A DNA stretch of 48,203 nt, taken from positions 1 to 48,203 of the forward strand of contig JACRLB010000013.1 in the NCBI GenBank assembly GCA_016235445.1, in the 5' to 3' direction. Position numbers and translations under genes: made by a program. The stretch comes from Chloroflexota bacterium (GTDB taxonomy: Bacteria; Chloroflexota; Anaerolineae; Anaerolineales; Villigracilaceae). Below, in pieces: positions 1 to 48,203 of this stretch (its first letter is position 1; every line of letters begins with the position of its first letter). The notes beneath the pieces were generated by a model. That model ran no database searches. It worked only from the letters and a program-made list of their open reading frames with translations, and was not told where the DNA came from.

Positions 1-74
1 AGGCGTTTCTCGGCTAATTTTTGCATCACTTCCAACCGACTGATTTCTTTTGTGCTCATATTCAACGTCTCCAT
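1..74 (-). CDS. Transposase N-terminus (partial, ISNCY-like)
   Basis: Only the first 24 or so codons lie in the window; the gene runs off the left edge. The minus-strand reading is METLNMSTKEISRLEV followed by MQKLAEKRL. The pattern of a short lead, then KEI-RL-V-KL-E-RL before an expected helix-turn-helix, is what I know from ISNCY-type transposases. An AGGAG-type ribosome binding site lies 7 nt before the ATG at 74; a second ATG at 59 is possible but has no such site. Just upstream (80-140) are repeated GACATTT-ACTTTG strings typical of insertion-sequence ends. Family assignment rests on 24 residues and is tentative. Confidence 0.5.
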   Translation of the reverse strand, partial: METLNMSTKEISRLEVMQKLAEKR

Positions 75-140
75 TTCGCGTCCTCCGAAGGGGACATTTT
101 AACTTTGGCGAAAAGTGACATTTCTACTTTGGGCTAACAA
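75..140. mobile_element. Putative insertion-sequence terminal region
   Basis: Between the transposase start and about position 140 the sequence carries degenerate direct repeats: GACATTTTAACTTTGG near 94, then GTGACATTTCTACTTTGGG near 116, then CTAACAATGACA. Repeated GACATTT/ACTTTG units next to the transposase start are typical of the ends of some IS families, where they serve as transposase-binding sites. The exact outer boundary is not visible; it may fall at the CCCCTTCGGGG palindrome at about 145, which belongs to a chromosomal repeat family seen again at 11200. Confidence 0.4.
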
Positions 141-143
141 TGA

Positions 144-204
144 CACCCCTTCGGGGTTGAATCACCTGCTTCCCAAAACTATAATCATTTGACCCTTCGG
201 GGTC
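144..204. repeat. Two CCCCTTCGGGG-type palindromes
   Basis: Palindromes are centred at about 150 (ACCCCTTCGGGGT) and 199 (ACCCTTCGGGGT), roughly 49 nt apart. The first, with its flanks ATGACA and TTGA, reappears nearly unchanged at about 11197-11217. The second, preceded by ATAATCATTTG, reappears inverted at about 11109-11131. This is a dispersed intergenic palindrome family. Confidence 0.6.
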
Positions 205-231
205 TTTAAGTAAATCGCGTAAGGATATTCC

Positions 232-372
232 GTAGGGGCAACCCATCCATGCATTACAAGAGGCTGATTCTCAAAGGGCGTGTTGCCCAGTGCATGAAGG
301 CATCCCGTGGGAACAGGGCGACCCGCCTTTTGCGCAATCAGGTTTTCAAGAATATGGATGGGTCGCCCCTAC
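232..372. repeat. Palindromic intergenic element, 141 bp
   Basis: The left arm at 232-250 (GTAGGGGCAACCCATCCAT) is the inverted copy of 354-372 with one mismatch. The interior holds further GGGC/GCCC self-complementary strings (279-293 and 314-333). No coding potential that I would support. Together with 75-204 this fills the gene-free stretch before the ABC permease. Confidence 0.65.
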
Positions 373-392
373 TGCGTAAGGTGGTGATTAAC

Positions 393-412
393 ACAAAACC
401 GCAGGGTTTTGT
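393..412 (-). terminator. Possible weak terminator after the ABC exporter operon
   Basis: An 8-bp perfect stem ACAAAACC / GGTTTTGT with loop GCAG lies 2 nt past the stop codon of the permease gene. The U-run is only the one inside the stem, so termination would be weak. Confidence 0.35.
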
Positions 413-414
413 TT

Positions 415-1848
415 TCAACTCCCTAAAACATTGAACAACAGCCCAGGCGTAATGTATGCTTCGATCAATGCCGCAATCGCCATCAGCGGCACCACAACGC
501 CGATAAAAATCTTCGCCCAATCGGCCAGCAATTCAATGATGATCTCCCCCATGGATTTTCCCGTCTGCGGCGTGACGAGGGCGGCGCCGAAATATAACGC
601 CACCGCACTGCCGATCATCAGGGCGGGAATCTCGAAGATGCCATGCGGCACGATCCCAGCCAGGAAGATCGGCCAGGGCTGTACCCCCAGCAATTGAAGC
701 AACGCAAATATTCCACCGATCAAACTGATATTCACCATGTAAAGCAGGATGCCCAGCACGCTGAACGAAACCAGCCCCGCCAGGAAAATAACAGCCACAG
801 CGCGGGTATTATTCAAAAACAGAAAGGGCGCGCTGATGCTGTTGCGAATCGCTTCGAGGTCCGGGAGTTCGCGCACCTGCTCTTCCATTTTTTGCAAATC
901 TTCCGGGGAGGCAAGGGCAATGGTCTCGGCAGTGTTCACCATGATCCAGTCATAGCCCATCCACAGGCTGACGCCCGCAATCAACACGGTAAAAAATACA
1001 GCGGGGAGAATGCGTCGAAAAGCGGCGCTTAACACATTTCGATACCAAAACCCAACCGAGCCTGCCCCGCCGCGGAAATTTGACCAAAACGTATGCCAGA
1101 GCCAGCGCAGGTTAATCACATCAATTTCGCGCCCCAGCAAATATTCACGCTGGAAGTGCGCAAGCCCAACGCGGATCAACAACAGCGCAATGATCATCAC
1201 ACCCGCCACCGCCAGCCACAACACCTGCTCATTGCCCCAGAACAACATCACCGCCTCGCCCTGCATCAAAATTGCGACGGGGATCACAATGAAAGAAGCC
1301 AGCAAATTGGCGGCCTTCACCGAAGTGGATTGCACCGAAATCACAATCGCCGCGCTCACCATCAAAAACGCATGAGCCGTGGTCAGCAAAAATAATTGAA
1401 CCATCACTGGCACAGGCGGCATATTCAAATTCTGGCGTGAAGCCAGAATAAGATACAACCCAATCGACACGTAACTCGCAAGCAAAGGCGTGGCCACACC
1501 CACCAGCAATTTTCCAAAATACAACTGCCAGTCATCCAGCGGCGCGCTCAACATCGGCTCGATCGTGCCGCGCTCTTTCTCCCCCACAAAAGACTCCAGC
1601 GCAACGATCAGCGAAACCGTGATCGGAAAGAACCCGATGATCATGATCGAGAACGGCACAAGCCTTTCGAGGATCAGATCGGCATTGTATTGATTCAAAA
1701 AATCAACCGTTTGTTTTGCAAATTCATTCATCAAAAACGGGAAGCACAACGTCAATATCAACATCGGCGCAATCACGCGCCAGTCGCGGAACTGATCGCG
1801 CAATTCACGTCCCGCCACCAGCCAGACGAGTTTAAGTTTACTGAACAT
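415..1848 (-). CDS. ABC-2 type permease with SpoIIM-like C-terminal domain
   Basis: The protein is 477 aa and integral to the membrane. Residues about 1-260 resemble ABC-2 exporter permeases: a cytoplasmic start with RELRDQFRDWR, then several membrane spans, with GEKERGTIEPMLSAPL in the first cytoplasmic loop, a hallmark of this family. Residues about 275-475 match the SpoIIM family: FLNNTRAVAV, a hydrophobic hairpin, then IVPHGIFEIPALMIG and a final ALIEAYITPG. This makes it a fusion. The start is chosen as ATG 1848 because AAAAGGA lies 7 nt upstream; a GTG at 1854 would sit directly on that site. It overlaps the upstream ATPase gene by 11 nt, so the two are probably translationally coupled. 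The substrate is unknown; the ATPase partner implies export. The role of the SpoIIM part in a non-sporulating lineage is unclear. Confidence 0.85.
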   Translation of the reverse strand: MFSKLKLVWLVAGRELRDQFRDWRVIAPMLILTLCFPFLMNEFAKQTVDFLNQYNADLILERLVPFSIMIIGFFPITVSLIVALESFVGEKERGTIEPMLSAPLDDWQLYFGKLLVGVATPLLASYVSIGLYLILASRQNLNMPPVPVMVQLFLLTTAHAFLMVSAAIVISVQSTSVKAANLLASFIVIPVAILMQGEAVMLFWGNEQVLWLAVAGVMIIALLLIRVGLAHFQREYLLGREIDVINLRWLWHTFWSNFRGGAGSVGFWYRNVLSAAFRRILPAVFFTVLIAGVSLWMGYDWIMVNTAETIALASPEDLQKMEEQVRELPDLEAIRNSISAPFLFLNNTRAVAVIFLAGLVSFSVLGILLYMVNISLIGGIFALLQLLGVQPWPIFLAGIVPHGIFEIPALMIGSAVALYFGAALVTPQTGKSMGEIIIELLADWAKIFIGVVVPLMAIAALIEAYITPGLLFNVLGS

Positions 1849-2773
1849 GCTCACGTCCTTTTGCGTCTGCCATCACTTTCAGGTACACCTGCTCCAGCGT
1901 CCGCGCTTCTTCTTGAAACGCCATGACAGGCGCGGATTTCGATGACAGCGCATTCAATATCTGCGGATTCATTTCCTCAGGCCGCTTCACACGCACCTTC
2001 AAGCTGGTCGGCGTTTGCGAAAGCATTTCCACATCTTTGGGTAATTCCAACCCAGTTGAATTCCAGGCCTCAGTGAATTTGACTTCATATTCAGGCGCGC
2101 CCAGCACCTGACTCTTCAACTCGTCCAATGTCCCCTGCAATAAAACACGCCCGCGATAAATGATGGCGATCTTGTCTGCCAGCGCTTCCACTTCGGTGAG
2201 GTTATGCGAGCAAATGATGATCGTGCGGCTGGCAGATTTCAAACGCGAAATTTCATCCCTCACCAGCCGCGCAGATTCTGGGTCCATGGCCGAGGTGGGT
2301 TCGTCCAGCAGAAGTACGCCGGGGTCGTGCATCATGGCGCGGGCCAGAGCCAGTTTTTGGCGCATTCCTTTCGAGTATTCGCCGATCCTGCGTCGAGCCG
2401 CTTCTGCCAGCCCAAAGTATTCAAGCAGGTTATCACTGCGTGCCTTTCGCGCAGACGGAGAAAGGCTGTACACCTGCCCGAAATAATCGAGGTATTCGAT
2501 GGCCGTCATCCGCATGTAAAGACCGTGTTGCTCCGTCAGCACCCCCACCGAAGCGCGGACGTCATGCCCGTTCTTCGACACGTCATACCCAGCCACCCGC
2601 GCCCACCCGCGAGACGGTTGCAGTAATGCCGTCAACATGCGGACGGTGGTGGTTTTGCCTGCGCCATTCTGCCCCAACAACGCCAATATCTGGCCGGACT
2701 GCACGGAGAGATTCACTCCATCCACAGCCATAAAGTCATGAAATTGCTTGCTTAGATCCTGGGTTTCAATCAT
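1838..2773 (-). CDS. ABC transporter ATP-binding protein
   Basis: The protein is 311 aa and cytosolic, and supplies ATP hydrolysis for the downstream permease. Visible motifs are Walker A GQNGAGKTTT, signature EYSKGMRQKLALARAMM, Walker B VLLLDEPTSAMDP and a switch histidine in IIICSHN. The C-terminal 90 residues form the extra domain common in drug/antibiotic-type exporter ATPases. ATG 2773 was chosen because AAGGA lies at good distance, and because the longer reading enters the palindromic repeat at 2797-3008. The gene overlaps the permease. Being last before a 340-bp gap, it is the first gene of the two-gene operon. Substrate unknown. Confidence 0.9.
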   Translation of the reverse strand: MIETQDLSKQFHDFMAVDGVNLSVQSGQILALLGQNGAGKTTTVRMLTALLQPSRGWARVAGYDVSKNGHDVRASVGVLTEQHGLYMRMTAIEYLDYFGQVYSLSPSARKARSDNLLEYFGLAEAARRRIGEYSKGMRQKLALARAMMHDPGVLLLDEPTSAMDPESARLVRDEISRLKSASRTIIICSHNLTEVEALADKIAIIYRGRVLLQGTLDELKSQVLGAPEYEVKFTEAWNSTGLELPKDVEMLSQTPTSLKVRVKRPEEMNPQILNALSSKSAPVMAFQEEARTLEQVYLKVMADAKGREHVQ

Positions 2774-2796
2774 AGGTTTTCCTTTTCGTGCCTTTC

Positions 2797-3008
2797 TGTA
2801 CCGCGACATTTATGTGGCCTTGCACGGCCAGGCGACATATTGCAGATTAACAAATTAACCGGACAATAAAATTTCGCGCTGAGCGGAGTGAGCGCTTTTC
2901 GCGAACACAGCCGAAGCGCAGGATCGCGCGAAAACACGTCTCGACTACGGCTTTCGACGAGCACGAATTGCTGGATTTAATTGTAAAACTGCAAAATGTC
3001 GCGGTACA
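2797..3008. repeat. Palindromic intergenic element, 212 bp, with inner repeats
   Basis: Perfect 15-bp outer arms TGTACCGCGACATTT (2797-2811) and its inverse (2994-3008). Inside these, 2836-2870 and 2975-2993 form a second, imperfect complementary pair (TTGCAGATTAACAA against TTGTAAAACTGCAA), and the centre (about 2875-2965) is rich in GCG/CGC self-complementarity. It occupies most of the 340-bp gap between lgt and the ABC exporter and contains no supported gene. The exporter promoter must lie in or next to it. Confidence 0.7.
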
Positions 3009-3114
3009 AATCCTTATTCCATAAGAGGGTGATGCTTTATAAGGGGCGGCAATTATAAGAAGCTGGTCATTTCTATTTTATTACCCGCCACGCTCCCCCA
3101 TCTTCACAAAAGCC

Positions 3115-3915
3115 TTACAATTCCCGCGCAGAACGATAACGCCAGAACAGCCCGCCGCCCGCGCAGACAAAAAGAATCGCAAAAAACAACTGATTGATAT
3201 TCAACCCACCGACCAGCGCCACATCGAGGCGTAAAAATTCGAGCGAAAAACGGACGGCTGAATAAATCAAAAGGTAAACGAGGAAAAGATCGCCCGTTTT
3301 CAGGCGGATTGAAAATTTGCGCCCAAGCCACAGAAGCAGAAACAGGTTTGCGAAATTCAGCATGGCTTCGTAGGCAAATAACGGATGATAAAAATGCGCT
3401 TCTTCATACCCGATCAAACGGCTGGCAGGGTCGATGAACATGCCCCAGGGTACATCTGTAGGCAGGCCGTACAATTCCTGGTTGAAATAATTGCCGATGC
3501 GGCCAATCCCTTGCGCAAGGGCAAGAGCAGGCGCGAGCAGGTCGGCCAGTTCCCAAAAGGGAATTTCGCTTTTGCGGGAAAAAACCAAAAGCACGAGAAT
3601 GCCAGCGATAATGACACCGGGGATTCCAAATCCACCAGTCCACAAGGCCAGGGCGTCTAATGGATGGGCGAGATAATATTTGGTGGTCAGACCAAGCTGA
3701 ACGGAGGAAAGAGGCGGGGTGAAAATATGCCAGAGGCGCGCGCCAATCGTCCCCCAAATCATCAAAGGCAGGAAGAGGTAATAGATAATCTCAGGGTCGT
3801 AGCCGCGGCGTTTGGTCTGGTAGGCGGCCAGCAAGGCCCCCGCCGCAATGCCAAGCACAAGCAGAAAACCGTTCCAGCGCATCAACCAGGGGCCGATCAG
3901 GAATCCTTCGCTCAT
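3115..3915 (-). CDS. lgt: Prolipoprotein diacylglyceryl transferase
   Basis: The protein is 266 aa, the normal family size, with about seven membrane spans. Lgt transfers diacylglycerol from phosphatidylglycerol to the lipobox cysteine of prelipoproteins at the cytoplasmic membrane, the first step of lipoprotein maturation. The family signature is clear: QGIGRIGNYFNQELYG (usually GRIGNFINGE), plus an HPLFAYEA segment and a conserved GARLWHI near residue 60. ATG 3915 overlaps the stop of the upstream phosphatidyltransferase by 1 nt (TGATG), so the two are coupled; a TTG one codon earlier is the alternative. The later step, signal peptidase II, is encoded at 19954-20550. Confidence 0.93.
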   Translation of the reverse strand: MSEGFLIGPWLMRWNGFLLVLGIAAGALLAAYQTKRRGYDPEIIYYLFLPLMIWGTIGARLWHIFTPPLSSVQLGLTTKYYLAHPLDALALWTGGFGIPGVIIAGILVLLVFSRKSEIPFWELADLLAPALALAQGIGRIGNYFNQELYGLPTDVPWGMFIDPASRLIGYEEAHFYHPLFAYEAMLNFANLFLLLWLGRKFSIRLKTGDLFLVYLLIYSAVRFSLEFLRLDVALVGGLNINQLFFAILFVCAGGGLFWRYRSAREL

Positions 3916-4547
3916 CAATGGATGTACTCTTTATTCTCTCTGGCTTTTTTCATGCGCTCATGCCCCTGCACGCGGACGTGAAGAATGCGCTGTAACGCGG
4001 TAAAGTTTCCAAGCAGTGCGATCAGAAGCGACGCGATGAATGGCTGGTTGAACACAAGCAAGGGAATCAAAACCAGGTAGCGTTCCACGCGGGAAAGTAT
4101 GCCGACCTTTGCCGTAAACCCCAACCCCTCGGCGCGGGCTTTGACGTACGAGACCAGCAGAGAACCAGCCGCGGCCGCAAAAGTAACCATCACACCGCGA
4201 TAATCCGCCAGCGAAAGGAAATAATATAAAAGCCCGCCGAAGGTAATCAACTCTGCATAACGGTCGCTGACGGAATCCACAAAGCCGCCGAAGTCGCTGG
4301 GGTCGCCGCGCAGGCGCGCCATGGTTCCGTCGAAGGCATCCACAAGCACCGAAGCCAGCAGGACGAATGCGCCCGTTGTCATGCGGCCTTGCGAAATAAA
4401 ATATGCGCCAATCGTTGTCCCCACAAGCCCCAGCAATGTGATCGTGTTCGGGGTTAATCCGATGCGATTCAAAAACGCGCCGATGGGGTCGAGGATGCCT
4501 TTAAAAATAATTCTCAGTCTGTCGGTGAAGGTGGGTTTTGGATTCAT
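3915..4547 (-). CDS. CDP-alcohol phosphatidyltransferase family protein
   Basis: The protein is 210 aa with about six membrane spans. It carries the full family motif D-G-x2-A-R-x8-G-x3-D-x3-D as DGTMARLRGDPSDFGGFVDSVSDR split over residues about 71-94, which binds the CDP-alcohol and metal ions. Family members join a CDP-activated lipid to an alcohol (glycerol phosphate, inositol phosphate, serine). The N-terminus (LNRIGLTPNTITLLGL) is closest to what I recall for phosphatidylinositol-phosphate/archaetidylinositol-phosphate-type synthases, but motifs alone do not fix the acceptor. It is coupled to lgt by a 1-nt overlap and separated from ftsK by a short palindromic repeat. Confidence 0.85.
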   Translation of the reverse strand: MNPKPTFTDRLRIIFKGILDPIGAFLNRIGLTPNTITLLGLVGTTIGAYFISQGRMTTGAFVLLASVLVDAFDGTMARLRGDPSDFGGFVDSVSDRYAELITFGGLLYYFLSLADYRGVMVTFAAAAGSLLVSYVKARAEGLGFTAKVGILSRVERYLVLIPLLVFNQPFIASLLIALLGNFTALQRILHVRVQGHERMKKARENKEYIH

Positions 4548-4595
4548 CGTCTGGCTTAAAGGATCCTTTCAGGATTTTGTAGGGCTATTGTTTTC

Positions 4596-4662
4596 ATCCG
4601 CTAATCCTCACGAATCTACGCTAATTTTTTTAATTCGCAGAGATCAGCGCGGATTAGCGGAT
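4596..4662. repeat. Short palindromic intergenic repeat
   Basis: Perfect 12-bp arms ATCCGCTAATCC (4596-4607) and inverse (4651-4662) around a 43-bp AT-rich middle containing ACGCTAATTTTTTTAATTCGC. It lies between ftsK and the phosphatidyltransferase. A related but degraded string (CGCGGATAAATTC, AATCAGCG) occurs at about 40390-40440. Confidence 0.6.
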
Positions 4663-4668
4663 TTTTTA

Positions 4669-6882
4669 TCACTCTTCGGATTTTCCCTCGTCTGCGAGAT
4701 CATCCTCGCTAACGAGGACATCGCGCTCTTTGCCTCCGCCTTGAGAGGGTCCAACAACCCCCATCTCTTCAAGCTGATCAAGTAATCGCGCGGCGCGCGG
4801 ATACCCGATCCGCAGGCGGCGTTGGAGCAATGACGCAGAGGCGCGCTGGCTGTGGCGCACAATGGAGATGGCCTGTTCCACCAAACCATCATCTTCGTTC
4901 TCGCCGGGTTCCTGCAAGAGCTTTTCCCAGGGCGGGGTTTCTTCGGCGGCATCTGTATTTTTCTGCCAATGTGAAATGATGCGTTCGATCTCCATGTCGG
5001 TGATCATCACGCCCTGCGCGCGGACGGGGTTGCCAACTTCGGGGTTGAGGAAGAGCATGTCACCGCGCCCGAGCAGGCTTTCTGCGCCGGTGTAATCCAA
5101 AATCACGCGGCTGTCGATGCCCGATGCAACCGCAAAAGCCAGGCGCGCCGGGAAGTTGGCTTTGATGAGACCCGTGACTACATCGGTTGAAGGACGCTGG
5201 GTGGCGACGACGAGATGAATGCCCGTCGCGCGCGCCATTTGCGCGAGACGGACGAGGTTGTGTTCGGTCTGGTCTGGGGCAGACATCATTAAGTCGGCGA
5301 GTTCATCGATCAAAACAACGATGCGCGGCAGGGCTTTTCCTTCCGCTTTGCGCGTTGCTTTGCGGTTGTAGGAATCCAAATCACGGGCATGGGCTGATTC
5401 GAGCAGTCGGTAGCGGTGTTCCATTTCAACCACCACCCAGCGCAGGACGCCCAAAATGCGTTCGAGGTTGGTTTCCACTTTGCCGAACAAATGCGGCAGT
5501 CCGTTGAAGCGAATCAACTCCACCATTTTCGAGTCGATCATGACCATGCGCAGGTCTTCGGGGGCGTTGTTCATGGCGAGGCAGGCGGCAATGGAAGTGA
5601 TGCAAACGGATTTACCGGAACCTGTGGAACCTGCAATCAGCAAATGTGGCATTCGAGAGAGGTCGGCGATCAACGGCTGGCCTGAGACATCCCGTCCGAG
5701 GGCAAGGGTGAGCGGCGCGCCTCCTTTATAAAACGAATCCGATTCAAGCAGGGTCTTCATGCGGACGACGGAGCTGTGGGTGTTCGGCACTTCGATGCCA
5801 ACGTAGGGTTTGCCCGGCACAGGCGCTTCGATGCGTAAGCGTTGGGCAGATAGCGCCAGGGCAATATCCTTTTCCAGTGAGGCGATTTGCGCCACGCGCA
5901 CTTTCATTTGCTGGGCGTCTTCTTCATCGGAGCCGGGCTTTTTGATGAAGCCAGGCTGGACGGCAAACTGAGTCACTGCGGGGCCAACGCGATAGCCTAT
6001 GACCGTGGCAGGAATGCCAAACTCGGAGAGGGTTTTCATGATAAGCCCGGCGGTCTGGTTGATGGTGCGTTCGTCGGCGCGGGCGGCGGTTTCTGCCAGC
6101 AGGATGCTTAAAGGAGGCAAGTCTTCTCCACGCGGAGGAGGCTTGAGCGATTTCTCGTCTTTTTTGTTGGATGACTTTAATGAGGTGCGAAATTCAGGCG
6201 GAAGAGGCTGTGCCTTCTTTTTGGGCGCGGCTGATTTTGCCGATTCTTCCACACTTCTCTCTGCTTCAACAGGGACGGGGGTGGAAGCAACTATCGGCGG
6301 GGCTTCCCCGGCAATTTGCAAAAGCCAGGCTTCCAGTTTTTGCCACAAGCCAAACCCTGTGGCAACGGCAAACGCCCACAATAAGAATAGTACGAGCGTG
6401 CCGAGAATTGCGCCCATATAACGCCATGCCAGGGTGACAAGCCCCCAGCCCAGCCGGCCGCCATCCATGCCGGACTCTGCGCGGAAGAGGTTGTTGCCGC
6501 TCGAAACAGCGAGCAGGCCGAGGGTTAAGAGGGAAGCGAGTTCGAGGGCGATGATGCGTCCCCAGCTTGTTTGGCCTTTGTCTCGTTTAACAATCGAATA
6601 GCCCAGGTATCCAATCCCAAAAATGATGAGGATACTGCCCCAGCCAAACCAGCGCCGAAGCATGACGGCGAAGGGGGTGAGCAGAATGCCTTCGGTGAAT
6701 TCCCAAACTGCAAGCAAAGACATGACCGCAAATGCGATCAGGGTTACGCCGGCCGCATCGCGCAGAAAACGCCCGAACTGGGTGTTGAAGTGGGCAAACT
6801 TGTCGAGCCAGTCGTTGCCCGAAGGAGGCGGCGGTTCAGTGTGTTCGTATTGTTTTTTGCGGAAAGTTGGGTTTTCAGGCAT
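4669..6882 (-). CDS. ftsK: FtsK/SpoIIIE-type DNA translocase
   Basis: The protein is 737 aa. FtsK is a membrane-anchored hexameric ATPase that pumps chromosomal DNA through the closing septum. The layout is complete: about four N-terminal membrane spans (residues 45-190), a short proline/lysine/serine-rich linker (about 195-260), an alpha subdomain, then the motor with Walker A AGSTGSGKS near residue 418 and Walker B RIVVLIDELADLM near 523, followed by the conserved QRPSTDVVTGLIKANFPARLAF. The final 65 residues are a winged-helix gamma domain (LLQRRLRIGYPRAARLLDQLE), the part that reads polar DNA sequences. The gene starts 5 nt after the S1-domain gene stop with no clear ribosome binding site, which suggests translational coupling. 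Confidence 0.95.
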   Translation of the reverse strand: MPENPTFRKKQYEHTEPPPPSGNDWLDKFAHFNTQFGRFLRDAAGVTLIAFAVMSLLAVWEFTEGILLTPFAVMLRRWFGWGSILIIFGIGYLGYSIVKRDKGQTSWGRIIALELASLLTLGLLAVSSGNNLFRAESGMDGGRLGWGLVTLAWRYMGAILGTLVLFLLWAFAVATGFGLWQKLEAWLLQIAGEAPPIVASTPVPVEAERSVEESAKSAAPKKKAQPLPPEFRTSLKSSNKKDEKSLKPPPRGEDLPPLSILLAETAARADERTINQTAGLIMKTLSEFGIPATVIGYRVGPAVTQFAVQPGFIKKPGSDEEDAQQMKVRVAQIASLEKDIALALSAQRLRIEAPVPGKPYVGIEVPNTHSSVVRMKTLLESDSFYKGGAPLTLALGRDVSGQPLIADLSRMPHLLIAGSTGSGKSVCITSIAACLAMNNAPEDLRMVMIDSKMVELIRFNGLPHLFGKVETNLERILGVLRWVVVEMEHRYRLLESAHARDLDSYNRKATRKAEGKALPRIVVLIDELADLMMSAPDQTEHNLVRLAQMARATGIHLVVATQRPSTDVVTGLIKANFPARLAFAVASGIDSRVILDYTGAESLLGRGDMLFLNPEVGNPVRAQGVMITDMEIERIISHWQKNTDAAEETPPWEKLLQEPGENEDDGLVEQAISIVRHSQRASASLLQRRLRIGYPRAARLLDQLEEMGVVGPSQGGGKERDVLVSEDDLADEGKSEE

Positions 6883-6887
6883 TCGAG

Positions 6888-7853
6888 TTATTCGAGCCTC
6901 ATGCTGAGGCCGAGGCGTTGGTGGGCGGCATCCAGGTGCAAAATGCGCGCCTGCACCTGCTGTCCATCGGAAAGGACTTCGCGCAGGGGTTTGCCTTCGG
7001 CCTGTGGAATTTCGGATACGTGAATGAGTCCTTCCACGCCGGCTTCCAAACGCGCAAACGCGCCGAAGGAAAGCACGCTGGTAATGACGGCGTTTTTGAC
7101 CGAGCCTTCTGGAAACTCAGCGGAGGCATTCTGCCAGGGGTTCGGCAATAAGCGTTTCAAACTCAGGGCAACCCGGCATCGTTCGGGCGCGAGATCCAAA
7201 ACCTGCACTTCGATTGTCGCGCCCATCTTTACGGTTTGAGACGGGTGGGTCACACGTCCCCAGGATAATTCGGAAATGTGGATCAGCCCTTCGACGCCGC
7301 CGAGATCGATGAACACGCCAAAGTCGGTGATGTTGGTGACCACGCCTTCAACTTTTTGGCCCGCCTGCAAGGCATGGAATAATTCGGCGCGTTTGCCAGG
7401 CTCCGATTGCGCGGCGCGTTCAGAAAAGACCACGCGCCCATCCTCCGGCACACATTCGATCACCTTCAAACGAAGCGAACGCCCGATATACGTTTCGAGG
7501 TTGTGGTCGCGTTCGGAATTTTCGATTTTGCCTGCGAGTTCAACCAGGTGCGACAAGGGCACGAATCCATACAGCCCATCGCCCTCCACGAGCAGGCCGC
7601 CGCGGTTGTGCCCGGTCACGGTCAGGTCGATGATCTGATCGCGCATGTAAAGGTCTTTGACTTGAGTCCAATTGGCGGTGACTTTTTTCTCCGGGGAAGC
7701 GTTCTTCGCCTCTTCATTGACCTCGGGCCTGCTCCCCGCCGAACGGGCAGGAGTCGCCGCCGAAGCACGGTTCTCCTCCGCCAGCACAGATGCCCACCAG
7801 CCATCATCCACTTGCGGCATTGGGTTTTCGTATTTTCTTTTTTGGCCAGTCAT
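6888..7853 (-). CDS. rpsA: S1 RNA-binding domain protein (short ribosomal protein S1-like)
   Basis: The protein is 321 aa. After a 65-residue low-complexity lead it has three S1 (OB-fold) domains: about 70-145 (a divergent first copy), 165-235 (GQKVEGVVTNITDFGVFIDL, GLIHISELSW) and 245-318 (NAVITSVLSFGAFARLE, GLIHVSEIPQ). Ribosomal S1 recruits mRNA to the 30S subunit. At three domains it is shorter than the four to six of classical S1, so it may be a compact S1 or an S1-like RNA-binding regulator. The start has a strong AAGGAGG site at the right distance. It is the first gene of a unit with ftsK. Confidence 0.75.
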   Translation of the reverse strand: MTGQKRKYENPMPQVDDGWWASVLAEENRASAATPARSAGSRPEVNEEAKNASPEKKVTANWTQVKDLYMRDQIIDLTVTGHNRGGLLVEGDGLYGFVPLSHLVELAGKIENSERDHNLETYIGRSLRLKVIECVPEDGRVVFSERAAQSEPGKRAELFHALQAGQKVEGVVTNITDFGVFIDLGGVEGLIHISELSWGRVTHPSQTVKMGATIEVQVLDLAPERCRVALSLKRLLPNPWQNASAEFPEGSVKNAVITSVLSFGAFARLEAGVEGLIHVSEIPQAEGKPLREVLSDGQQVQARILHLDAAHQRLGLSMRLE

Positions 7854-8024
7854 GGAGGCCTCCTTCTCTTGCTTTATTATTTATCTGTATCGCAACACAT
7901 CGTCCTCGCAGGGAATTCATGTTGCGTGAAAATTTTGCAGTGAAATCATCTCTCGCAAGATTTGCTCCGTACAAATTTCATTTTTCCGCGAAGAGCGCAA
8001 AGTTCTAATAAGTCCTTGCGCTTT

Positions 8025-8230
8025 CTTTTTTGTACACGGATTTAACGGAAGACTTCACTGCAAAAACCTTTTTTAACCACGAAGGACACCAAGCTCACGA
8101 AGAAAGTTCAAAAGCGAAAGACCTTTTTGCAGTGGAGTCACGGAAAAGAGCGGCTTTTTTTAAGTTTTTTCCGTGAACTTCAGACGCGAAGCGTCCGTGC
8201 TGTCCGTGTCCCAAAAAAGAGTTAAGAAAC
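8025..8230. repeat. Composite nested palindromic repeat
   Basis: Within the 459-bp gene-free stretch 7854-8312. The left outer arm TTTTTTGTACACGGATTTAACGG (split here: TTTTTTGTACACGG at 8025-8038, then ATTTAACGG) is the same arm seen at 18767, 23711 and 46591. The right part TCCGTGTCCCAAAAAAGA plus GTTAAGAAAC (8203-8230) recurs at 22665-22693 and 23790-23821. Inserted inside is a 79-bp unit with perfect 11-bp arms CACTGCAAAAA (8056-8066) and inverse (8124-8134), holding AACCACGAAGGACACC. A small perfect hairpin CGCAAGAT-AA-ATCTTGCG follows at 8282-8299. No gene is supported in this stretch. Confidence 0.7.
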
Positions 8231-8312
8231 AATCTTTTAGGGGCTTCTCGCTTCATTATTGGTGAATGTACGGTGGAGAATCGCAAGATAAATCTTGCGG
8301 TACCAACGCTGG

Positions 8313-10223
8313 TCATTGCTCTTGAAGGCTTGTTTCCATTTCAAGAATCGTCTTCGCAACCGCTTCCACGGCCACGCGCTGTTTGCGGTACAGATCCGCT
8401 TCAGACATGGCAAGCCGCGCGGCCACGTCGCGTACTTTGCGTCCCTCGATGAATTTCATTTCGAGGATGTTGTACAGAATCCATTCGGTGGTGAACTTTC
8501 GGTCACCCTTGGGCTTTACCTGATCCACGGCGCGGCGGAGTAATGCGCGCAGGGCGTTGGCTGTGTTTCCATCGTCTTTTTCAGCGAGGTCGCGCACCAC
8601 TTGAAGTTTAATCAGCGGGTTGTTGGTGAGTTTGGGGCCGCCCCAATAGTGGGTCAGCGCGTCTTTTACCCAGTTGGCGAGGTCGGCTTCCTCGAGGGTT
8701 GGTTCGATCATCAAACTGGCGCGGGCGTCATACCGTCCCGCGGCGCGCATCCGTTGGATCATTTCAACCTGCGGCTGTAAATCTGCGAGGGAGCGAAAAA
8801 CATTCTGCTGTAACTGGCGGTCTTCCAGGGCAAGCGCGGCGCGGTCTGCGAGAAGCCATAAAGCCTCACGCTGGTCATGTTCCAACACTTGCTTATCATG
8901 TCTTGCCACACCCATCAAACCGAGCAGGGGGGGCAATTCATCCCGATCCAAATCCAAATTCCTGCGGCGGTGCAGGGGCAGTACCCAAAAATTGCCCCAT
9001 TGAAACTCGTGACGGGTTTCGCCATTGACCTGTTCCATCGCTTCGATCAAACTTTCCTGGTCGAGCATGGCGCGGTTGCCCGCCACCACAATCGGGGATA
9101 AGGTTTCATCGTCCAATGCGGCCACAAAAGCGGATGGGGAACGCAAATGATCGCGCGCGGCGGCCAGCACGGCTTCAAGGAATTGTTGCAGGTCGCTTTG
9201 GGTGAGCAAACGCTCTTCGATGTTTTGGAGCAACTCCAATTCATTTCGGTCACGCCCGAAAAACAGACCGCGCTCCCACAGCGGAGCGGCAAAGGTGATG
9301 GCATGTTCCAGCAGAAGCACCGTCGCGACCACAGTGAAAGGGACGAAGGCGTTATACGGCGAGCCGAGCAATTCCCCACTGCGGCGGACAATCGTCATCA
9401 ATGCCAGGGCGGCGGAGGCGGTTACCGGTCCGCGCATGATCCATTTGAACAGGCGGCTTTTGATCACGCGGTCTGGCCAGGATACGCCGAAGAAGGCCAC
9501 CGCGTAGGCCATCATAATCACCAACGCGCCGACCAGCAGGTTGATCACCGTCGCCGCCCCCCAAAAAAGATACTGGTGATTTGCGGCGATACTATATCCA
9601 AATAAAAGATAAGGGTAGGAACCAAGCGCGGGGGCCGTGGCGCCAGCCATCAGGTACAACATGCGGCGGCGCCCGGAGCGCGTCAACATCAGGCTGTAGG
9701 CGCGCGCAAAATTTATCCCGGCCCACACCATCGATGAGATGTAGAAGAGCGTGAATATCTCCGTCCACAGGGTACGCAGAAGATGCGGGGCGGGTTTGCC
9801 TTCGGGCACGATCGGGCCGAGCAAATATCCAAATGCAAGCAAGACAAGGAAGAAAGTCGAGACGACATACATTCCGCGCACGGCAACCCGCCTGCGTCCG
9901 CGCGAAGGGCGGCCTGCCGTGACAAGCAGTGCGTCGGAAAGATGAAGATAAGCCGCCGGGAGAAAGACGATGCCAAACCATTGCAAGCGCAGGAATAATT
10001 CAATCGCTTCGATGGTGAGCGATTTATCCTGCAAGGCTTCGGCGGTAAAGACGACCACCACGCAAAGCAAAATGATCGCGAACGAACGCGCAACCCTATC
10101 ACGCAAATTAAATGAAAGCGCATAGAGAAACAGCGAAAACGCTGTGATGGCGATCCCCGCCGTTAATATCTGGTTGAGCGTCTGGATCCCCGCCAGAAAC
10201 GTTGCCGACCAACCGTTAATCAT
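8313..10223 (-). CDS. Multi-pass membrane sensor-like protein with GAF-like and C-terminal HTH-like regions
   Basis: The protein is 636 aa and I do not recognise it as a named family. Residues about 10-300 contain eight or so membrane spans resembling the seven-TM sensory region found at the N-terminus of some histidine kinases. Residues about 320-470 look like a GAF-type domain (ERLLTQSDLQQFLEAVLAAARDHLRSPSAFVAAL, LWLLADRAALALED). The C-terminal 110 residues end in a helix-turn-helix-like stretch (EGRKVRDVAARLAMSEADLYRKQRVAVEAVA). No histidine-kinase H-box, no ATP-binding region, no GGDEF and no HD motif are visible, so output may be through direct nucleic-acid or protein contact. GGAAGGG precedes the ATG at 10223. 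The gene stands alone between two repeat-rich spacers. Confidence 0.75.
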   Translation of the reverse strand: MINGWSATFLAGIQTLNQILTAGIAITAFSLFLYALSFNLRDRVARSFAIILLCVVVVFTAEALQDKSLTIEAIELFLRLQWFGIVFLPAAYLHLSDALLVTAGRPSRGRRRVAVRGMYVVSTFFLVLLAFGYLLGPIVPEGKPAPHLLRTLWTEIFTLFYISSMVWAGINFARAYSLMLTRSGRRRMLYLMAGATAPALGSYPYLLFGYSIAANHQYLFWGAATVINLLVGALVIMMAYAVAFFGVSWPDRVIKSRLFKWIMRGPVTASAALALMTIVRRSGELLGSPYNAFVPFTVVATVLLLEHAITFAAPLWERGLFFGRDRNELELLQNIEERLLTQSDLQQFLEAVLAAARDHLRSPSAFVAALDDETLSPIVVAGNRAMLDQESLIEAMEQVNGETRHEFQWGNFWVLPLHRRRNLDLDRDELPPLLGLMGVARHDKQVLEHDQREALWLLADRAALALEDRQLQQNVFRSLADLQPQVEMIQRMRAAGRYDARASLMIEPTLEEADLANWVKDALTHYWGGPKLTNNPLIKLQVVRDLAEKDDGNTANALRALLRRAVDQVKPKGDRKFTTEWILYNILEMKFIEGRKVRDVAARLAMSEADLYRKQRVAVEAVAKTILEMETSLQEQ

Positions 10224-10274
10224 ACAAACCCTTCCAATAAAATTGTTACAGCGATGCGGTCATGCCGCCGCTGT

Positions 10275-10814
10275 TTACTTTAATACCTTTGCAAAAAACA
10301 AGGCTACATCCTGGTTGAGATAGTGATGGTCATTATACCCGCAGAATTCATATCCAAATTTTTGGGCAAGGCGAATGGCAGGTAGATTTTTTGCCTGCAT
10401 CTCGAAAATCAGGCGACGATGCGATCTGGACGCCGCCCAATCCTGCCCGGCGGCCAATAAGGCGGCTCCCACGCCTTTGCGACGGTTTGCCACATCCACC
10501 ACCAGGTCTGTGATCCAAACAACGGAAGCAGTCCCCCGCTCCAGGAGGCAAACATACCCAACTGGGTCGCTTCCTATAAAAGCCGTGTACATCATGGATT
10601 TTCTGACCCAGTCATCGGCAAGAGCAAATGGATTGTGGGGATAGGTCACGGTAATCACGCGGGGCAGGCGCACTTCCCGAAACATGGAGGTGACCTGCCC
10701 GGACTCTCTTCGCAATTCCAACTGCCAGACCGAATCGCTTTTAATGGAATGGTCAAAGCCCATCAAACGGGAGAGGTCGGTGGCGAGGGTGGGACGTAAT
10801 TCAATATCAGTCAT
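10275..10814 (-). CDS. GNAT family N-acetyltransferase
   Basis: The protein is 179 aa. GNAT enzymes move an acetyl group from acetyl-CoA to an amine. The core is recognisable: SDPVGYVCLLE (strand 4), then VVWITDLVVDVANRRKGVGAALLAAGQDWAASR, which carries the acetyl-CoA pyrophosphate-binding R-x-x-G-x-G/A pattern (RRKGVGAAL), and a final LAQKFGYEFCGYNDHHYLN. The substrate cannot be inferred. ATG 10814 is chosen because the frame upstream of it runs through the palindromic repeat at 10834-11087, so the extra 94 codons are not gene. The family usual length of 150-180 aa agrees. Confidence 0.85.
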   Translation of the reverse strand: MTDIELRPTLATDLSRLMGFDHSIKSDSVWQLELRRESGQVTSMFREVRLPRVITVTYPHNPFALADDWVRKSMMYTAFIGSDPVGYVCLLERGTASVVWITDLVVDVANRRKGVGAALLAAGQDWAASRSHRRLIFEMQAKNLPAIRLAQKFGYEFCGYNDHHYLNQDVALFFAKVLK

Positions 10815-10833
10815 GTAAGATTCCAGGTTGGTT

Positions 10834-11087
10834 ACTAATGACTCCACTGCAAAAACTTTTTGGCTCATGTGTAAGGAGTGTGCAAGCGATTGGCATCGTA
10901 TCAAAATTCTTAATGCGAATGTCGCGAATTCAACGAATTGCGCGAAAAATTCGCGTGATTTGCCTGATTTGCGTATTTCGCGTTTTGCCTTTCGCACAGA
11001 GTCTACACATGAGCCAACTTTTTTTAACCGCGAAGGGCACGAAGGAAGTTCAAGAGCGAAAGGCCTTTTTGCAGTGGAGTCACTAAT
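10834..11087. repeat. Large nested palindromic element
   Basis: Outer arms: ACTAATGACTCCACTGCAAA begins at 10834 and its near-inverse ends at 11087 (TTTGCAGTGGAGTCACTAAT). A second shared arm pair, TTGGCTCATGTGTA (10860-10873) and TACACATGAGCCAA (11004-11017), lies inside. The right side carries an extra unit (about 11020-11065: TTTTTAACCGCGAAGGGC, GAAGGAAGTTCAAGAGCG) absent on the left but present inside the 8025-8230 and 18767-18991 elements. The core (about 10900-10990) is a further AATTCGCG-type self-complementary block. The structure reads as successive insertions of one palindrome into another. Confidence 0.7.
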
Positions 11088-11104
11088 GTTAGACAAAAGG
11101 CCTT

Positions 11105-11270
11105 ATGACCCCGAAGGGGTCAAATGATTGTAGGGCAGGCCATGCAAGAAAGTTTCCAATCCCGAAGGGATGGCATGGAATTTCCTTTGCAAAACATGAC
11201 ACCCCTTCGGGGTTGATTTCTGTAGATATCCACGTTCTATAATCTTTTCATCCCTTCGGGATTGAATTCT
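11105..11270. repeat. Cluster of four CCCGAAGGG-type palindromes
   Basis: Palindromes centred at about 11117 (CCCCGAAGGGG), 11168 (TCCCGAAGGGA), 11206 (CCCCTTCGGGG) and 11256 (TCCCTTCGGGA), separated by 38-51 nt of differing sequence. They match copies at 144-204 and 28110-28162. The orientation alternates and the units differ, so this is not a CRISPR array. They fill the gap before the gene at 11287. Confidence 0.65.
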
Positions 11271-11286
11271 GCATACCATCAGTTAA

Positions 11287-11967
11287 TTATTGCAGGGGAA
11301 TAATCCGCACGGGTACAACGCAGGCTGGCAGGATCAGTCCCTGATTATCCGTGACGACGAGCCGTAATTGATAATCTCCGGGTGTGAGGGCGGTTGCATC
11401 CCAACGTCCGAGGGAGCCGTCATTTACAACCGTGCGCCCGGCGGAAATGGTGGCCCAGGTATCACTGCCGGCTGGGGCTACCTCGTATTTATAGAAGCCA
11501 AAATTTGGGATGTTTACCGTTCCGCTTAATTCGATGGCGCCTTTAATTTCATCCCCCGCTTCGGGAAATGTAATCACGATCTGCCCGGGGATACATCCGC
11601 TGGCGCTGGCTGAAACCGCCTGCGGGGGCAGGCTTGAAAATTGGGTCATCATTTCAGGGGAAAGGGTGCCAGTGGGCGTCGAGATCAGGTCCAGGGTTGG
11701 GGTGGTGATGAATACCTCTGCGGGAAGGCCGGGGATGATAAAGGTTGCCATGAAGAATTCAACACAGAATAAGATGACGATAAATATCGAAATTACGGCA
11801 GAACGCCCAAAGCGGCGGGATGAGAACTCCCGTTCGAGGCTGTAGACGGCAACCTGCCATTCACGCCAGGATCGCCACAGCCAGCGGAAAGAGAACAGGC
11901 CGCCGATTGCCAGCACAATATAGATCAGCGCCTCAAAAGAGGCGAGGAACTTATAGAATTCTGCCAT
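11287..11967 (-). CDS. Two-TM membrane protein with extracytoplasmic domain, unknown function
   Basis: The protein is 226 aa and not recognised. It has a hydrophobic span at about residues 10-30, a basic cytoplasmic loop (RWLWRSWREWQVAVYSLEREF), a second span at about 55-78, then an extracytoplasmic part: a Thr/Pro-rich stretch (about 85-105), and a beta-rich C-terminal domain (CIPGQIVITFPEAGDEIKG, VNIPNFGFYKYEV, LTPGDYQLRLVVTDNQG). This last part resembles Ig-like/FN3-type folds found after surface proteins. Two cysteines (about 124 and 218) could form a disulfide. It ends the transcription unit of the purine nucleoside phosphorylase, 13 nt downstream of it, but a functional link is not evident. 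Confidence 0.75.
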   Translation of the reverse strand: MAEFYKFLASFEALIYIVLAIGGLFSFRWLWRSWREWQVAVYSLEREFSSRRFGRSAVISIFIVILFCVEFFMATFIIPGLPAEVFITTPTLDLISTPTGTLSPEMMTQFSSLPPQAVSASASGCIPGQIVITFPEAGDEIKGAIELSGTVNIPNFGFYKYEVAPAGSDTWATISAGRTVVNDGSLGRWDATALTPGDYQLRLVVTDNQGLILPACVVPVRIIPLQ

Positions 11968-11980
11968 TTGCGGAACTTAT

Positions 11981-12817
11981 TTACAGACCACTCAGCACAC
12001 CACGGATGATCTTTTCCACCTTGGGGGTGATTACCTTGCCCGCTTCGATAACCTCTTCATGAGTTGTGACGGTGGAGCCATCCAGGTTGGCTTTGTTGCT
12101 GATGCCGGAAAGCCCAAGCACGCGCATATTGCCATGACGGGCAATGATCACCTCCGGGACAGTAGACATGCCCACAGCATCTGCACCCGCGAGCCGCAGG
12201 AAGCGTAAATCGGCGGGGGATTCAAAAGAGGGGCCGCATAAACCAACGTAAACGCCTTCGCGCAAGGTAATTTCATTTTCACTTGCAACTTTGCGGGCAA
12301 GTTCGCTGTAGGCGCGGTCATAGGGCTGGCTCATATCCGGGAAGCGTGGGCCGATCTCATCGAGGTTTGGGCCCATGAGCGGGTTCAAGCCAGACATGCC
12401 CATGAGGTTGATCTGGTCGGTGATGAGCATGACGTCGCCGGGTTCGAAATCTGGATGCACGCCGCCGGCGGCATTGGTGACGATCATGGAGGGGATGCCC
12501 ATCCGCTGCATGACGCGTACGGGCAGGGTGACTTGCCCCATGCTGTAGCCTTCATAATAGTGGATGCGTCCCTGCATGACGAGCACGGGCTTGCCTTCGA
12601 GTTCGCCGATTACGAAGCGGCCAACGTGTCCATGCACCGTCGAGACGGGGAAGTTGGGGAGGTCGGCATAAGCGATGTGAACTGCCTTTTGGACGGAATC
12701 AGCCAGGTCGTTAAGTCCGGAGCCGAGGATGATTCCTGCAATCGGCTGGATGGAAGTCTGACTCTTTATTGTTTGTACGGTTTCGTCAATTTGAGCGAGG
12801 GAAATATAGTTTTGCAT
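11981..12817 (-). CDS. punA: Purine-nucleoside phosphorylase (trimeric, class I)
   Basis: The protein is 278 aa, normal for the trimeric type. It splits purine (deoxy)nucleosides with phosphate into free base and (deoxy)ribose 1-phosphate, in purine salvage. The signatures are IILGSGLNDLADSV (phosphate loop), FPVSTVHGHVGRFVIGEL, VLVMQGRIHYYEGYSM, IVTNAAGGVHPDFEPGDVMLITDQINLMG and the C-terminal GADAVGMSTVPEVIIARHGNMRVLGLSGISNKA. The Glu and Asn that recognise 6-oxopurines appear present (FESP and SNKA segments). It is transcribed leftwards, divergent from the HD-GYP gene at 12980, with 160 bp between. Confidence 0.92.
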   Translation of the reverse strand: MQNYISLAQIDETVQTIKSQTSIQPIAGIILGSGLNDLADSVQKAVHIAYADLPNFPVSTVHGHVGRFVIGELEGKPVLVMQGRIHYYEGYSMGQVTLPVRVMQRMGIPSMIVTNAAGGVHPDFEPGDVMLITDQINLMGMSGLNPLMGPNLDEIGPRFPDMSQPYDRAYSELARKVASENEITLREGVYVGLCGPSFESPADLRFLRLAGADAVGMSTVPEVIIARHGNMRVLGLSGISNKANLDGSTVTTHEEVIEAGKVITPKVEKIIRGVLSGL

Positions 12818-12979
12818 GTATGAGTACCTGTATCTGCATTTTTACAAATGGGTGCGCCCCCAACGATGGAGCCGATTTGCGTTCGGGATTATATCAGAAA
12901 TCATAATTGGCTTTTCCGTTGCTTTTGGGGTTTGGGGAGAGGTAGATAAAATCTGGTTCTTATGCTATCCTAGCGCATC

Positions 12980-15900
12980 ATGAAGCAATCATTCAACCAT
13001 GATCTACGCGCTTTCACTTCAGGGATTTTTGGGGTTTTAGGAGCGAGCCTGTTGTTGATTCCTGCGGAATTGAAATTGTTCAACGCAGATGAGGTCAACT
13101 GGCTCTTTATGCTGCTTGGGCTGTTGAGTTTTATTACGGCATTGTCACTGCAGATCATTTCTGCGCTGGCGGTCAGGAAAAAAATCGCGTTCTTAATTCA
13201 AGGCGCGGCGGTTTTATTGCTATTCCTGTTCGCCGCGGTGTACTGGCAGGCTGGGTATTATCTCGAAGGGGAAATTATCTTCTACACGGGGCTGATGCTG
13301 TTGATTTTGATCAGCCCGCCTGGGCGGCGTTTGGAGCAGTCGAATCATATCAATCTGGTATTTATGATGGTGGGTTTTTCGAGCGGTATTCTTTTGGCTG
13401 TTTCAAAGACGCAGTATGCTCATTTTGATCTGGTGAATTACAAGACCCTTCTGGCTATCGGGTTTCTGGTGACAGCTTTTGCGGGTGGAATTGCCGCCAT
13501 CGTCCCTTCTGTTAAATTCAACGGTTTGCTTGTGCGCCTGCAGATCATCCCCTGGCTGGGATGGAGTCTTATTTTTATATCGGTTGCGCCGCTGGCAACT
13601 TTGTTCCTGCCTTTTTTGGGGATGGCGGCTTTGCTTTTCAACAACATCATGCCGTGGGAGCGCATTCGTATCGAGCGGGATGATGTTCTTGGGCATAGGG
13701 TTGTGATGATTGCCGCCACGCTGGAGTTGATTCTGTTAATTTTTCTGGGGGCGTTGCTTGTGTTGCTGGATACTTCCCTGAATGAAAGAACGGTTTCGGT
13801 CATTACAGTTCGGGGGGGGACTTTTGTATTTTTTTCACTTGTGACGCTGGTCGTTTACTATGAGGTGTTTACGATTCTCATGACGATCAACGGGTTGATT
13901 CAAGAACTGGGGAAGACCGAGGATGAGGAAAACCACGAGCTTTTCGATTTTGGATCCTGGGGAAAGCGGCTGTCACGTTATATCAGGCCTTTTGTCTTAA
14001 CGCGCGAACTGGTGCGGTATCGCATTAATGCGCAGACAGACCAGATCGATGCGCTTACGCGCCAGTTGGGAAATGAAAAGAAACGCAACGCTCAACTCAC
14101 CCTGCTTTTGGAATTAAGCCAGCAACTTGAAAACCAGTTGGATCAGCCGGTTGCGGCTCAACTGGCTGTGAATACGATGGAACGGGCGCTGGATTGTTCG
14201 CTGGCTTCGATCTATATTCACGAGCCGGATAAAAAGGAAATGATGCTGATGGCTGCGGCCGGGCATCAGACCAGCCTGGTTCCTGCGGGGTATCGTCAGA
14301 GTATTTCTGTGGGGGCGATTGGACGCGCAGTCCGTCAGCGGAAGACCCAGATCATCAATGATGTACGGGAGGATGCCGATTATCTCCTGTTTAAAAATGA
14401 GACCAATCTTTCGGCGTTGATCATTCCCTTGATTTTCAACGGTCATACAAATGGTACGATTGTTCTGAACAGCGAAAAGGCGAGCGCATTTGGGAGCATT
14501 GACATTGGGCTGGCGGAAGCGGTGGGCGCGGAATTAAGCCGCGCCTGGGAGCGCTCGGGATACCATCAGCGTTTGATGAATCTCATTCAATCGGGCAGTC
14601 AGCTTTCAGCGATGGTTGACCCGAAGACCACCGCGCAGGAGGTGGCATCCATCGTGCGGGGAATCCTGCAAGCCCGGTTCACGTTCGTTCACATCCAATT
14701 GGGGCAGGAACGGAATTTCACCCAAAGCGCATCATCTGGCAACGCGCCAGACTTGCTGGAGTCTTTGGTGGAATCGGCAAATTCTGAAATTCTTATTCGA
14801 ATGTCTTTTCAGGCTACACAGCCTTTTCGTATTCGGGATGTAAGAAAATACGCAACGACCTCTTTCCTGACCATCGACAATGCCGGGCTGAGAAGCATGT
14901 TGACCATTCCCATCCGCTGGCATCGAATGAATATTGGCGTGATTTTCGCCTTTGGAAAACAGGATGAGGTGTTCTTTACAGAAAATGACGAGTCGCTTGC
15001 CGAGCTTCTTTCCATTCAGGCGGCGGGCGCATTTGAGAGCACCTGGCTGCAACAGGAACTGCGCTCCTCCCTGCGGATCACATCCCTGCTGTATCGTTTG
15101 AGCAACCAGATCATCCAGGCAGAGACCATGGAAAGCGCGGCTGTGGATATTGCCCAAACGGCACACAAGCTGGCAAAAGGCGTAACCACGGGCATCGTAT
15201 TGTTTAATATGGAAGGTACGGTTGAAGCAGAGGTGGAAATTGACGAGACCGGGATGCACAATGGCTACAATCACCCCATGGACCTTATCAGAGACGCCAT
15301 GGACTCAGGGCAACTCATCCATCTGTCGCAGGGAGAGTCAGTGACCCGAACCTGCCTGCCCATTCAAACTCCCATTCGAAAATATGGCGCGGTATGGATG
15401 GATGTGCATGAAAACCATGACAACAAGCCGGCGGCAAACCCAAATGATTTGCAGGCCCTCGTCAACCAGGCCGCCATTGCCCTCGAACGCTCGCTCTTGC
15501 TGGTGGAGTCGCGCCGTCAGGCGGTGGAGATCAAAGCCGCCTACGATATGCTGGAGGCAACCTACGATCAGACGCTCGCTTCCCTCATCTCGGCATTGGA
15601 TGCGCGAGACCGGGAAACCGAGGGGCACAGTCTCCGTGTAAGCTACATGGCGACCAAATTGGGCGAGACCCTTGGCTTCTCACATCAGCAGCTAAAGGTA
15701 TTGGAGCGCGGGTCGCTTTTGCACGATATTGGCAAGATCGGCATCAGCGACACCATCCTGCACAAGCCCGGCCCGCTGAACGAGAATGAGTGGAAAATCA
15801 TGAAACGACACCCTGACATAGGCGCAAAAATCGTGGAAGGGATTCCATTCCTTCAGGATACCATTCCGCTCATCCGTCATCACCAGGAAAGATGGAACGG

Positions 15901-16138
15901 CACGGGCTACCCGGCAGGGCTTGTTGGAGAGGAGATACCAATCCTCGCCCGCATGTTCTCCATTGTGGATGCCTTTGACGCCCTGACAAGCAACCGCCCC
16001 TATCGCGAAAAAATATCCATCGAAGAGGCGCTTCAATATTTACGTGAACAATCGGGCGCCTTGTTCGACCCAAATATCGTTCATATTTTCGAAAACCTTG
16101 TGATACAGGATGAAACTGGTTTTGTATTTAGTGAATAA
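12980..16138 (+). CDS. Membrane GAF-GAF-GAF-HD-GYP protein (probable c-di-GMP phosphodiesterase)
   Basis: The protein is 1052 aa. Residues about 15-310 contain around nine membrane spans. A coiled segment (350-375) leads into three GAF-like domains, roughly 375-515 (TMERALDCSLASIYIHEPD), 530-690 and 700-855. The C-terminal 190 residues are an HD-GYP domain: H915-D916 in LLHDIGKIG, HPDIGAKI, H967-H968 in RHHQERWNGTGYP, and a closing DAFDALTSNRPYR. HD-GYP enzymes hydrolyse cyclic di-GMP. All metal-ligand motifs are intact, so it should be active and under control of GAF ligands. The gene downstream, 3 nt away, makes the opposing GGDEF enzyme. There is no clear ribosome binding site, and a TATGCT/TATCCT -10-like string lies only 9-19 nt before the ATG, so the leader may be very short. 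Confidence 0.9.
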   Translation: MKQSFNHDLRAFTSGIFGVLGASLLLIPAELKLFNADEVNWLFMLLGLLSFITALSLQIISALAVRKKIAFLIQGAAVLLLFLFAAVYWQAGYYLEGEIIFYTGLMLLILISPPGRRLEQSNHINLVFMMVGFSSGILLAVSKTQYAHFDLVNYKTLLAIGFLVTAFAGGIAAIVPSVKFNGLLVRLQIIPWLGWSLIFISVAPLATLFLPFLGMAALLFNNIMPWERIRIERDDVLGHRVVMIAATLELILLIFLGALLVLLDTSLNERTVSVITVRGGTFVFFSLVTLVVYYEVFTILMTINGLIQELGKTEDEENHELFDFGSWGKRLSRYIRPFVLTRELVRYRINAQTDQIDALTRQLGNEKKRNAQLTLLLELSQQLENQLDQPVAAQLAVNTMERALDCSLASIYIHEPDKKEMMLMAAAGHQTSLVPAGYRQSISVGAIGRAVRQRKTQIINDVREDADYLLFKNETNLSALIIPLIFNGHTNGTIVLNSEKASAFGSIDIGLAEAVGAELSRAWERSGYHQRLMNLIQSGSQLSAMVDPKTTAQEVASIVRGILQARFTFVHIQLGQERNFTQSASSGNAPDLLESLVESANSEILIRMSFQATQPFRIRDVRKYATTSFLTIDNAGLRSMLTIPIRWHRMNIGVIFAFGKQDEVFFTENDESLAELLSIQAAGAFESTWLQQELRSSLRITSLLYRLSNQIIQAETMESAAVDIAQTAHKLAKGVTTGIVLFNMEGTVEAEVEIDETGMHNGYNHPMDLIRDAMDSGQLIHLSQGESVTRTCLPIQTPIRKYGAVWMDVHENHDNKPAANPNDLQALVNQAAIALERSLLLVESRRQAVEIKAAYDMLEATYDQTLASLISALDARDRETEGHSLRVSYMATKLGETLGFSHQQLKVLERGSLLHDIGKIGISDTILHKPGPLNENEWKIMKRHPDIGAKIVEGIPFLQDTIPLIRHHQERWNGTGYPAGLVGEEIPILARMFSIVDAFDALTSNRPYREKISIEEALQYLREQSGALFDPNIVHIFENLVIQDETGFVFSE

Positions 16139-16141
16139 ACC

Positions 16142-17674
16142 ATGAACAAACGCGGCGGAAAATTTGGATACGACCCCCAGGATCATCTCATCTCGATCCT
16201 GCCGTCTGTCATCGCGGGCATGGTCAGTTTATTGATTACGATCATAGCCACCACCGTGCTCTATCCGCCAGCGAACGACCTTCAGAGATACGGGTTGATC
16301 GCCTATGGCATCGCAGGAAGCCTGTACCTCGGCTTTTATTACAGAAATTACACCCTCTCCCCAAACAAAACAACCTATGCATGGATCAACGCCGTCATTG
16401 CCGGTGTTTCGCTGGGACTATTGCCATACCTGATTGCCCGCGAACTCGATTACCTCCTTTATACCTTGATGTTCATGGCCGCGCTGGCCACATCCGTCAT
16501 TTCAAGCCGCGGACCGGCGTATTTTCTGATTCTCATCTTTTCCACCATTCACTCCCTGCATTTTCTCGATGAAACCATGCCGCCCAATGGGTGGATAACA
16601 CACGCCGGGCTTCTGATCGCATCCATCATCACCGTGGAAACGATCCAACAGCTAAAAACCATCTCCAAAAAACAAATGAACCGCCTCGAGATCGTCAATG
16701 AGATCAGCAAACAAATCGTCTCCACCCTCGATACAAAACAACTGCTCACCCTGCTGGACGCAGAACTGCAAAATGTACTGGAAGCAGACACCTACTACAT
16801 CGGCATCCAAAACGACGGCCAGCTTCACATGGAACTGTTTTACGACGACGGGGAATACTTCAACGGAGTGGATTTCACCCTCGAAGGCTCCCTCTCCAAC
16901 TGGGTCTTTCAAAACCAACAGCCCCTCTTCCTCGCCGACCTGCGGACACCCATCCAACTGGAAGGCGTGGATTTCACCCTGGCAGGCAAACCAAAAGCCT
17001 CCCTCTCCTGGATGGGCGTGCCCATGAAAGGCTTCCATGTAAACGGCATCATGGTGATCGCCTCCTACCGCCCCAACGCATTCGACCGAACCGACCTCGA
17101 ACTGCTATCCAACATCGCCCAACGCGCCGCCCTCGCCCTAGACAACACCTACCACCATGCCCTCGTCCAGGAACAAGCCAGGCTCGACAGCCTCACCCGC
17201 GTCTACAACCACGGTTATTTCATTCAAAAACTACGCGACCAGGCACAGGTCTCCAGCCTCAAAAAACAACCCCTCAGCCTGATCATGCTGGATATTGATT
17301 ACTTCAAACAATACAACGACTCATACGGCCACGCCGTCGGAGACGAAATCCTCGTCAACCTGTGTGACACCATCCGCCAGTACGTCAAAAAAACCGACGC
17401 CGTCGGACGCTGGGGCGGCGAAGAATTCGCCATCTCCCTCCCAAACTCAGATGGCCGCCGCGCCGCGCAAGTTGCCGAGCGCATTCGAGAAACCCTGGCA
17501 TCCATCAAACTCAGCAACCATGAACACTCCGAAATTCCAGCCCCCACCGTCAGCATGGGCATTGCCGTCTTCCCCAATGAAACCAGCGACATCACAAAAC
17601 TAATAGACATTGCCGACAAACGCCTGTACATAGCCAAAGAGCGCGGACGCGACCAGATCGAGCCCCCGCTATAA
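16142..17674 (+). CDS. Membrane GAF-GGDEF protein (probable diguanylate cyclase)
   Basis: The protein is 510 aa. About five or six N-terminal spans (20-165), a short coiled stretch (QLKTISKKQMNRLEIVNEISKQI), a GAF domain (about 195-335), then a GGDEF domain with the active-site GGEEF at residues 425-429 and LIMLDIDYFKQYNDSYGHAVGDEIL. Diguanylate cyclases join two GTP into c-di-GMP. The inhibitory site normally R-x-x-D upstream of the active site reads K-K-T-D here, so product feedback through the primary I-site may be weakened. It follows the HD-GYP gene by 3 nt, so both are probably co-transcribed. Its codons use noticeably more C than its upstream partner. Confidence 0.92.
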   Translation: MNKRGGKFGYDPQDHLISILPSVIAGMVSLLITIIATTVLYPPANDLQRYGLIAYGIAGSLYLGFYYRNYTLSPNKTTYAWINAVIAGVSLGLLPYLIARELDYLLYTLMFMAALATSVISSRGPAYFLILIFSTIHSLHFLDETMPPNGWITHAGLLIASIITVETIQQLKTISKKQMNRLEIVNEISKQIVSTLDTKQLLTLLDAELQNVLEADTYYIGIQNDGQLHMELFYDDGEYFNGVDFTLEGSLSNWVFQNQQPLFLADLRTPIQLEGVDFTLAGKPKASLSWMGVPMKGFHVNGIMVIASYRPNAFDRTDLELLSNIAQRAALALDNTYHHALVQEQARLDSLTRVYNHGYFIQKLRDQAQVSSLKKQPLSLIMLDIDYFKQYNDSYGHAVGDEILVNLCDTIRQYVKKTDAVGRWGGEEFAISLPNSDGRRAAQVAERIRETLASIKLSNHEHSEIPAPTVSMGIAVFPNETSDITKLIDIADKRLYIAKERGRDQIEPPL

Positions 17675-17683
17675 ATTTTGGAC

Positions 17684-17703
17684 TCAAACAGCTCGCTGTT
17701 TGA
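17684..17703. terminator. Hairpin between convergent genes
   Basis: TCAAACAG (17684-17691) pairs with CTGTTTGA (17696-17703) around a CTCG loop. It lies between the stop of the GGDEF gene (+) and the stop of the threonine aldolase gene (-). No long U-run follows on either strand, so it is a modest terminator at best. Confidence 0.45.
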
Positions 17704-17707
17704 AAAA

Positions 17708-18742
17708 TTACTTTAATACCTCAGCAAACCCTTCAATCGCCTTCTCCACACCTGCATCATCCACCCAAAAATGCGTCACCAAACGAAAGCGCCGAACACC
17801 CGCCCAATCCACCAACACCCCGCGCTTCCTCATTTCCTCGATGATTTGATTCTCCGTCAACGTGACGTGGTCAGCAAGATCAAAATACACCATATTGGAC
17901 GCGGAGCGCGCATCCAGCTTTAATCCCTTCACCTGCTTCAACCCCTCAAACAGACTCTTCGCCCGGGCATGATCCTGCCCAAGCCGCCCCGCCATCTTCT
18001 CCAGCGAAATCAACCCCGCCGCCGCCAACACCCCCACCTGACGCATCCCCCCGCCCAACATCTTCCGCAAGTGACGCGCCCGCGCAACAAACTTCCCCCT
18101 CCCCACCAGCATCGACCCGACAGGCGCAACCAACCCCTTACTCAAACAAAACATCACAGAATCAGCGGGGGCTGTCAAATCCTGCACATCCACATTCAAA
18201 GCCGCCGCCGCATTGAAAATGCGCGCGCCATCGATATGAAAAAGCAGGCCGTTGTCTTTGGCCAGCTTTCCAACCTGCGCCGTGTACTCCGCAGTCAACG
18301 GGATACCCCCGCAAACATTCTGAGTGTTCTCGATGCAAATGAGTCGCGTAATGGTGTGATGCACATCCTCAGTCTGGATCGAAGCGCGGATGTCCTCCAA
18401 AGCCAGAGTCCCGTCCGCTTGATTCCTGAGTGGGCGCGGATGAATCCCCCCCAGCGCAGACATCCCCCCCGCCTCATTTATATAAATATGAGACTTGTCC
18501 CCCACAATCGCCTCATCCCCGCGCTGGCAATGGACGAGCAACGCAAGCAAATTACCCATCGTCCCCGAAGGAACGAAAAGCGCATCCTCTTTGCCAAGCA
18601 TCGCGGCGGCTTTCTCTTGCAGTTTATTTACAGTGGGATCGTCCATGTAAACATCATCCCCCACCTCAGCCTCCGCCATCGCCTCGCGCATTTCAGGGGT
18701 GGGCTTTGTCACAGTGTCAGAGCGTAAATCTGTATATTCCAT
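17708..18742 (-). CDS. ltaE: Low-specificity L-threonine aldolase
   Basis: The protein is 344 aa, the normal length. It is a PLP fold-type I enzyme that splits L-threonine/allo-threonine into glycine and acetaldehyde. It opens with [18 protein letters not shown], then [14 protein letters not shown] and [13 protein letters not shown], and the PLP lysine is in [16 protein letters not shown] conserved [14 protein letters not shown] holds the aspartate that binds the pyridine nitrogen. The start is ATG 18742 with AGGAG 6 nt upstream; the frame extends 20 codons further but without support. Upstream lies the triple-nested repeat. Confidence 0.92.
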
Positions 18743-18766
18743 AATAGTCTCCTGCATGTGGCATAA

Positions 18767-18991
18767 TTTTTTGTACACGGATTTGACGGATTGCACTGAC
18801 AAGAACAGATTTTTTAAAAGCTTTTCCGTGATTCCACTGCAAAAGGTCTTTTACTTTTTAACTTCCTTCGTGAACTCACCTGCACTACACGCTTCGCGGC
18901 AGCGCCGTGCAAGTGTCGTGCCCTTCGTGGTTAAAAAAAGTTTTTGCAGTGAAGCCTTCCGTGAGACCCCGTGAAATCCGTGTACAAAAAA
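18767..18991. repeat. Triple-nested palindromic element
   Basis: Level 1: perfect 18-bp arms TTTTTTGTACACGGATTT (18767-18784) and inverse (18974-18991). Level 2, inside it: arms CACTGCAAAA (18835-18844) and inverse (18942-18951) with TTAACTTCCTTCGTG and CCCTTCGTGGTTAA. Level 3, inside level 2: a unit running from TCACCTGCACT (18876) to GCAAGTGTCG (18918). Levels 1 and 2 each recur elsewhere in the window in other combinations, and the level-3 ends recur in the alanine racemase gene. It fills the 254-bp gap between two minus-strand genes. Confidence 0.8.
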
Positions 18992-18996
18992 CTTTA

Positions 18997-19923
18997 TTAC
19001 TCCAACCTTCTCACATCATCCAAAACATTCATCAATTCACCGGGCAGGTCAGCCACAAAGGTGCGGGGTTCTTTTTCGCCAGGTAAAATGATCTTTAATT
19101 TTTCCGCATGTAAAAAGTGACGTTTGGTCTGCACCGTAAAATTCCTTTTGCCGTAAACGGCATCCCCTACAATCGGGCATCCCAAAAACTGACAATGCAA
19201 ACGGATCTGATGCGTGCGCCCCGTGTGCGGATGGAACTCCAAAAGCGTATGCTCCTTGAAAGTCTCCAGCGTTTTATATTCACTAACTGCCTCGCGTCCC
19301 TTCCCCGCAGGGACGATTGCCATCTTCTTGCGCTGGCTTGGGTCCCGCCCAATGGACGCCTCCACACGGCCCGAAGGCGTAGGCGGCTTGCCATCCACGA
19401 GCGCAAGGTAGGTCTTCTCCACTTTTCGCAAACGGAACTGGTCTTGCAGCCAGTTATGAGCGCGTTCATTTTTTGCCAGCACGATCAAACCCGAAGTTTC
19501 CTTATCGAGCCGATGCACCAGCCCGGGGCGTTCCTCCCCGCCAATGCCCTCCATATCGGGGTCATAGCCCAGCACAGCATTCACCAGAGTCCCGGAAGCA
19601 TGTCCCGCCGCAGGGTGTACCACCATCCCCGCAGGTTTATTGACCACGATCAAATCATCGTTCTCGAAAATAATATCGAGCGGAATATCCTCGCCCGTCA
19701 ACCCGCTGGGTACAGGCGCAGGGATTCGCACTTCAACTTCAAAGCCAGAGTCTATCGCCTGCCCTGATTTTTTTGCAGGAACTCCATTGACAGAAACGAA
19801 ACCGCCTTCGATCAACCCCTGCAAACGCGCCCGCGAAAACTCCGGCAGGCTTGCAACCAGAAATTTATCGAGGCGTTCTGCTTTTCCCGCGTTGTTCTGG
19901 AATTTTTCGATTCGCTCACTCAT
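18997..19923 (-). CDS. rluD: RluA-family 23S rRNA pseudouridine synthase (RluD-like)
   Basis: The protein is 308 aa. It isomerises uridine to pseudouridine in structured RNA; RluD acts on 23S rRNA helix 69. An N-terminal S4 RNA-binding domain (ERLDKFLVASLPEFSRARLQ, GGFVSVNG) is followed by the catalytic domain with motif GLVHRLDKETSGLIVLAK containing the catalytic aspartate, then HPHTGRTHQIRLHCQFLGCPIVGDAVYG. ATG 19923 is used; no convincing ribosome binding site is visible and a TTG at 19938 is possible. It is 30 nt downstream of lspA. The lspA-rluD order is common in bacteria, which supports both calls. RluD is the closest choice, but other RluA subfamily members are possible. Confidence 0.87.
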   Translation of the reverse strand: MSERIEKFQNNAGKAERLDKFLVASLPEFSRARLQGLIEGGFVSVNGVPAKKSGQAIDSGFEVEVRIPAPVPSGLTGEDIPLDIIFENDDLIVVNKPAGMVVHPAAGHASGTLVNAVLGYDPDMEGIGGEERPGLVHRLDKETSGLIVLAKNERAHNWLQDQFRLRKVEKTYLALVDGKPPTPSGRVEASIGRDPSQRKKMAIVPAGKGREAVSEYKTLETFKEHTLLEFHPHTGRTHQIRLHCQFLGCPIVGDAVYGKRNFTVQTKRHFLHAEKLKIILPGEKEPRTFVADLPGELMNVLDDVRRLE

Positions 19924-19953
19924 AACACGCAACCACAAAAAAATATTTCTTCA

Positions 19954-20550
19954 CTATTCCTGCCCTGTTGTATTCGACAATTGATTACTGTCTACTGACA
20001 ACTGATCACTCACTACTGACAACGGATCACTCTCTACCGCCTGCTCTGCCGCCTTTTTCTTTTCACTTCTTTCCTTGAGCCAGACACCCAACAAAAGCAC
20101 GATCACCCCCACCGTAATGGACGCATCCGCCACATTGAAAACAGGGAAGGAACCGACGGAAATAAAATCGGTCACTTTGCCCATCATCAGGCGGTCGATC
20201 AAATTACCACTTGCGCCCGCAAGCTGAAGGCCCATTGCCAGTTTCAACGTCCAATCTTCATTTTCCACATGTGGAAAATAATAAAGAATCGCGCCGATCA
20301 CAATGAAAGCCAGGGTCGTAAAAACCAGGTTGCCATTCTGGAACATGCCAAAGGCCGCGCCGCTGTTATACCAATGCACAATGCGCGCATATGGGCTGAG
20401 CCATATCATCGGCTCTGGCAGCCACATGCCGCCAAACTCGATGTTCTCGCGCACCAGCCACTTCGTCCACTGATCCAGCGCGATCACCGCGCCCGCCACA
20501 CCGAATAAGATCGAATAATTTTTTACTTTCGAATTCAACTCACACCTCAT
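19954..20550 (-). CDS. lspA: Lipoprotein signal peptidase (signal peptidase II)
   Basis: The protein is 198 aa with four membrane spans. LspA removes the signal peptide from diacylglyceryl-modified prelipoproteins. The conserved blocks are present: DQWTKWL in the first span, HWYNSGAAFGMFQN, the first catalytic aspartate in AGASGNLIDRL, VTDFI, and the second in FNVADASITVG. The C-terminal 35 residues go beyond the usual end, and the last two dozen (from DPLSVVSDQLSVD) are encoded by a simple repeat of TGATCAGT/GACAACTGATCACT type (about 19978-20035), so the tail is repeat-derived. ATG 20550 is used; a TTG four codons in has a better AGG spacing. rluD follows in the same unit. Confidence 0.9.
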   Translation of the reverse strand: MRCELNSKVKNYSILFGVAGAVIALDQWTKWLVRENIEFGGMWLPEPMIWLSPYARIVHWYNSGAAFGMFQNGNLVFTTLAFIVIGAILYYFPHVENEDWTLKLAMGLQLAGASGNLIDRLMMGKVTDFISVGSFPVFNVADASITVGVIVLLLGVWLKERSEKKKAAEQAVESDPLSVVSDQLSVDSNQLSNTTGQE

Positions 20551-20629
20551 CTTCAAAATTGTGCGCTTATTGTACCGCACCGCCCATGCCCAAGCCGCCA
20601 TCCTCGGCGGCGCAGAGAACCGAGCAAGT

Positions 20630-21841
20630 TTACACAAACACCCTCGGCACGCGCGCGCTGATACTCGTCATCACTTCATATTCATTCGTGCCCGCCCAAT
20701 CGGCAAGCTCCTCCGCCGCAATACCGCCGCCAAGCAAAGTCACCTCATCCCCCACCTTCACATCGTCCCCGCCCACATTCACCATGAACTGATCCATGCA
20801 AATGCGCCCCACCTGCGGATATGATTTCCCGTTGATGACGACCCGCGCTTGATTCGTCATGCGGCGGAAATATCCATCCGCATAGCCGCAGGGGACGGTG
20901 ACGACCCGCTTCGGACTCCCTTCAACCTGCCACAACGACCCATAGCTGACACTCCGCCCGGGCATCGTCACCTTGCTATAAGCCACTTGTGATTTCCAGG
21001 TAAGTGCGGGCTTTACATCTACTTTCTTTTCAATGTCACGCGCGGGGTACACGCCATAAAATAAAACACCGGGCCGCACCAGATCCAAATGCGCTTCGGG
21101 CAGATTCAAAATCCCACCCGAATTGCAGACGTGGCGCATGGGCATCGGCAGGCTGTTCTTTTCGTAGAAACGCAGTACTTCCTGAAAGCGTTCGAGTTGG
21201 ACTCTGGAGTCAACAATGTCATTGCGAGGGCGCTCTTGCACTTCGCCCGAAGCAATCTCATCCTCAATTGGAGATTGCTCACCTGCACTGGCGTGCGGCG
21301 CAAGTGTCGGCGGAACAAGCATCCGCCTCGCAATGACGGGGCTTATCTCTGAATTTGCCAAATGAGTATAAATCCCTTCCACCTCCAGGCGCTTATACGC
21401 AAGGGATTTTTGGAGAAATTCCTCGGCTTCGTATTCGTGAAGGCCCACCCGCTCCATGCCTGTGTCGATCTTCAAGTGGATTTTGAGTCGCTTACGGGTG
21501 GATTCTGCCAATTGATCGGCGGCAGTTAACAGGTCAAAGGAAGAGGCGGTGAGGGTTAAGTCATGCTCAAAAAATAATGGCAACTGGTCAATGAAAATCC
21601 CGCCTGCAACGAGAATCGGTTTGGTGATGCCAAGTGCGCGCAGTTGAATGGCTTCCTCCACCAGCGCGACGCCGAAATAATCCACGAAGGGTTCGATGAA
21701 AGGCGCAACGCCTTCGATGCCATGCCCATACGCATTGGCTTTGACCATTGTCATCACTTTCGCGGGCGCAACATGCGCGCGGATGGCTTCGATATTTTGT
21801 TTGAGTTGGTTGAGGTTGATTTCGAGATAGGTTGGCCGCAT
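20630..21841 (-). CDS. alr: Alanine racemase with in-frame repeat insertion
   Basis: The protein is 403 aa, against about 360-380 for the family. It interconverts L- and D-alanine with PLP, feeding peptidoglycan synthesis. PLP lysine is K34 in MVKANAYGHG; the catalytic tyrosine region is GRSVSYGSLW; CGYADGY and RICMDQFMVNVG close the C-terminal domain. Residues 169-208 (V169 to D208) are encoded by a 120-bp palindromic element and have no counterpart in the family; removing them leaves 363 aa. The insertion falls between THLANSE and QLERFQEVL, after the barrel strand that ends THLA, likely a surface loop. ATG 21841 has only a weak GGA upstream. A strong terminator-like hairpin lies 17 nt before it. 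Confidence 0.92.
   Translation of the reverse strand: MRPTYLEINLNQLKQNIEAIRAHVAPAKVMTMVKANAYGHGIEGVAPFIEPFVDYFGVALVEEAIQLRALGITKPILVAGGIFIDQLPLFFEHDLTLTASSFDLLTAADQLAESTRKRLKIHLKIDTGMERVGLHEYEAEEFLQKSLAYKRLEVEGIYTHLANSEISPVIARRMLVPPTLAPHASAGEQSPIEDEIASGEVQERPRNDIVDSRVQLERFQEVLRFYEKNSLPMPMRHVCNSGGILNLPEAHLDLVRPGVLFYGVYPARDIEKKVDVKPALTWKSQVAYSKVTMPGRSVSYGSLWQVEGSPKRVVTVPCGYADGYFRRMTNQARVVINGKSYPQVGRICMDQFMVNVGGDDVKVGDEVTLLGGGIAAEELADWAGTNEYEVMTSISARVPRVFV
21218..21337. repeat. 120-bp palindromic element inside alr
   Basis: Perfect 12-bp arms GTCATTGCGAGG (21218-21229) and inverse CCTCGCAATGAC (21326-21337). Inner hairpin AGCAATCTC (21251-21259) and GAGATTGCT (21271-21279). Beyond this lies a unit from TCACCTGCACT (21279) to GCAAGTGTCG (21309), shared with the level-3 unit at 18876-18918. 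Length is exactly 40 codons and its outer base coincides with a codon boundary. GTCATTGCGAGG-type repeats are common between genes in environmental bacteria; here it is inside a gene. Confidence 0.88.
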
Positions 21842-21857
21842 GACGTTTCCATGAAAA

Positions 21858-21893
21858 AAAATAAGTGGACGGCTTTCGCCGTCCACTTATTTT
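21858..21893 (-). terminator. Strong hairpin with U-run directly before alr
   Basis: Perfect 16-bp stem (21858-21873 with 21878-21893; inner part AAGTGGACGGC/GCCGTCCACTT, loop GAAA on the minus strand) followed on the minus strand by a run of eight T including stem bases. It sits 16 nt after the DUF1761 gene stop, as a factor-independent terminator should, but ends only 17 nt before the alr ATG. Confidence 0.85.
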
Positions 21894-21908
21894 ACTTTGC
21901 GTCTCTGC

Positions 21909-22331
21909 TTAACGCCATGCGCCCAGAATGGCGCCAAACAAAATGAAGTTGACAAGATGGTTGCCCACTTCAATGGCCCATATTTTTAATCCGTGGCCTG
22001 CAAAGAGTTTGTTGACCAGATATGTGGGCGCGACAAAGCCGAGCCAGAGCATAAAGCCAGCGGTTGCGCCAGAAGCAAGGCTCGCGCCGCCGCTCAGGCT
22101 GCCCATGGCTGTGACCAGCAGGGACATAAACACGGCCTGGACAAATGACGCGAGCACGGTCAATGCCCAGGTCATGCCCATGTTTTCCATGCCGGGTTGT
22201 TCGCGGCCTCCCCCAACAACCTTCCACCAGGCGGGAAAGAAAGTCTTTGGGTTGTACCAAAGCGACCCGCTCACCATGCTGACCACAACGCAGGCAACAA
22301 CAGCCAGCCAGTTAATTGAACTAAAATCCAT
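21909..22331 (-). CDS. DUF1761 family membrane protein
   Basis: The protein is 140 aa with four membrane spans. It has the family features as I know them: INWLAVVACVVVSMVSGSLWYNPKTFFPAWWKVVG at the start (the GxLWYxP pattern), a central GGASLASGATAGFMLWLGFVAPT, and a C-terminal INxVNFILFGAILGAW-like end (NHLVNFILFGAILGAWR). Function is unknown. ATG 22331 has a GGAGG site 5 nt upstream; four codons further out there is another ATG without such a site. A strong terminator follows. Confidence 0.82.
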   Translation of the reverse strand: MDFSSINWLAVVACVVVSMVSGSLWYNPKTFFPAWWKVVGGGREQPGMENMGMTWALTVLASFVQAVFMSLLVTAMGSLSGGASLASGATAGFMLWLGFVAPTYLVNKLFAGHGLKIWAIEVGNHLVNFILFGAILGAWR

Positions 22332-22422
22332 TTCAGCCTCCATTTCTAAAGTTAATCGGCACGCGCCAATCTTGTAAAGATTACAACCCGAATATTTGTT
22401 CTAAGATACGGGAAGAGATGGG

Positions 22423-22601
22423 GTGTGCATGCAAAGGTTGTCAGCATTCCCCTTTTCCCTCACCCCAAGTATGAAGACTTTTCGCCGTGTCGACTCCCCC
22501 CTCTCCCTGAGGGACGTGTGCCCGTAAGAGTAGAGGGCAGGGTGAGGGTGTTCACAGCCCAGCGAACAATCTACCTCCCCTGACAACCTTTGCTTGCACA
22601 C
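22423..22601. repeat. 179-bp palindromic element with inner CCCTCACCC repeat
   Basis: The 22-bp arms 22423-22444 (GTGTGCATGCAAAGGTTGTC...) and 22580-22601 match inversely with one mismatch. Inside is a separate palindromic unit, CCCTCACCCC (22456-22465) against GGGTGAGGG (about 22541-22549), with CTCTCCCTGAGGG in the middle. This is again one palindrome within another. Gene-free. Confidence 0.72.
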
Positions 22602-22627
22602 CGTTTCCCCTGATTATTGAGATGATA

Positions 22628-22693
22628 CGTTTCTTCCGTGAATTTCAGTTTAATCCGTGCTGTCCGTGTCCCAAAAAAGAGAGTTAAGAAACA
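22628..22693. repeat. Fragment of the GTACACGG/TTAAGAAAC repeat family
   Basis: GTTTCTT at 22628-22634 and AAGAAAC at 22687-22693 bracket TTCCGTGAATTTCAG, CCGTGCTGTCCGTGTCCC and AAAAAAGAGAG. The right half is nearly identical to 8195-8230. It lies directly before the stop of the unknown gene at 22699. Confidence 0.6.
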
Positions 22694-22698
22694 GTCGC

Positions 22699-23625
22699 TC
22701 ACGCCAACAGCCCAAGCTTTTGCAAGTCTTCGCGAGGGTCATCAAAACTGCAACTGCCGAACGAAACGATTTGATGGCGAGCGTGCGTAATTCCCGAAGT
22801 GACTATACGCAGATTTTTCCACGCAAAACCTGCTTCATCGAATATAAAACTGGCGGGGTCTTCATCTTCAAGAATAGCTTTAATTTGTTCAATGGATAGG
22901 TTATTCGTCACAGCCAATACACCCGCGCCAAAGACATTGAGAAAGCCATGCATTTTGGTCTGCACGCTTTCATGGTAATGCCGCATTGGATGATGCAACC
23001 CCGCTGTGCATTTGATTGGAATTCCCGCATCACGCGCGGTTGCAATTGTCCACGCCACCTGTTCTGTGGACGGGAACGCATTCGCGGTCACACCGCCCGT
23101 ACGCAGTTTGAAACCGACATGCTTGTCTTTTATTTTTCGCAATGCACGAATTAGGTTTTCTGCGCGCTCCTGCCAATCATCCCCCGCGGCTGTCTCAAAG
23201 AAAACGGTCAGCCCATTTATGTTGAATATCTCGGCGGTTTTATTCACCAACCCATGCGAACTCTGCCCAGCAAACGCCGAAACAGGCAGAGCGGTCTCAA
23301 GCATATCCACTGCGGCATTTTCATGCAACAGGCGAAACGTTTGAATATCCGCCAAATCCAGTTTTAGATTTTCGAGAAAATCATCATCATCCTTGCCCCC
23401 GCGACCTAAAACAGAAAACGATAAACTCTCTTCAAAATTCGGTAGTTCTGCCAGCCGTTTTGCAGGGACGATAAATCTTGAAAGCATCCACGCTTCGGGA
23501 TCGCTTTGGTATTTCACAAAGTTGCGAAACGCTTCTTCGAGTTGCAAATTTGCAGGCGGATACAACCCTGCGTAATCAATGAGATGCGCCATGAAAGCCT
23601 GAAACGATTTTCGCAAAATAATCAT
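22699..23625 (-). CDS. Conserved protein of unknown function
   Basis: The protein is 308 aa, soluble, with no signal peptide. I recall similar proteins in several environmental phyla but no assigned function. Distinct blocks: MAHLIDYAGLYPPANLQLEEAFRNF near the start, SRFIVPAKRLAEL at about 47, VGFKLRTGG followed by NAFPS at about 177, a central TIATARDAGIPIKCTAGLHHPMRHYH at about 200-225, and FGSCSFDDPREDLQKLGLL at the end. The KFRTGG/KCTAGLHHP pattern with paired histidines suggests a metal- or phosphate-binding barrel, which is inference. On the minus strand a TATAAT lies 7 nt before the ATG at 23625, implying a leaderless transcript. An alternative start, ATG 23592 (MAHLIDYAG), has CAGG upstream. 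Confidence 0.8.
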   Translation of the reverse strand: MIILRKSFQAFMAHLIDYAGLYPPANLQLEEAFRNFVKYQSDPEAWMLSRFIVPAKRLAELPNFEESLSFSVLGRGGKDDDDFLENLKLDLADIQTFRLLHENAAVDMLETALPVSAFAGQSSHGLVNKTAEIFNINGLTVFFETAAGDDWQERAENLIRALRKIKDKHVGFKLRTGGVTANAFPSTEQVAWTIATARDAGIPIKCTAGLHHPMRHYHESVQTKMHGFLNVFGAGVLAVTNNLSIEQIKAILEDEDPASFIFDEAGFAWKNLRIVTSGITHARHQIVSFGSCSFDDPREDLQKLGLLA

Positions 23626-23661
23626 GGTGGCAATTATAGTGTGAAAATCATGGGTACAATT
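23625..23661 (-). promoter_or_regulatory. Promoter giving a probable leaderless mRNA
   Basis: Minus-strand TATAAT (23638-23633) is followed after 7 nt by the ATG at 23625, where transcription would be expected to start. The upstream element is weak (TTGTAC at a 15-nt spacing, or AATTGT at 17 nt). No ribosome binding site fits ATG 23625, which agrees with a leaderless start. Confidence 0.5.
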
Positions 23662-23695
23662 GGGGCTGTCAGCGGGCTTTTCCTTCCCCGCCAGT

Positions 23696-23827
23696 GAGAG
23701 ACTGTTTCTTAAGTACACGGATTCGACGGACAACACGGACAAAAACAGACATTTCAAAAGGTTTTCCGTGAAAATCCGTTCGTTCCGCGGAGTCCATATC
23801 CAAAAAAGAGAGTTAAGAAACGCTCTC
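23696..23827. repeat. Palindromic element of the GTACACGG/TTAAGAAAC family
   Basis: Arms GTTTCTTAA (23704-23712) and TTAAGAAAC (23813-23821), extended by GAGAG (23696-23700) against CTCTC (23823-23827). The interior holds GTACACGGATTCGACGGA, GGTTTTCCGTGAAAATCCG and CCAAAAAAGAG. It lies between divergent genes (22699-23625, minus; 23874-24818, plus). Confidence 0.68.
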
Positions 23828-23873
23828 TGAGAGGATATTGCAAACGGGTGAATTTCGAAAGAGGATATTAAAC

Positions 23874-24818
23874 GTGACTATAACCATAAACGACATTCGC
23901 GAAGCTGAGGCGCGCATCCAGCCTTACGCGCACCGCACGCCTGTATTGACCAACGAAAGTCTGAATCAACAAGTGGGAGCGCAGGTGTTTCTCAAATGCG
24001 AGAACCTGCAAAAAGTGGGCGCGTTCAAATTCCGCGGAGCGTGCAATGCGGTTTATTCTTTGAGTGACGAAGAAGCCGCGCGCGGAGTCTGCACCCATTC
24101 ATCGGGGAATCATGCGGCGGCGCTGGCGCTGGCGGCGAAGATGCGCGGAATCCCTGCGTACATCGTCATGCCGAACAATGCGCCTGCGGTGAAGAAAAAT
24201 GCTGTCGCGGGGTATGGCGGTCGGATCACGTTTTGTGAGCCGACACTCGAAGCGAGAGAAAGCACATTGGACGGGATCAGGCTCGATACGGGAGCGAACG
24301 TTATCCATCCATATAATGATGAACGCGTGATCGCAGGTCAGGGTACGGTGGCGTTGGAACTGCTGGAAGATGTCGCGGATTTGGATGTGATCATTGCCCC
24401 GGTGGGCGGCGGCGGGCTGTTGAGCGGCACGTCCATTGCGGCGGCGGAAATGAAAAAGGGAATCCGCGTGATTGCGGGCGAGCCTGAAATGGCGGATGAT
24501 GCGTTTCGTTCGATGAAGGCTGGAAAAATTATTCCGTCTGAAAATCCAAAAACGATTGCGGATGGTTTGCTGACTTCGCTTGGCAATTTGACTTTTCCGA
24601 TCATTCAAAAAAATGTCGAGCAAATTGTGACGGTGAGCGAGGCGGGCATTATTGCTTCGATGAAATTTATTTGGGAACGCGCGAAGATCATCATCGAGCC
24701 GTCGTCTGCGGTGGCGATTGGAGCGTTGTGGGAAAAGAAAATTAATTTGAGCGGAATCAAAATTGGGGTTATCATCAGCGGCGGTAATGTTGACCTCGGA
24801 AAACTTCCCTGGCAATAG
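23874..24818 (+). CDS. Threonine/serine dehydratase-like PLP enzyme
   Basis: The protein is 314 aa and has the PLP fold-type II core without an ACT regulatory domain, so it resembles catabolic threonine/serine dehydratases or serine racemases more than biosynthetic IlvA. PLP lysine is K52 in GAFKFRGACN; other blocks are THSSGNHAAALA (phosphate and substrate loop), MPNNAPAVKKNAVAGYGG, the glycine loop PVGGGGLLSG and the final ISGGNVDLG. The reaction would be Thr to 2-oxobutyrate or Ser to pyruvate with ammonia. The start is GTG 23874 (VTITINDIREAEARI) with GAGG 9 nt upstream; a TTG at 23838 lies in repeat-like duplicated sequence. The next gene, mmuM, is 84 bp downstream. Confidence 0.88.
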   Translation: MTITINDIREAEARIQPYAHRTPVLTNESLNQQVGAQVFLKCENLQKVGAFKFRGACNAVYSLSDEEAARGVCTHSSGNHAAALALAAKMRGIPAYIVMPNNAPAVKKNAVAGYGGRITFCEPTLEARESTLDGIRLDTGANVIHPYNDERVIAGQGTVALELLEDVADLDVIIAPVGGGGLLSGTSIAAAEMKKGIRVIAGEPEMADDAFRSMKAGKIIPSENPKTIADGLLTSLGNLTFPIIQKNVEQIVTVSEAGIIASMKFIWERAKIIIEPSSAVAIGALWEKKINLSGIKIGVIISGGNVDLGKLPWQ

Positions 24819-24902
24819 GCAGTGAACAGTGAACAGTAATCAGCTTTCACTTTCAACTTTCCAATTCTTTCATCCTTCATCTTTCATCCCTCATCCTTTC
24901 CC
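24819..24902. repeat. Simple-repeat spacer (AGTGAACAGT and CATCCTTT types)
   Basis: The spacer consists of GCAGTGAACAGTGAACAGTA, then a nearly pure pyrimidine tract of CTTTCATCC/CTTCATC units up to the mmuM ATG. The first part is the same kind of simple repeat as the lspA tail. No ribosome binding site precedes the mmuM start. Confidence 0.55.
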
Positions 24903-25853
24903 ATGAACCCACTTACCTCTCTTCTAAAAAATAACGCCATCGCCATCGTCGATGGCGCGCTCGCTACCGAGCTTGAACGGCGCGGCTGTGATTTGAACGA
25001 TGCGCTCTGGTCTGCAAAAGTGTTGATGGAACAACCTGAGATCATTCGTCAGGTGCATCTCGATTATTTCAACGCGGGCGCAGACTTTGCCATCACGGCA
25101 AGTTATCAGGCCACGGTGGAAGGTTTTGCCAAACGCGGATTGAACAAAAATGAAGCGCTTGCGCTCATGCAAAAATCTGTGCAGATCGCGCAAGGCGCGC
25201 GCGATGAATTCTGGTCGAATGAAAATAATCGCGCGAACAGGGTTCGTCCGCTGGTGGCGGGTTCGGTCGGGCCGTACGGCGCGTTCCTCGCGGATGGTTC
25301 TGAATATCGCGGCGACTATAAATTGAGCGAACAGGAGTTGATGGATTTTCACCGCCCGCGTGTGGAAGCGCTGATCGCCTCTGGCGCCGACCTTTTGGCC
25401 TGCGAGACCATCCCATGCCTGATCGAAGCCCAGGCATTGATCAAATTGCTGGGCGAATTCCCGAACACTTCGGCATGGTTCTGCTTTAGCGCAAAAGACA
25501 ACGAGCATATTTGCAACGGTGAAAAGATTGCAGACTGCGCGGCGTGGCTGGATCCATTTCCGCAAGTTGCGGCGGTTGGAATCAATTGCACGTCGCCGCT
25601 TTACATTTCATCCCTGATTCGCGAGATCAAAAAGAACACAGGCAAGCCGATTATCGTTTATCCAAATTCTGGCGAAGTGTACGATGCCGAAACCAACACC
25701 TGGCACGGAGAAACCTCCTGCGATGCGTTTGGTTTGCAATCCAAAGTTTGGTTTGAAAATGGCGCAACCATCATCGGCGGATGTTGCCGCACGACGCCCG
25801 ATCACATCCGCGAAGTGAAGAACTGGGCACAGGCCGCAGACCACAGACCATAG
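24903..25853 (+). CDS. mmuM: Homocysteine S-methyltransferase
   Basis: The protein is 316 aa, normal for this family. It transfers a methyl group from S-methylmethionine (or S-adenosylmethionine) to homocysteine to make methionine. Features: IVDGALATELERRGCDLNDALWSA near the start, ITASYQATVEGFAKRGL, PLVAGSVGPYGAFLADGSEY, and the zinc ligands: a cysteine in GINCTSP (about residue 230) and the pair in IIGGCCRTTPDHI (about 297-298). All three ligands are present. The start has no visible ribosome binding site because the leader is a pyrimidine repeat. Gene 25869 follows after 15 nt. Confidence 0.9.
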   Translation: MNPLTSLLKNNAIAIVDGALATELERRGCDLNDALWSAKVLMEQPEIIRQVHLDYFNAGADFAITASYQATVEGFAKRGLNKNEALALMQKSVQIAQGARDEFWSNENNRANRVRPLVAGSVGPYGAFLADGSEYRGDYKLSEQELMDFHRPRVEALIASGADLLACETIPCLIEAQALIKLLGEFPNTSAWFCFSAKDNEHICNGEKIADCAAWLDPFPQVAAVGINCTSPLYISSLIREIKKNTGKPIIVYPNSGEVYDAETNTWHGETSCDAFGLQSKVWFENGATIIGGCCRTTPDHIREVKNWAQAADHRP

Positions 25854-25868
25854 ACGGAGGAGAAATTC

Positions 25869-26264
25869 ATGGACAGCGAATTTTTCAGCAACGAAAACCC
25901 CATCGAAGAAAGGCTTCCCTACCCCACCCATCCGATGTATTTCCACGATGGGACAAGCGTGGAGGAATTCATCATCCCCGAAGAGGATAAGGAAATTGTC
26001 CTCGAACAGCTCTATCCTTTTTCTCCCATTCCAAAACTGACCGATGAGATGGAAGACCTCCATTCAGGGAAAAAATTCATCGTCAAGGATTTTCGCGTCA
26101 CCTGGGAACACGGCATGAATTATCTCGTCAGCCCGTATTACCCCGAAAGCGGCGGCACAGTCATTGACTGGGTGGGCGAAGGCTCATGGGTGGAGGATGA
26201 ATTTGACGAGGATGGCGACAATTTTGACTTCACCGAAGGCAAGGACGACGACCTTCCATTTTGA
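25869..26264 (+). CDS. Acidic hypothetical protein
   Basis: The protein is 131 aa and not recognised. It has no signal peptide or membrane span. Its middle (SGKKFIVKDFRVTWEHGMNYLVSPYYPESGGTVIDWV) looks beta-rich; the last 25 residues are very acidic (DEFDEDGDNFDF, KDDDLPF). A perfect GGAGGAG site 7 nt before ATG marks a real gene. It follows mmuM by 15 nt and precedes the gene at 26280 by 15 nt, so the three are probably one unit. Confidence 0.75.
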   Translation: MDSEFFSNENPIEERLPYPTHPMYFHDGTSVEEFIIPEEDKEIVLEQLYPFSPIPKLTDEMEDLHSGKKFIVKDFRVTWEHGMNYLVSPYYPESGGTVIDWVGEGSWVEDEFDEDGDNFDFTEGKDDDLPF

Positions 26265-26279
26265 AAAAAGGAATACACC

Positions 26280-27485
26280 ATGAGCAAACGAAAACGACAC
26301 ATCGCAAAACCGACCGCGCCTTCGCAAATTGAATGGTTCAAGCACCGCGCGGACTATCCCTCGCCTGAAGAACGGAAGGCAATCATTCAACTCCGCAGGG
26401 AACTCTCAACGGAACTTCTCATGATGATGCTCACAAAAGTCGGCCCAGAAAGCCCGCGTGCGCAGGCGTTGTCTAAAAAATATGGACAGGAGGAAGTGAG
26501 GCGCGCGCTGGAAACGATGGAAAATGCAATGGAAATTCCATCTTTCGTGGGAGATAATGCGCGCAGTTATCGTGATTATCGTCAGCGCTACGCTCGTTTT
26601 GGTGAAGGGTTAAAATTTTGCACACCCACTGAAATCGACGATTTGTACATGGAATACGCCAAGCAATTAAAGGAAGGCGGCGAAAACAAAGCAGAGAAAC
26701 TTCTGATCGCCGGCTGGCATGATTGGGAAGATATTACCCTACCCGCCATCCCGCCGCGCCCAGCGGATTTTTCTGCGCCCGCGCCCGCCTCCTACCCTGC
26801 GCCGGTCAACGAACTGCTCGAATGGGGCGATGATCTTAAACGGTCGCATCAATTTGCAGACGAAGCTGAATCGAAACAGTGGAGAAAATACATCCCCGCG
26901 CTGACGCGTATGGCGCTCGACCCTGGCCTGCTCGATGGCTGGCCCTCTGAATCCGCCAGTTGGGCTCCGTGGCACGCCATCCACATGCTGGGGATTTTGC
27001 AGGCATGGGAATCCGCTCCCGCGCTCGCCTCTCTCGCTGACCTGGAAAATGACTGGCTCTCCGATCATCTTCCTCACATCTGGGCCGACATGGGCGTGGA
27101 AGTGGAACCCAGCTTGTGGATGATTCTCGAAGATGCCTCCACTTCGTCAAAACGGCGGGGGCTTGCCGCGCAAAGCCTAAAAATGATGACGGAAGAAAAC
27201 GAGCCAATTGAAGCGAAGGTAATCGCAGGCTTCGAGAAAATCTTGAAAAATGAAAAGTCCTTCGATCCAACCCTGAACGCCTACCTGCTCAATTACCTCA
27301 GAGATATGGAAGCTATCGACGAGTTACGCGAAACCGCCGAATCGGCCATCAAGCAAGGCCGCGTAGACGAAGAAATCTTCACCTTTGAAGACCTTGATGA
27401 AGATTTTGACGATGATTACGATGAGGATGATCTCGACGACGATTCCGACTTCGGCGAATGGGGAGACAAAGACGAAGACGATTAA
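26280..27485 (+). CDS. Hypothetical protein with HEAT-like region and acidic tail
   Basis: The protein is 401 aa, cytosolic and unrecognised. It begins with a basic lead (MSKRKRHIAKP). Residues about 215-330 read like HEAT-type helical repeats (PWHAIHMLGILQAWESAPALASLADLENDWLSDHLPHIWADMGVEVEPSLWMILED), a pattern I associate with DUF1186/SEC-C-linked repeat proteins. The last 35 residues are a run of Asp/Glu (DLDEDFDDDYDEDDLDDD). AAAGGA precedes the ATG. Like the adjacent gene at 25869, it ends in an acidic tail, which suggests a shared partner or role; that is inference. Confidence 0.75.
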   Translation: MSKRKRHIAKPTAPSQIEWFKHRADYPSPEERKAIIQLRRELSTELLMMMLTKVGPESPRAQALSKKYGQEEVRRALETMENAMEIPSFVGDNARSYRDYRQRYARFGEGLKFCTPTEIDDLYMEYAKQLKEGGENKAEKLLIAGWHDWEDITLPAIPPRPADFSAPAPASYPAPVNELLEWGDDLKRSHQFADEAESKQWRKYIPALTRMALDPGLLDGWPSESASWAPWHAIHMLGILQAWESAPALASLADLENDWLSDHLPHIWADMGVEVEPSLWMILEDASTSSKRRGLAAQSLKMMTEENEPIEAKVIAGFEKILKNEKSFDPTLNAYLLNYLRDMEAIDELRETAESAIKQGRVDEEIFTFEDLDEDFDDDYDEDDLDDDSDFGEWGDKDEDD

Positions 27486-27546
27486 TCCTCTTTTTTTCAC
27501 GCCGTTATCGTATCCAGAGTTCAGCGTTGATGATCAACAAAAAAAA

Positions 27547-27573
27547 CGCGGCCTCCCTGTTTGGGAGGCCGCG
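27547..27573 (-). terminator. Factor-independent terminator
   Basis: Perfect 11-bp stem CGCGGCCTCCC / GGGAGGCCGCG with 5-nt loop. On the minus strand it is followed by eight T and GTTG, so it terminates the lipoprotein gene at 27590. It lies between convergent genes and probably helps stop the plus-strand unit too. Confidence 0.9.
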
Positions 27574-27589
27574 CATTCCATCTAAAACT

Positions 27590-28003
27590 TTACTGAATCG
27601 TAAATTGAACCGTGCTGACCGTTGCGCCGTTAAAGAAAACTTCCACCTGATACGTGCCGAGCGGCCAGCCGCCTTCGGGCGGCTCGAAATAGAAGTACAC
27701 GGTATAAGTCAACTGGTCTTCATCCAGCGTCAGGTCTACTTCGTCGATCACGAAGCCGGGGTCATAGCCTTCCACGCTGACAATCGTCCACTTGGAAGCG
27801 ACCACATTGCCGACGACGCCATTCGATACGTCGCTGACTACATAAACGGTATCGGTTGTGCCAAAGGCGCTGGATACTTCGGCGCCATCCTGATCTTTCG
27901 CAACGCGAACATTGCTCAAAGAAGGCTCGCCAAACGCGCAAGCCAGTGTGGAAACAATCAGCGCCGCCACAGCGAGTAATATGGAAATTTTGTTGGATTT
28001 CAT
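27590..28003 (-). CDS. Small secreted lipoprotein-like protein
   Basis: The protein is 137 aa. A basic start and hydrophobic core (MKSNKISILLAVAALIVSTLAC) give a signal peptide with the cysteine at residue 22 in a lipobox-like STLAC context, so Lgt/LspA processing is plausible. The rest is beta-rich with Ig-like features (TDTVYVVSDVSNG, YTVYFYFEPPEGGWPLGTYQVEVFFNGATVSTVQFTI). This pattern of domain, common in Chloroflexota lipoproteins, gives no specific function. ATTCTCC/GGAGAATG-type binding site lies upstream and a strong terminator follows. Confidence 0.78.
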   Translation of the reverse strand: MKSNKISILLAVAALIVSTLACAFGEPSLSNVRVAKDQDGAEVSSAFGTTDTVYVVSDVSNGVVGNVVASKWTIVSVEGYDPGFVIDEVDLTLDEDQLTYTVYFYFEPPEGGWPLGTYQVEVFFNGATVSTVQFTIQ

Positions 28004-28077
28004 CTCTCATTCTCCTTTATATTATTTTTAGCGATTATATTCCAAAGACTGGCAAAATCCCTTCCCAATTTGGGCTA

Positions 28078-28204
28078 CTTGATTTCAATATAACTCACCT
28101 TATGATGCAGTTCAATCCCGAAGGGATGCTATTGATTTTACGAGCCAGGCCACCCCTTCGGGGTCAGGAAGATTCTTACTTAAGGTGAGTCAATATAAAT
28201 CAAG
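28078..28204. repeat. MITE-like element with CCCGAAGGG palindromes
   Basis: Near-inverse ends: 28078-28102 (CTTGATTTCAATATAACTCA then CCTTA) and 28181-28204 (TAAGGTGAGTCAATATAAAT then CAAG), 20 or more matches over 24-25 nt. Between them are two palindromes of the CCCGAAGGG family, centred at about 28114 and 28154. This gives a 127-bp non-coding element with terminal inverted repeats. Confidence 0.65.
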
Positions 28205-28413
28205 CACGATGGGGCAGGTCGGTGATCTTTGCGCTTTGAATCGCGGAAGGCCGTTGGGCATGGGATGTGCAAAGCTATCAGCGTAGGAATCAGCTTGTGG
28301 CGGCGCGCCCAGTTCAGGGTCCAGAAAGAGGCGGAAGTTGGAACTGTCCAATTGATAAGCGCTGTGCCGATTCTATTTCAAGATTAGTGTTGGATTAGAA
28401 GTCATTTACCCGC
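28205..28413. other. Gene-free stretch, possible coding remnant
   Basis: No gene is supported. On the minus strand an open stretch of about 60 codons lacks a start and ends inside the 28078-28204 element (it includes AYQLDSSNFRLFLDPELGAP). It could be the remains of a gene or chance. The exporter promoter begins at 28414. Confidence 0.35.
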
Positions 28414-28442
28414 TTGAATTGCGACTTGAGATATTGTATAGT
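28414..28442 (+). promoter_or_regulatory. Sigma-70-type promoter for the GldA/F/G-like exporter
   Basis: TTGAAT (28414-28419), 17-nt spacer, TATAGT (28437-28442). Predicted start near 28449 leaves an 80-85 nt leader before ATG 28533. Confidence 0.65.
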
Positions 28443-28532
28443 AATCAACGGCACAATATTGAGGCACCGCCCACGGGCTGTGTCTTTTGTTTGTAAAAAG
28501 CTATTTTATAAACCTGATTGCAAGGAGAGGCA

Positions 28533-29459
28533 ATGATCAAAGTTAGTGGTCTCACAAAGGACTACGGCGCGCGCCGCGCCATTCAAAACTTAAACTTCGA
28601 CGCTCAGCAGGGTGAAATTGTGGGGTTTCTTGGGCCGAACGGCGCAGGCAAAACCACCACCATGCGCATCCTGACGGGCTACATGCCGCCCACAGATGGC
28701 GAGGCGATTGTAGCCGGCTATGATGTTGTGGAAGAGTCGCTTGAAGTTCGCAGGCGGGTTGGATATTTACCTGAAACTGTCCCGCTCTACACAGACATGG
28801 TGGTGTTCGATTATTTGAAATTCATGGGCGAGCTTCGCCACATCCCCAATGTGGACGACCGCGTGGATGAAGTGCTGGACATGGTCGGCCTGATCGACCG
28901 CGCCAATGGATACATCGGCAACCTTTCAAAAGGGATGCGCCAGCGCGTTGGGCTTGCCCAGGCGCTTCTGCACCGGCCCGAAGTGTTGATCCTCGATGAG
29001 CCGACGATTGGCCTCGACCCCGGGCAGGTTGTGGAAGTCCGTGAGTTGATCCGCGAGATTGGCAGGGAACGCACGGTTCTGCTCTCCACCCATGTTTTGC
29101 ATGAAGCCCAAAATATTTGCGACCGCGTGCTCATCATCAACAAAGGCAAGATCGTCGCGGAAGATACCACCGAAAACCTGCAAGCCCGCCTGATCGGCGC
29201 GGAGCGTGTCATCGTGCGCGTGCGCGGCGAAGCAGACGAACTTGCCGACACCATCAAAGGGGTTAAAGGTGTGCGCAGTGTGGAAACCAAGGAAGACGGC
29301 GCGGTTGAATTCGAATTCGCCTCCGGCAAAGATTTGCGCCCGGAAGTTGCCAAGCAAGTCATCGGCTCCGGGTACGACCTGCTCGAACTGCGTCCGCTCG
29401 GCATGAGCCTTGAGGAAATCTTCCTCGAACTCACTGGCTCCGATGCAAAGAAGAAATAA
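28533..29459 (+). CDS. ABC transporter ATP-binding protein (GldA/Nos-type exporter)
   Basis: The protein is 308 aa and the energy source of the exporter encoded by the next genes. Motifs: Walker A GPNGAGKTTT, signature NLSKGMRQRVGLAQALL, Walker B VLILDEPTIGLDP and STHVLHEAQ with the switch histidine. The C-terminal 90 residues (RVIVRVRGEADELADTIKGV) are the additional domain seen in GldA-like ATPases. AAGGAG lies just before ATG 28533, preferred over a further-upstream in-frame start. Gene order ATPase, permease, auxiliary protein, DUF4340 matches the Gld-type layout. Confidence 0.92.
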   Translation: MIKVSGLTKDYGARRAIQNLNFDAQQGEIVGFLGPNGAGKTTTMRILTGYMPPTDGEAIVAGYDVVEESLEVRRRVGYLPETVPLYTDMVVFDYLKFMGELRHIPNVDDRVDEVLDMVGLIDRANGYIGNLSKGMRQRVGLAQALLHRPEVLILDEPTIGLDPGQVVEVRELIREIGRERTVLLSTHVLHEAQNICDRVLIINKGKIVAEDTTENLQARLIGAERVIVRVRGEADELADTIKGVKGVRSVETKEDGAVEFEFASGKDLRPEVAKQVIGSGYDLLELRPLGMSLEEIFLELTGSDAKKK

Positions 29460-29468
29460 GAGGAACTC

Positions 29469-30212
29469 ATGAGAAACATCTGGACTATCGCAAAACGCGA
29501 ATACGACAATTACTTCAACAGCCCGCTGGCGTATGTGGTGGCCTTCGCCATCCTTTTGCCGCTGGGCATTTATTTTGCATTGATTCTGTGGGTCAGCGCC
29601 GAGCAGGCCCTGTTTGGCGGCGGCGCACCCGAAAGCACGCCCATCAACTGGCTGTTCGTCTTTTTGATGATCTTCCTCAGCCCCGCGCTCACCATGCGCG
29701 CCCTTTCGGATGAAGCCCGCATGGGAACCCTGGAATTAATGCTCACCGCCCCCGTGCGTGACTTTGAACTGGTTGCTGGAAAATGGCTGGGCGCCCTGCT
29801 GTTTGTTCTTTCACTGGCAGTGGTCACACTGGTATTCCCGATTATTTTAGACAACCTCATCACCCCCGGCATAGACTGGAAAGTGGTGCTCTCCTCTTAT
29901 ATCGGATTGGTACTGGTGGTCTCAGCCCTGCTTGCCGTAGGCGTGGGAATTTCCGCAATTTTCACAAATCAATTCGCGGCATTCTTTTCCACGCTTGGCT
30001 TGTTCTTCTTCCTCTGGTTCATGATCAGCCTGCCCGCCAGTTACCTTCAGGAAAGCGGAGAAGTGCTGAACTACCTCAGCCTGTCCAATCACTTTTCCAC
30101 ATCCATGAACATTGGCACGATCAACCTCGGAGACCTCACCTACTACCTCAGCCTGACGGTTTTAGGCTTGTTCGTCGGCACCACTGCAATCGAAATTCGG
30201 AGATGGCGATAA
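29469..30212 (+). CDS. ABC-2 type permease subunit (GldF-like)
   Basis: The protein is 247 aa with six membrane spans. The start RNIWTIAKREYDNYFNSPLAYVV and the loop TMRALSDEARMGTLELMLTAPVRDFELVAGKW are typical for GldF/NosY-type permeases. It spans the cytoplasmic membrane with the ATPase at 28533. Its stop overlaps the next gene start (TAATG at 30210-30214), so the two are translationally coupled. The exported substrate is unknown; in Bacteroidetes the related genes are tied to gliding, but in other phyla they are not. Confidence 0.9.
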   Translation: MRNIWTIAKREYDNYFNSPLAYVVAFAILLPLGIYFALILWVSAEQALFGGGAPESTPINWLFVFLMIFLSPALTMRALSDEARMGTLELMLTAPVRDFELVAGKWLGALLFVLSLAVVTLVFPIILDNLITPGIDWKVVLSSYIGLVLVVSALLAVGVGISAIFTNQFAAFFSTLGLFFFLWFMISLPASYLQESGEVLNYLSLSNHFSTSMNIGTINLGDLTYYLSLTVLGLFVGTTAIEIRRWR

Positions 30213-31810
30213 TGGCTGGAAAAAAGAAAAACCCAAACGCATCCTACGCCCTCATCGGGCTGATCGTTGCCTCGCTTGGTTGTCTATCCACTGGCCTGAT
30301 CGGCGCGGCAAACGCACTCATCCGAATGGGGATGTTCACCCTCGAAAACACAGACGCGTTACAACTTGCCCTGCAGATCAGCCTTGGCGTTCTCGTTCTT
30401 GGACTCGCCGTCTACGCCATTCTCTCTCCAGACAGCATCCGCCGCTTCGTTACCGGACGTCAGGCACGCTACGGCTCGAATTCATTGATCCTCACTCTGG
30501 CGGTGCTCGGCATCGTCTTCGTGGTGAATTACCTGGTCTTCAACAACCCTAAATCCTGGGACCTGACCGTGGATAAATCCAACACCCTTTCGGATGAGAC
30601 TCTTCAAATCCTTGCCACCCTGCCCGAAAAAGTAACCGCCACCGCCTTCTATTCCTCCAGCCTCGATACATCCGGCGCAGACGAACTCCTGCTCAAATTC
30701 AAATCCAACGGCAATGGCAAATTTGACTACACCTTCCTCGACCCCGATACCAACCCCGTAGCCGCTCGCGAAGCCGGCATCACCGGCGACGGTAAGATCA
30801 TGCTCCAAATGGGCGAGACAAAAGAGATCGCGGCCTTCGCCGATGAAGAAGAACTCGTCCGCACCATGATCCGCCTGATCAGCCCCGAACCGCGCGCCGT
30901 GTACTTCCTGCAAGGGCACGGCGAACCGGGCGTGGATGGAAGCGGCGAATTAAGCTATTCCATTGCCAAAAGCACATTGGAATCAAAGAACTACACCGTC
31001 AACACCCTAAACCTGCTTTCCACCAAAACCATCCCCGAGGATGCGCTTGCCGTCATCATCGCTGGCCCAACGAAACCCGTCAGCGCACAGGAAGTGTCCC
31101 AACTCAAAAAGTACGTCAATGAAGGCGGCTCACTGGTTGTGATGGAAGACCCGCGCTTCTTTACCGAGTTTGGCGAATCCCCCGACCCGCTCGCCAATTA
31201 CCTGACCGCAGACTGGGGCATCACCCTGAACAACGACATCGTCATCGACCTTGTCAACACCCAAAATGCCTTCCAGGCAGTTTCATGGCAATACAACAGC
31301 CACCCGATCACAGTAAACCTGGCCGACGAAAAATACTACGTCATCCTGCCGCAGGCGCGCAGTATCAACGTCAGCACAGTGGATGAAAACACCGTCACCA
31401 CCGCGCTCATTTATACAACGGATCAATCCTGGGGCGAATCGGAACTGGTGGACGATGAAACCCCGGTCTTCGACGAGGCAACTGACACACCTGGCCCATT
31501 AAACCTGGCCGCCGCCGGCGAAAACACCCAAACCACAGGACGCGTAGTTGTCTTCGGCAATTCCGTTTTCGCCACCGACGAAGTCTTCGACGCCTACGGC
31601 AACGGCAACATCTTCATCAACTCGGTGGATTGGGCCGCCGAGCAGGAAGACCTGCTCAGCATCCCCGTGCGCGAAACAACCCCGCGCAGTTTCCTCCCAC
31701 CCACACAAGGGAGATTCCTCCTGCTAGTCGTCATGGTCGTTTTCGTCCTGCCGGGCATGGTAGTCTTCATGGGCGTTTACTCCTGGTACGCCCGCCGCAA
31801 GAGAGGCTAA
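30212..31810 (+). CDS. GldG-like ABC exporter auxiliary protein
   Basis: The protein is 532 aa. It has N-terminal membrane spans at about 10-75 and 88-105, a large extracytoplasmic domain (about 105-490) of the ABC_transp_aux type, and a last span at about 500-523. Recognisable parts: KSWDLTVDKSNTLSDETLQILATLPEKVTATAFYS, YFLQGHGEPGVDG, DALAVIIAGPTKPVSAQE and LKKYVNEGGSLVVMEDP. The start is ATG 30212, overlapping the permease stop; GGAG is 9 nt upstream. The frame is open for 143 codons further upstream, but that part lies antiregister within the permease gene. It partners with the DUF4340 gene 3 nt downstream. Confidence 0.88.
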   Translation: MAGKKKNPNASYALIGLIVASLGCLSTGLIGAANALIRMGMFTLENTDALQLALQISLGVLVLGLAVYAILSPDSIRRFVTGRQARYGSNSLILTLAVLGIVFVVNYLVFNNPKSWDLTVDKSNTLSDETLQILATLPEKVTATAFYSSSLDTSGADELLLKFKSNGNGKFDYTFLDPDTNPVAAREAGITGDGKIMLQMGETKEIAAFADEEELVRTMIRLISPEPRAVYFLQGHGEPGVDGSGELSYSIAKSTLESKNYTVNTLNLLSTKTIPEDALAVIIAGPTKPVSAQEVSQLKKYVNEGGSLVVMEDPRFFTEFGESPDPLANYLTADWGITLNNDIVIDLVNTQNAFQAVSWQYNSHPITVNLADEKYYVILPQARSINVSTVDENTVTTALIYTTDQSWGESELVDDETPVFDEATDTPGPLNLAAAGENTQTTGRVVVFGNSVFATDEVFDAYGNGNIFINSVDWAAEQEDLLSIPVRETTPRSFLPPTQGRFLLLVVMVVFVLPGMVVFMGVYSWYARRKRG

Positions 31811-31813
31811 AGA

Positions 31814-32533
31814 ATGGCTCCCCGCAAACCACAATCCACGGCAAAAAAATCAACGCCGCGCAAAACAACAACCCGCAAGGAAGCCCCCGCCCCAAGGCCG
31901 AGCAAGCCAGTCTTCGGTGTCGGCACATGGGTCGCGCTGATCGTACTGGCGGCCCTCATCGGCGGCGCATATTATCTCAACAACAAAAAAGAAACCGCCG
32001 AAGCGGAAGCCACACCCGTCTTTGAAGAACTCTCCTTCGTCTTTGGCGAAGACAACATTCCTTCGAGCATTGAAGTTAAACCGAGCGAGGGCGAATCCGT
32101 CAAAGTGACGCGCAACCCGGAAAATGCCTGGGCGATAGAACTGCCCTTCGTAACAGAAGCAGACCAGGGGTTGGCCGAGGCGGCGGCATCCCAAATCACA
32201 TCCCTCGGCATCATCGACGAATTGGACGCAACCGCCGACCCATCCATCTTTGGGTTCGACAACCCCGCCTACATCGTCACCCTCAAGTTCGCGGACGGCA
32301 CAAGCGGCAGGCTCGAAATCGGCGACAGCACACCCACCAACAGCGGCTACTACGTGCGGCTGGATGGGAAAAAAATGTTCATCGTAGGATTAAGCAGTAT
32401 AGACGCGCTGACCAGCCTGGCATTCTTCCCACCCTATTTGAACACGCCCACACCCACCGCGCTTCCCATCACGCCGACGGTTGATGCGCCCACCGAATCA
32501 GCCGCCACCCCGCAAGCGACTCCAACGCCATAA
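31814..32533 (+). CDS. DUF4340 domain protein of the exporter operon
   Basis: The protein is 239 aa. It has a basic Lys/Arg/Thr-rich cytoplasmic lead (about 1-30), one membrane span (37-56), and an extracytoplasmic domain matching DUF4340 as I know it (NAWAIELPFVTEADQGLAEAAASQITSLGIIDEL, FGFDNPAYIVTLKFADGTSGRLEIGDSTPTNSGYYVRLDG, VGLSSIDALTS). The end is a Pro/Thr-rich tail. DUF4340 genes commonly follow GldG-like genes, which is the case here. Its exact role in export is unknown. Confidence 0.88.
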   Translation: MAPRKPQSTAKKSTPRKTTTRKEAPAPRPSKPVFGVGTWVALIVLAALIGGAYYLNNKKETAEAEATPVFEELSFVFGEDNIPSSIEVKPSEGESVKVTRNPENAWAIELPFVTEADQGLAEAAASQITSLGIIDELDATADPSIFGFDNPAYIVTLKFADGTSGRLEIGDSTPTNSGYYVRLDGKKMFIVGLSSIDALTSLAFFPPYLNTPTPTALPITPTVDAPTESAATPQATPTP

Positions 32534-32557
32534 GGCGTTTCACAGGGAAATAAAAAA

Positions 32558-32590
32558 ATTACGGCTGTCCACACAATGGACAGCCGTAAT
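32558..32590 (-). terminator. Hairpin with U-run on the minus strand only
   Basis: Perfect 13-bp stem (ATTACGGCTGTCC / GGACAGCCGTAAT) with a 7-nt loop, 25 nt after the DUF4340 stop. On the plus strand no T-run follows; on the minus strand it is followed by TTTTTTTATTT. It would stop leftward transcription, although both flanking genes point right. Confidence 0.6.
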
Positions 32591-32628
32591 ACAAAAGCAT
32601 TGCAAAGCATCTGAAAGTTGTAAAGGTA

Positions 32629-32657
32629 TTGCTTTTCGATTCAAAAAAGTGTATTCT
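32629..32657 (+). promoter_or_regulatory. Promoter of the sigma factor gene
   Basis: TTGCTT (32629-32634), 17-nt spacer, TATTCT (32652-32657), followed after about 38 nt by ATG 32696. This is a fair match to the -35/-10 consensus with ideal spacing. Confidence 0.6.
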
Positions 32658-32695
32658 AATTCAGATAAATAATTATTGAAAGTTGGATTCGGTAA

Positions 32696-33910
32696 ATGGA
32701 TGTAGAGAAAATTTTGATAGTGGATGACGAAGAAGAATTCCCTGCAATCGCGCGGCTCATCGAACTGGGTCGCCAAAAATCTTATGTAACGCTCGATGAC
32801 ATCCTGCACTTCTTCCCCGAAGCAGAGCAGGATGTTGAACAATTGGAAGAAGCCTTCTCGGCTTTGTTGAGCGCCGGTATTCCGTTCATGGAAGATACCG
32901 TCACGCCCGAACCCACCGAAGACGAACTGGTTGCCGTGGAGGAAAGCGGGGAAGCCGAACCCGAGCCAGACCTTGCGCTCGACGATTACCTCGCAAACAT
33001 CGACACCGACGACACGATTGGCCTCTATCTTAAAGAGGTCAGCCGTGTGCCATTGCTCACCGCCGTGGAAGAAGTTCAGCTTGCCCAACGCATCGAGCGC
33101 GGACGCACCGCCCGCGAAGAACTTGCCCACGGCAACGTGCCCCCCAAACGCAGGCTGGATTTGCGCCACTCCATCGAAGACGGCTGGGGCGCGCGCGAAC
33201 ATCTCATCACCGCCAACTCGCGCCTTGTGATCTCGGTTGCCAAAAAATACATGGGGCGCGGCGTGCCCTTTCTTGATTTGATTCAGGAAGGCAACATCGG
33301 CCTCATCCGCGCCACCAAAAAATTCGATTACCGCCGCGGGCATAAATTCTCCACCTACGCAACCTGGTGGATCCGTCAGGCTGTCACCCGCGCCATCGCA
33401 GACCAGGGACGCACCATCCGCGTGCCCGTACACATGGGCGACCAGATCAACAAACTCCTGCGCGTACAGCATCAGCTCACACAGCGTCTGGGCCGCGAAC
33501 CCAGCGTGGACGAATTAGCCGTCGCATTGGATGTGCCGCCCAAAAAAGTGGAAAACATGATTCAAGTGGCGCGCCGTCCGCTTTCCCTGGAAACGCCGAC
33601 AGACGACGAAGAAGATTCCGTCCTCGGCGATTTCATCGAAGACGATGAAGCTCCCCCGCCCGATGAAACCGCCACCTACAACCTTCTGCGCGAACATCTC
33701 GGCGAAGTGCTGAACGGCCTGCCTCCGCGCGAAGTCCGCATTTTGCAACTGCGCTACGGCCTGCTCGACGGCCAGGCCTACACCCTCGAAGAAGTGGGGC
33801 GGAAAATGGGCGTCACCCGCGAGCGCGTGCGCCAGATCGAAGCCCAGGCGTTGAGTCGTTTACGCCACCCATCCATCCGCAGGAAATTGCGGGATTATCT
33901 AGGCGAATAG
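32696..33910 (+). CDS. rpoD: RNA polymerase sigma-70 factor, principal type
   Basis: The protein is 404 aa. It directs RNA polymerase to -35/-10 promoters. The layout is complete: a 1.1-like acidic N-terminus (about 1-85, with YVTLDDILHFFPEAEQDVEQLEEAFSALL), region 1.2 (DTIGLYLKEVSRVPLLTAVEEVQLAQRIERG), regions 2.1-2.4 (ANSRLVISVAKKYMGRGVPFLDLIQEGNIGLIRATKKFDYRRGHKFSTYATWWIRQAVTRAI, read in parts), region 3 and region 4.2 (YTLEEVGRKMGVTRERVRQIEAQALSRLRHP). The N-terminal 1.1-like domain points to a housekeeping factor, although Chloroflexota often encode several close copies, so it may be a second principal-like one. A strong terminator follows immediately. Confidence 0.9.
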   Translation: MDVEKILIVDDEEEFPAIARLIELGRQKSYVTLDDILHFFPEAEQDVEQLEEAFSALLSAGIPFMEDTVTPEPTEDELVAVEESGEAEPEPDLALDDYLANIDTDDTIGLYLKEVSRVPLLTAVEEVQLAQRIERGRTAREELAHGNVPPKRRLDLRHSIEDGWGAREHLITANSRLVISVAKKYMGRGVPFLDLIQEGNIGLIRATKKFDYRRGHKFSTYATWWIRQAVTRAIADQGRTIRVPVHMGDQINKLLRVQHQLTQRLGREPSVDELAVALDVPPKKVENMIQVARRPLSLETPTDDEEDSVLGDFIEDDEAPPPDETATYNLLREHLGEVLNGLPPREVRILQLRYGLLDGQAYTLEEVGRKMGVTRERVRQIEAQALSRLRHPSIRRKLRDYLGE

Positions 33911-33916
33911 AATTCC

Positions 33917-33948
33917 AAAAAAGCGTCACTGAATTGTGACGCTTTTTT
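33917..33948. terminator. Factor-independent terminator after rpoD
   Basis: AAAAAAGCGTCAC (33917-33929) pairs perfectly with GTGACGCTTTTTT (33936-33948), 6-nt loop, T-run at the end, 7 nt after the stop codon. The A-run on the other side makes it bidirectional. Confidence 0.92.
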
Positions 33949-33998
33949 GATTCCATTGCAGGTAAAATTCGATAACTCACCAAAAACAACGAGCCTCA

Positions 33999-35468
33999 AT
34001 GAAAACCTCCCCCCGAATCAACTTCCTGCCCCGAATTCAGGATATTTTTTTCATCGCATTATTTTTTGCCGTTCTTGTTTTAGGCAACCGAATGCTCAAC
34101 CTGGATGGCGACCTGCCGCGCCATCTGTTAATGGGGAAATACATCCTGCAAACGGGCAGTGTCCCCACCACCGAGCAATTCATCTACCCATACTTGAACA
34201 GGCATTACGTCACGCATGAGTGGCTGGCAGATGTGATCTTTTATGGCATTTATAAATTCGCGGGATTAAAAGGAATTGTTCTCTTTTCAGCATTCGCACT
34301 AGCCAGCGCTTTCTACTTAATCTATCAATCTGCCACAGCTCGCTTTCAAACAAGGCTCGCGGCTTTTCTTTTGGTGGCATGGGGCGCGCTTGCCACATCG
34401 CTGAATTGGGCTACACGCCCACACCTGATCTCGATGATGTTTTTAGCCATCTGGCTCATTTGGGCAGACAAGTTAAGGCGCGGCGAAAAAATCTCCCTTT
34501 GGCTGTTTCCTGCCTTCATGTTCGTCTGGAGCAACATGCACGGCGAATTCATCGCAGGGATTTTGGTTCTTTTCGCTTACGCCGTCGGCTGGCTGGTTGA
34601 CCTTGTTTTGGATACCGTCAACATCAATAAAGAAACTGGAAAAAATTTATGGCTGGCGCTCATCCTATCTGCGCCTGCCAGTTTACTAAACCCTGGCGGC
34701 GCGGGATCATGGGAAAGCATTCTCGGGTTCGTGAACAACCAGTACTTAATGTCCCGCATGTTGGAGTCGAACCCGCCAAATTTCCAAATGCCTGAAATGC
34801 GGGTACTTTTGGGGCTGATCGCAATTTCCGTTTTTCTGCTTGCCACCAAAAAAGAGAGAATATCTTCAGGGCAGGGATTGTTGCTGGCTGGCTTTACTGC
34901 AATGAGCCTGATCGCCTTCAGAAATATTCACCTGTACGGCGTCGTGATCCCATTCGTATTGGCAGAAACACTCAGCGTCTTCAACAACATTCCATTCCTG
35001 TTCAGGCTCGAGGCCAATTTGCATCGAATTGAAAGCCAGGTCAAAGGGACATTTTGGGTTGTGGCCTCCACTGTGATCTTTAGTGTGCTTATCCTCACAT
35101 CCACAACCGCGAACAGGTTATATCAATTCAACCGCGCAACATTCCCCGCAGGCGCAGTAGAGTGGCTGAAAGAGAATCCGCAGGAAGGAAAGATGTTCAA
35201 CTACCTGAACTGGGGCGGATACATCAACTTCAACCTCAGGCCTGAGCAGCTTGCCTTCGTGGACAGTGTCGCGGATGTGACTGGCGAAGTCACCCTGGAA
35301 TACGAAACCGTCATCAGGCTTTTGCCGGGCTGGGAGGAAATTCTTCAACAATACAATATCCAATGGGTCATCATTCCGCCTAACTCTCTGCTGGCAAATA
35401 CACTAATAGATGAATATCAATGGAAAGTTTTATATGAAGACAAAACAGCCGTTATCTTGAGAAAATAA
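33999..35468 (+). CDS. Polytopic membrane protein, GT-C-like
   Basis: The protein is 489 aa with about ten to eleven membrane spans and a C-terminal external part of about 110 residues. Near the start it has LDGDLPRHLLMGKYIL followed by HYVTHEWLADVIFYGIY; an acidic residue in the first loop and the HEWL block fit the layout of GT-C glycosyltransferase-like membrane proteins, but no known family is recognised. The C-terminal block (WLKENPQEGKMFNYLNWGGYINFNLRPEQLAFVDSVAD) is typical of such proteins. It is followed after 11 nt by another GT-C-like gene, so both are probably co-transcribed. Confidence 0.7.
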   Translation: MKTSPRINFLPRIQDIFFIALFFAVLVLGNRMLNLDGDLPRHLLMGKYILQTGSVPTTEQFIYPYLNRHYVTHEWLADVIFYGIYKFAGLKGIVLFSAFALASAFYLIYQSATARFQTRLAAFLLVAWGALATSLNWATRPHLISMMFLAIWLIWADKLRRGEKISLWLFPAFMFVWSNMHGEFIAGILVLFAYAVGWLVDLVLDTVNINKETGKNLWLALILSAPASLLNPGGAGSWESILGFVNNQYLMSRMLESNPPNFQMPEMRVLLGLIAISVFLLATKKERISSGQGLLLAGFTAMSLIAFRNIHLYGVVIPFVLAETLSVFNNIPFLFRLEANLHRIESQVKGTFWVVASTVIFSVLILTSTTANRLYQFNRATFPAGAVEWLKENPQEGKMFNYLNWGGYINFNLRPEQLAFVDSVADVTGEVTLEYETVIRLLPGWEEILQQYNIQWVIIPPNSLLANTLIDEYQWKVLYEDKTAVILRK

Positions 35469-35479
35469 TTCGCAGCAAA

Positions 35480-37045
35480 ATGAATAAAACCTCCTCACAT
35501 GCCAAAGACGTAACAGGCTTTTTTCTCATCCTGACATTTGTGTTCGGGATAGTCGTACGAATCCTGCCATTGCTTCGCGTTGATTTTCCGCTGGTAGACG
35601 GCGGTATGTTTTATACAATGATAAAAGATTTACAGGCGGCAAATTTTTCACTGCCAGTATTCACAACGTATAACAATACCCATATCCCTTTCGCCTACCC
35701 TCCCCTGGGGTTTTATTTGACAGGGATTTTGAACTCCGTGACGAATATTTCAATTTTACATATTCTGCATTGGCTGCCATTCATTTTTACCATCCTAAAT
35801 ATTCCCTTGTTCTTTTATTTTGCAAAACAGATTCTTGGATCTGAGCCAAGAGCTGCGCTGGCAACCCTTATTTTTACATTGACGCCAAATTCCTATTGGT
35901 GGAATATCGTCGGTGGCGGGTTGACGCGCTCATTGGGAACTTTGTTCTTTACCACAACTGTAATATGCGTTCACCAAATGTATCAGCGGCGGACAAAGGT
36001 TTGGGCGGCGGTGGCAATTGTCAGCGCGGCGGGAAGCGTACTGAGTCACCCTGTCTGGGCTTTGCATTCAGTTATAGTGTCCATTCTCTTATGGTGGTTT
36101 TACGGAAGGGATAAACAGGGGAGCCTATATTCCCTGGTCGTCGGTTTAGGAGTCGTTGCTTTGACGTCTCCATGGTGGGCCACAGTGATTCAAAACCATG
36201 GCGTTGGAACTTTGCTAAACGCGAGCACAGTCACAAATTCGCGTCTGTTGTTTTGGACAGTCTTTTTTGCGCTATCGTTTACAGGAGAATATGCGCCAGT
36301 CATTGCTGTCTTTGGGCTGGTCGGTTTATTTATGTATTTGGCAAGGAAGGATTATTTTCTGGTTGCGTGGGTACTGCTCTGCCTGTTCGTTGACCCACGC
36401 GGCGGACTGCCTGTTGTCATTTTTCCATTCTCGATCATGGCAGTGACTGCGCTAGCGGATGGAATCACATCGCGTTTATCCACAGTGAACGCTGAATCAT
36501 CTTTGCCAGATGGCTGGATGGATTCGCTCAAATCCAACAGCGGACGTTTGTTCTTCGGATTCTTCATCCTGCTTTTTGTCTACAATGCCTACAAAGTTTC
36601 AAACACGCTTTCATTTCAAGTATTGGGCGTGGAGGAACATAAAGCAATTGAATGGGCAAAAACAAACACGGATGCCGATGAAAATTTCCTGATCCTCGAT
36701 GAACAAGGCAATCCCTTGCTTTCGCCTTTGACTGAATGGTTCCCCGCGCTCGCCGAGAGACGAAGCATTGCCACCATCCAGGGGACGGAATGGCTGCCTG
36801 AAAAAAGGCATTATAACGAATTGTATACGACGATCACAGATATTCATCAGTGCTTGTATCAGGATGTGGATTGCTTGCATAAATTTCAGGGCGGGTTACC
36901 AGACGGTTATGAATACATCATGCTTTCATCAAAGCGGCAAAGTGGAAATAAAAGCCAGCTTCCTCTATTGGTTTCCTTGAGTGAAAATTCAGATTTCACC
37001 CTGGTTTACAACTCCCAAAATATTTTTATATTCCAAGCCCCATAG
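35480..37045 (+). CDS. Polytopic membrane protein, GT-C-like
   Basis: The protein is 521 aa with about ten membrane spans and a C-terminal soluble part of about 150 residues. The first external loop reads PLVDGGMFYTMIKDLQAANFSLPVFTTYNNTHIPFAYPPLGFYLTG (in parts), with the DGG and YPPLGFYL elements typical of GT-C type membrane glycosyltransferases acting on lipid-linked sugars. Which sugar and acceptor cannot be told. It pairs with the gene at 33999, and both have more A/T-rich codons than their neighbours. A 20-bp-stem terminator separates it from the heme synthase gene facing it. Confidence 0.7.
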   Translation: MNKTSSHAKDVTGFFLILTFVFGIVVRILPLLRVDFPLVDGGMFYTMIKDLQAANFSLPVFTTYNNTHIPFAYPPLGFYLTGILNSVTNISILHILHWLPFIFTILNIPLFFYFAKQILGSEPRAALATLIFTLTPNSYWWNIVGGGLTRSLGTLFFTTTVICVHQMYQRRTKVWAAVAIVSAAGSVLSHPVWALHSVIVSILLWWFYGRDKQGSLYSLVVGLGVVALTSPWWATVIQNHGVGTLLNASTVTNSRLLFWTVFFALSFTGEYAPVIAVFGLVGLFMYLARKDYFLVAWVLLCLFVDPRGGLPVVIFPFSIMAVTALADGITSRLSTVNAESSLPDGWMDSLKSNSGRLFFGFFILLFVYNAYKVSNTLSFQVLGVEEHKAIEWAKTNTDADENFLILDEQGNPLLSPLTEWFPALAERRSIATIQGTEWLPEKRHYNELYTTITDIHQCLYQDVDCLHKFQGGLPDGYEYIMLSSKRQSGNKSQLPLLVSLSENSDFTLVYNSQNIFIFQAP

Positions 37046-37115
37046 GTTAGGGCCAAGCGCCCGCTTTTTGGGTATACAGCCTGACCTTTTGACAGGTTGA
37101 AAACCCACCCTACTT

Positions 37116-37159
37116 AAAACAAATCTGTCCCCGAAAAAATTCGGGGACAGATTTGTTTT
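37116..37159. terminator. Strong bidirectional terminator
   Basis: Perfect 20-bp stem (37116-37135 and 37140-37159; inner part CTGTCCCCGAA / TTCGGGGACAG) with AAAA loop. T-rich on both outer sides. It separates the convergent GT-C-like and heme synthase genes. Confidence 0.92.
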
Positions 37160-37171
37160 GTAAATATTCTT

Positions 37172-38488
37172 TCACACCACAGCATCAATCATCAACGCCA
37201 GAAAAATGAACATCAGATACATGCTGGACCAGCGGTACATCGTCCATGCAACCTTGTTGCCGCCCACCCTCCAAACCTGAACGGCGGCGTACAACAGGAG
37301 GCCGCCAAAAATTACGGCAGAGACGAGATACACCGTCCCCGCCAGGTTAAAGATCGGAAGAAGCAGGGAAACAAAGAACAACTCAATCGTGTAAACCAGA
37401 ATCTGCTTGCGTGTCTTTTCCTCGCCATGCACCACGGGCATCATCGGCACGCCCGCTTTTTCATAATCCTTCATGCGGACAATTGCCAGCGCCCAGAAAT
37501 GCGGAGGGGTCCACATGAAGACGATGGCAAACAAAATCCACGCCGCGAGGCCAAGATGCCCCGTGGCCGCCGCCCACCCCACCATGGGAGGGATCGCCCC
37601 CGCGCCGCCGCCAATGACGATGTTCTGCACGGTGGCCTTCTTGAGCCACACGCTGTAAAAGAACACATAATAAAAAATACCCGTCAGTGAAAGCAGGGCC
37701 GCCAGCAAATTGACAAAGCCCGCCATCACATAATAACTGAGCAGGCACAACGCCAGCCCATACGACAAGCCCTCTGCCGCGGTCAGCCGCCCATCCGCCA
37801 GCGGACGTTTTGCCGTGCGCTGCATTTTCTTATCCAGTTCACGGTCAATATACTGGTTCAATGCGCTCGAGCCAGCCGCCGCCAGCGTGCCGCCAAGCAA
37901 TGTCCAAAAAGTAAGCCCAGCGGAGGGCCACGCTTTATTGCCCGCCACCAGGCCGCTGTAGGTGGTCACCAGCAATAAAGCCACGATCAGCGGTTTGGAA
38001 AGAATGAAGAAATCCTTTGTCCGCTGACGGAAATCAAATTTCACAACTTCGGTCTTATCCTGCGCCAGCACGCCCGAAGCGAAGACCAGAAAAGCCAGCG
38101 AAATCCATAACGCCGCCGCGGTCAATGCGTGCAACACAACCAGGTGCAAAGGATACGAGCGCGTCATTTCAATGGCGCCAACAAAGGCCTGGCCCAGAAA
38201 CAGCACGCCCGTCACGGTGGTGAGCGGCAGGAGCAAATTCTGGGTACGCTGTTCGCGCCATGCCTTTCGCCACACCAGCGCCATGAATACCGAAGCCACA
38301 CCCACCAACGCAAGATGCGCCAGCTTCAAATAGCCCAATGGATTTGTCGGCACGCACACAGGCCAGCCCAGGCAATACGCCCACGCGCCCGTCACGGTCA
38401 CCACCCGCCCGACGACCGTCAACAAAAAGACCAGAACGAACAACCCCAACACCAAACGGGAGAAGGATGACTTCAGGGAATATTTCAT
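37172..38488 (-). CDS. ctaB: Fusion of half-size heme A synthase (CtaA-like) and heme O synthase (CtaB)
   Basis: The protein is 438 aa. Residues 1-145 form a four-helix unit like one half of CtaA: the external cysteine pair C39 and C45 (CLGWPVC), H58 in LKLAH and H115/H120 in LHLVVLH. Residues 155-438 are a complete UbiA-type prenyltransferase with NQYIDRELDKKMQRTAKRP from residue 211 (the two metal-binding Asp motifs), then PPMVGWAAATG, and DYEKAGVPMMPVVHG for the second Asp region. CtaB attaches farnesyl to heme b, making heme O; CtaA converts heme O to heme A for the oxidase. CtaA normally has eight spans, so only half is present here. ATG 38488 is 5 nt after the SURF1 stop. It ends the oxidase biogenesis block. 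Confidence 0.9.
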   Translation of the reverse strand: MKYSLKSSFSRLVLGLFVLVFLLTVVGRVVTVTGAWAYCLGWPVCVPTNPLGYLKLAHLALVGVASVFMALVWRKAWREQRTQNLLLPLTTVTGVLFLGQAFVGAIEMTRSYPLHLVVLHALTAAALWISLAFLVFASGVLAQDKTEVVKFDFRQRTKDFFILSKPLIVALLLVTTYSGLVAGNKAWPSAGLTFWTLLGGTLAAAGSSALNQYIDRELDKKMQRTAKRPLADGRLTAAEGLSYGLALCLLSYYVMAGFVNLLAALLSLTGIFYYVFFYSVWLKKATVQNIVIGGGAGAIPPMVGWAAATGHLGLAAWILFAIVFMWTPPHFWALAIVRMKDYEKAGVPMMPVVHGEEKTRKQILVYTIELFFVSLLLPIFNLAGTVYLVSAVIFGGLLLYAAVQVWRVGGNKVAWTMYRWSSMYLMFIFLALMIDAVV

Positions 38489-38493
38489 TTCCA

Positions 38494-39225
38494 CTAATCC
38501 TGCTTTCGCAAATAAAATGGATAGCCAGCGAACAACATCACGGCAAACGTAAACCACTGCAAAGCATACCCGAAATGCGAGCCTTCGGTCAACTCCACCA
38601 CAGGCTGAAACGGGATGGGCGGAATTGCATCGCCGCTTTCCAGGTTCTGCTGAATATAAATGTTCAAGATGGGAAATTCCAACTGCTCGGAGATTTGCGC
38701 CACGTTGAGATTATTCCACACAAAAAGCATTTCCCCACTCCCCGTCAGCGCATCTGCCACTCCGCCGAAAGCTGGTTTGCCCTGCCCAAGCCTGATCTGC
38801 CCTGTGACAGTGACCATCCCCTCTTCATCATATTCACGCCAATCACTCGGCGCGGAATTTCCGTCAGCGGGGATAAAGCCGCGGTCCACCAGAACAGCCG
38901 TCCCGTTGAAAAGAAGCGGGGTGATGAGGTGGTATCCGTATTGATCGCCGTTGTATTGATTCCGCAAAGCGACCTGGTTCTCAAAATCGTATTGGCCTGT
39001 CACGGTTGCGGCGCGCCATTCCATTTCAGAAATATTTTCAGGCAGTTCGTTGTTCAAATCCAGCGGCGTTGTGGCGCGCATGGATTCAACCTGGGCGTTG
39101 AAGGCGCGGCGTTGTTCGAGCCTGTCCAATTGCCAGATGCCGAGGCGGGCGCAAAAGGCCGTGCCTGCAAAAACCAGCAGGGTGGTAAAAATCCATTGGC
39201 GTGAAAACATGGTTCGCAGAATCAC
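38494..39225 (-). CDS. SURF1 family cytochrome oxidase assembly protein
   Basis: The protein is 243 aa. SURF1 helps insert heme a into oxidase subunit I. It has an N-terminal span (FSRQWIFTTLLVFAGTAFCARLGIWQLDRLEQRRAFN), the family motifs EWRAATVTGQYD, NQVALRNQ, GYHLITPLLFNGTAVLVDRGFIP and, near the end, HFGYALQWFTFAVMLFAGYPFYLRKQ with the second span. GTG 39225 is preferred: it overlaps the previous stop (GTGA) and has AGGA 9 nt upstream. ATG 39210 lacks a site. It lies between the cupredoxin-like and heme synthase genes. Confidence 0.9.
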   Translation of the reverse strand: MILRTMFSRQWIFTTLLVFAGTAFCARLGIWQLDRLEQRRAFNAQVESMRATTPLDLNNELPENISEMEWRAATVTGQYDFENQVALRNQYNGDQYGYHLITPLLFNGTAVLVDRGFIPADGNSAPSDWREYDEEGMVTVTGQIRLGQGKPAFGGVADALTGSGEMLFVWNNLNVAQISEQLEFPILNIYIQQNLESGDAIPPIPFQPVVELTEGSHFGYALQWFTFAVMLFAGYPFYLRKQD

Positions 39226-39713
39226 GCTTCTGTTTCCTTTTTCTTTTTGGAAGGAATCAGGCCGCTGTAAATGGCGAACAATGCGCCAAGCGGAAACCCG
39301 GCAAAGAGCAGGCCGGTAACGCGGGTGCTCCATGTGACCGGCTGGCGTACTTCGATGCCCTGAAATTTTTCAGGTTGAAAGGAACAGTCGAGCATGTAAC
39401 TTTCTTCGGCATCCAGTTTCATGCTGGCCGATGCGCCGGCTGGAATCCACAGCGAGCCTAACTGGTGGTCCACCTCATCTTGATTCACAACCACAAGCAT
39501 ATCGCCAACGACAAGGTTAAGGTCTTTCGGAATCTCCGGCGGGGCGCTGCCTTCGCGAACCAGTTGCGCGGCGCCGGCGGGTATCAGCAATTGGATCTGG
39601 TTGGGTCCGCGGTTTTCACGTTTTAACAGCCTGTATGCAACCTCGCTGGTGATGCCTGCCACAACGAGACCGATCAGGAATGAGATCAGGATGCGTTTGA
39701 AAGTGAAATTCAT
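39222..39713 (-). CDS. Membrane protein with cupredoxin-like domain
   Basis: The protein is 163 aa. A first membrane span (8-26), then an external beta-rich domain of about 90 residues resembling a cupredoxin (LNLVVGDMLVVVNQDEVDHQLGSLWIPAGASASMKLDAEESYMLDCSFQPEKF), and a second span (about 132-153) before a lysine-rich end. H and C residues (H in DEVDHQ, C in YMLDCSF) could bind copper, but the usual C-x-H/M loop is not complete. It overlaps the Sco gene by 4 nt (ATGA) and the SURF1 gene by 4 nt, so a role in copper handling or oxidase assembly is likely. Name unknown. Confidence 0.75.
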   Translation of the reverse strand: MNFTFKRILISFLIGLVVAGITSEVAYRLLKRENRGPNQIQLLIPAGAAQLVREGSAPPEIPKDLNLVVGDMLVVVNQDEVDHQLGSLWIPAGASASMKLDAEESYMLDCSFQPEKFQGIEVRQPVTWSTRVTGLLFAGFPLGALFAIYSGLIPSKKKKETEA

Positions 39714-40321
39714 TGGGATTTCTCCAGCAACAATTTTAGGTCAAAGACTATGTCTTTCGTAGGCGTGCCAAAGGTATACGAGAGCCGCAGGTTGCCGCGG
39801 GTGTCTATCAAATACAGCCGCGCGGTATGGTCGACGATATAGCCAGACGCGGAGTTCGATGAGTTGACCTGGCGCACTACGCCATAGTCATTCCAAATGG
39901 GTTGAAGTTGTTCCTCGGAGCCTGTCAGGCCGATGAATGATTTATGAAAATGATTGGCGTATTCCTGTATTTTTTCGGGTGTATCTCGGGCGGGGTCTAC
40001 TGTAACAAAAACGACTTGCACGAGTTTGGCATCCTCGCCCAAATTGTCGAGCGCCTGTTTCATTTCCGCCATTGTGGTCGGGCAGACATCCGGGCAGGAT
40101 GTGTAGCCAAAAAAGAGCAGAACTATTTTTCCGCTCTGGTCACTCAACCGAAAAATCTCTCCATTTGCCTGGGTAAGTTCAACATCCCCGGCTGGCGGAT
40201 ACGGCTCGGCATAACTTGTTCCACGAAAACTGGCAGGCTTTGCAAATAAAAAAGTCAATGCCGAGGCGATGGCCAGGATGAGTAAAACACCCAGGCCTAC
40301 CCAGAGAGTCTTCTTATCCAT
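39710..40321 (-). CDS. SCO1/SenC family copper chaperone
   Basis: The protein is 203 aa with an N-terminal span (about 5-25) and a thioredoxin-fold domain. Sco proteins deliver copper to, or reduce, the CuA centre of oxidase subunit II. The copper-binding cysteines are in FFGYTSCPDVCPTTM and the histidine in IVDHTARLYLID; VFVTVDPARDTPEKIQEY is the family strand. It starts the assembly gene group (Sco, cupredoxin-like, SURF1, CtaA-CtaB) 300 bp after subunit III. Confidence 0.93.
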   Translation of the reverse strand: MDKKTLWVGLGVLLILAIASALTFLFAKPASFRGTSYAEPYPPAGDVELTQANGEIFRLSDQSGKIVLLFFGYTSCPDVCPTTMAEMKQALDNLGEDAKLVQVVFVTVDPARDTPEKIQEYANHFHKSFIGLTGSEEQLQPIWNDYGVVRQVNSSNSASGYIVDHTARLYLIDTRGNLRLSYTFGTPTKDIVFDLKLLLEKSQ

Positions 40322-40375
40322 AATTGCTCCCGAAAAAAATTGAATAGACGTTATCGGAAATAAAATTGGGACGCT

Positions 40376-40450
40376 GACCGCGAAGCGCGCAGAAAAACGC
40401 GGATAAATTCTTTTAAATCAGCGAAAATCAGCGTTCATCTGCGTCCGATT
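40376..40450. repeat. Degraded AATCAGCG-type intergenic repeat
   Basis: Contains ACGCGGATAAATTC, AATCAGCGAAAATCAGCG and CATCTGCGTCCG, similar in style to the 4596-4662 repeat (CGCTAATCC, GATCAGCGCGGATTAG). The remainder of the 298-bp gap 40322-40619 carries a terminator at 40510-40541 and no gene. Confidence 0.5.
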
Positions 40451-40509
40451 AAAGCTTGTGGCTTATTACCGATAAAGTCTAATATTCAAACGGCCTTCGT
40501 TAACATTTT

Positions 40510-40541
40510 AAATCGGGGCGACCAATTGGCCGCCCCGATTT
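40510..40541. terminator. Palindromic terminator after the oxidase structural genes
   Basis: Perfect 11-bp arms AAATCGGGGCG / CGCCCCGATTT (40510-40520, 40531-40541) with an inner CCAATTGG palindrome. It lies 78 nt downstream of the subunit III stop on the minus strand; T-rich sequence follows mainly on the plus side. Confidence 0.65.
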
Positions 40542-40619
40542 GTTTGTTCGATATTCTCTTTATACCAGAAAGCGCGGTGCAATACCAGAACCGCCCACTC
40601 GCTGAGTTGGAGCGCGGGA

Positions 40620-41387
<768 letters not shown>

Positions 41388-41402
41388 ATGAATCCCTCCC
41401 CT

Positions 41403-43256
41403 TTATTTATGTTTTGCGAATTCAACGTACTTCGAACCGGCCAAACCGTAATCGTACGGTTCGCCGACCACTTCGAAGGGGTGCTCGTAGTTATGAGCGG
41501 GCATGGGCGATTCCACCTGCCATTCGGGCGAGCGGGAATTCCAAACGTTGCCCTTGGCAACTTCACCATTGCGCAGTGAGGTAATCAAATTGATGAAGAA
41601 AACCAGCACCGAAAGGGCAATGAGAAAGCCTGCAATCGTAAGGACAAAATGCGTAGGCTGGAAACCCATGGCGGGGTCATAGTCTGCAATGCGGCGGCGC
41701 ATTCCATTCAAACCGATATACATCATACCGAGGGTCATGACAAAGAACGAGGGGGTCATCAACCAGAAGTGGATTTTGCCCAGGGTTTCGTTCATGCGGC
41801 GGCCGGTCGCTTTCGGGAACCAGTAGTAGAGCGCCGCAAAGAATGGGAACATAAATCCACCGAACATCGTGTCGTGGAAGTGGCCCACGATCCAGTAGGT
41901 ATCATGCAGGTGCAGGTCAGTGGATACGGTTGCATTCGGGGGGCCTGTCAAACCGCCGAGCAGGAAGACAAACACCGCGCCAACTGTAAAGAGCATTGGG
42001 GTTGGAACTGGGGTGTCGATCTTTCCCTTCCAAATCGTGGCAGTCCACGAGAAGAACTTTACACCGGTCGGCACAGCCACCAACAACGTGCTGTACATGA
42101 ACGGTACGCGCAGGTATTCATTCATGCCGGAGGTAAACATGTGATGCGCCCAAACCAGGAAGCCGACCAGGGCAATGCCAAGGGAAGACATGGCAATCCA
42201 CTTGTACCCGAATAACGGCTTGCGGGCAAAAACGGGCAGTAATTCAGAAACGATGCCCAAACCTGGCAGAATAAATACGTACACCGCAGGGTGCGAGTAG
42301 AACCAGAAGAGGTGCTGGAAGAGAACCGGATTCCCGCCTTTGACCGGGTCGAAGAAACCCATGCCAAACAAGCGCTGGAACATAACCATTTGAAACGAGA
42401 GACCGATCAACTGGGTTGCGGTCAACGCGATCAACGATGTGGCGATGGATGCCCAGACGAAGATAGGCATTCGGAAAGCGGTCATACCTTTTGCACGCAT
42501 ACGCACAACGGTGGCAATCAAATTCAACCCGCCGAGAACGGAAGACCAGCCCACAATGAACACAGCCAGGAAGAAAGTTTGCTGACCAACCAGGTTCATG
42601 TTCGCCGAAAGGGGCGGATACCCCGTCCAGCCGGTCTCGATTCCGCCGAGGGCCATACTGCTGAGAAGCCACACCGCGGCAGGGACAACGATCCAAAAAG
42701 CAAAAGAGTTCAAGCGGGGAAAGGCCATATCGTGCGCGCCAACGAGCAGGGGCACGAGGTAGTTCATCATGCCGCCAATACCCAGCAGAATCACCACGAT
42801 CATGACAATGCCGTGCATGGACATCAACGTATTGTATTGGGCGGGCTTGAGAAATTGCATCCCTTCGAATGCCAATTCAGTGCGGAAGATCAACGCAAAC
42901 GTTCCACCCACGATCATGACGATCAAGGCTGTTACCGTATACTGGATTCCAATTACCTTGTGATCCAGCGAGGGACCAAAATACTTTTCCCAGCCAGGTT
43001 TATCTTCATGATGGTCGGATGTAATTTCACCCCGCCACCACTTGAACCAATCGCCCATCACACCATGCCCCACCAGGAATGTGAGGGTGCCAAGAAAACC
43101 GCCAAAGACCCAGGCGTGTTCAGTTACAAGAAAGGGCCCCGTGGCTTGCAATCCCATTGCGGCGCGGATGCCAACCACGATTCCGATTCCCACCAGCAGG
43201 CCAACCACCTGCCATACTATCCCGCGAATTAGCGGAATGGAATATATCTTTTTCAT
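41403..43256 (-). CDS. ctaD: Cytochrome c oxidase subunit I (A2-type)
   Basis: The protein is 617 aa with at least 12 spans; it holds heme a and the heme a3-CuB site where O2 is reduced. Motifs: MSMHGIVMIVV (heme a ligand), WFYSHPAVYVFILPGLGI with Y320, S321, H322 (CuB region), WAHHMFTSGM (two CuB histidines), PTGVKFFSW (K-channel) and VGHFHDTMFGG (heme ligands). The glutamate of the A1-type GHPEVY is absent and replaced by the YSHP pattern, the sign of A2-type oxidases. ATG 43256 has GGAGG 8 nt upstream. It lies between subunits II and IV-III in one operon. Confidence 0.95.
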   Translation of the reverse strand: MKKIYSIPLIRGIVWQVVGLLVGIGIVVGIRAAMGLQATGPFLVTEHAWVFGGFLGTLTFLVGHGVMGDWFKWWRGEITSDHHEDKPGWEKYFGPSLDHKVIGIQYTVTALIVMIVGGTFALIFRTELAFEGMQFLKPAQYNTLMSMHGIVMIVVILLGIGGMMNYLVPLLVGAHDMAFPRLNSFAFWIVVPAAVWLLSSMALGGIETGWTGYPPLSANMNLVGQQTFFLAVFIVGWSSVLGGLNLIATVVRMRAKGMTAFRMPIFVWASIATSLIALTATQLIGLSFQMVMFQRLFGMGFFDPVKGGNPVLFQHLFWFYSHPAVYVFILPGLGIVSELLPVFARKPLFGYKWIAMSSLGIALVGFLVWAHHMFTSGMNEYLRVPFMYSTLLVAVPTGVKFFSWTATIWKGKIDTPVPTPMLFTVGAVFVFLLGGLTGPPNATVSTDLHLHDTYWIVGHFHDTMFGGFMFPFFAALYYWFPKATGRRMNETLGKIHFWLMTPSFFVMTLGMMYIGLNGMRRRIADYDPAMGFQPTHFVLTIAGFLIALSVLVFFINLITSLRNGEVAKGNVWNSRSPEWQVESPMPAHNYEHPFEVVGEPYDYGLAGSKYVEFAKHK

Positions 43257-43274
43257 TTTCAGTTCCTCCACCAG

Positions 43275-44276
43275 TTATTTAAGTGACTTGATGTACGCGA
43301 TAATATCGGCTAGTTCCTCGGTTGTAAATGTGAACGGCTTCATGACTGTCGGCGAATACCCTTCCACTTCTTTGACCGCCGGGTCCAGAATGGATTCAGT
43401 AATGAACGCTTCATCCGCGGTGACGGTTGATCCATCCGCGAGGGTGACTTGTGAACCGAACAAACCAAACCATGATGGAGCGGAAGGCCCGGGTTGAGGC
43501 GTGATTGAATGACAGCCAAGACAGCCATTTTCCGTGACCAGCTTTCTGCCGCGCCCTTCCGGAGTTGCCGCAGAAGCGATCTCTATTTGCTCCGCCACCC
43601 AGGTGTCATAATCTGCCTGGGAACTGACAATAACGGGTCCCTCCATAAATGCATGGTTCGAACCGCACAATTCTGCACAGCGGACTTTGTAGGCGCCCTC
43701 CAGCATCGGGGTGATTCTGTATTCGGTCACCCGGCCAGGCACAACGTCCTGTTTGACGCGGAATTCAGGCACCCAAAAAGAGTGGATCACATCCACCGCT
43801 TCCATTTTGAGAATGACTTGCTTCCAGACAGGGAGATGCAATTCTGAAGAGGCGAATCCTTGAGGATATTCATACGTCCACGAAAATTGCTGGGCTTTTA
43901 CCTTCACCACCATCGCATTCGTGTCTGTAATGCGGCGGCTTTCGCCCAGGGAATAGGCCCCCATGTAAGCAAAGGCAACCACGATGATTAGTGGAACTAC
44001 TGTCCATGCAATTTCAAGGGGGGTATTGCCTTCGATATGTTCGGCGTCACTCGTATCCCCTTTCTTTCGCCGAAAGACGATCATGCTATAGAATATCGGA
44101 ACCATGATCAGTGCGAACAGGAACGATATGGCTATAACCTGCCAGTTCCACATCCAGTCAATCGGAACTGCTTGAGCGCTGGCCTGCACAGGCATCAAAT
44201 CAACTGAGTTGACGCCAACGTATGTGAGGACAGCAAAAACAATGACCAAAATTCCCACCACCACAATATGTATCAT
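43275..44276 (-). CDS. ctaC: Cytochrome c oxidase subunit II with fused cytochrome c domain (caa3-type)
   Basis: The protein is 333 aa. Two N-terminal spans (about 5-25, 47-68) and a third before the external domain (about 98-115), then the CuA domain with C200, C204, H208 and M211 in CAELCGSNHAFM, and upstream AQQFSWTYEYP. The C-terminal 90 residues form a class I cytochrome c with heme-binding CLGCH (C252, C255, H256) and a likely methionine ligand in TVMKPF. The fusion defines a caa3-type enzyme that accepts electrons through its own heme c. GGAGAG lies before ATG 44276. It is the first gene of the oxidase unit. Confidence 0.95.
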   Translation of the reverse strand: MIHIVVVGILVIVFAVLTYVGVNSVDLMPVQASAQAVPIDWMWNWQVIAISFLFALIMVPIFYSMIVFRRKKGDTSDAEHIEGNTPLEIAWTVVPLIIVVAFAYMGAYSLGESRRITDTNAMVVKVKAQQFSWTYEYPQGFASSELHLPVWKQVILKMEAVDVIHSFWVPEFRVKQDVVPGRVTEYRITPMLEGAYKVRCAELCGSNHAFMEGPVIVSSQADYDTWVAEQIEIASAATPEGRGRKLVTENGCLGCHSITPQPGPSAPSWFGLFGSQVTLADGSTVTADEAFITESILDPAVKEVEGYSPTVMKPFTFTTEELADIIAYIKSLK

Positions 44277-44341
44277 ATTCTCTCTCCTTTTTAGCCCAAA
44301 ATCGAAGTGAGCGGAAACCACCCCGCAACACAAACTAACGT

Positions 44342-44370
44342 AATTTACCAAATACTCTACAATTTGTCAC
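44342..44370 (-). promoter_or_regulatory. Candidate promoter of the oxidase operon
   Basis: On the minus strand GTGACA (44370-44365), 17-nt spacer, TAAATT (44347-44342), leaving a leader of about 60 nt before ATG 44276. Fair match at both boxes. The remaining gap up to 44531 holds no gene. Confidence 0.5.
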
Positions 44371-44531
44371 TATTTTTGGGGACATTTGTACCGCATTGCG
44401 CGGACACGAAATACATACCGATAAGCCTGCAAAACCCTGCTTAATAATATTAACCCTAAATTATAGCTTCCTTAACACAGGGTTAACTAAATCGTTGCGC
44501 TCTGCGCAGGCTCAAAAGGTGACTGAAGTAT

Positions 44532-45341
44532 TTATCTCAACCCTTCGAACAAATCCGTTTCCAACTTTCTTCCCCCATTCACCAAACTGAAGGCTCGGTA
44601 AAAAGTCCCCTGCATTGCCAGCACAGGGACGGCGGCGTCTTCGTGCATTTCGGCAAGCGCGCCCAAAGTGGGCAACTGGCTTTGGTGGCATTGAATCGCG
44701 CGCCAGGCGATGTGACAATGCGCGGCCGTGTCGATGCGCGTGGTGATCATCCATTCCTTCCAGGCGAATTCGCCGCGCAGTTGGTCATCTACAGGGAAGG
44801 TCATGTCGCCCATAAATGGAGTGATGAGGTTGATGAAATTTTCGCCATCCACCATGTAATACAATTTCGAGACTCGATGAGATGGGAGATTTTCAGGGTC
44901 GGTGTAACTTGAGTCTGCGGCGCAGACGATGGCGGCGGAGGTGAATTGCGCAATGGCGATGTGGTCGGGGTGGCCGTAATTTCCGTCAGGAGGGAATGTG
45001 ACAACCACTTGCGGTTTGATGTTGCGGATGTGCGTGACAATCTTTGCAATTGCTTCGGCATGATCGGCTTTGTCCACGTCGCCATCTATGTAGCCGAGGA
45101 AGGAGAGGCTTTTCACGCCGAGTTCGTGGACGGCATTTTCCAATTCCTGCGTGCGGAGTTGGCCGAGTCTGTCTGGGCCTGGATTCTGCTGTTCGGAACC
45201 GAACCAGCCTCTCTCGCCGCGTGAAGCGCAGATCAGGTGTGTATCAACTCTTTCAGCGGAATACTTCGCCAGCGTGCCGCCCATCCCCATTGATTCGTCA
45301 TCTGGATGCGCAAATACGGCGAGAAGTTTTAGTAAATTCAT
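44532..45341 (-). CDS. PIG-L/LmbE family deacetylase
   Basis: The protein is 269 aa. This zinc-dependent family removes acetyl groups from N-acetylglucosaminyl compounds (for example in bacillithiol or mycothiol synthesis). Motifs: LAVFAHPDDESMGMGGTL (zinc ligands H, D, D), LICASRGERGWFG, VVVTFPPDGNYGHPDHIAIAQFTSAA (zinc histidine) and a C-terminal MITTRIDTAAHCHIAWRAIQCHQSQ with further conserved histidines. Whether it acts in a thiol pathway cannot be told since no glycosyltransferase or ligase partner is nearby. AGGAG lies before ATG 45341; a perfect 33-nt palindrome abuts that site. Confidence 0.88.
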   Translation of the reverse strand: MNLLKLLAVFAHPDDESMGMGGTLAKYSAERVDTHLICASRGERGWFGSEQQNPGPDRLGQLRTQELENAVHELGVKSLSFLGYIDGDVDKADHAEAIAKIVTHIRNIKPQVVVTFPPDGNYGHPDHIAIAQFTSAAIVCAADSSYTDPENLPSHRVSKLYYMVDGENFINLITPFMGDMTFPVDDQLRGEFAWKEWMITTRIDTAAHCHIAWRAIQCHQSQLPTLGALAEMHEDAAVPVLAMQGTFYRAFSLVNGGRKLETDLFEGLR

Positions 45342-45352
45342 AATGGCTCCTA

Positions 45353-45385
45353 AAATGACAGTCACCTTTAAGGTGACTGTCATTT
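45353..45385 (-). promoter_or_regulatory. Perfect 33-nt palindrome next to the PIG-L ribosome binding site
   Basis: Arms of 16 nt (AAATGACAGTCACCTT and inverse) around one central base, in the 45-nt gap between the FMN-binding gene stop (45387) and the PIG-L ATG (45341). On the minus strand it is followed by TTTTAGGAG, so the U-tail is short and runs straight into the Shine-Dalgarno. It may be a terminator or an RNA hairpin that controls translation. A half-site AGGTGACTG occurs at 44515-44524 just after the PIG-L gene. Confidence 0.7.
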
Positions 45386-45386
45386 G

Positions 45387-45860
45387 TTATCTTGCGGACG
45401 CTTTTTTGAGGGCTTCAGGTGTAATGTTATATGCTTTCGAAAAACCCGCCACGTATCTTCCGCCTTTGGGCCTGATGCGCCAGAAACTGAAATCTGCCAG
45501 CTTGAATAATTGTCCGGCTTCGGGGAAGCGCGCAAGATACATTTCTTTGATCGGGGTGTAGCCGGGCTCTCCATTTTGAATCATTTCAGCATAGCCGCGG
45601 ATGGACACGCGCGCCAGGGTCTGCGGGTCGGCTCTGCCGTCATCGGTTTCGGCAATCATCAAACTTACCTGTTTGTTTTTTTGCATATCCATCGTATGCT
45701 GGGCAAGTTTGCTGACGTGAATATAGAAAGCGGAAAAATCATCCACGCTGACGTAGGCCGCCATGGAAATTTGCGGCGCTTCATCCCGCAGGGTGGCGAG
45801 AGATGCAATTCGTGTACTGCGAATGATGTGCGCTAAAAGTTTTTCCGACTGTGCATCCAT
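45387..45860 (-). CDS. Pyridoxamine 5'-phosphate oxidase-like/HugZ-type FMN-binding protein
   Basis: The protein is 157 aa with a split-barrel flavin-binding fold: RIASLATLRDEAPQISMAAYVSVDDFSAFYIHVSKLAQHTMDMQKNKQVSLMIAE (read in parts), then ARVSIRGYAEMIQNG and FWRIRPKGGRYVAGFSKAYNI at the end. This end, with GGRYVxGFGxA, is typical of the HugZ heme-utilisation group of the PNPOx superfamily; enzymatic substrate not determined. ATG 45860 lies 1 nt after the stop of the FHA gene, indicating coupling; a GTG at 45869 is possible. Confidence 0.82.
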   Translation of the reverse strand: MDAQSEKLLAHIIRSTRIASLATLRDEAPQISMAAYVSVDDFSAFYIHVSKLAQHTMDMQKNKQVSLMIAETDDGRADPQTLARVSIRGYAEMIQNGEPGYTPIKEMYLARFPEAGQLFKLADFSFWRIRPKGGRYVAGFSKAYNITPEALKKASAR

Positions 45861-45861
45861 A

Positions 45862-46518
45862 TTACTCACCGTTCGGGGGGTTGTCTAAACGCAGGCCGTG
45901 TCCGCGCACGGTATCAATATATTGGTGGCTTGGGTCGAGCACGGCCAGCCGATCCCGCAGGCGGCGGATGAGGGCATCCAAAGCCTGGTCGGATACGCCT
46001 GCCATTTGATCTTCGCCCCACACCACGGCAACCAGATCACTGCGGCTGATGACCTGTCCCTGCTTTTCGTACAACATCCATAATAATTTAAATTGCTGGG
46101 CTGATAATGGCGGCACCACCTGCTGTTGATGCACCCAGACCTGCCGCGATTTCTGATCCATCACCAAACGTCCCTGGCGCAGTCCGCCTTCGGCAAGCGG
46201 CATGGTGGCATCGGAGGTGAGGAAGATAAATTGCTGGGCAAGGGCAATGCCAAGCAGGTCGCCATCCTGTAACATCACGGGGGCGGTGATTTCCGTGCCG
46301 TTGTGGTTCGTGCCATTTTTACTGCCGAGGTCTTCCATGGTGACCCCTTCCGCTGTGGGAGTGACGCGCGCGTGAAAGCGCGAGACCTGCCTATCCTGGA
46401 CGTTAATATCGCAGGTGGGGTCGCGGCCTACCATCAATGTGCGGCTCAACGCCCAGCGCTGTCCTTTCAGCGGGCCATCCTGGGCAACCAGAATTGGATA
46501 ATCATCTTCGTGTTCCAT
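45862..46518 (-). CDS. FHA domain-winged helix DNA-binding regulator
   Basis: The protein is 218 aa. N-terminal FHA domain (about 15-100: LMVGRDPTCDINVQDRQVSRFHARV, LGSKNGTNHNGTEI), which binds phosphothreonine; C-terminal OmpR-type winged helix (about 118-215: LSAQQFKLLWMLYEKQGQVISRSDLVAVVW, DALIRRLRDRL, YIDTVRGHGLRL). So it links Ser/Thr phosphorylation to transcription. ATG 46518 (MEHEDDY) has GAGGA 5 nt upstream; the longer ATG at 46542 has no site. The Ser/Thr kinase at 46923 is divergent, 404 bp away, and is a plausible upstream partner. Confidence 0.88.
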   Translation of the reverse strand: MEHEDDYPILVAQDGPLKGQRWALSRTLMVGRDPTCDINVQDRQVSRFHARVTPTAEGVTMEDLGSKNGTNHNGTEITAPVMLQDGDLLGIALAQQFIFLTSDATMPLAEGGLRQGRLVMDQKSRQVWVHQQQVVPPLSAQQFKLLWMLYEKQGQVISRSDLVAVVWGEDQMAGVSDQALDALIRRLRDRLAVLDPSHQYIDTVRGHGLRLDNPPNGE

Positions 46519-46590
46519 AATTTCCTCAAATGCCGGTTTCATGATTGAAAAATTTCGATATCAGAATTAAGAGGCTGTTGCTTAACACCT

Positions 46591-46670
46591 TTTTGTACAC
46601 GGAACAAACGGATTGCGCGGATTCGAACGGAGGAAACATTTTAAAAATCCGTGATTACCCGTGTACAAAA
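46591..46670. repeat. Palindromic GTACACGG-family element
   Basis: Arms TTTTGTACACGG (46591-46602) and CCGTGTACAAAA (46659-46670), with GGATTGCGCGG, CATTTTAAAAATCCGTGA between. Same outer arm as at 8025 and 18767. It lies between the divergent FHA and kinase genes; the rest of this 404-bp gap has only promoter-like sequence. Confidence 0.72.
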
Positions 46671-46727
46671 GAGCAGGCAAGGCCAGCCAAGAAACACTCA
46701 CCAGACCCAAATCCCATTCGGATTAAA

Positions 46728-46773
46728 TTGACATGCGCGGACAATACTAGATAACAATAAAGACGTTTATAAT
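46728..46773 (+). promoter_or_regulatory. Promoter-like boxes before the Ser/Thr kinase
   Basis: TTGACA (46728-46733) followed after 16 nt by GATAAC (46750-46755). A separate TATAAT (46768-46773) lacks a good -35 at 17 nt. Either would leave a leader of about 140-160 nt before 46923. Confidence 0.4.
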
Positions 46774-46922
46774 ATAGCAGAAAAGTGGATTTCTGTGCAT
46801 GATTATATTGTAACTTTCATGTTCCCGCCGCTTTTGTTACAGCACACGGTACGTTGCGGCATGGACAGTGATACACGCCGAAAATATCACTGACAAAGCA
46901 GAAGCCATCAAAAGGAGAAGAT

Positions 46923-47912
46923 TTGCCCCAATCATTAATGAGCGGGGAGATCCTGCGTGACCGCTACAAGATCCGTGAACAGATCGGGCAGGGCGGCACG
47001 GGCAGTATATACCTTGCAGAAGATACTCGTTTGCAGGGCAGGCTATGTGCGCTTAAAGAAGTTGAGCACAATCAGGCGCTCCCAACAGAAGTTTTCAAGC
47101 AGGCTCGCGAACAATTCTTTCGCGAGGCTTCTGTGCTTGCGCGCCTCGACCACCCCAACCTGCCAAAGGTTTCAGATTATTTTCCAGAAGGTCCGCGCGA
47201 TTATCTCGTGATGGATTATGTGCCCGGCAAGGACTTGCGCGAACGAATGCAGGAAGCGCGCCGCAACAAAACCTTCCTTTCGGAAAAAGAAGTTCTGCGC
47301 TGGGCCGCACAAATTGCGGATGCACTGAGCTATCTTCATCACCAGGCCCCGCCCATCATCCACCGTGACATCAAGCCGAGCAATCTCAAAATCACACCCA
47401 GCGGATTGATCAAACTCGTGGACTTCGGCCTTGTTAAGATCATGGCTCCCGATGAAGTGACCATCACCATCATTCAGGGGCAAGGCACCGCGCATTACAC
47501 TCCGCTCGAACAATATGGCGGAGACGACACCCACACCGATCCGCGTGCTGATATTTTTTCATTCGGCGCGACTCTCTATCACCTGTTGACGAATGAGCCG
47601 CCCACCGAAGCACGCAAACGCTTCCTCGATACCCGTAGCCTGGTTCCGCCTCGAGAGATCAACCCTCACCTCAGCAGTCACGTGGAAAAAGCCATCCTGT
47701 GGGCCATGTCACTGCACCCGGACAACCGCCCAGTCAATGTGCTTGATCTCCGTGATGCCTTGCTCGGAAAAACAGAAACGCCTACCAAACCGGGCCTGGA
47801 TCGTTCAAGTTTTGATGCGCCGCACATTACAATCTTCACGCCAGAACAGATCGCAGGCTACACCGCAATTGGATTATTCTTGATTGGGCTGATCACTACT
47901 TTATTGAGATAG
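46923..47912 (+). CDS. Membrane-anchored Ser/Thr protein kinase
   Basis: The protein is 329 aa, a Hanks-type kinase that phosphorylates proteins on Ser/Thr. The catalytic set is complete: glycine loop GQGGTGSIY, K45 in CALKEV, HRDIKPSN with D149, DFG at D167-G169, and DPRADIFSFGATLYHLLT. The C-terminal span (about 304-325: IAGYTAIGLFLIGLITTLL) anchors it, leaving no external sensor domain. TTG 46923 is the start by virtue of GGAG 5 nt upstream (codons TTG CCC CAA); an ATG follows at 46938. It faces away from the FHA regulator gene and is a candidate kinase for it. Confidence 0.92.
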   Translation: MPQSLMSGEILRDRYKIREQIGQGGTGSIYLAEDTRLQGRLCALKEVEHNQALPTEVFKQAREQFFREASVLARLDHPNLPKVSDYFPEGPRDYLVMDYVPGKDLRERMQEARRNKTFLSEKEVLRWAAQIADALSYLHHQAPPIIHRDIKPSNLKITPSGLIKLVDFGLVKIMAPDEVTITIIQGQGTAHYTPLEQYGGDDTHTDPRADIFSFGATLYHLLTNEPPTEARKRFLDTRSLVPPREINPHLSSHVEKAILWAMSLHPDNRPVNVLDLRDALLGKTETPTKPGLDRSSFDAPHITIFTPEQIAGYTAIGLFLIGLITTLLR

Positions 47913-47945
47913 ACCTGGACTGCAACTCGCTTGCTCGAAATAAAA

Positions 47946-47973
47946 AAGTCCAACGTCTCCTGACGTTGGACTT
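47946..47973. terminator. Hairpin after the kinase gene
   Basis: Perfect 12-bp stem AAGTCCAACGTC / GACGTTGGACTT with TCCT loop. The T-run is on the minus strand (AAAAAA at 47942-47947 on the plus strand), so it stops leftward transcription from the transposase-like gene at 48078 and may also end the kinase gene. From 47974 to 48077 nothing else is recognised. Confidence 0.75.
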
Positions 47974-48077
47974 CATCATTCATTTTGCTACCCTACATTT
48001 TCCTCGTAAAAAACCCTAAAGGTCTTTCTTGCCAATCAGGAATTTGCGAAGGGAATGGAAACCTTTAGTAATTTGAA

Positions 48078-48203
48078 TTAAATAACTATCGAATTAGGAA
48101 TGGCGCGATAGTTCCAAGCAGGTAAGAAGTCGTCAAAGACAATGCGCATGGTTTGTTTAAAGTCATCGGCGACTTTTCGTCCAGTTTGGTAAATGGTTTC
48201 AAT
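48078..48203 (-). CDS. Transposase-like C-terminus (partial)
   Basis: Only the last 41 codons are in the window; the gene continues past the right edge. The end reads IETIYQTGRKVADDFKQTMR, then IVFDDFLPAWNYRAIPNSIVI. The spacing Y-x2-G-x-K-V-x-D ... F-x3-W-N-Y-x2-I-P fits the C-terminus of ISAzo13-type (Rhodopirellula-type) transposases as I recall them. Based on short sequence only. A hairpin at 47946-47973 would end it. Confidence 0.45.
   Translation of the reverse strand: METIYQTGRKVADDFKQTMRIVFDDFLPAWNYRAIPNSIVI

Follow-up and report, generated by a model that had tools for sequence, protein, structure and literature searches.

A dispersed palindromic repeat in frame within alanine racemase of a Chloroflexota bacterium: a probable passenger in a tolerant loop

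What is a 120-bp palindrome doing inside the reading frame of alanine racemase, and how does it come to be there? Protein-coding palindromes are best known from Rickettsia, and the alr gene of the window (the whole 48,203-nt stretch that was analysed, contig JACRLB010000013.1 of assembly GCA_016235445.1) carries one in a genome that a preliminary description had taken as probably Chloroflexota. The host assignment agrees with the closest named relatives of alr, which come from Anaerolineales/Chloroflexi assemblies.

The alr gene occupies 20630..21841 (stop included) on the minus strand and encodes an alanine racemase of 403 aa, as identified by Pfam, TIGR00492 (342.6 bits against an NCBIfam cut-off of 168), and similarity to solved racemases. 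The frame 21886..20630 (-) is open and would yield 418 aa if started at GTG, and similarity to solved alanine racemases begins at the ATG at 21841, which gives the 403-aa protein. A start at the GTG at 21886 is also unlikely because of what looks like a terminator, a perfect 16-bp inverted repeat with a 4-nt loop and outer A/T runs at 21858-21893, between the frame 21909-22343 (-) and the alr ATG. The element begins in phase with the codons (21886-21337 = 549 = 3 x 183) and contributes 40 of them, residues 169-208, without which Alr is 363 aa long (403-40); open-frame arithmetic bears out both the in-frame insertion and the protein length proposed beforehand. Pfam Ala_racemase_N, at 23-281 of the 418-aa frame, spans the element and is followed by Ala_racemase_C, while the invariant columns of 42 aligned racemases all lie outside the insert.

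An AlphaFold model of Alr computed with this 42-racemase alignment has a mean pLDDT of 79.6, and among solved structures it is matched best by alanine racemases and by racemases related to them (4y2w, Z 34.7, rmsd 2.9, 342 aligned, with others tied). The longest stretch with pLDDT below 50 covers residues 174-205; other such stretches are 131-136, 164-171, and 393-397, and low confidence is therefore not specific to the insert. The predicted racemase fold is intact, with most of the insert modeled at low confidence. In the alignment with the 5irp chain sequence, the insert comes after the residue that pairs with Asp174, a region that presumably lines the substrate entry.

The element itself spans 21218-21337 of the window, and an inverted-repeat search recovers the perfect 12-bp terminal arms described earlier (12-nt ends, 100% complementary, with 96 nt between them). 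On the alr (minus) strand, the arm at the 5′ end of the insert (21326..21337) is GTC ATT GCG AGG, read V-I-A-R, and that at the 3′ end (21218..21229) is CCT CGC AAT GAC, read P-R-N-D. A C precedes the 5′ arm on this strand to give CGTC, and the opposite end of the element gives TGTC. Further inside lie an inverted repeat, AGCAATCTC / GAGATTGCT, at 21251..21279 (no strand assigned; halves 21251-21259 and 21271-21279, within the alr-strand codons E-Q-S ... E-I-A) and a 27-bp unit at 21280..21306 (+) that starts with CACCTGC and ends with GCAAGTG. Two repeats make up the window copy, with the 27-bp one nested inside the larger element; at 120 bp and with several helices, this compound falls outside the 20-40 bp of REP units. 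The alr strand of the element folds at -57.6 kcal/mol (z -5.4), a value equaled by none of 200 shuffles. The window contains no exact arm copy beyond these two, matches with at most two mismatches number 6 against 4.9 expected, and Rfam gives no match at gathering score.

That the stretch is a repeat becomes clear at the genome scale. In the 4.13-Mb genome, 64 exact copies of the 12-mer arm stand against one for the reversed control, and the preliminary description's expectation of further copies thus holds: the element is a dispersed palindromic repeat of this genome. The 64 arms mark 52 places, and most paired copies measure ~90-120 bp; with the 120-bp sequence as query, at least 61 genome matches at E <=1 were found (40 of 124 first-look candidates scored). 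The 27-bp unit has 7 exact copies in the genome, the window one included (control 0), stands free in several copies (L020-L023, L028), and is found in 13 of the 41 genus genomes; the alr loop of G019 holds it the other way round. Among these 41 sampled genomes (2.7-5.8 Mb), 40 have the exact arm, with a maximum of 234 in G019. In a phylum sample of 301 genomes, at least one arm copy occurs in 82, and because many of these hold just one, the single-copy matches may be due to chance. The largest count, 448, comes from another family of the phylum, four genomes of which (G265, G331, G296, and G147) have 448, 245, 73, and 40 exact 12-mer matches. A search of a plasmid collection returned a single partial match, to a Rhizobium plasmid (28% of the query, E 0.3).

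Copies in frame within other genes were sought among the places with an exact arm, where all 19 spanning frames of at least 150 aa were scanned with Pfam and 10 of these also with NCBIfam. At five of the 52 places, the repeat lies in frame inside a profile-matched protein with profile support on both sides: alr, a 699-aa MoeA/PBP fusion, a 4-hydroxyproline epimerase, a geranylgeranyl-reductase-like protein, and a class IV aminotransferase. A sixth, AllH-like frame (L016), in which the AllH profile matches on one side only, is a probable in-frame copy. At L009 (cysteine synthase-like) and L063, the profile begins past the repeat, which therefore lies upstream of the gene. Elsewhere in the genome the repeat is mostly found outside recognizable genes, in keeping with the initial view of it.

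Do relatives carry the element at the same position? For alr, moeA, and the aminotransferase, 30 fetched loci apiece supplied the loops; the epimerase and the reductase supplied 27 of 30 and 28 of 30, the remainder being distant paralogues; genus genomes with a match number 36 of 37 for alr and 40 of 41 for both moeA and the aminotransferase, some of them to distant paralogues only. The 145 orthologous loops of the five genes comprise 45 with the element (at least 2 of 4 motifs), 5 with one motif, 64 long loops of other content, and 31 short ones. The 45 are distributed as 12 in alr, 7 in moeA, 14 in the epimerase, 5 in the reductase, and 7 in the aminotransferase. Both flanks stand in the same frame in 144 loops, and these readable loops contain no stop, while their multiple-of-three lengths follow by construction. 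The exception, L166 (G017:C1:1208259-1209231), is a 4-hydroxyproline epimerase split at the slot into two reading frames; it was scored as short in the loop classes and for the species tree, and excluded from the tree shuffles and the frame/stop check, which leaves 30 short loops among the 144.

Insertions of at least 8 residues concentrate in these loops. Rows with such insertions in the slot versus elsewhere number 14 vs 0 for alr, 12 vs 0 for the reductase, 15 vs 1 for the epimerase, and 14 vs 1 for the aminotransferase; moeA has 16 in the slot and 7 and 1 at two other places. In every one of these genes, a single loop takes most of the large insertions seen in the genus, and in two genes it takes them all. 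At the larger of the other moeA places, alignment column 107, 7 of 30 rows carry 8-19 extra residues.

In alr, 14 of the 30 genus loci, the window copy included, hold the element or a one-motif remnant, and the versions and frames differ. Many relatives have a loop of only ~9-21 residues, so that a diverged 40-residue segment common to all close relatives, once considered as a possible outcome, is not what is seen; in distant relatives, the loop has ~10 residues of the DAADLSSAKL type. A survey of named alr loci, with 78 of 80 parsed and the loop truncated by the pattern in 22 of these, added element-bearing loops (L264, L268). One-motif matches in alr are L056, L274, and L300, and the loops of L280 and L289 look by eye like remnants. 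The picture of a single fresh insertion in alr fails on these counts: several versions share the loop, four more conserved genes of the same genome hold in-frame copies, and the 120 bp are themselves a compound of two repeats.

The slots also receive other sequences. In the epimerase slot of G033 and G006 sits a GGGAGAGGGG hairpin unrelated to the element, and a pattern made from it (at most 3 mismatches) finds 41 places in G033 and 13 in the window's genome (G000), with none for the control. Altogether, 23 long or one-motif loops, including these two, match outside their own gene set at E <=0.05, many of them weakly, within the 1.27 Mb of fetched stretches covered. Some of the 64 long other loops therefore appear to be repeats too; for most, a repeat origin is not established. 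When 54 long occupants were folded, z was below -2 in 18, compared with 10 of 214 control windows from the same genes. Small hairpins with a common AGCAAGCT core occupy the alr slots of L044 (G011), L045 (G003), and L049 (G015), where the arms have changed yet stay complementary, as if the palindrome were maintained while its arms change.

Comparison with the sister genome G031 reveals change within a slot. In moeA, the G031 slot relative to that of G000 contains the same element plus exactly 27 bp (nine codons), a clean nested insertion in frame. The two moeA elements are alike at 84 of 96 bases, against 87-88% in the flanks, as plain inheritance predicts. The alr slots of the two genomes share 82 of 109 aligned bases, with flanks at 91-94%, and the alr slot of G000 agrees with a copy of its own genome (L003) at 101 of 117 bases, helped by a similar nested unit. 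In the epimerase, the G000 slot is equally close to the G001 slot (99/111) and to its best own-genome copy (97/114); for the sister pair, the right flank (0.38) is unusable, the G031 gene being cut by the contig end.

On FastTree gene trees built with the slot removed from the alignments, the minimum number of changes between element and non-element is 7 for alr, 7 for moeA, 9 for the epimerase, 5 for the reductase, and 5 for the aminotransferase. Shuffled labels reach the observed count in 592 (moeA), 664 (epimerase), and 403 (reductase) of 1000 trials. Phylogenetic signal is present in alr and the aminotransferase, in which 34 and 35 of 1000 shuffles reach the count (71 and 3 of 1000 in three-state shuffles). 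Genomes with three or more of the five genes, 30 of the 41, make up the concatenated species tree; on it, the numbers are 150 for alr, 660 for moeA, 110 for the epimerase, 1000 for the reductase, and 152 for the aminotransferase, and none of the five genes differs from the shuffles at 5% in the element/non-element comparison.

The 5′ arm keeps to one frame wherever it is readable in moeA (7 rows), the epimerase (14), the aminotransferase (7), and the reductase (2), and the offset of the element is constant in moeA and the epimerase. Only alr has the 5′ arm in two frames, with two frames at each end. The 43 readable 5′ arms comprise 18 VIA, 25 SLR, and no HCE, whereas outside genes HCE is open in 35 of 68 orientations versus 31 and 30 for the other two frames. 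HCE is thus equally open outside genes, but the independent events are too few, and selection on the arm frame is not claimed. Coding adaptation of the element was likewise set aside: 110 of 228 frames are open in 38 paired copies, against 102.3 (sd 6.5) in shuffles.

The reading that best accommodates these data, and a probable one, is that the alr stretch is a non-autonomous REP/MITE-like repeat residing in a tolerant loop and translated as a disordered passenger, and that the loop is a long-lived slot with turnover. A copy of the repeat would have come to sit just past the THLANSE strand, at a site that loop tolerance would explain. Most likely, the element was inserted, or copied, into the loop and selection retained in-frame, stop-free versions; stops are absent from all readable loops although about half of the element's frames are open. 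The 40 residues are taken to be a translated, disordered passenger because the net insertion is frame-keeping and stop-free; the peptide would be made, the enzyme would remain active, and the insert would be disordered in the cell. Loop content would then turn over by insertion, nesting of small repeats, probably exchange with other copies in the genome, and in-frame decay, and single loops of at least four more enzymes would behave in the same way. A wider generalization is possible but tentative: single loops of housekeeping enzymes may be lasting slots in which unrelated repeats are inserted, nested, and swapped in frame, so that the genome's pool of repeats would rewrite these loops at a much higher rate than the remaining protein changes. 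The repeat is presumably moved in trans by an enzyme. The search for a mobilizer covered the Y1 transposases: a Y1-transposase domain is present in 35 of 37 genomes, and an element copy in 3 of the 29 Y1 stretches examined, a neighborhood that lends no support to a RAYT/Y1 transposase as the mobilizer. One diverged copy (L095 1940-2060, G000:C11) does have a 553-codon frame nearby, whose Y1-transposase match is ~140 bp away.

Turnover of slot content is evident from the comparisons above. As to its mode, parsimony cannot separate gain from loss, and constant frame and offset fit one founding insertion per gene with losses as well as they fit repeated insertion. Each slot may go back to one founding insertion in its gene, with exchange, nesting, and decay afterwards. 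A stricter version, in which each gene received one ancient insertion in the genus ancestor that was inherited vertically and all variety reflects loss, decay, and divergence with no new insertions, is rather unlikely. It would account for the single 5′ frame in four genes and the constant offset in two of them, for the alr remnants, both one-motif and by eye, and for moeA elements that diverge between the sisters at about the flank rate. It accords poorly with the unrelated hairpin in the G033 epimerase slot and its many near copies in that genome, the clean 27-bp difference between the sisters, the two frames of the alr element at each end, and the scatter of moeA, epimerase, and reductase states, which resembles that of shuffled labels.

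The inserts could instead be kept for a function, either as mRNA hairpins that pace co-translational folding or as loop peptides that tune the enzyme. The recurrence of hairpins at one place despite sequences that differ by species would suit this, as would the altered substrate affinity of a guanylate kinase that bears a Rickettsia palindromic element (RPE), reported in PMC2229807. The proposal is nevertheless improbable: many species manage with a short loop, the element is a hairpin wherever it is found, most of the alr insert lacks order in the model, and sequences are often unrelated from species to species. Removal of the insert from the RNA, or its skipping by the ribosome, would also suit the strong hairpin and would keep the repeat out of the protein, but neither requires the shared frame of the flanks in 144 of 145 loops or the lack of stops, and this possibility is very slight. 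Most of the genomes are fragmented assemblies, which raises the question of assembly or binning artefacts in metagenome-assembled genomes. Such an origin is barely credible given that G026, a genome in a single contig, carries the element in three of the genes (alr, moeA, and the epimerase), that G032, in four contigs, has an epimerase copy as well as a one-motif match in alr, that all 144 readable loops are stop-free, and that many separate named assemblies again have alr loops with the element. The passenger reading thus remains the preferred one.

Several known systems share features with the element. RPEs are described in PMC2229807 as 105-146 bp long with 12-bp terminal inverted repeats and long stem-loops, with intergenic copies and copies that keep the frame in 19 reading frames, many of which encode conserved proteins; the RPE-bearing guanylate kinase mentioned above is active. 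The likeness noted in the preliminary description stands for size, 12-bp ends, stem-loops (fold z -5.4), and in-frame residence in some conserved genes of a multi-copy repeat. The differences are a Chloroflexota host (genomes of 2.7-5.8 Mb) instead of Rickettsia and the use of one loop per gene, common to many species, by more than one kind of repeat; the comparison with RPEs is at the level of their descriptions. The element appears to work like an RPE, a resemblance that does not establish membership.

T. roseum is a member of the Chloroflexota. A REP survey (PMC3733652) mentions a GTAG family in this species, and for CGTC repeats it gives five phyla among which Chloroflexi is absent. According to the same source, CGTC-type REPs include RPE-4 and RPE-6 and are apparently without a dedicated transposase, and intragenic REPs occur in several species, with two Xanthomonas species having one at about the same site in recB. 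The present repeat shares with CGTC-tagged REPs the dispersed palindromes, some of them intragenic, and the CGTC at one end of the window element; it differs in that most paired copies are ~90-120 bp as opposed to 20-40 bp (PMC3733652) and in that same-loop occupancy here extends to five genes across a genus. MITEs (ERIC, Correia, and others) are, according to PMC2229807, short non-autonomous elements with inverted repeats, and some contribute open frames that are fused to genes. Terminal inverted repeats are likewise present in the window element; no transposase was tied to it among the Y1 stretches examined, and the short loops are too divergent from the occupied ones to define an empty site and, with it, any target duplication. 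Judging by their stated subjects, other accounts deal with nematomorph coding palindromes (PMC6649704), Coxiella MITEs (PMC5896051), MITEs in review (PMC10969869), and stem-loop surveys (PMC1590033, PMC2267715). Among the matches listed in the open-licence literature, none concerned a genus in which unrelated repeats refill a set of loops, and searches with the repeat letters led, among the matches listed, to other subjects by title or opening of the abstract. The kind of phenomenon (coding palindromes, intragenic REPs) is already known, and the loop used by multiple families is the notable part.

The genus, a Chloroflexota group of ordinary genome sizes, provides, in this sample, up to 30 natural alleles for each of five genes, among them short, occupied, nested, and decayed forms. 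This allele set makes it testable whether repeat-derived peptides are neutral passengers and how REP-like elements that have no known transposase move. It also carries a warning for annotation, since orthologues that differ by 30-45 residues can owe the difference to repeat DNA.

In G021, a one-contig sample (400 kb of 4.13 Mb) contains 15 element clusters at no more than one mismatch, one of which (L244) looks like an in-frame copy in a prolyl-oligopeptidase-like gene, named by eye from its sequence. At L017 (1578-1600), an ATG within the arm GCAATGAC is in frame with ~160 codons downstream, and the repeat may supply the start codon there.
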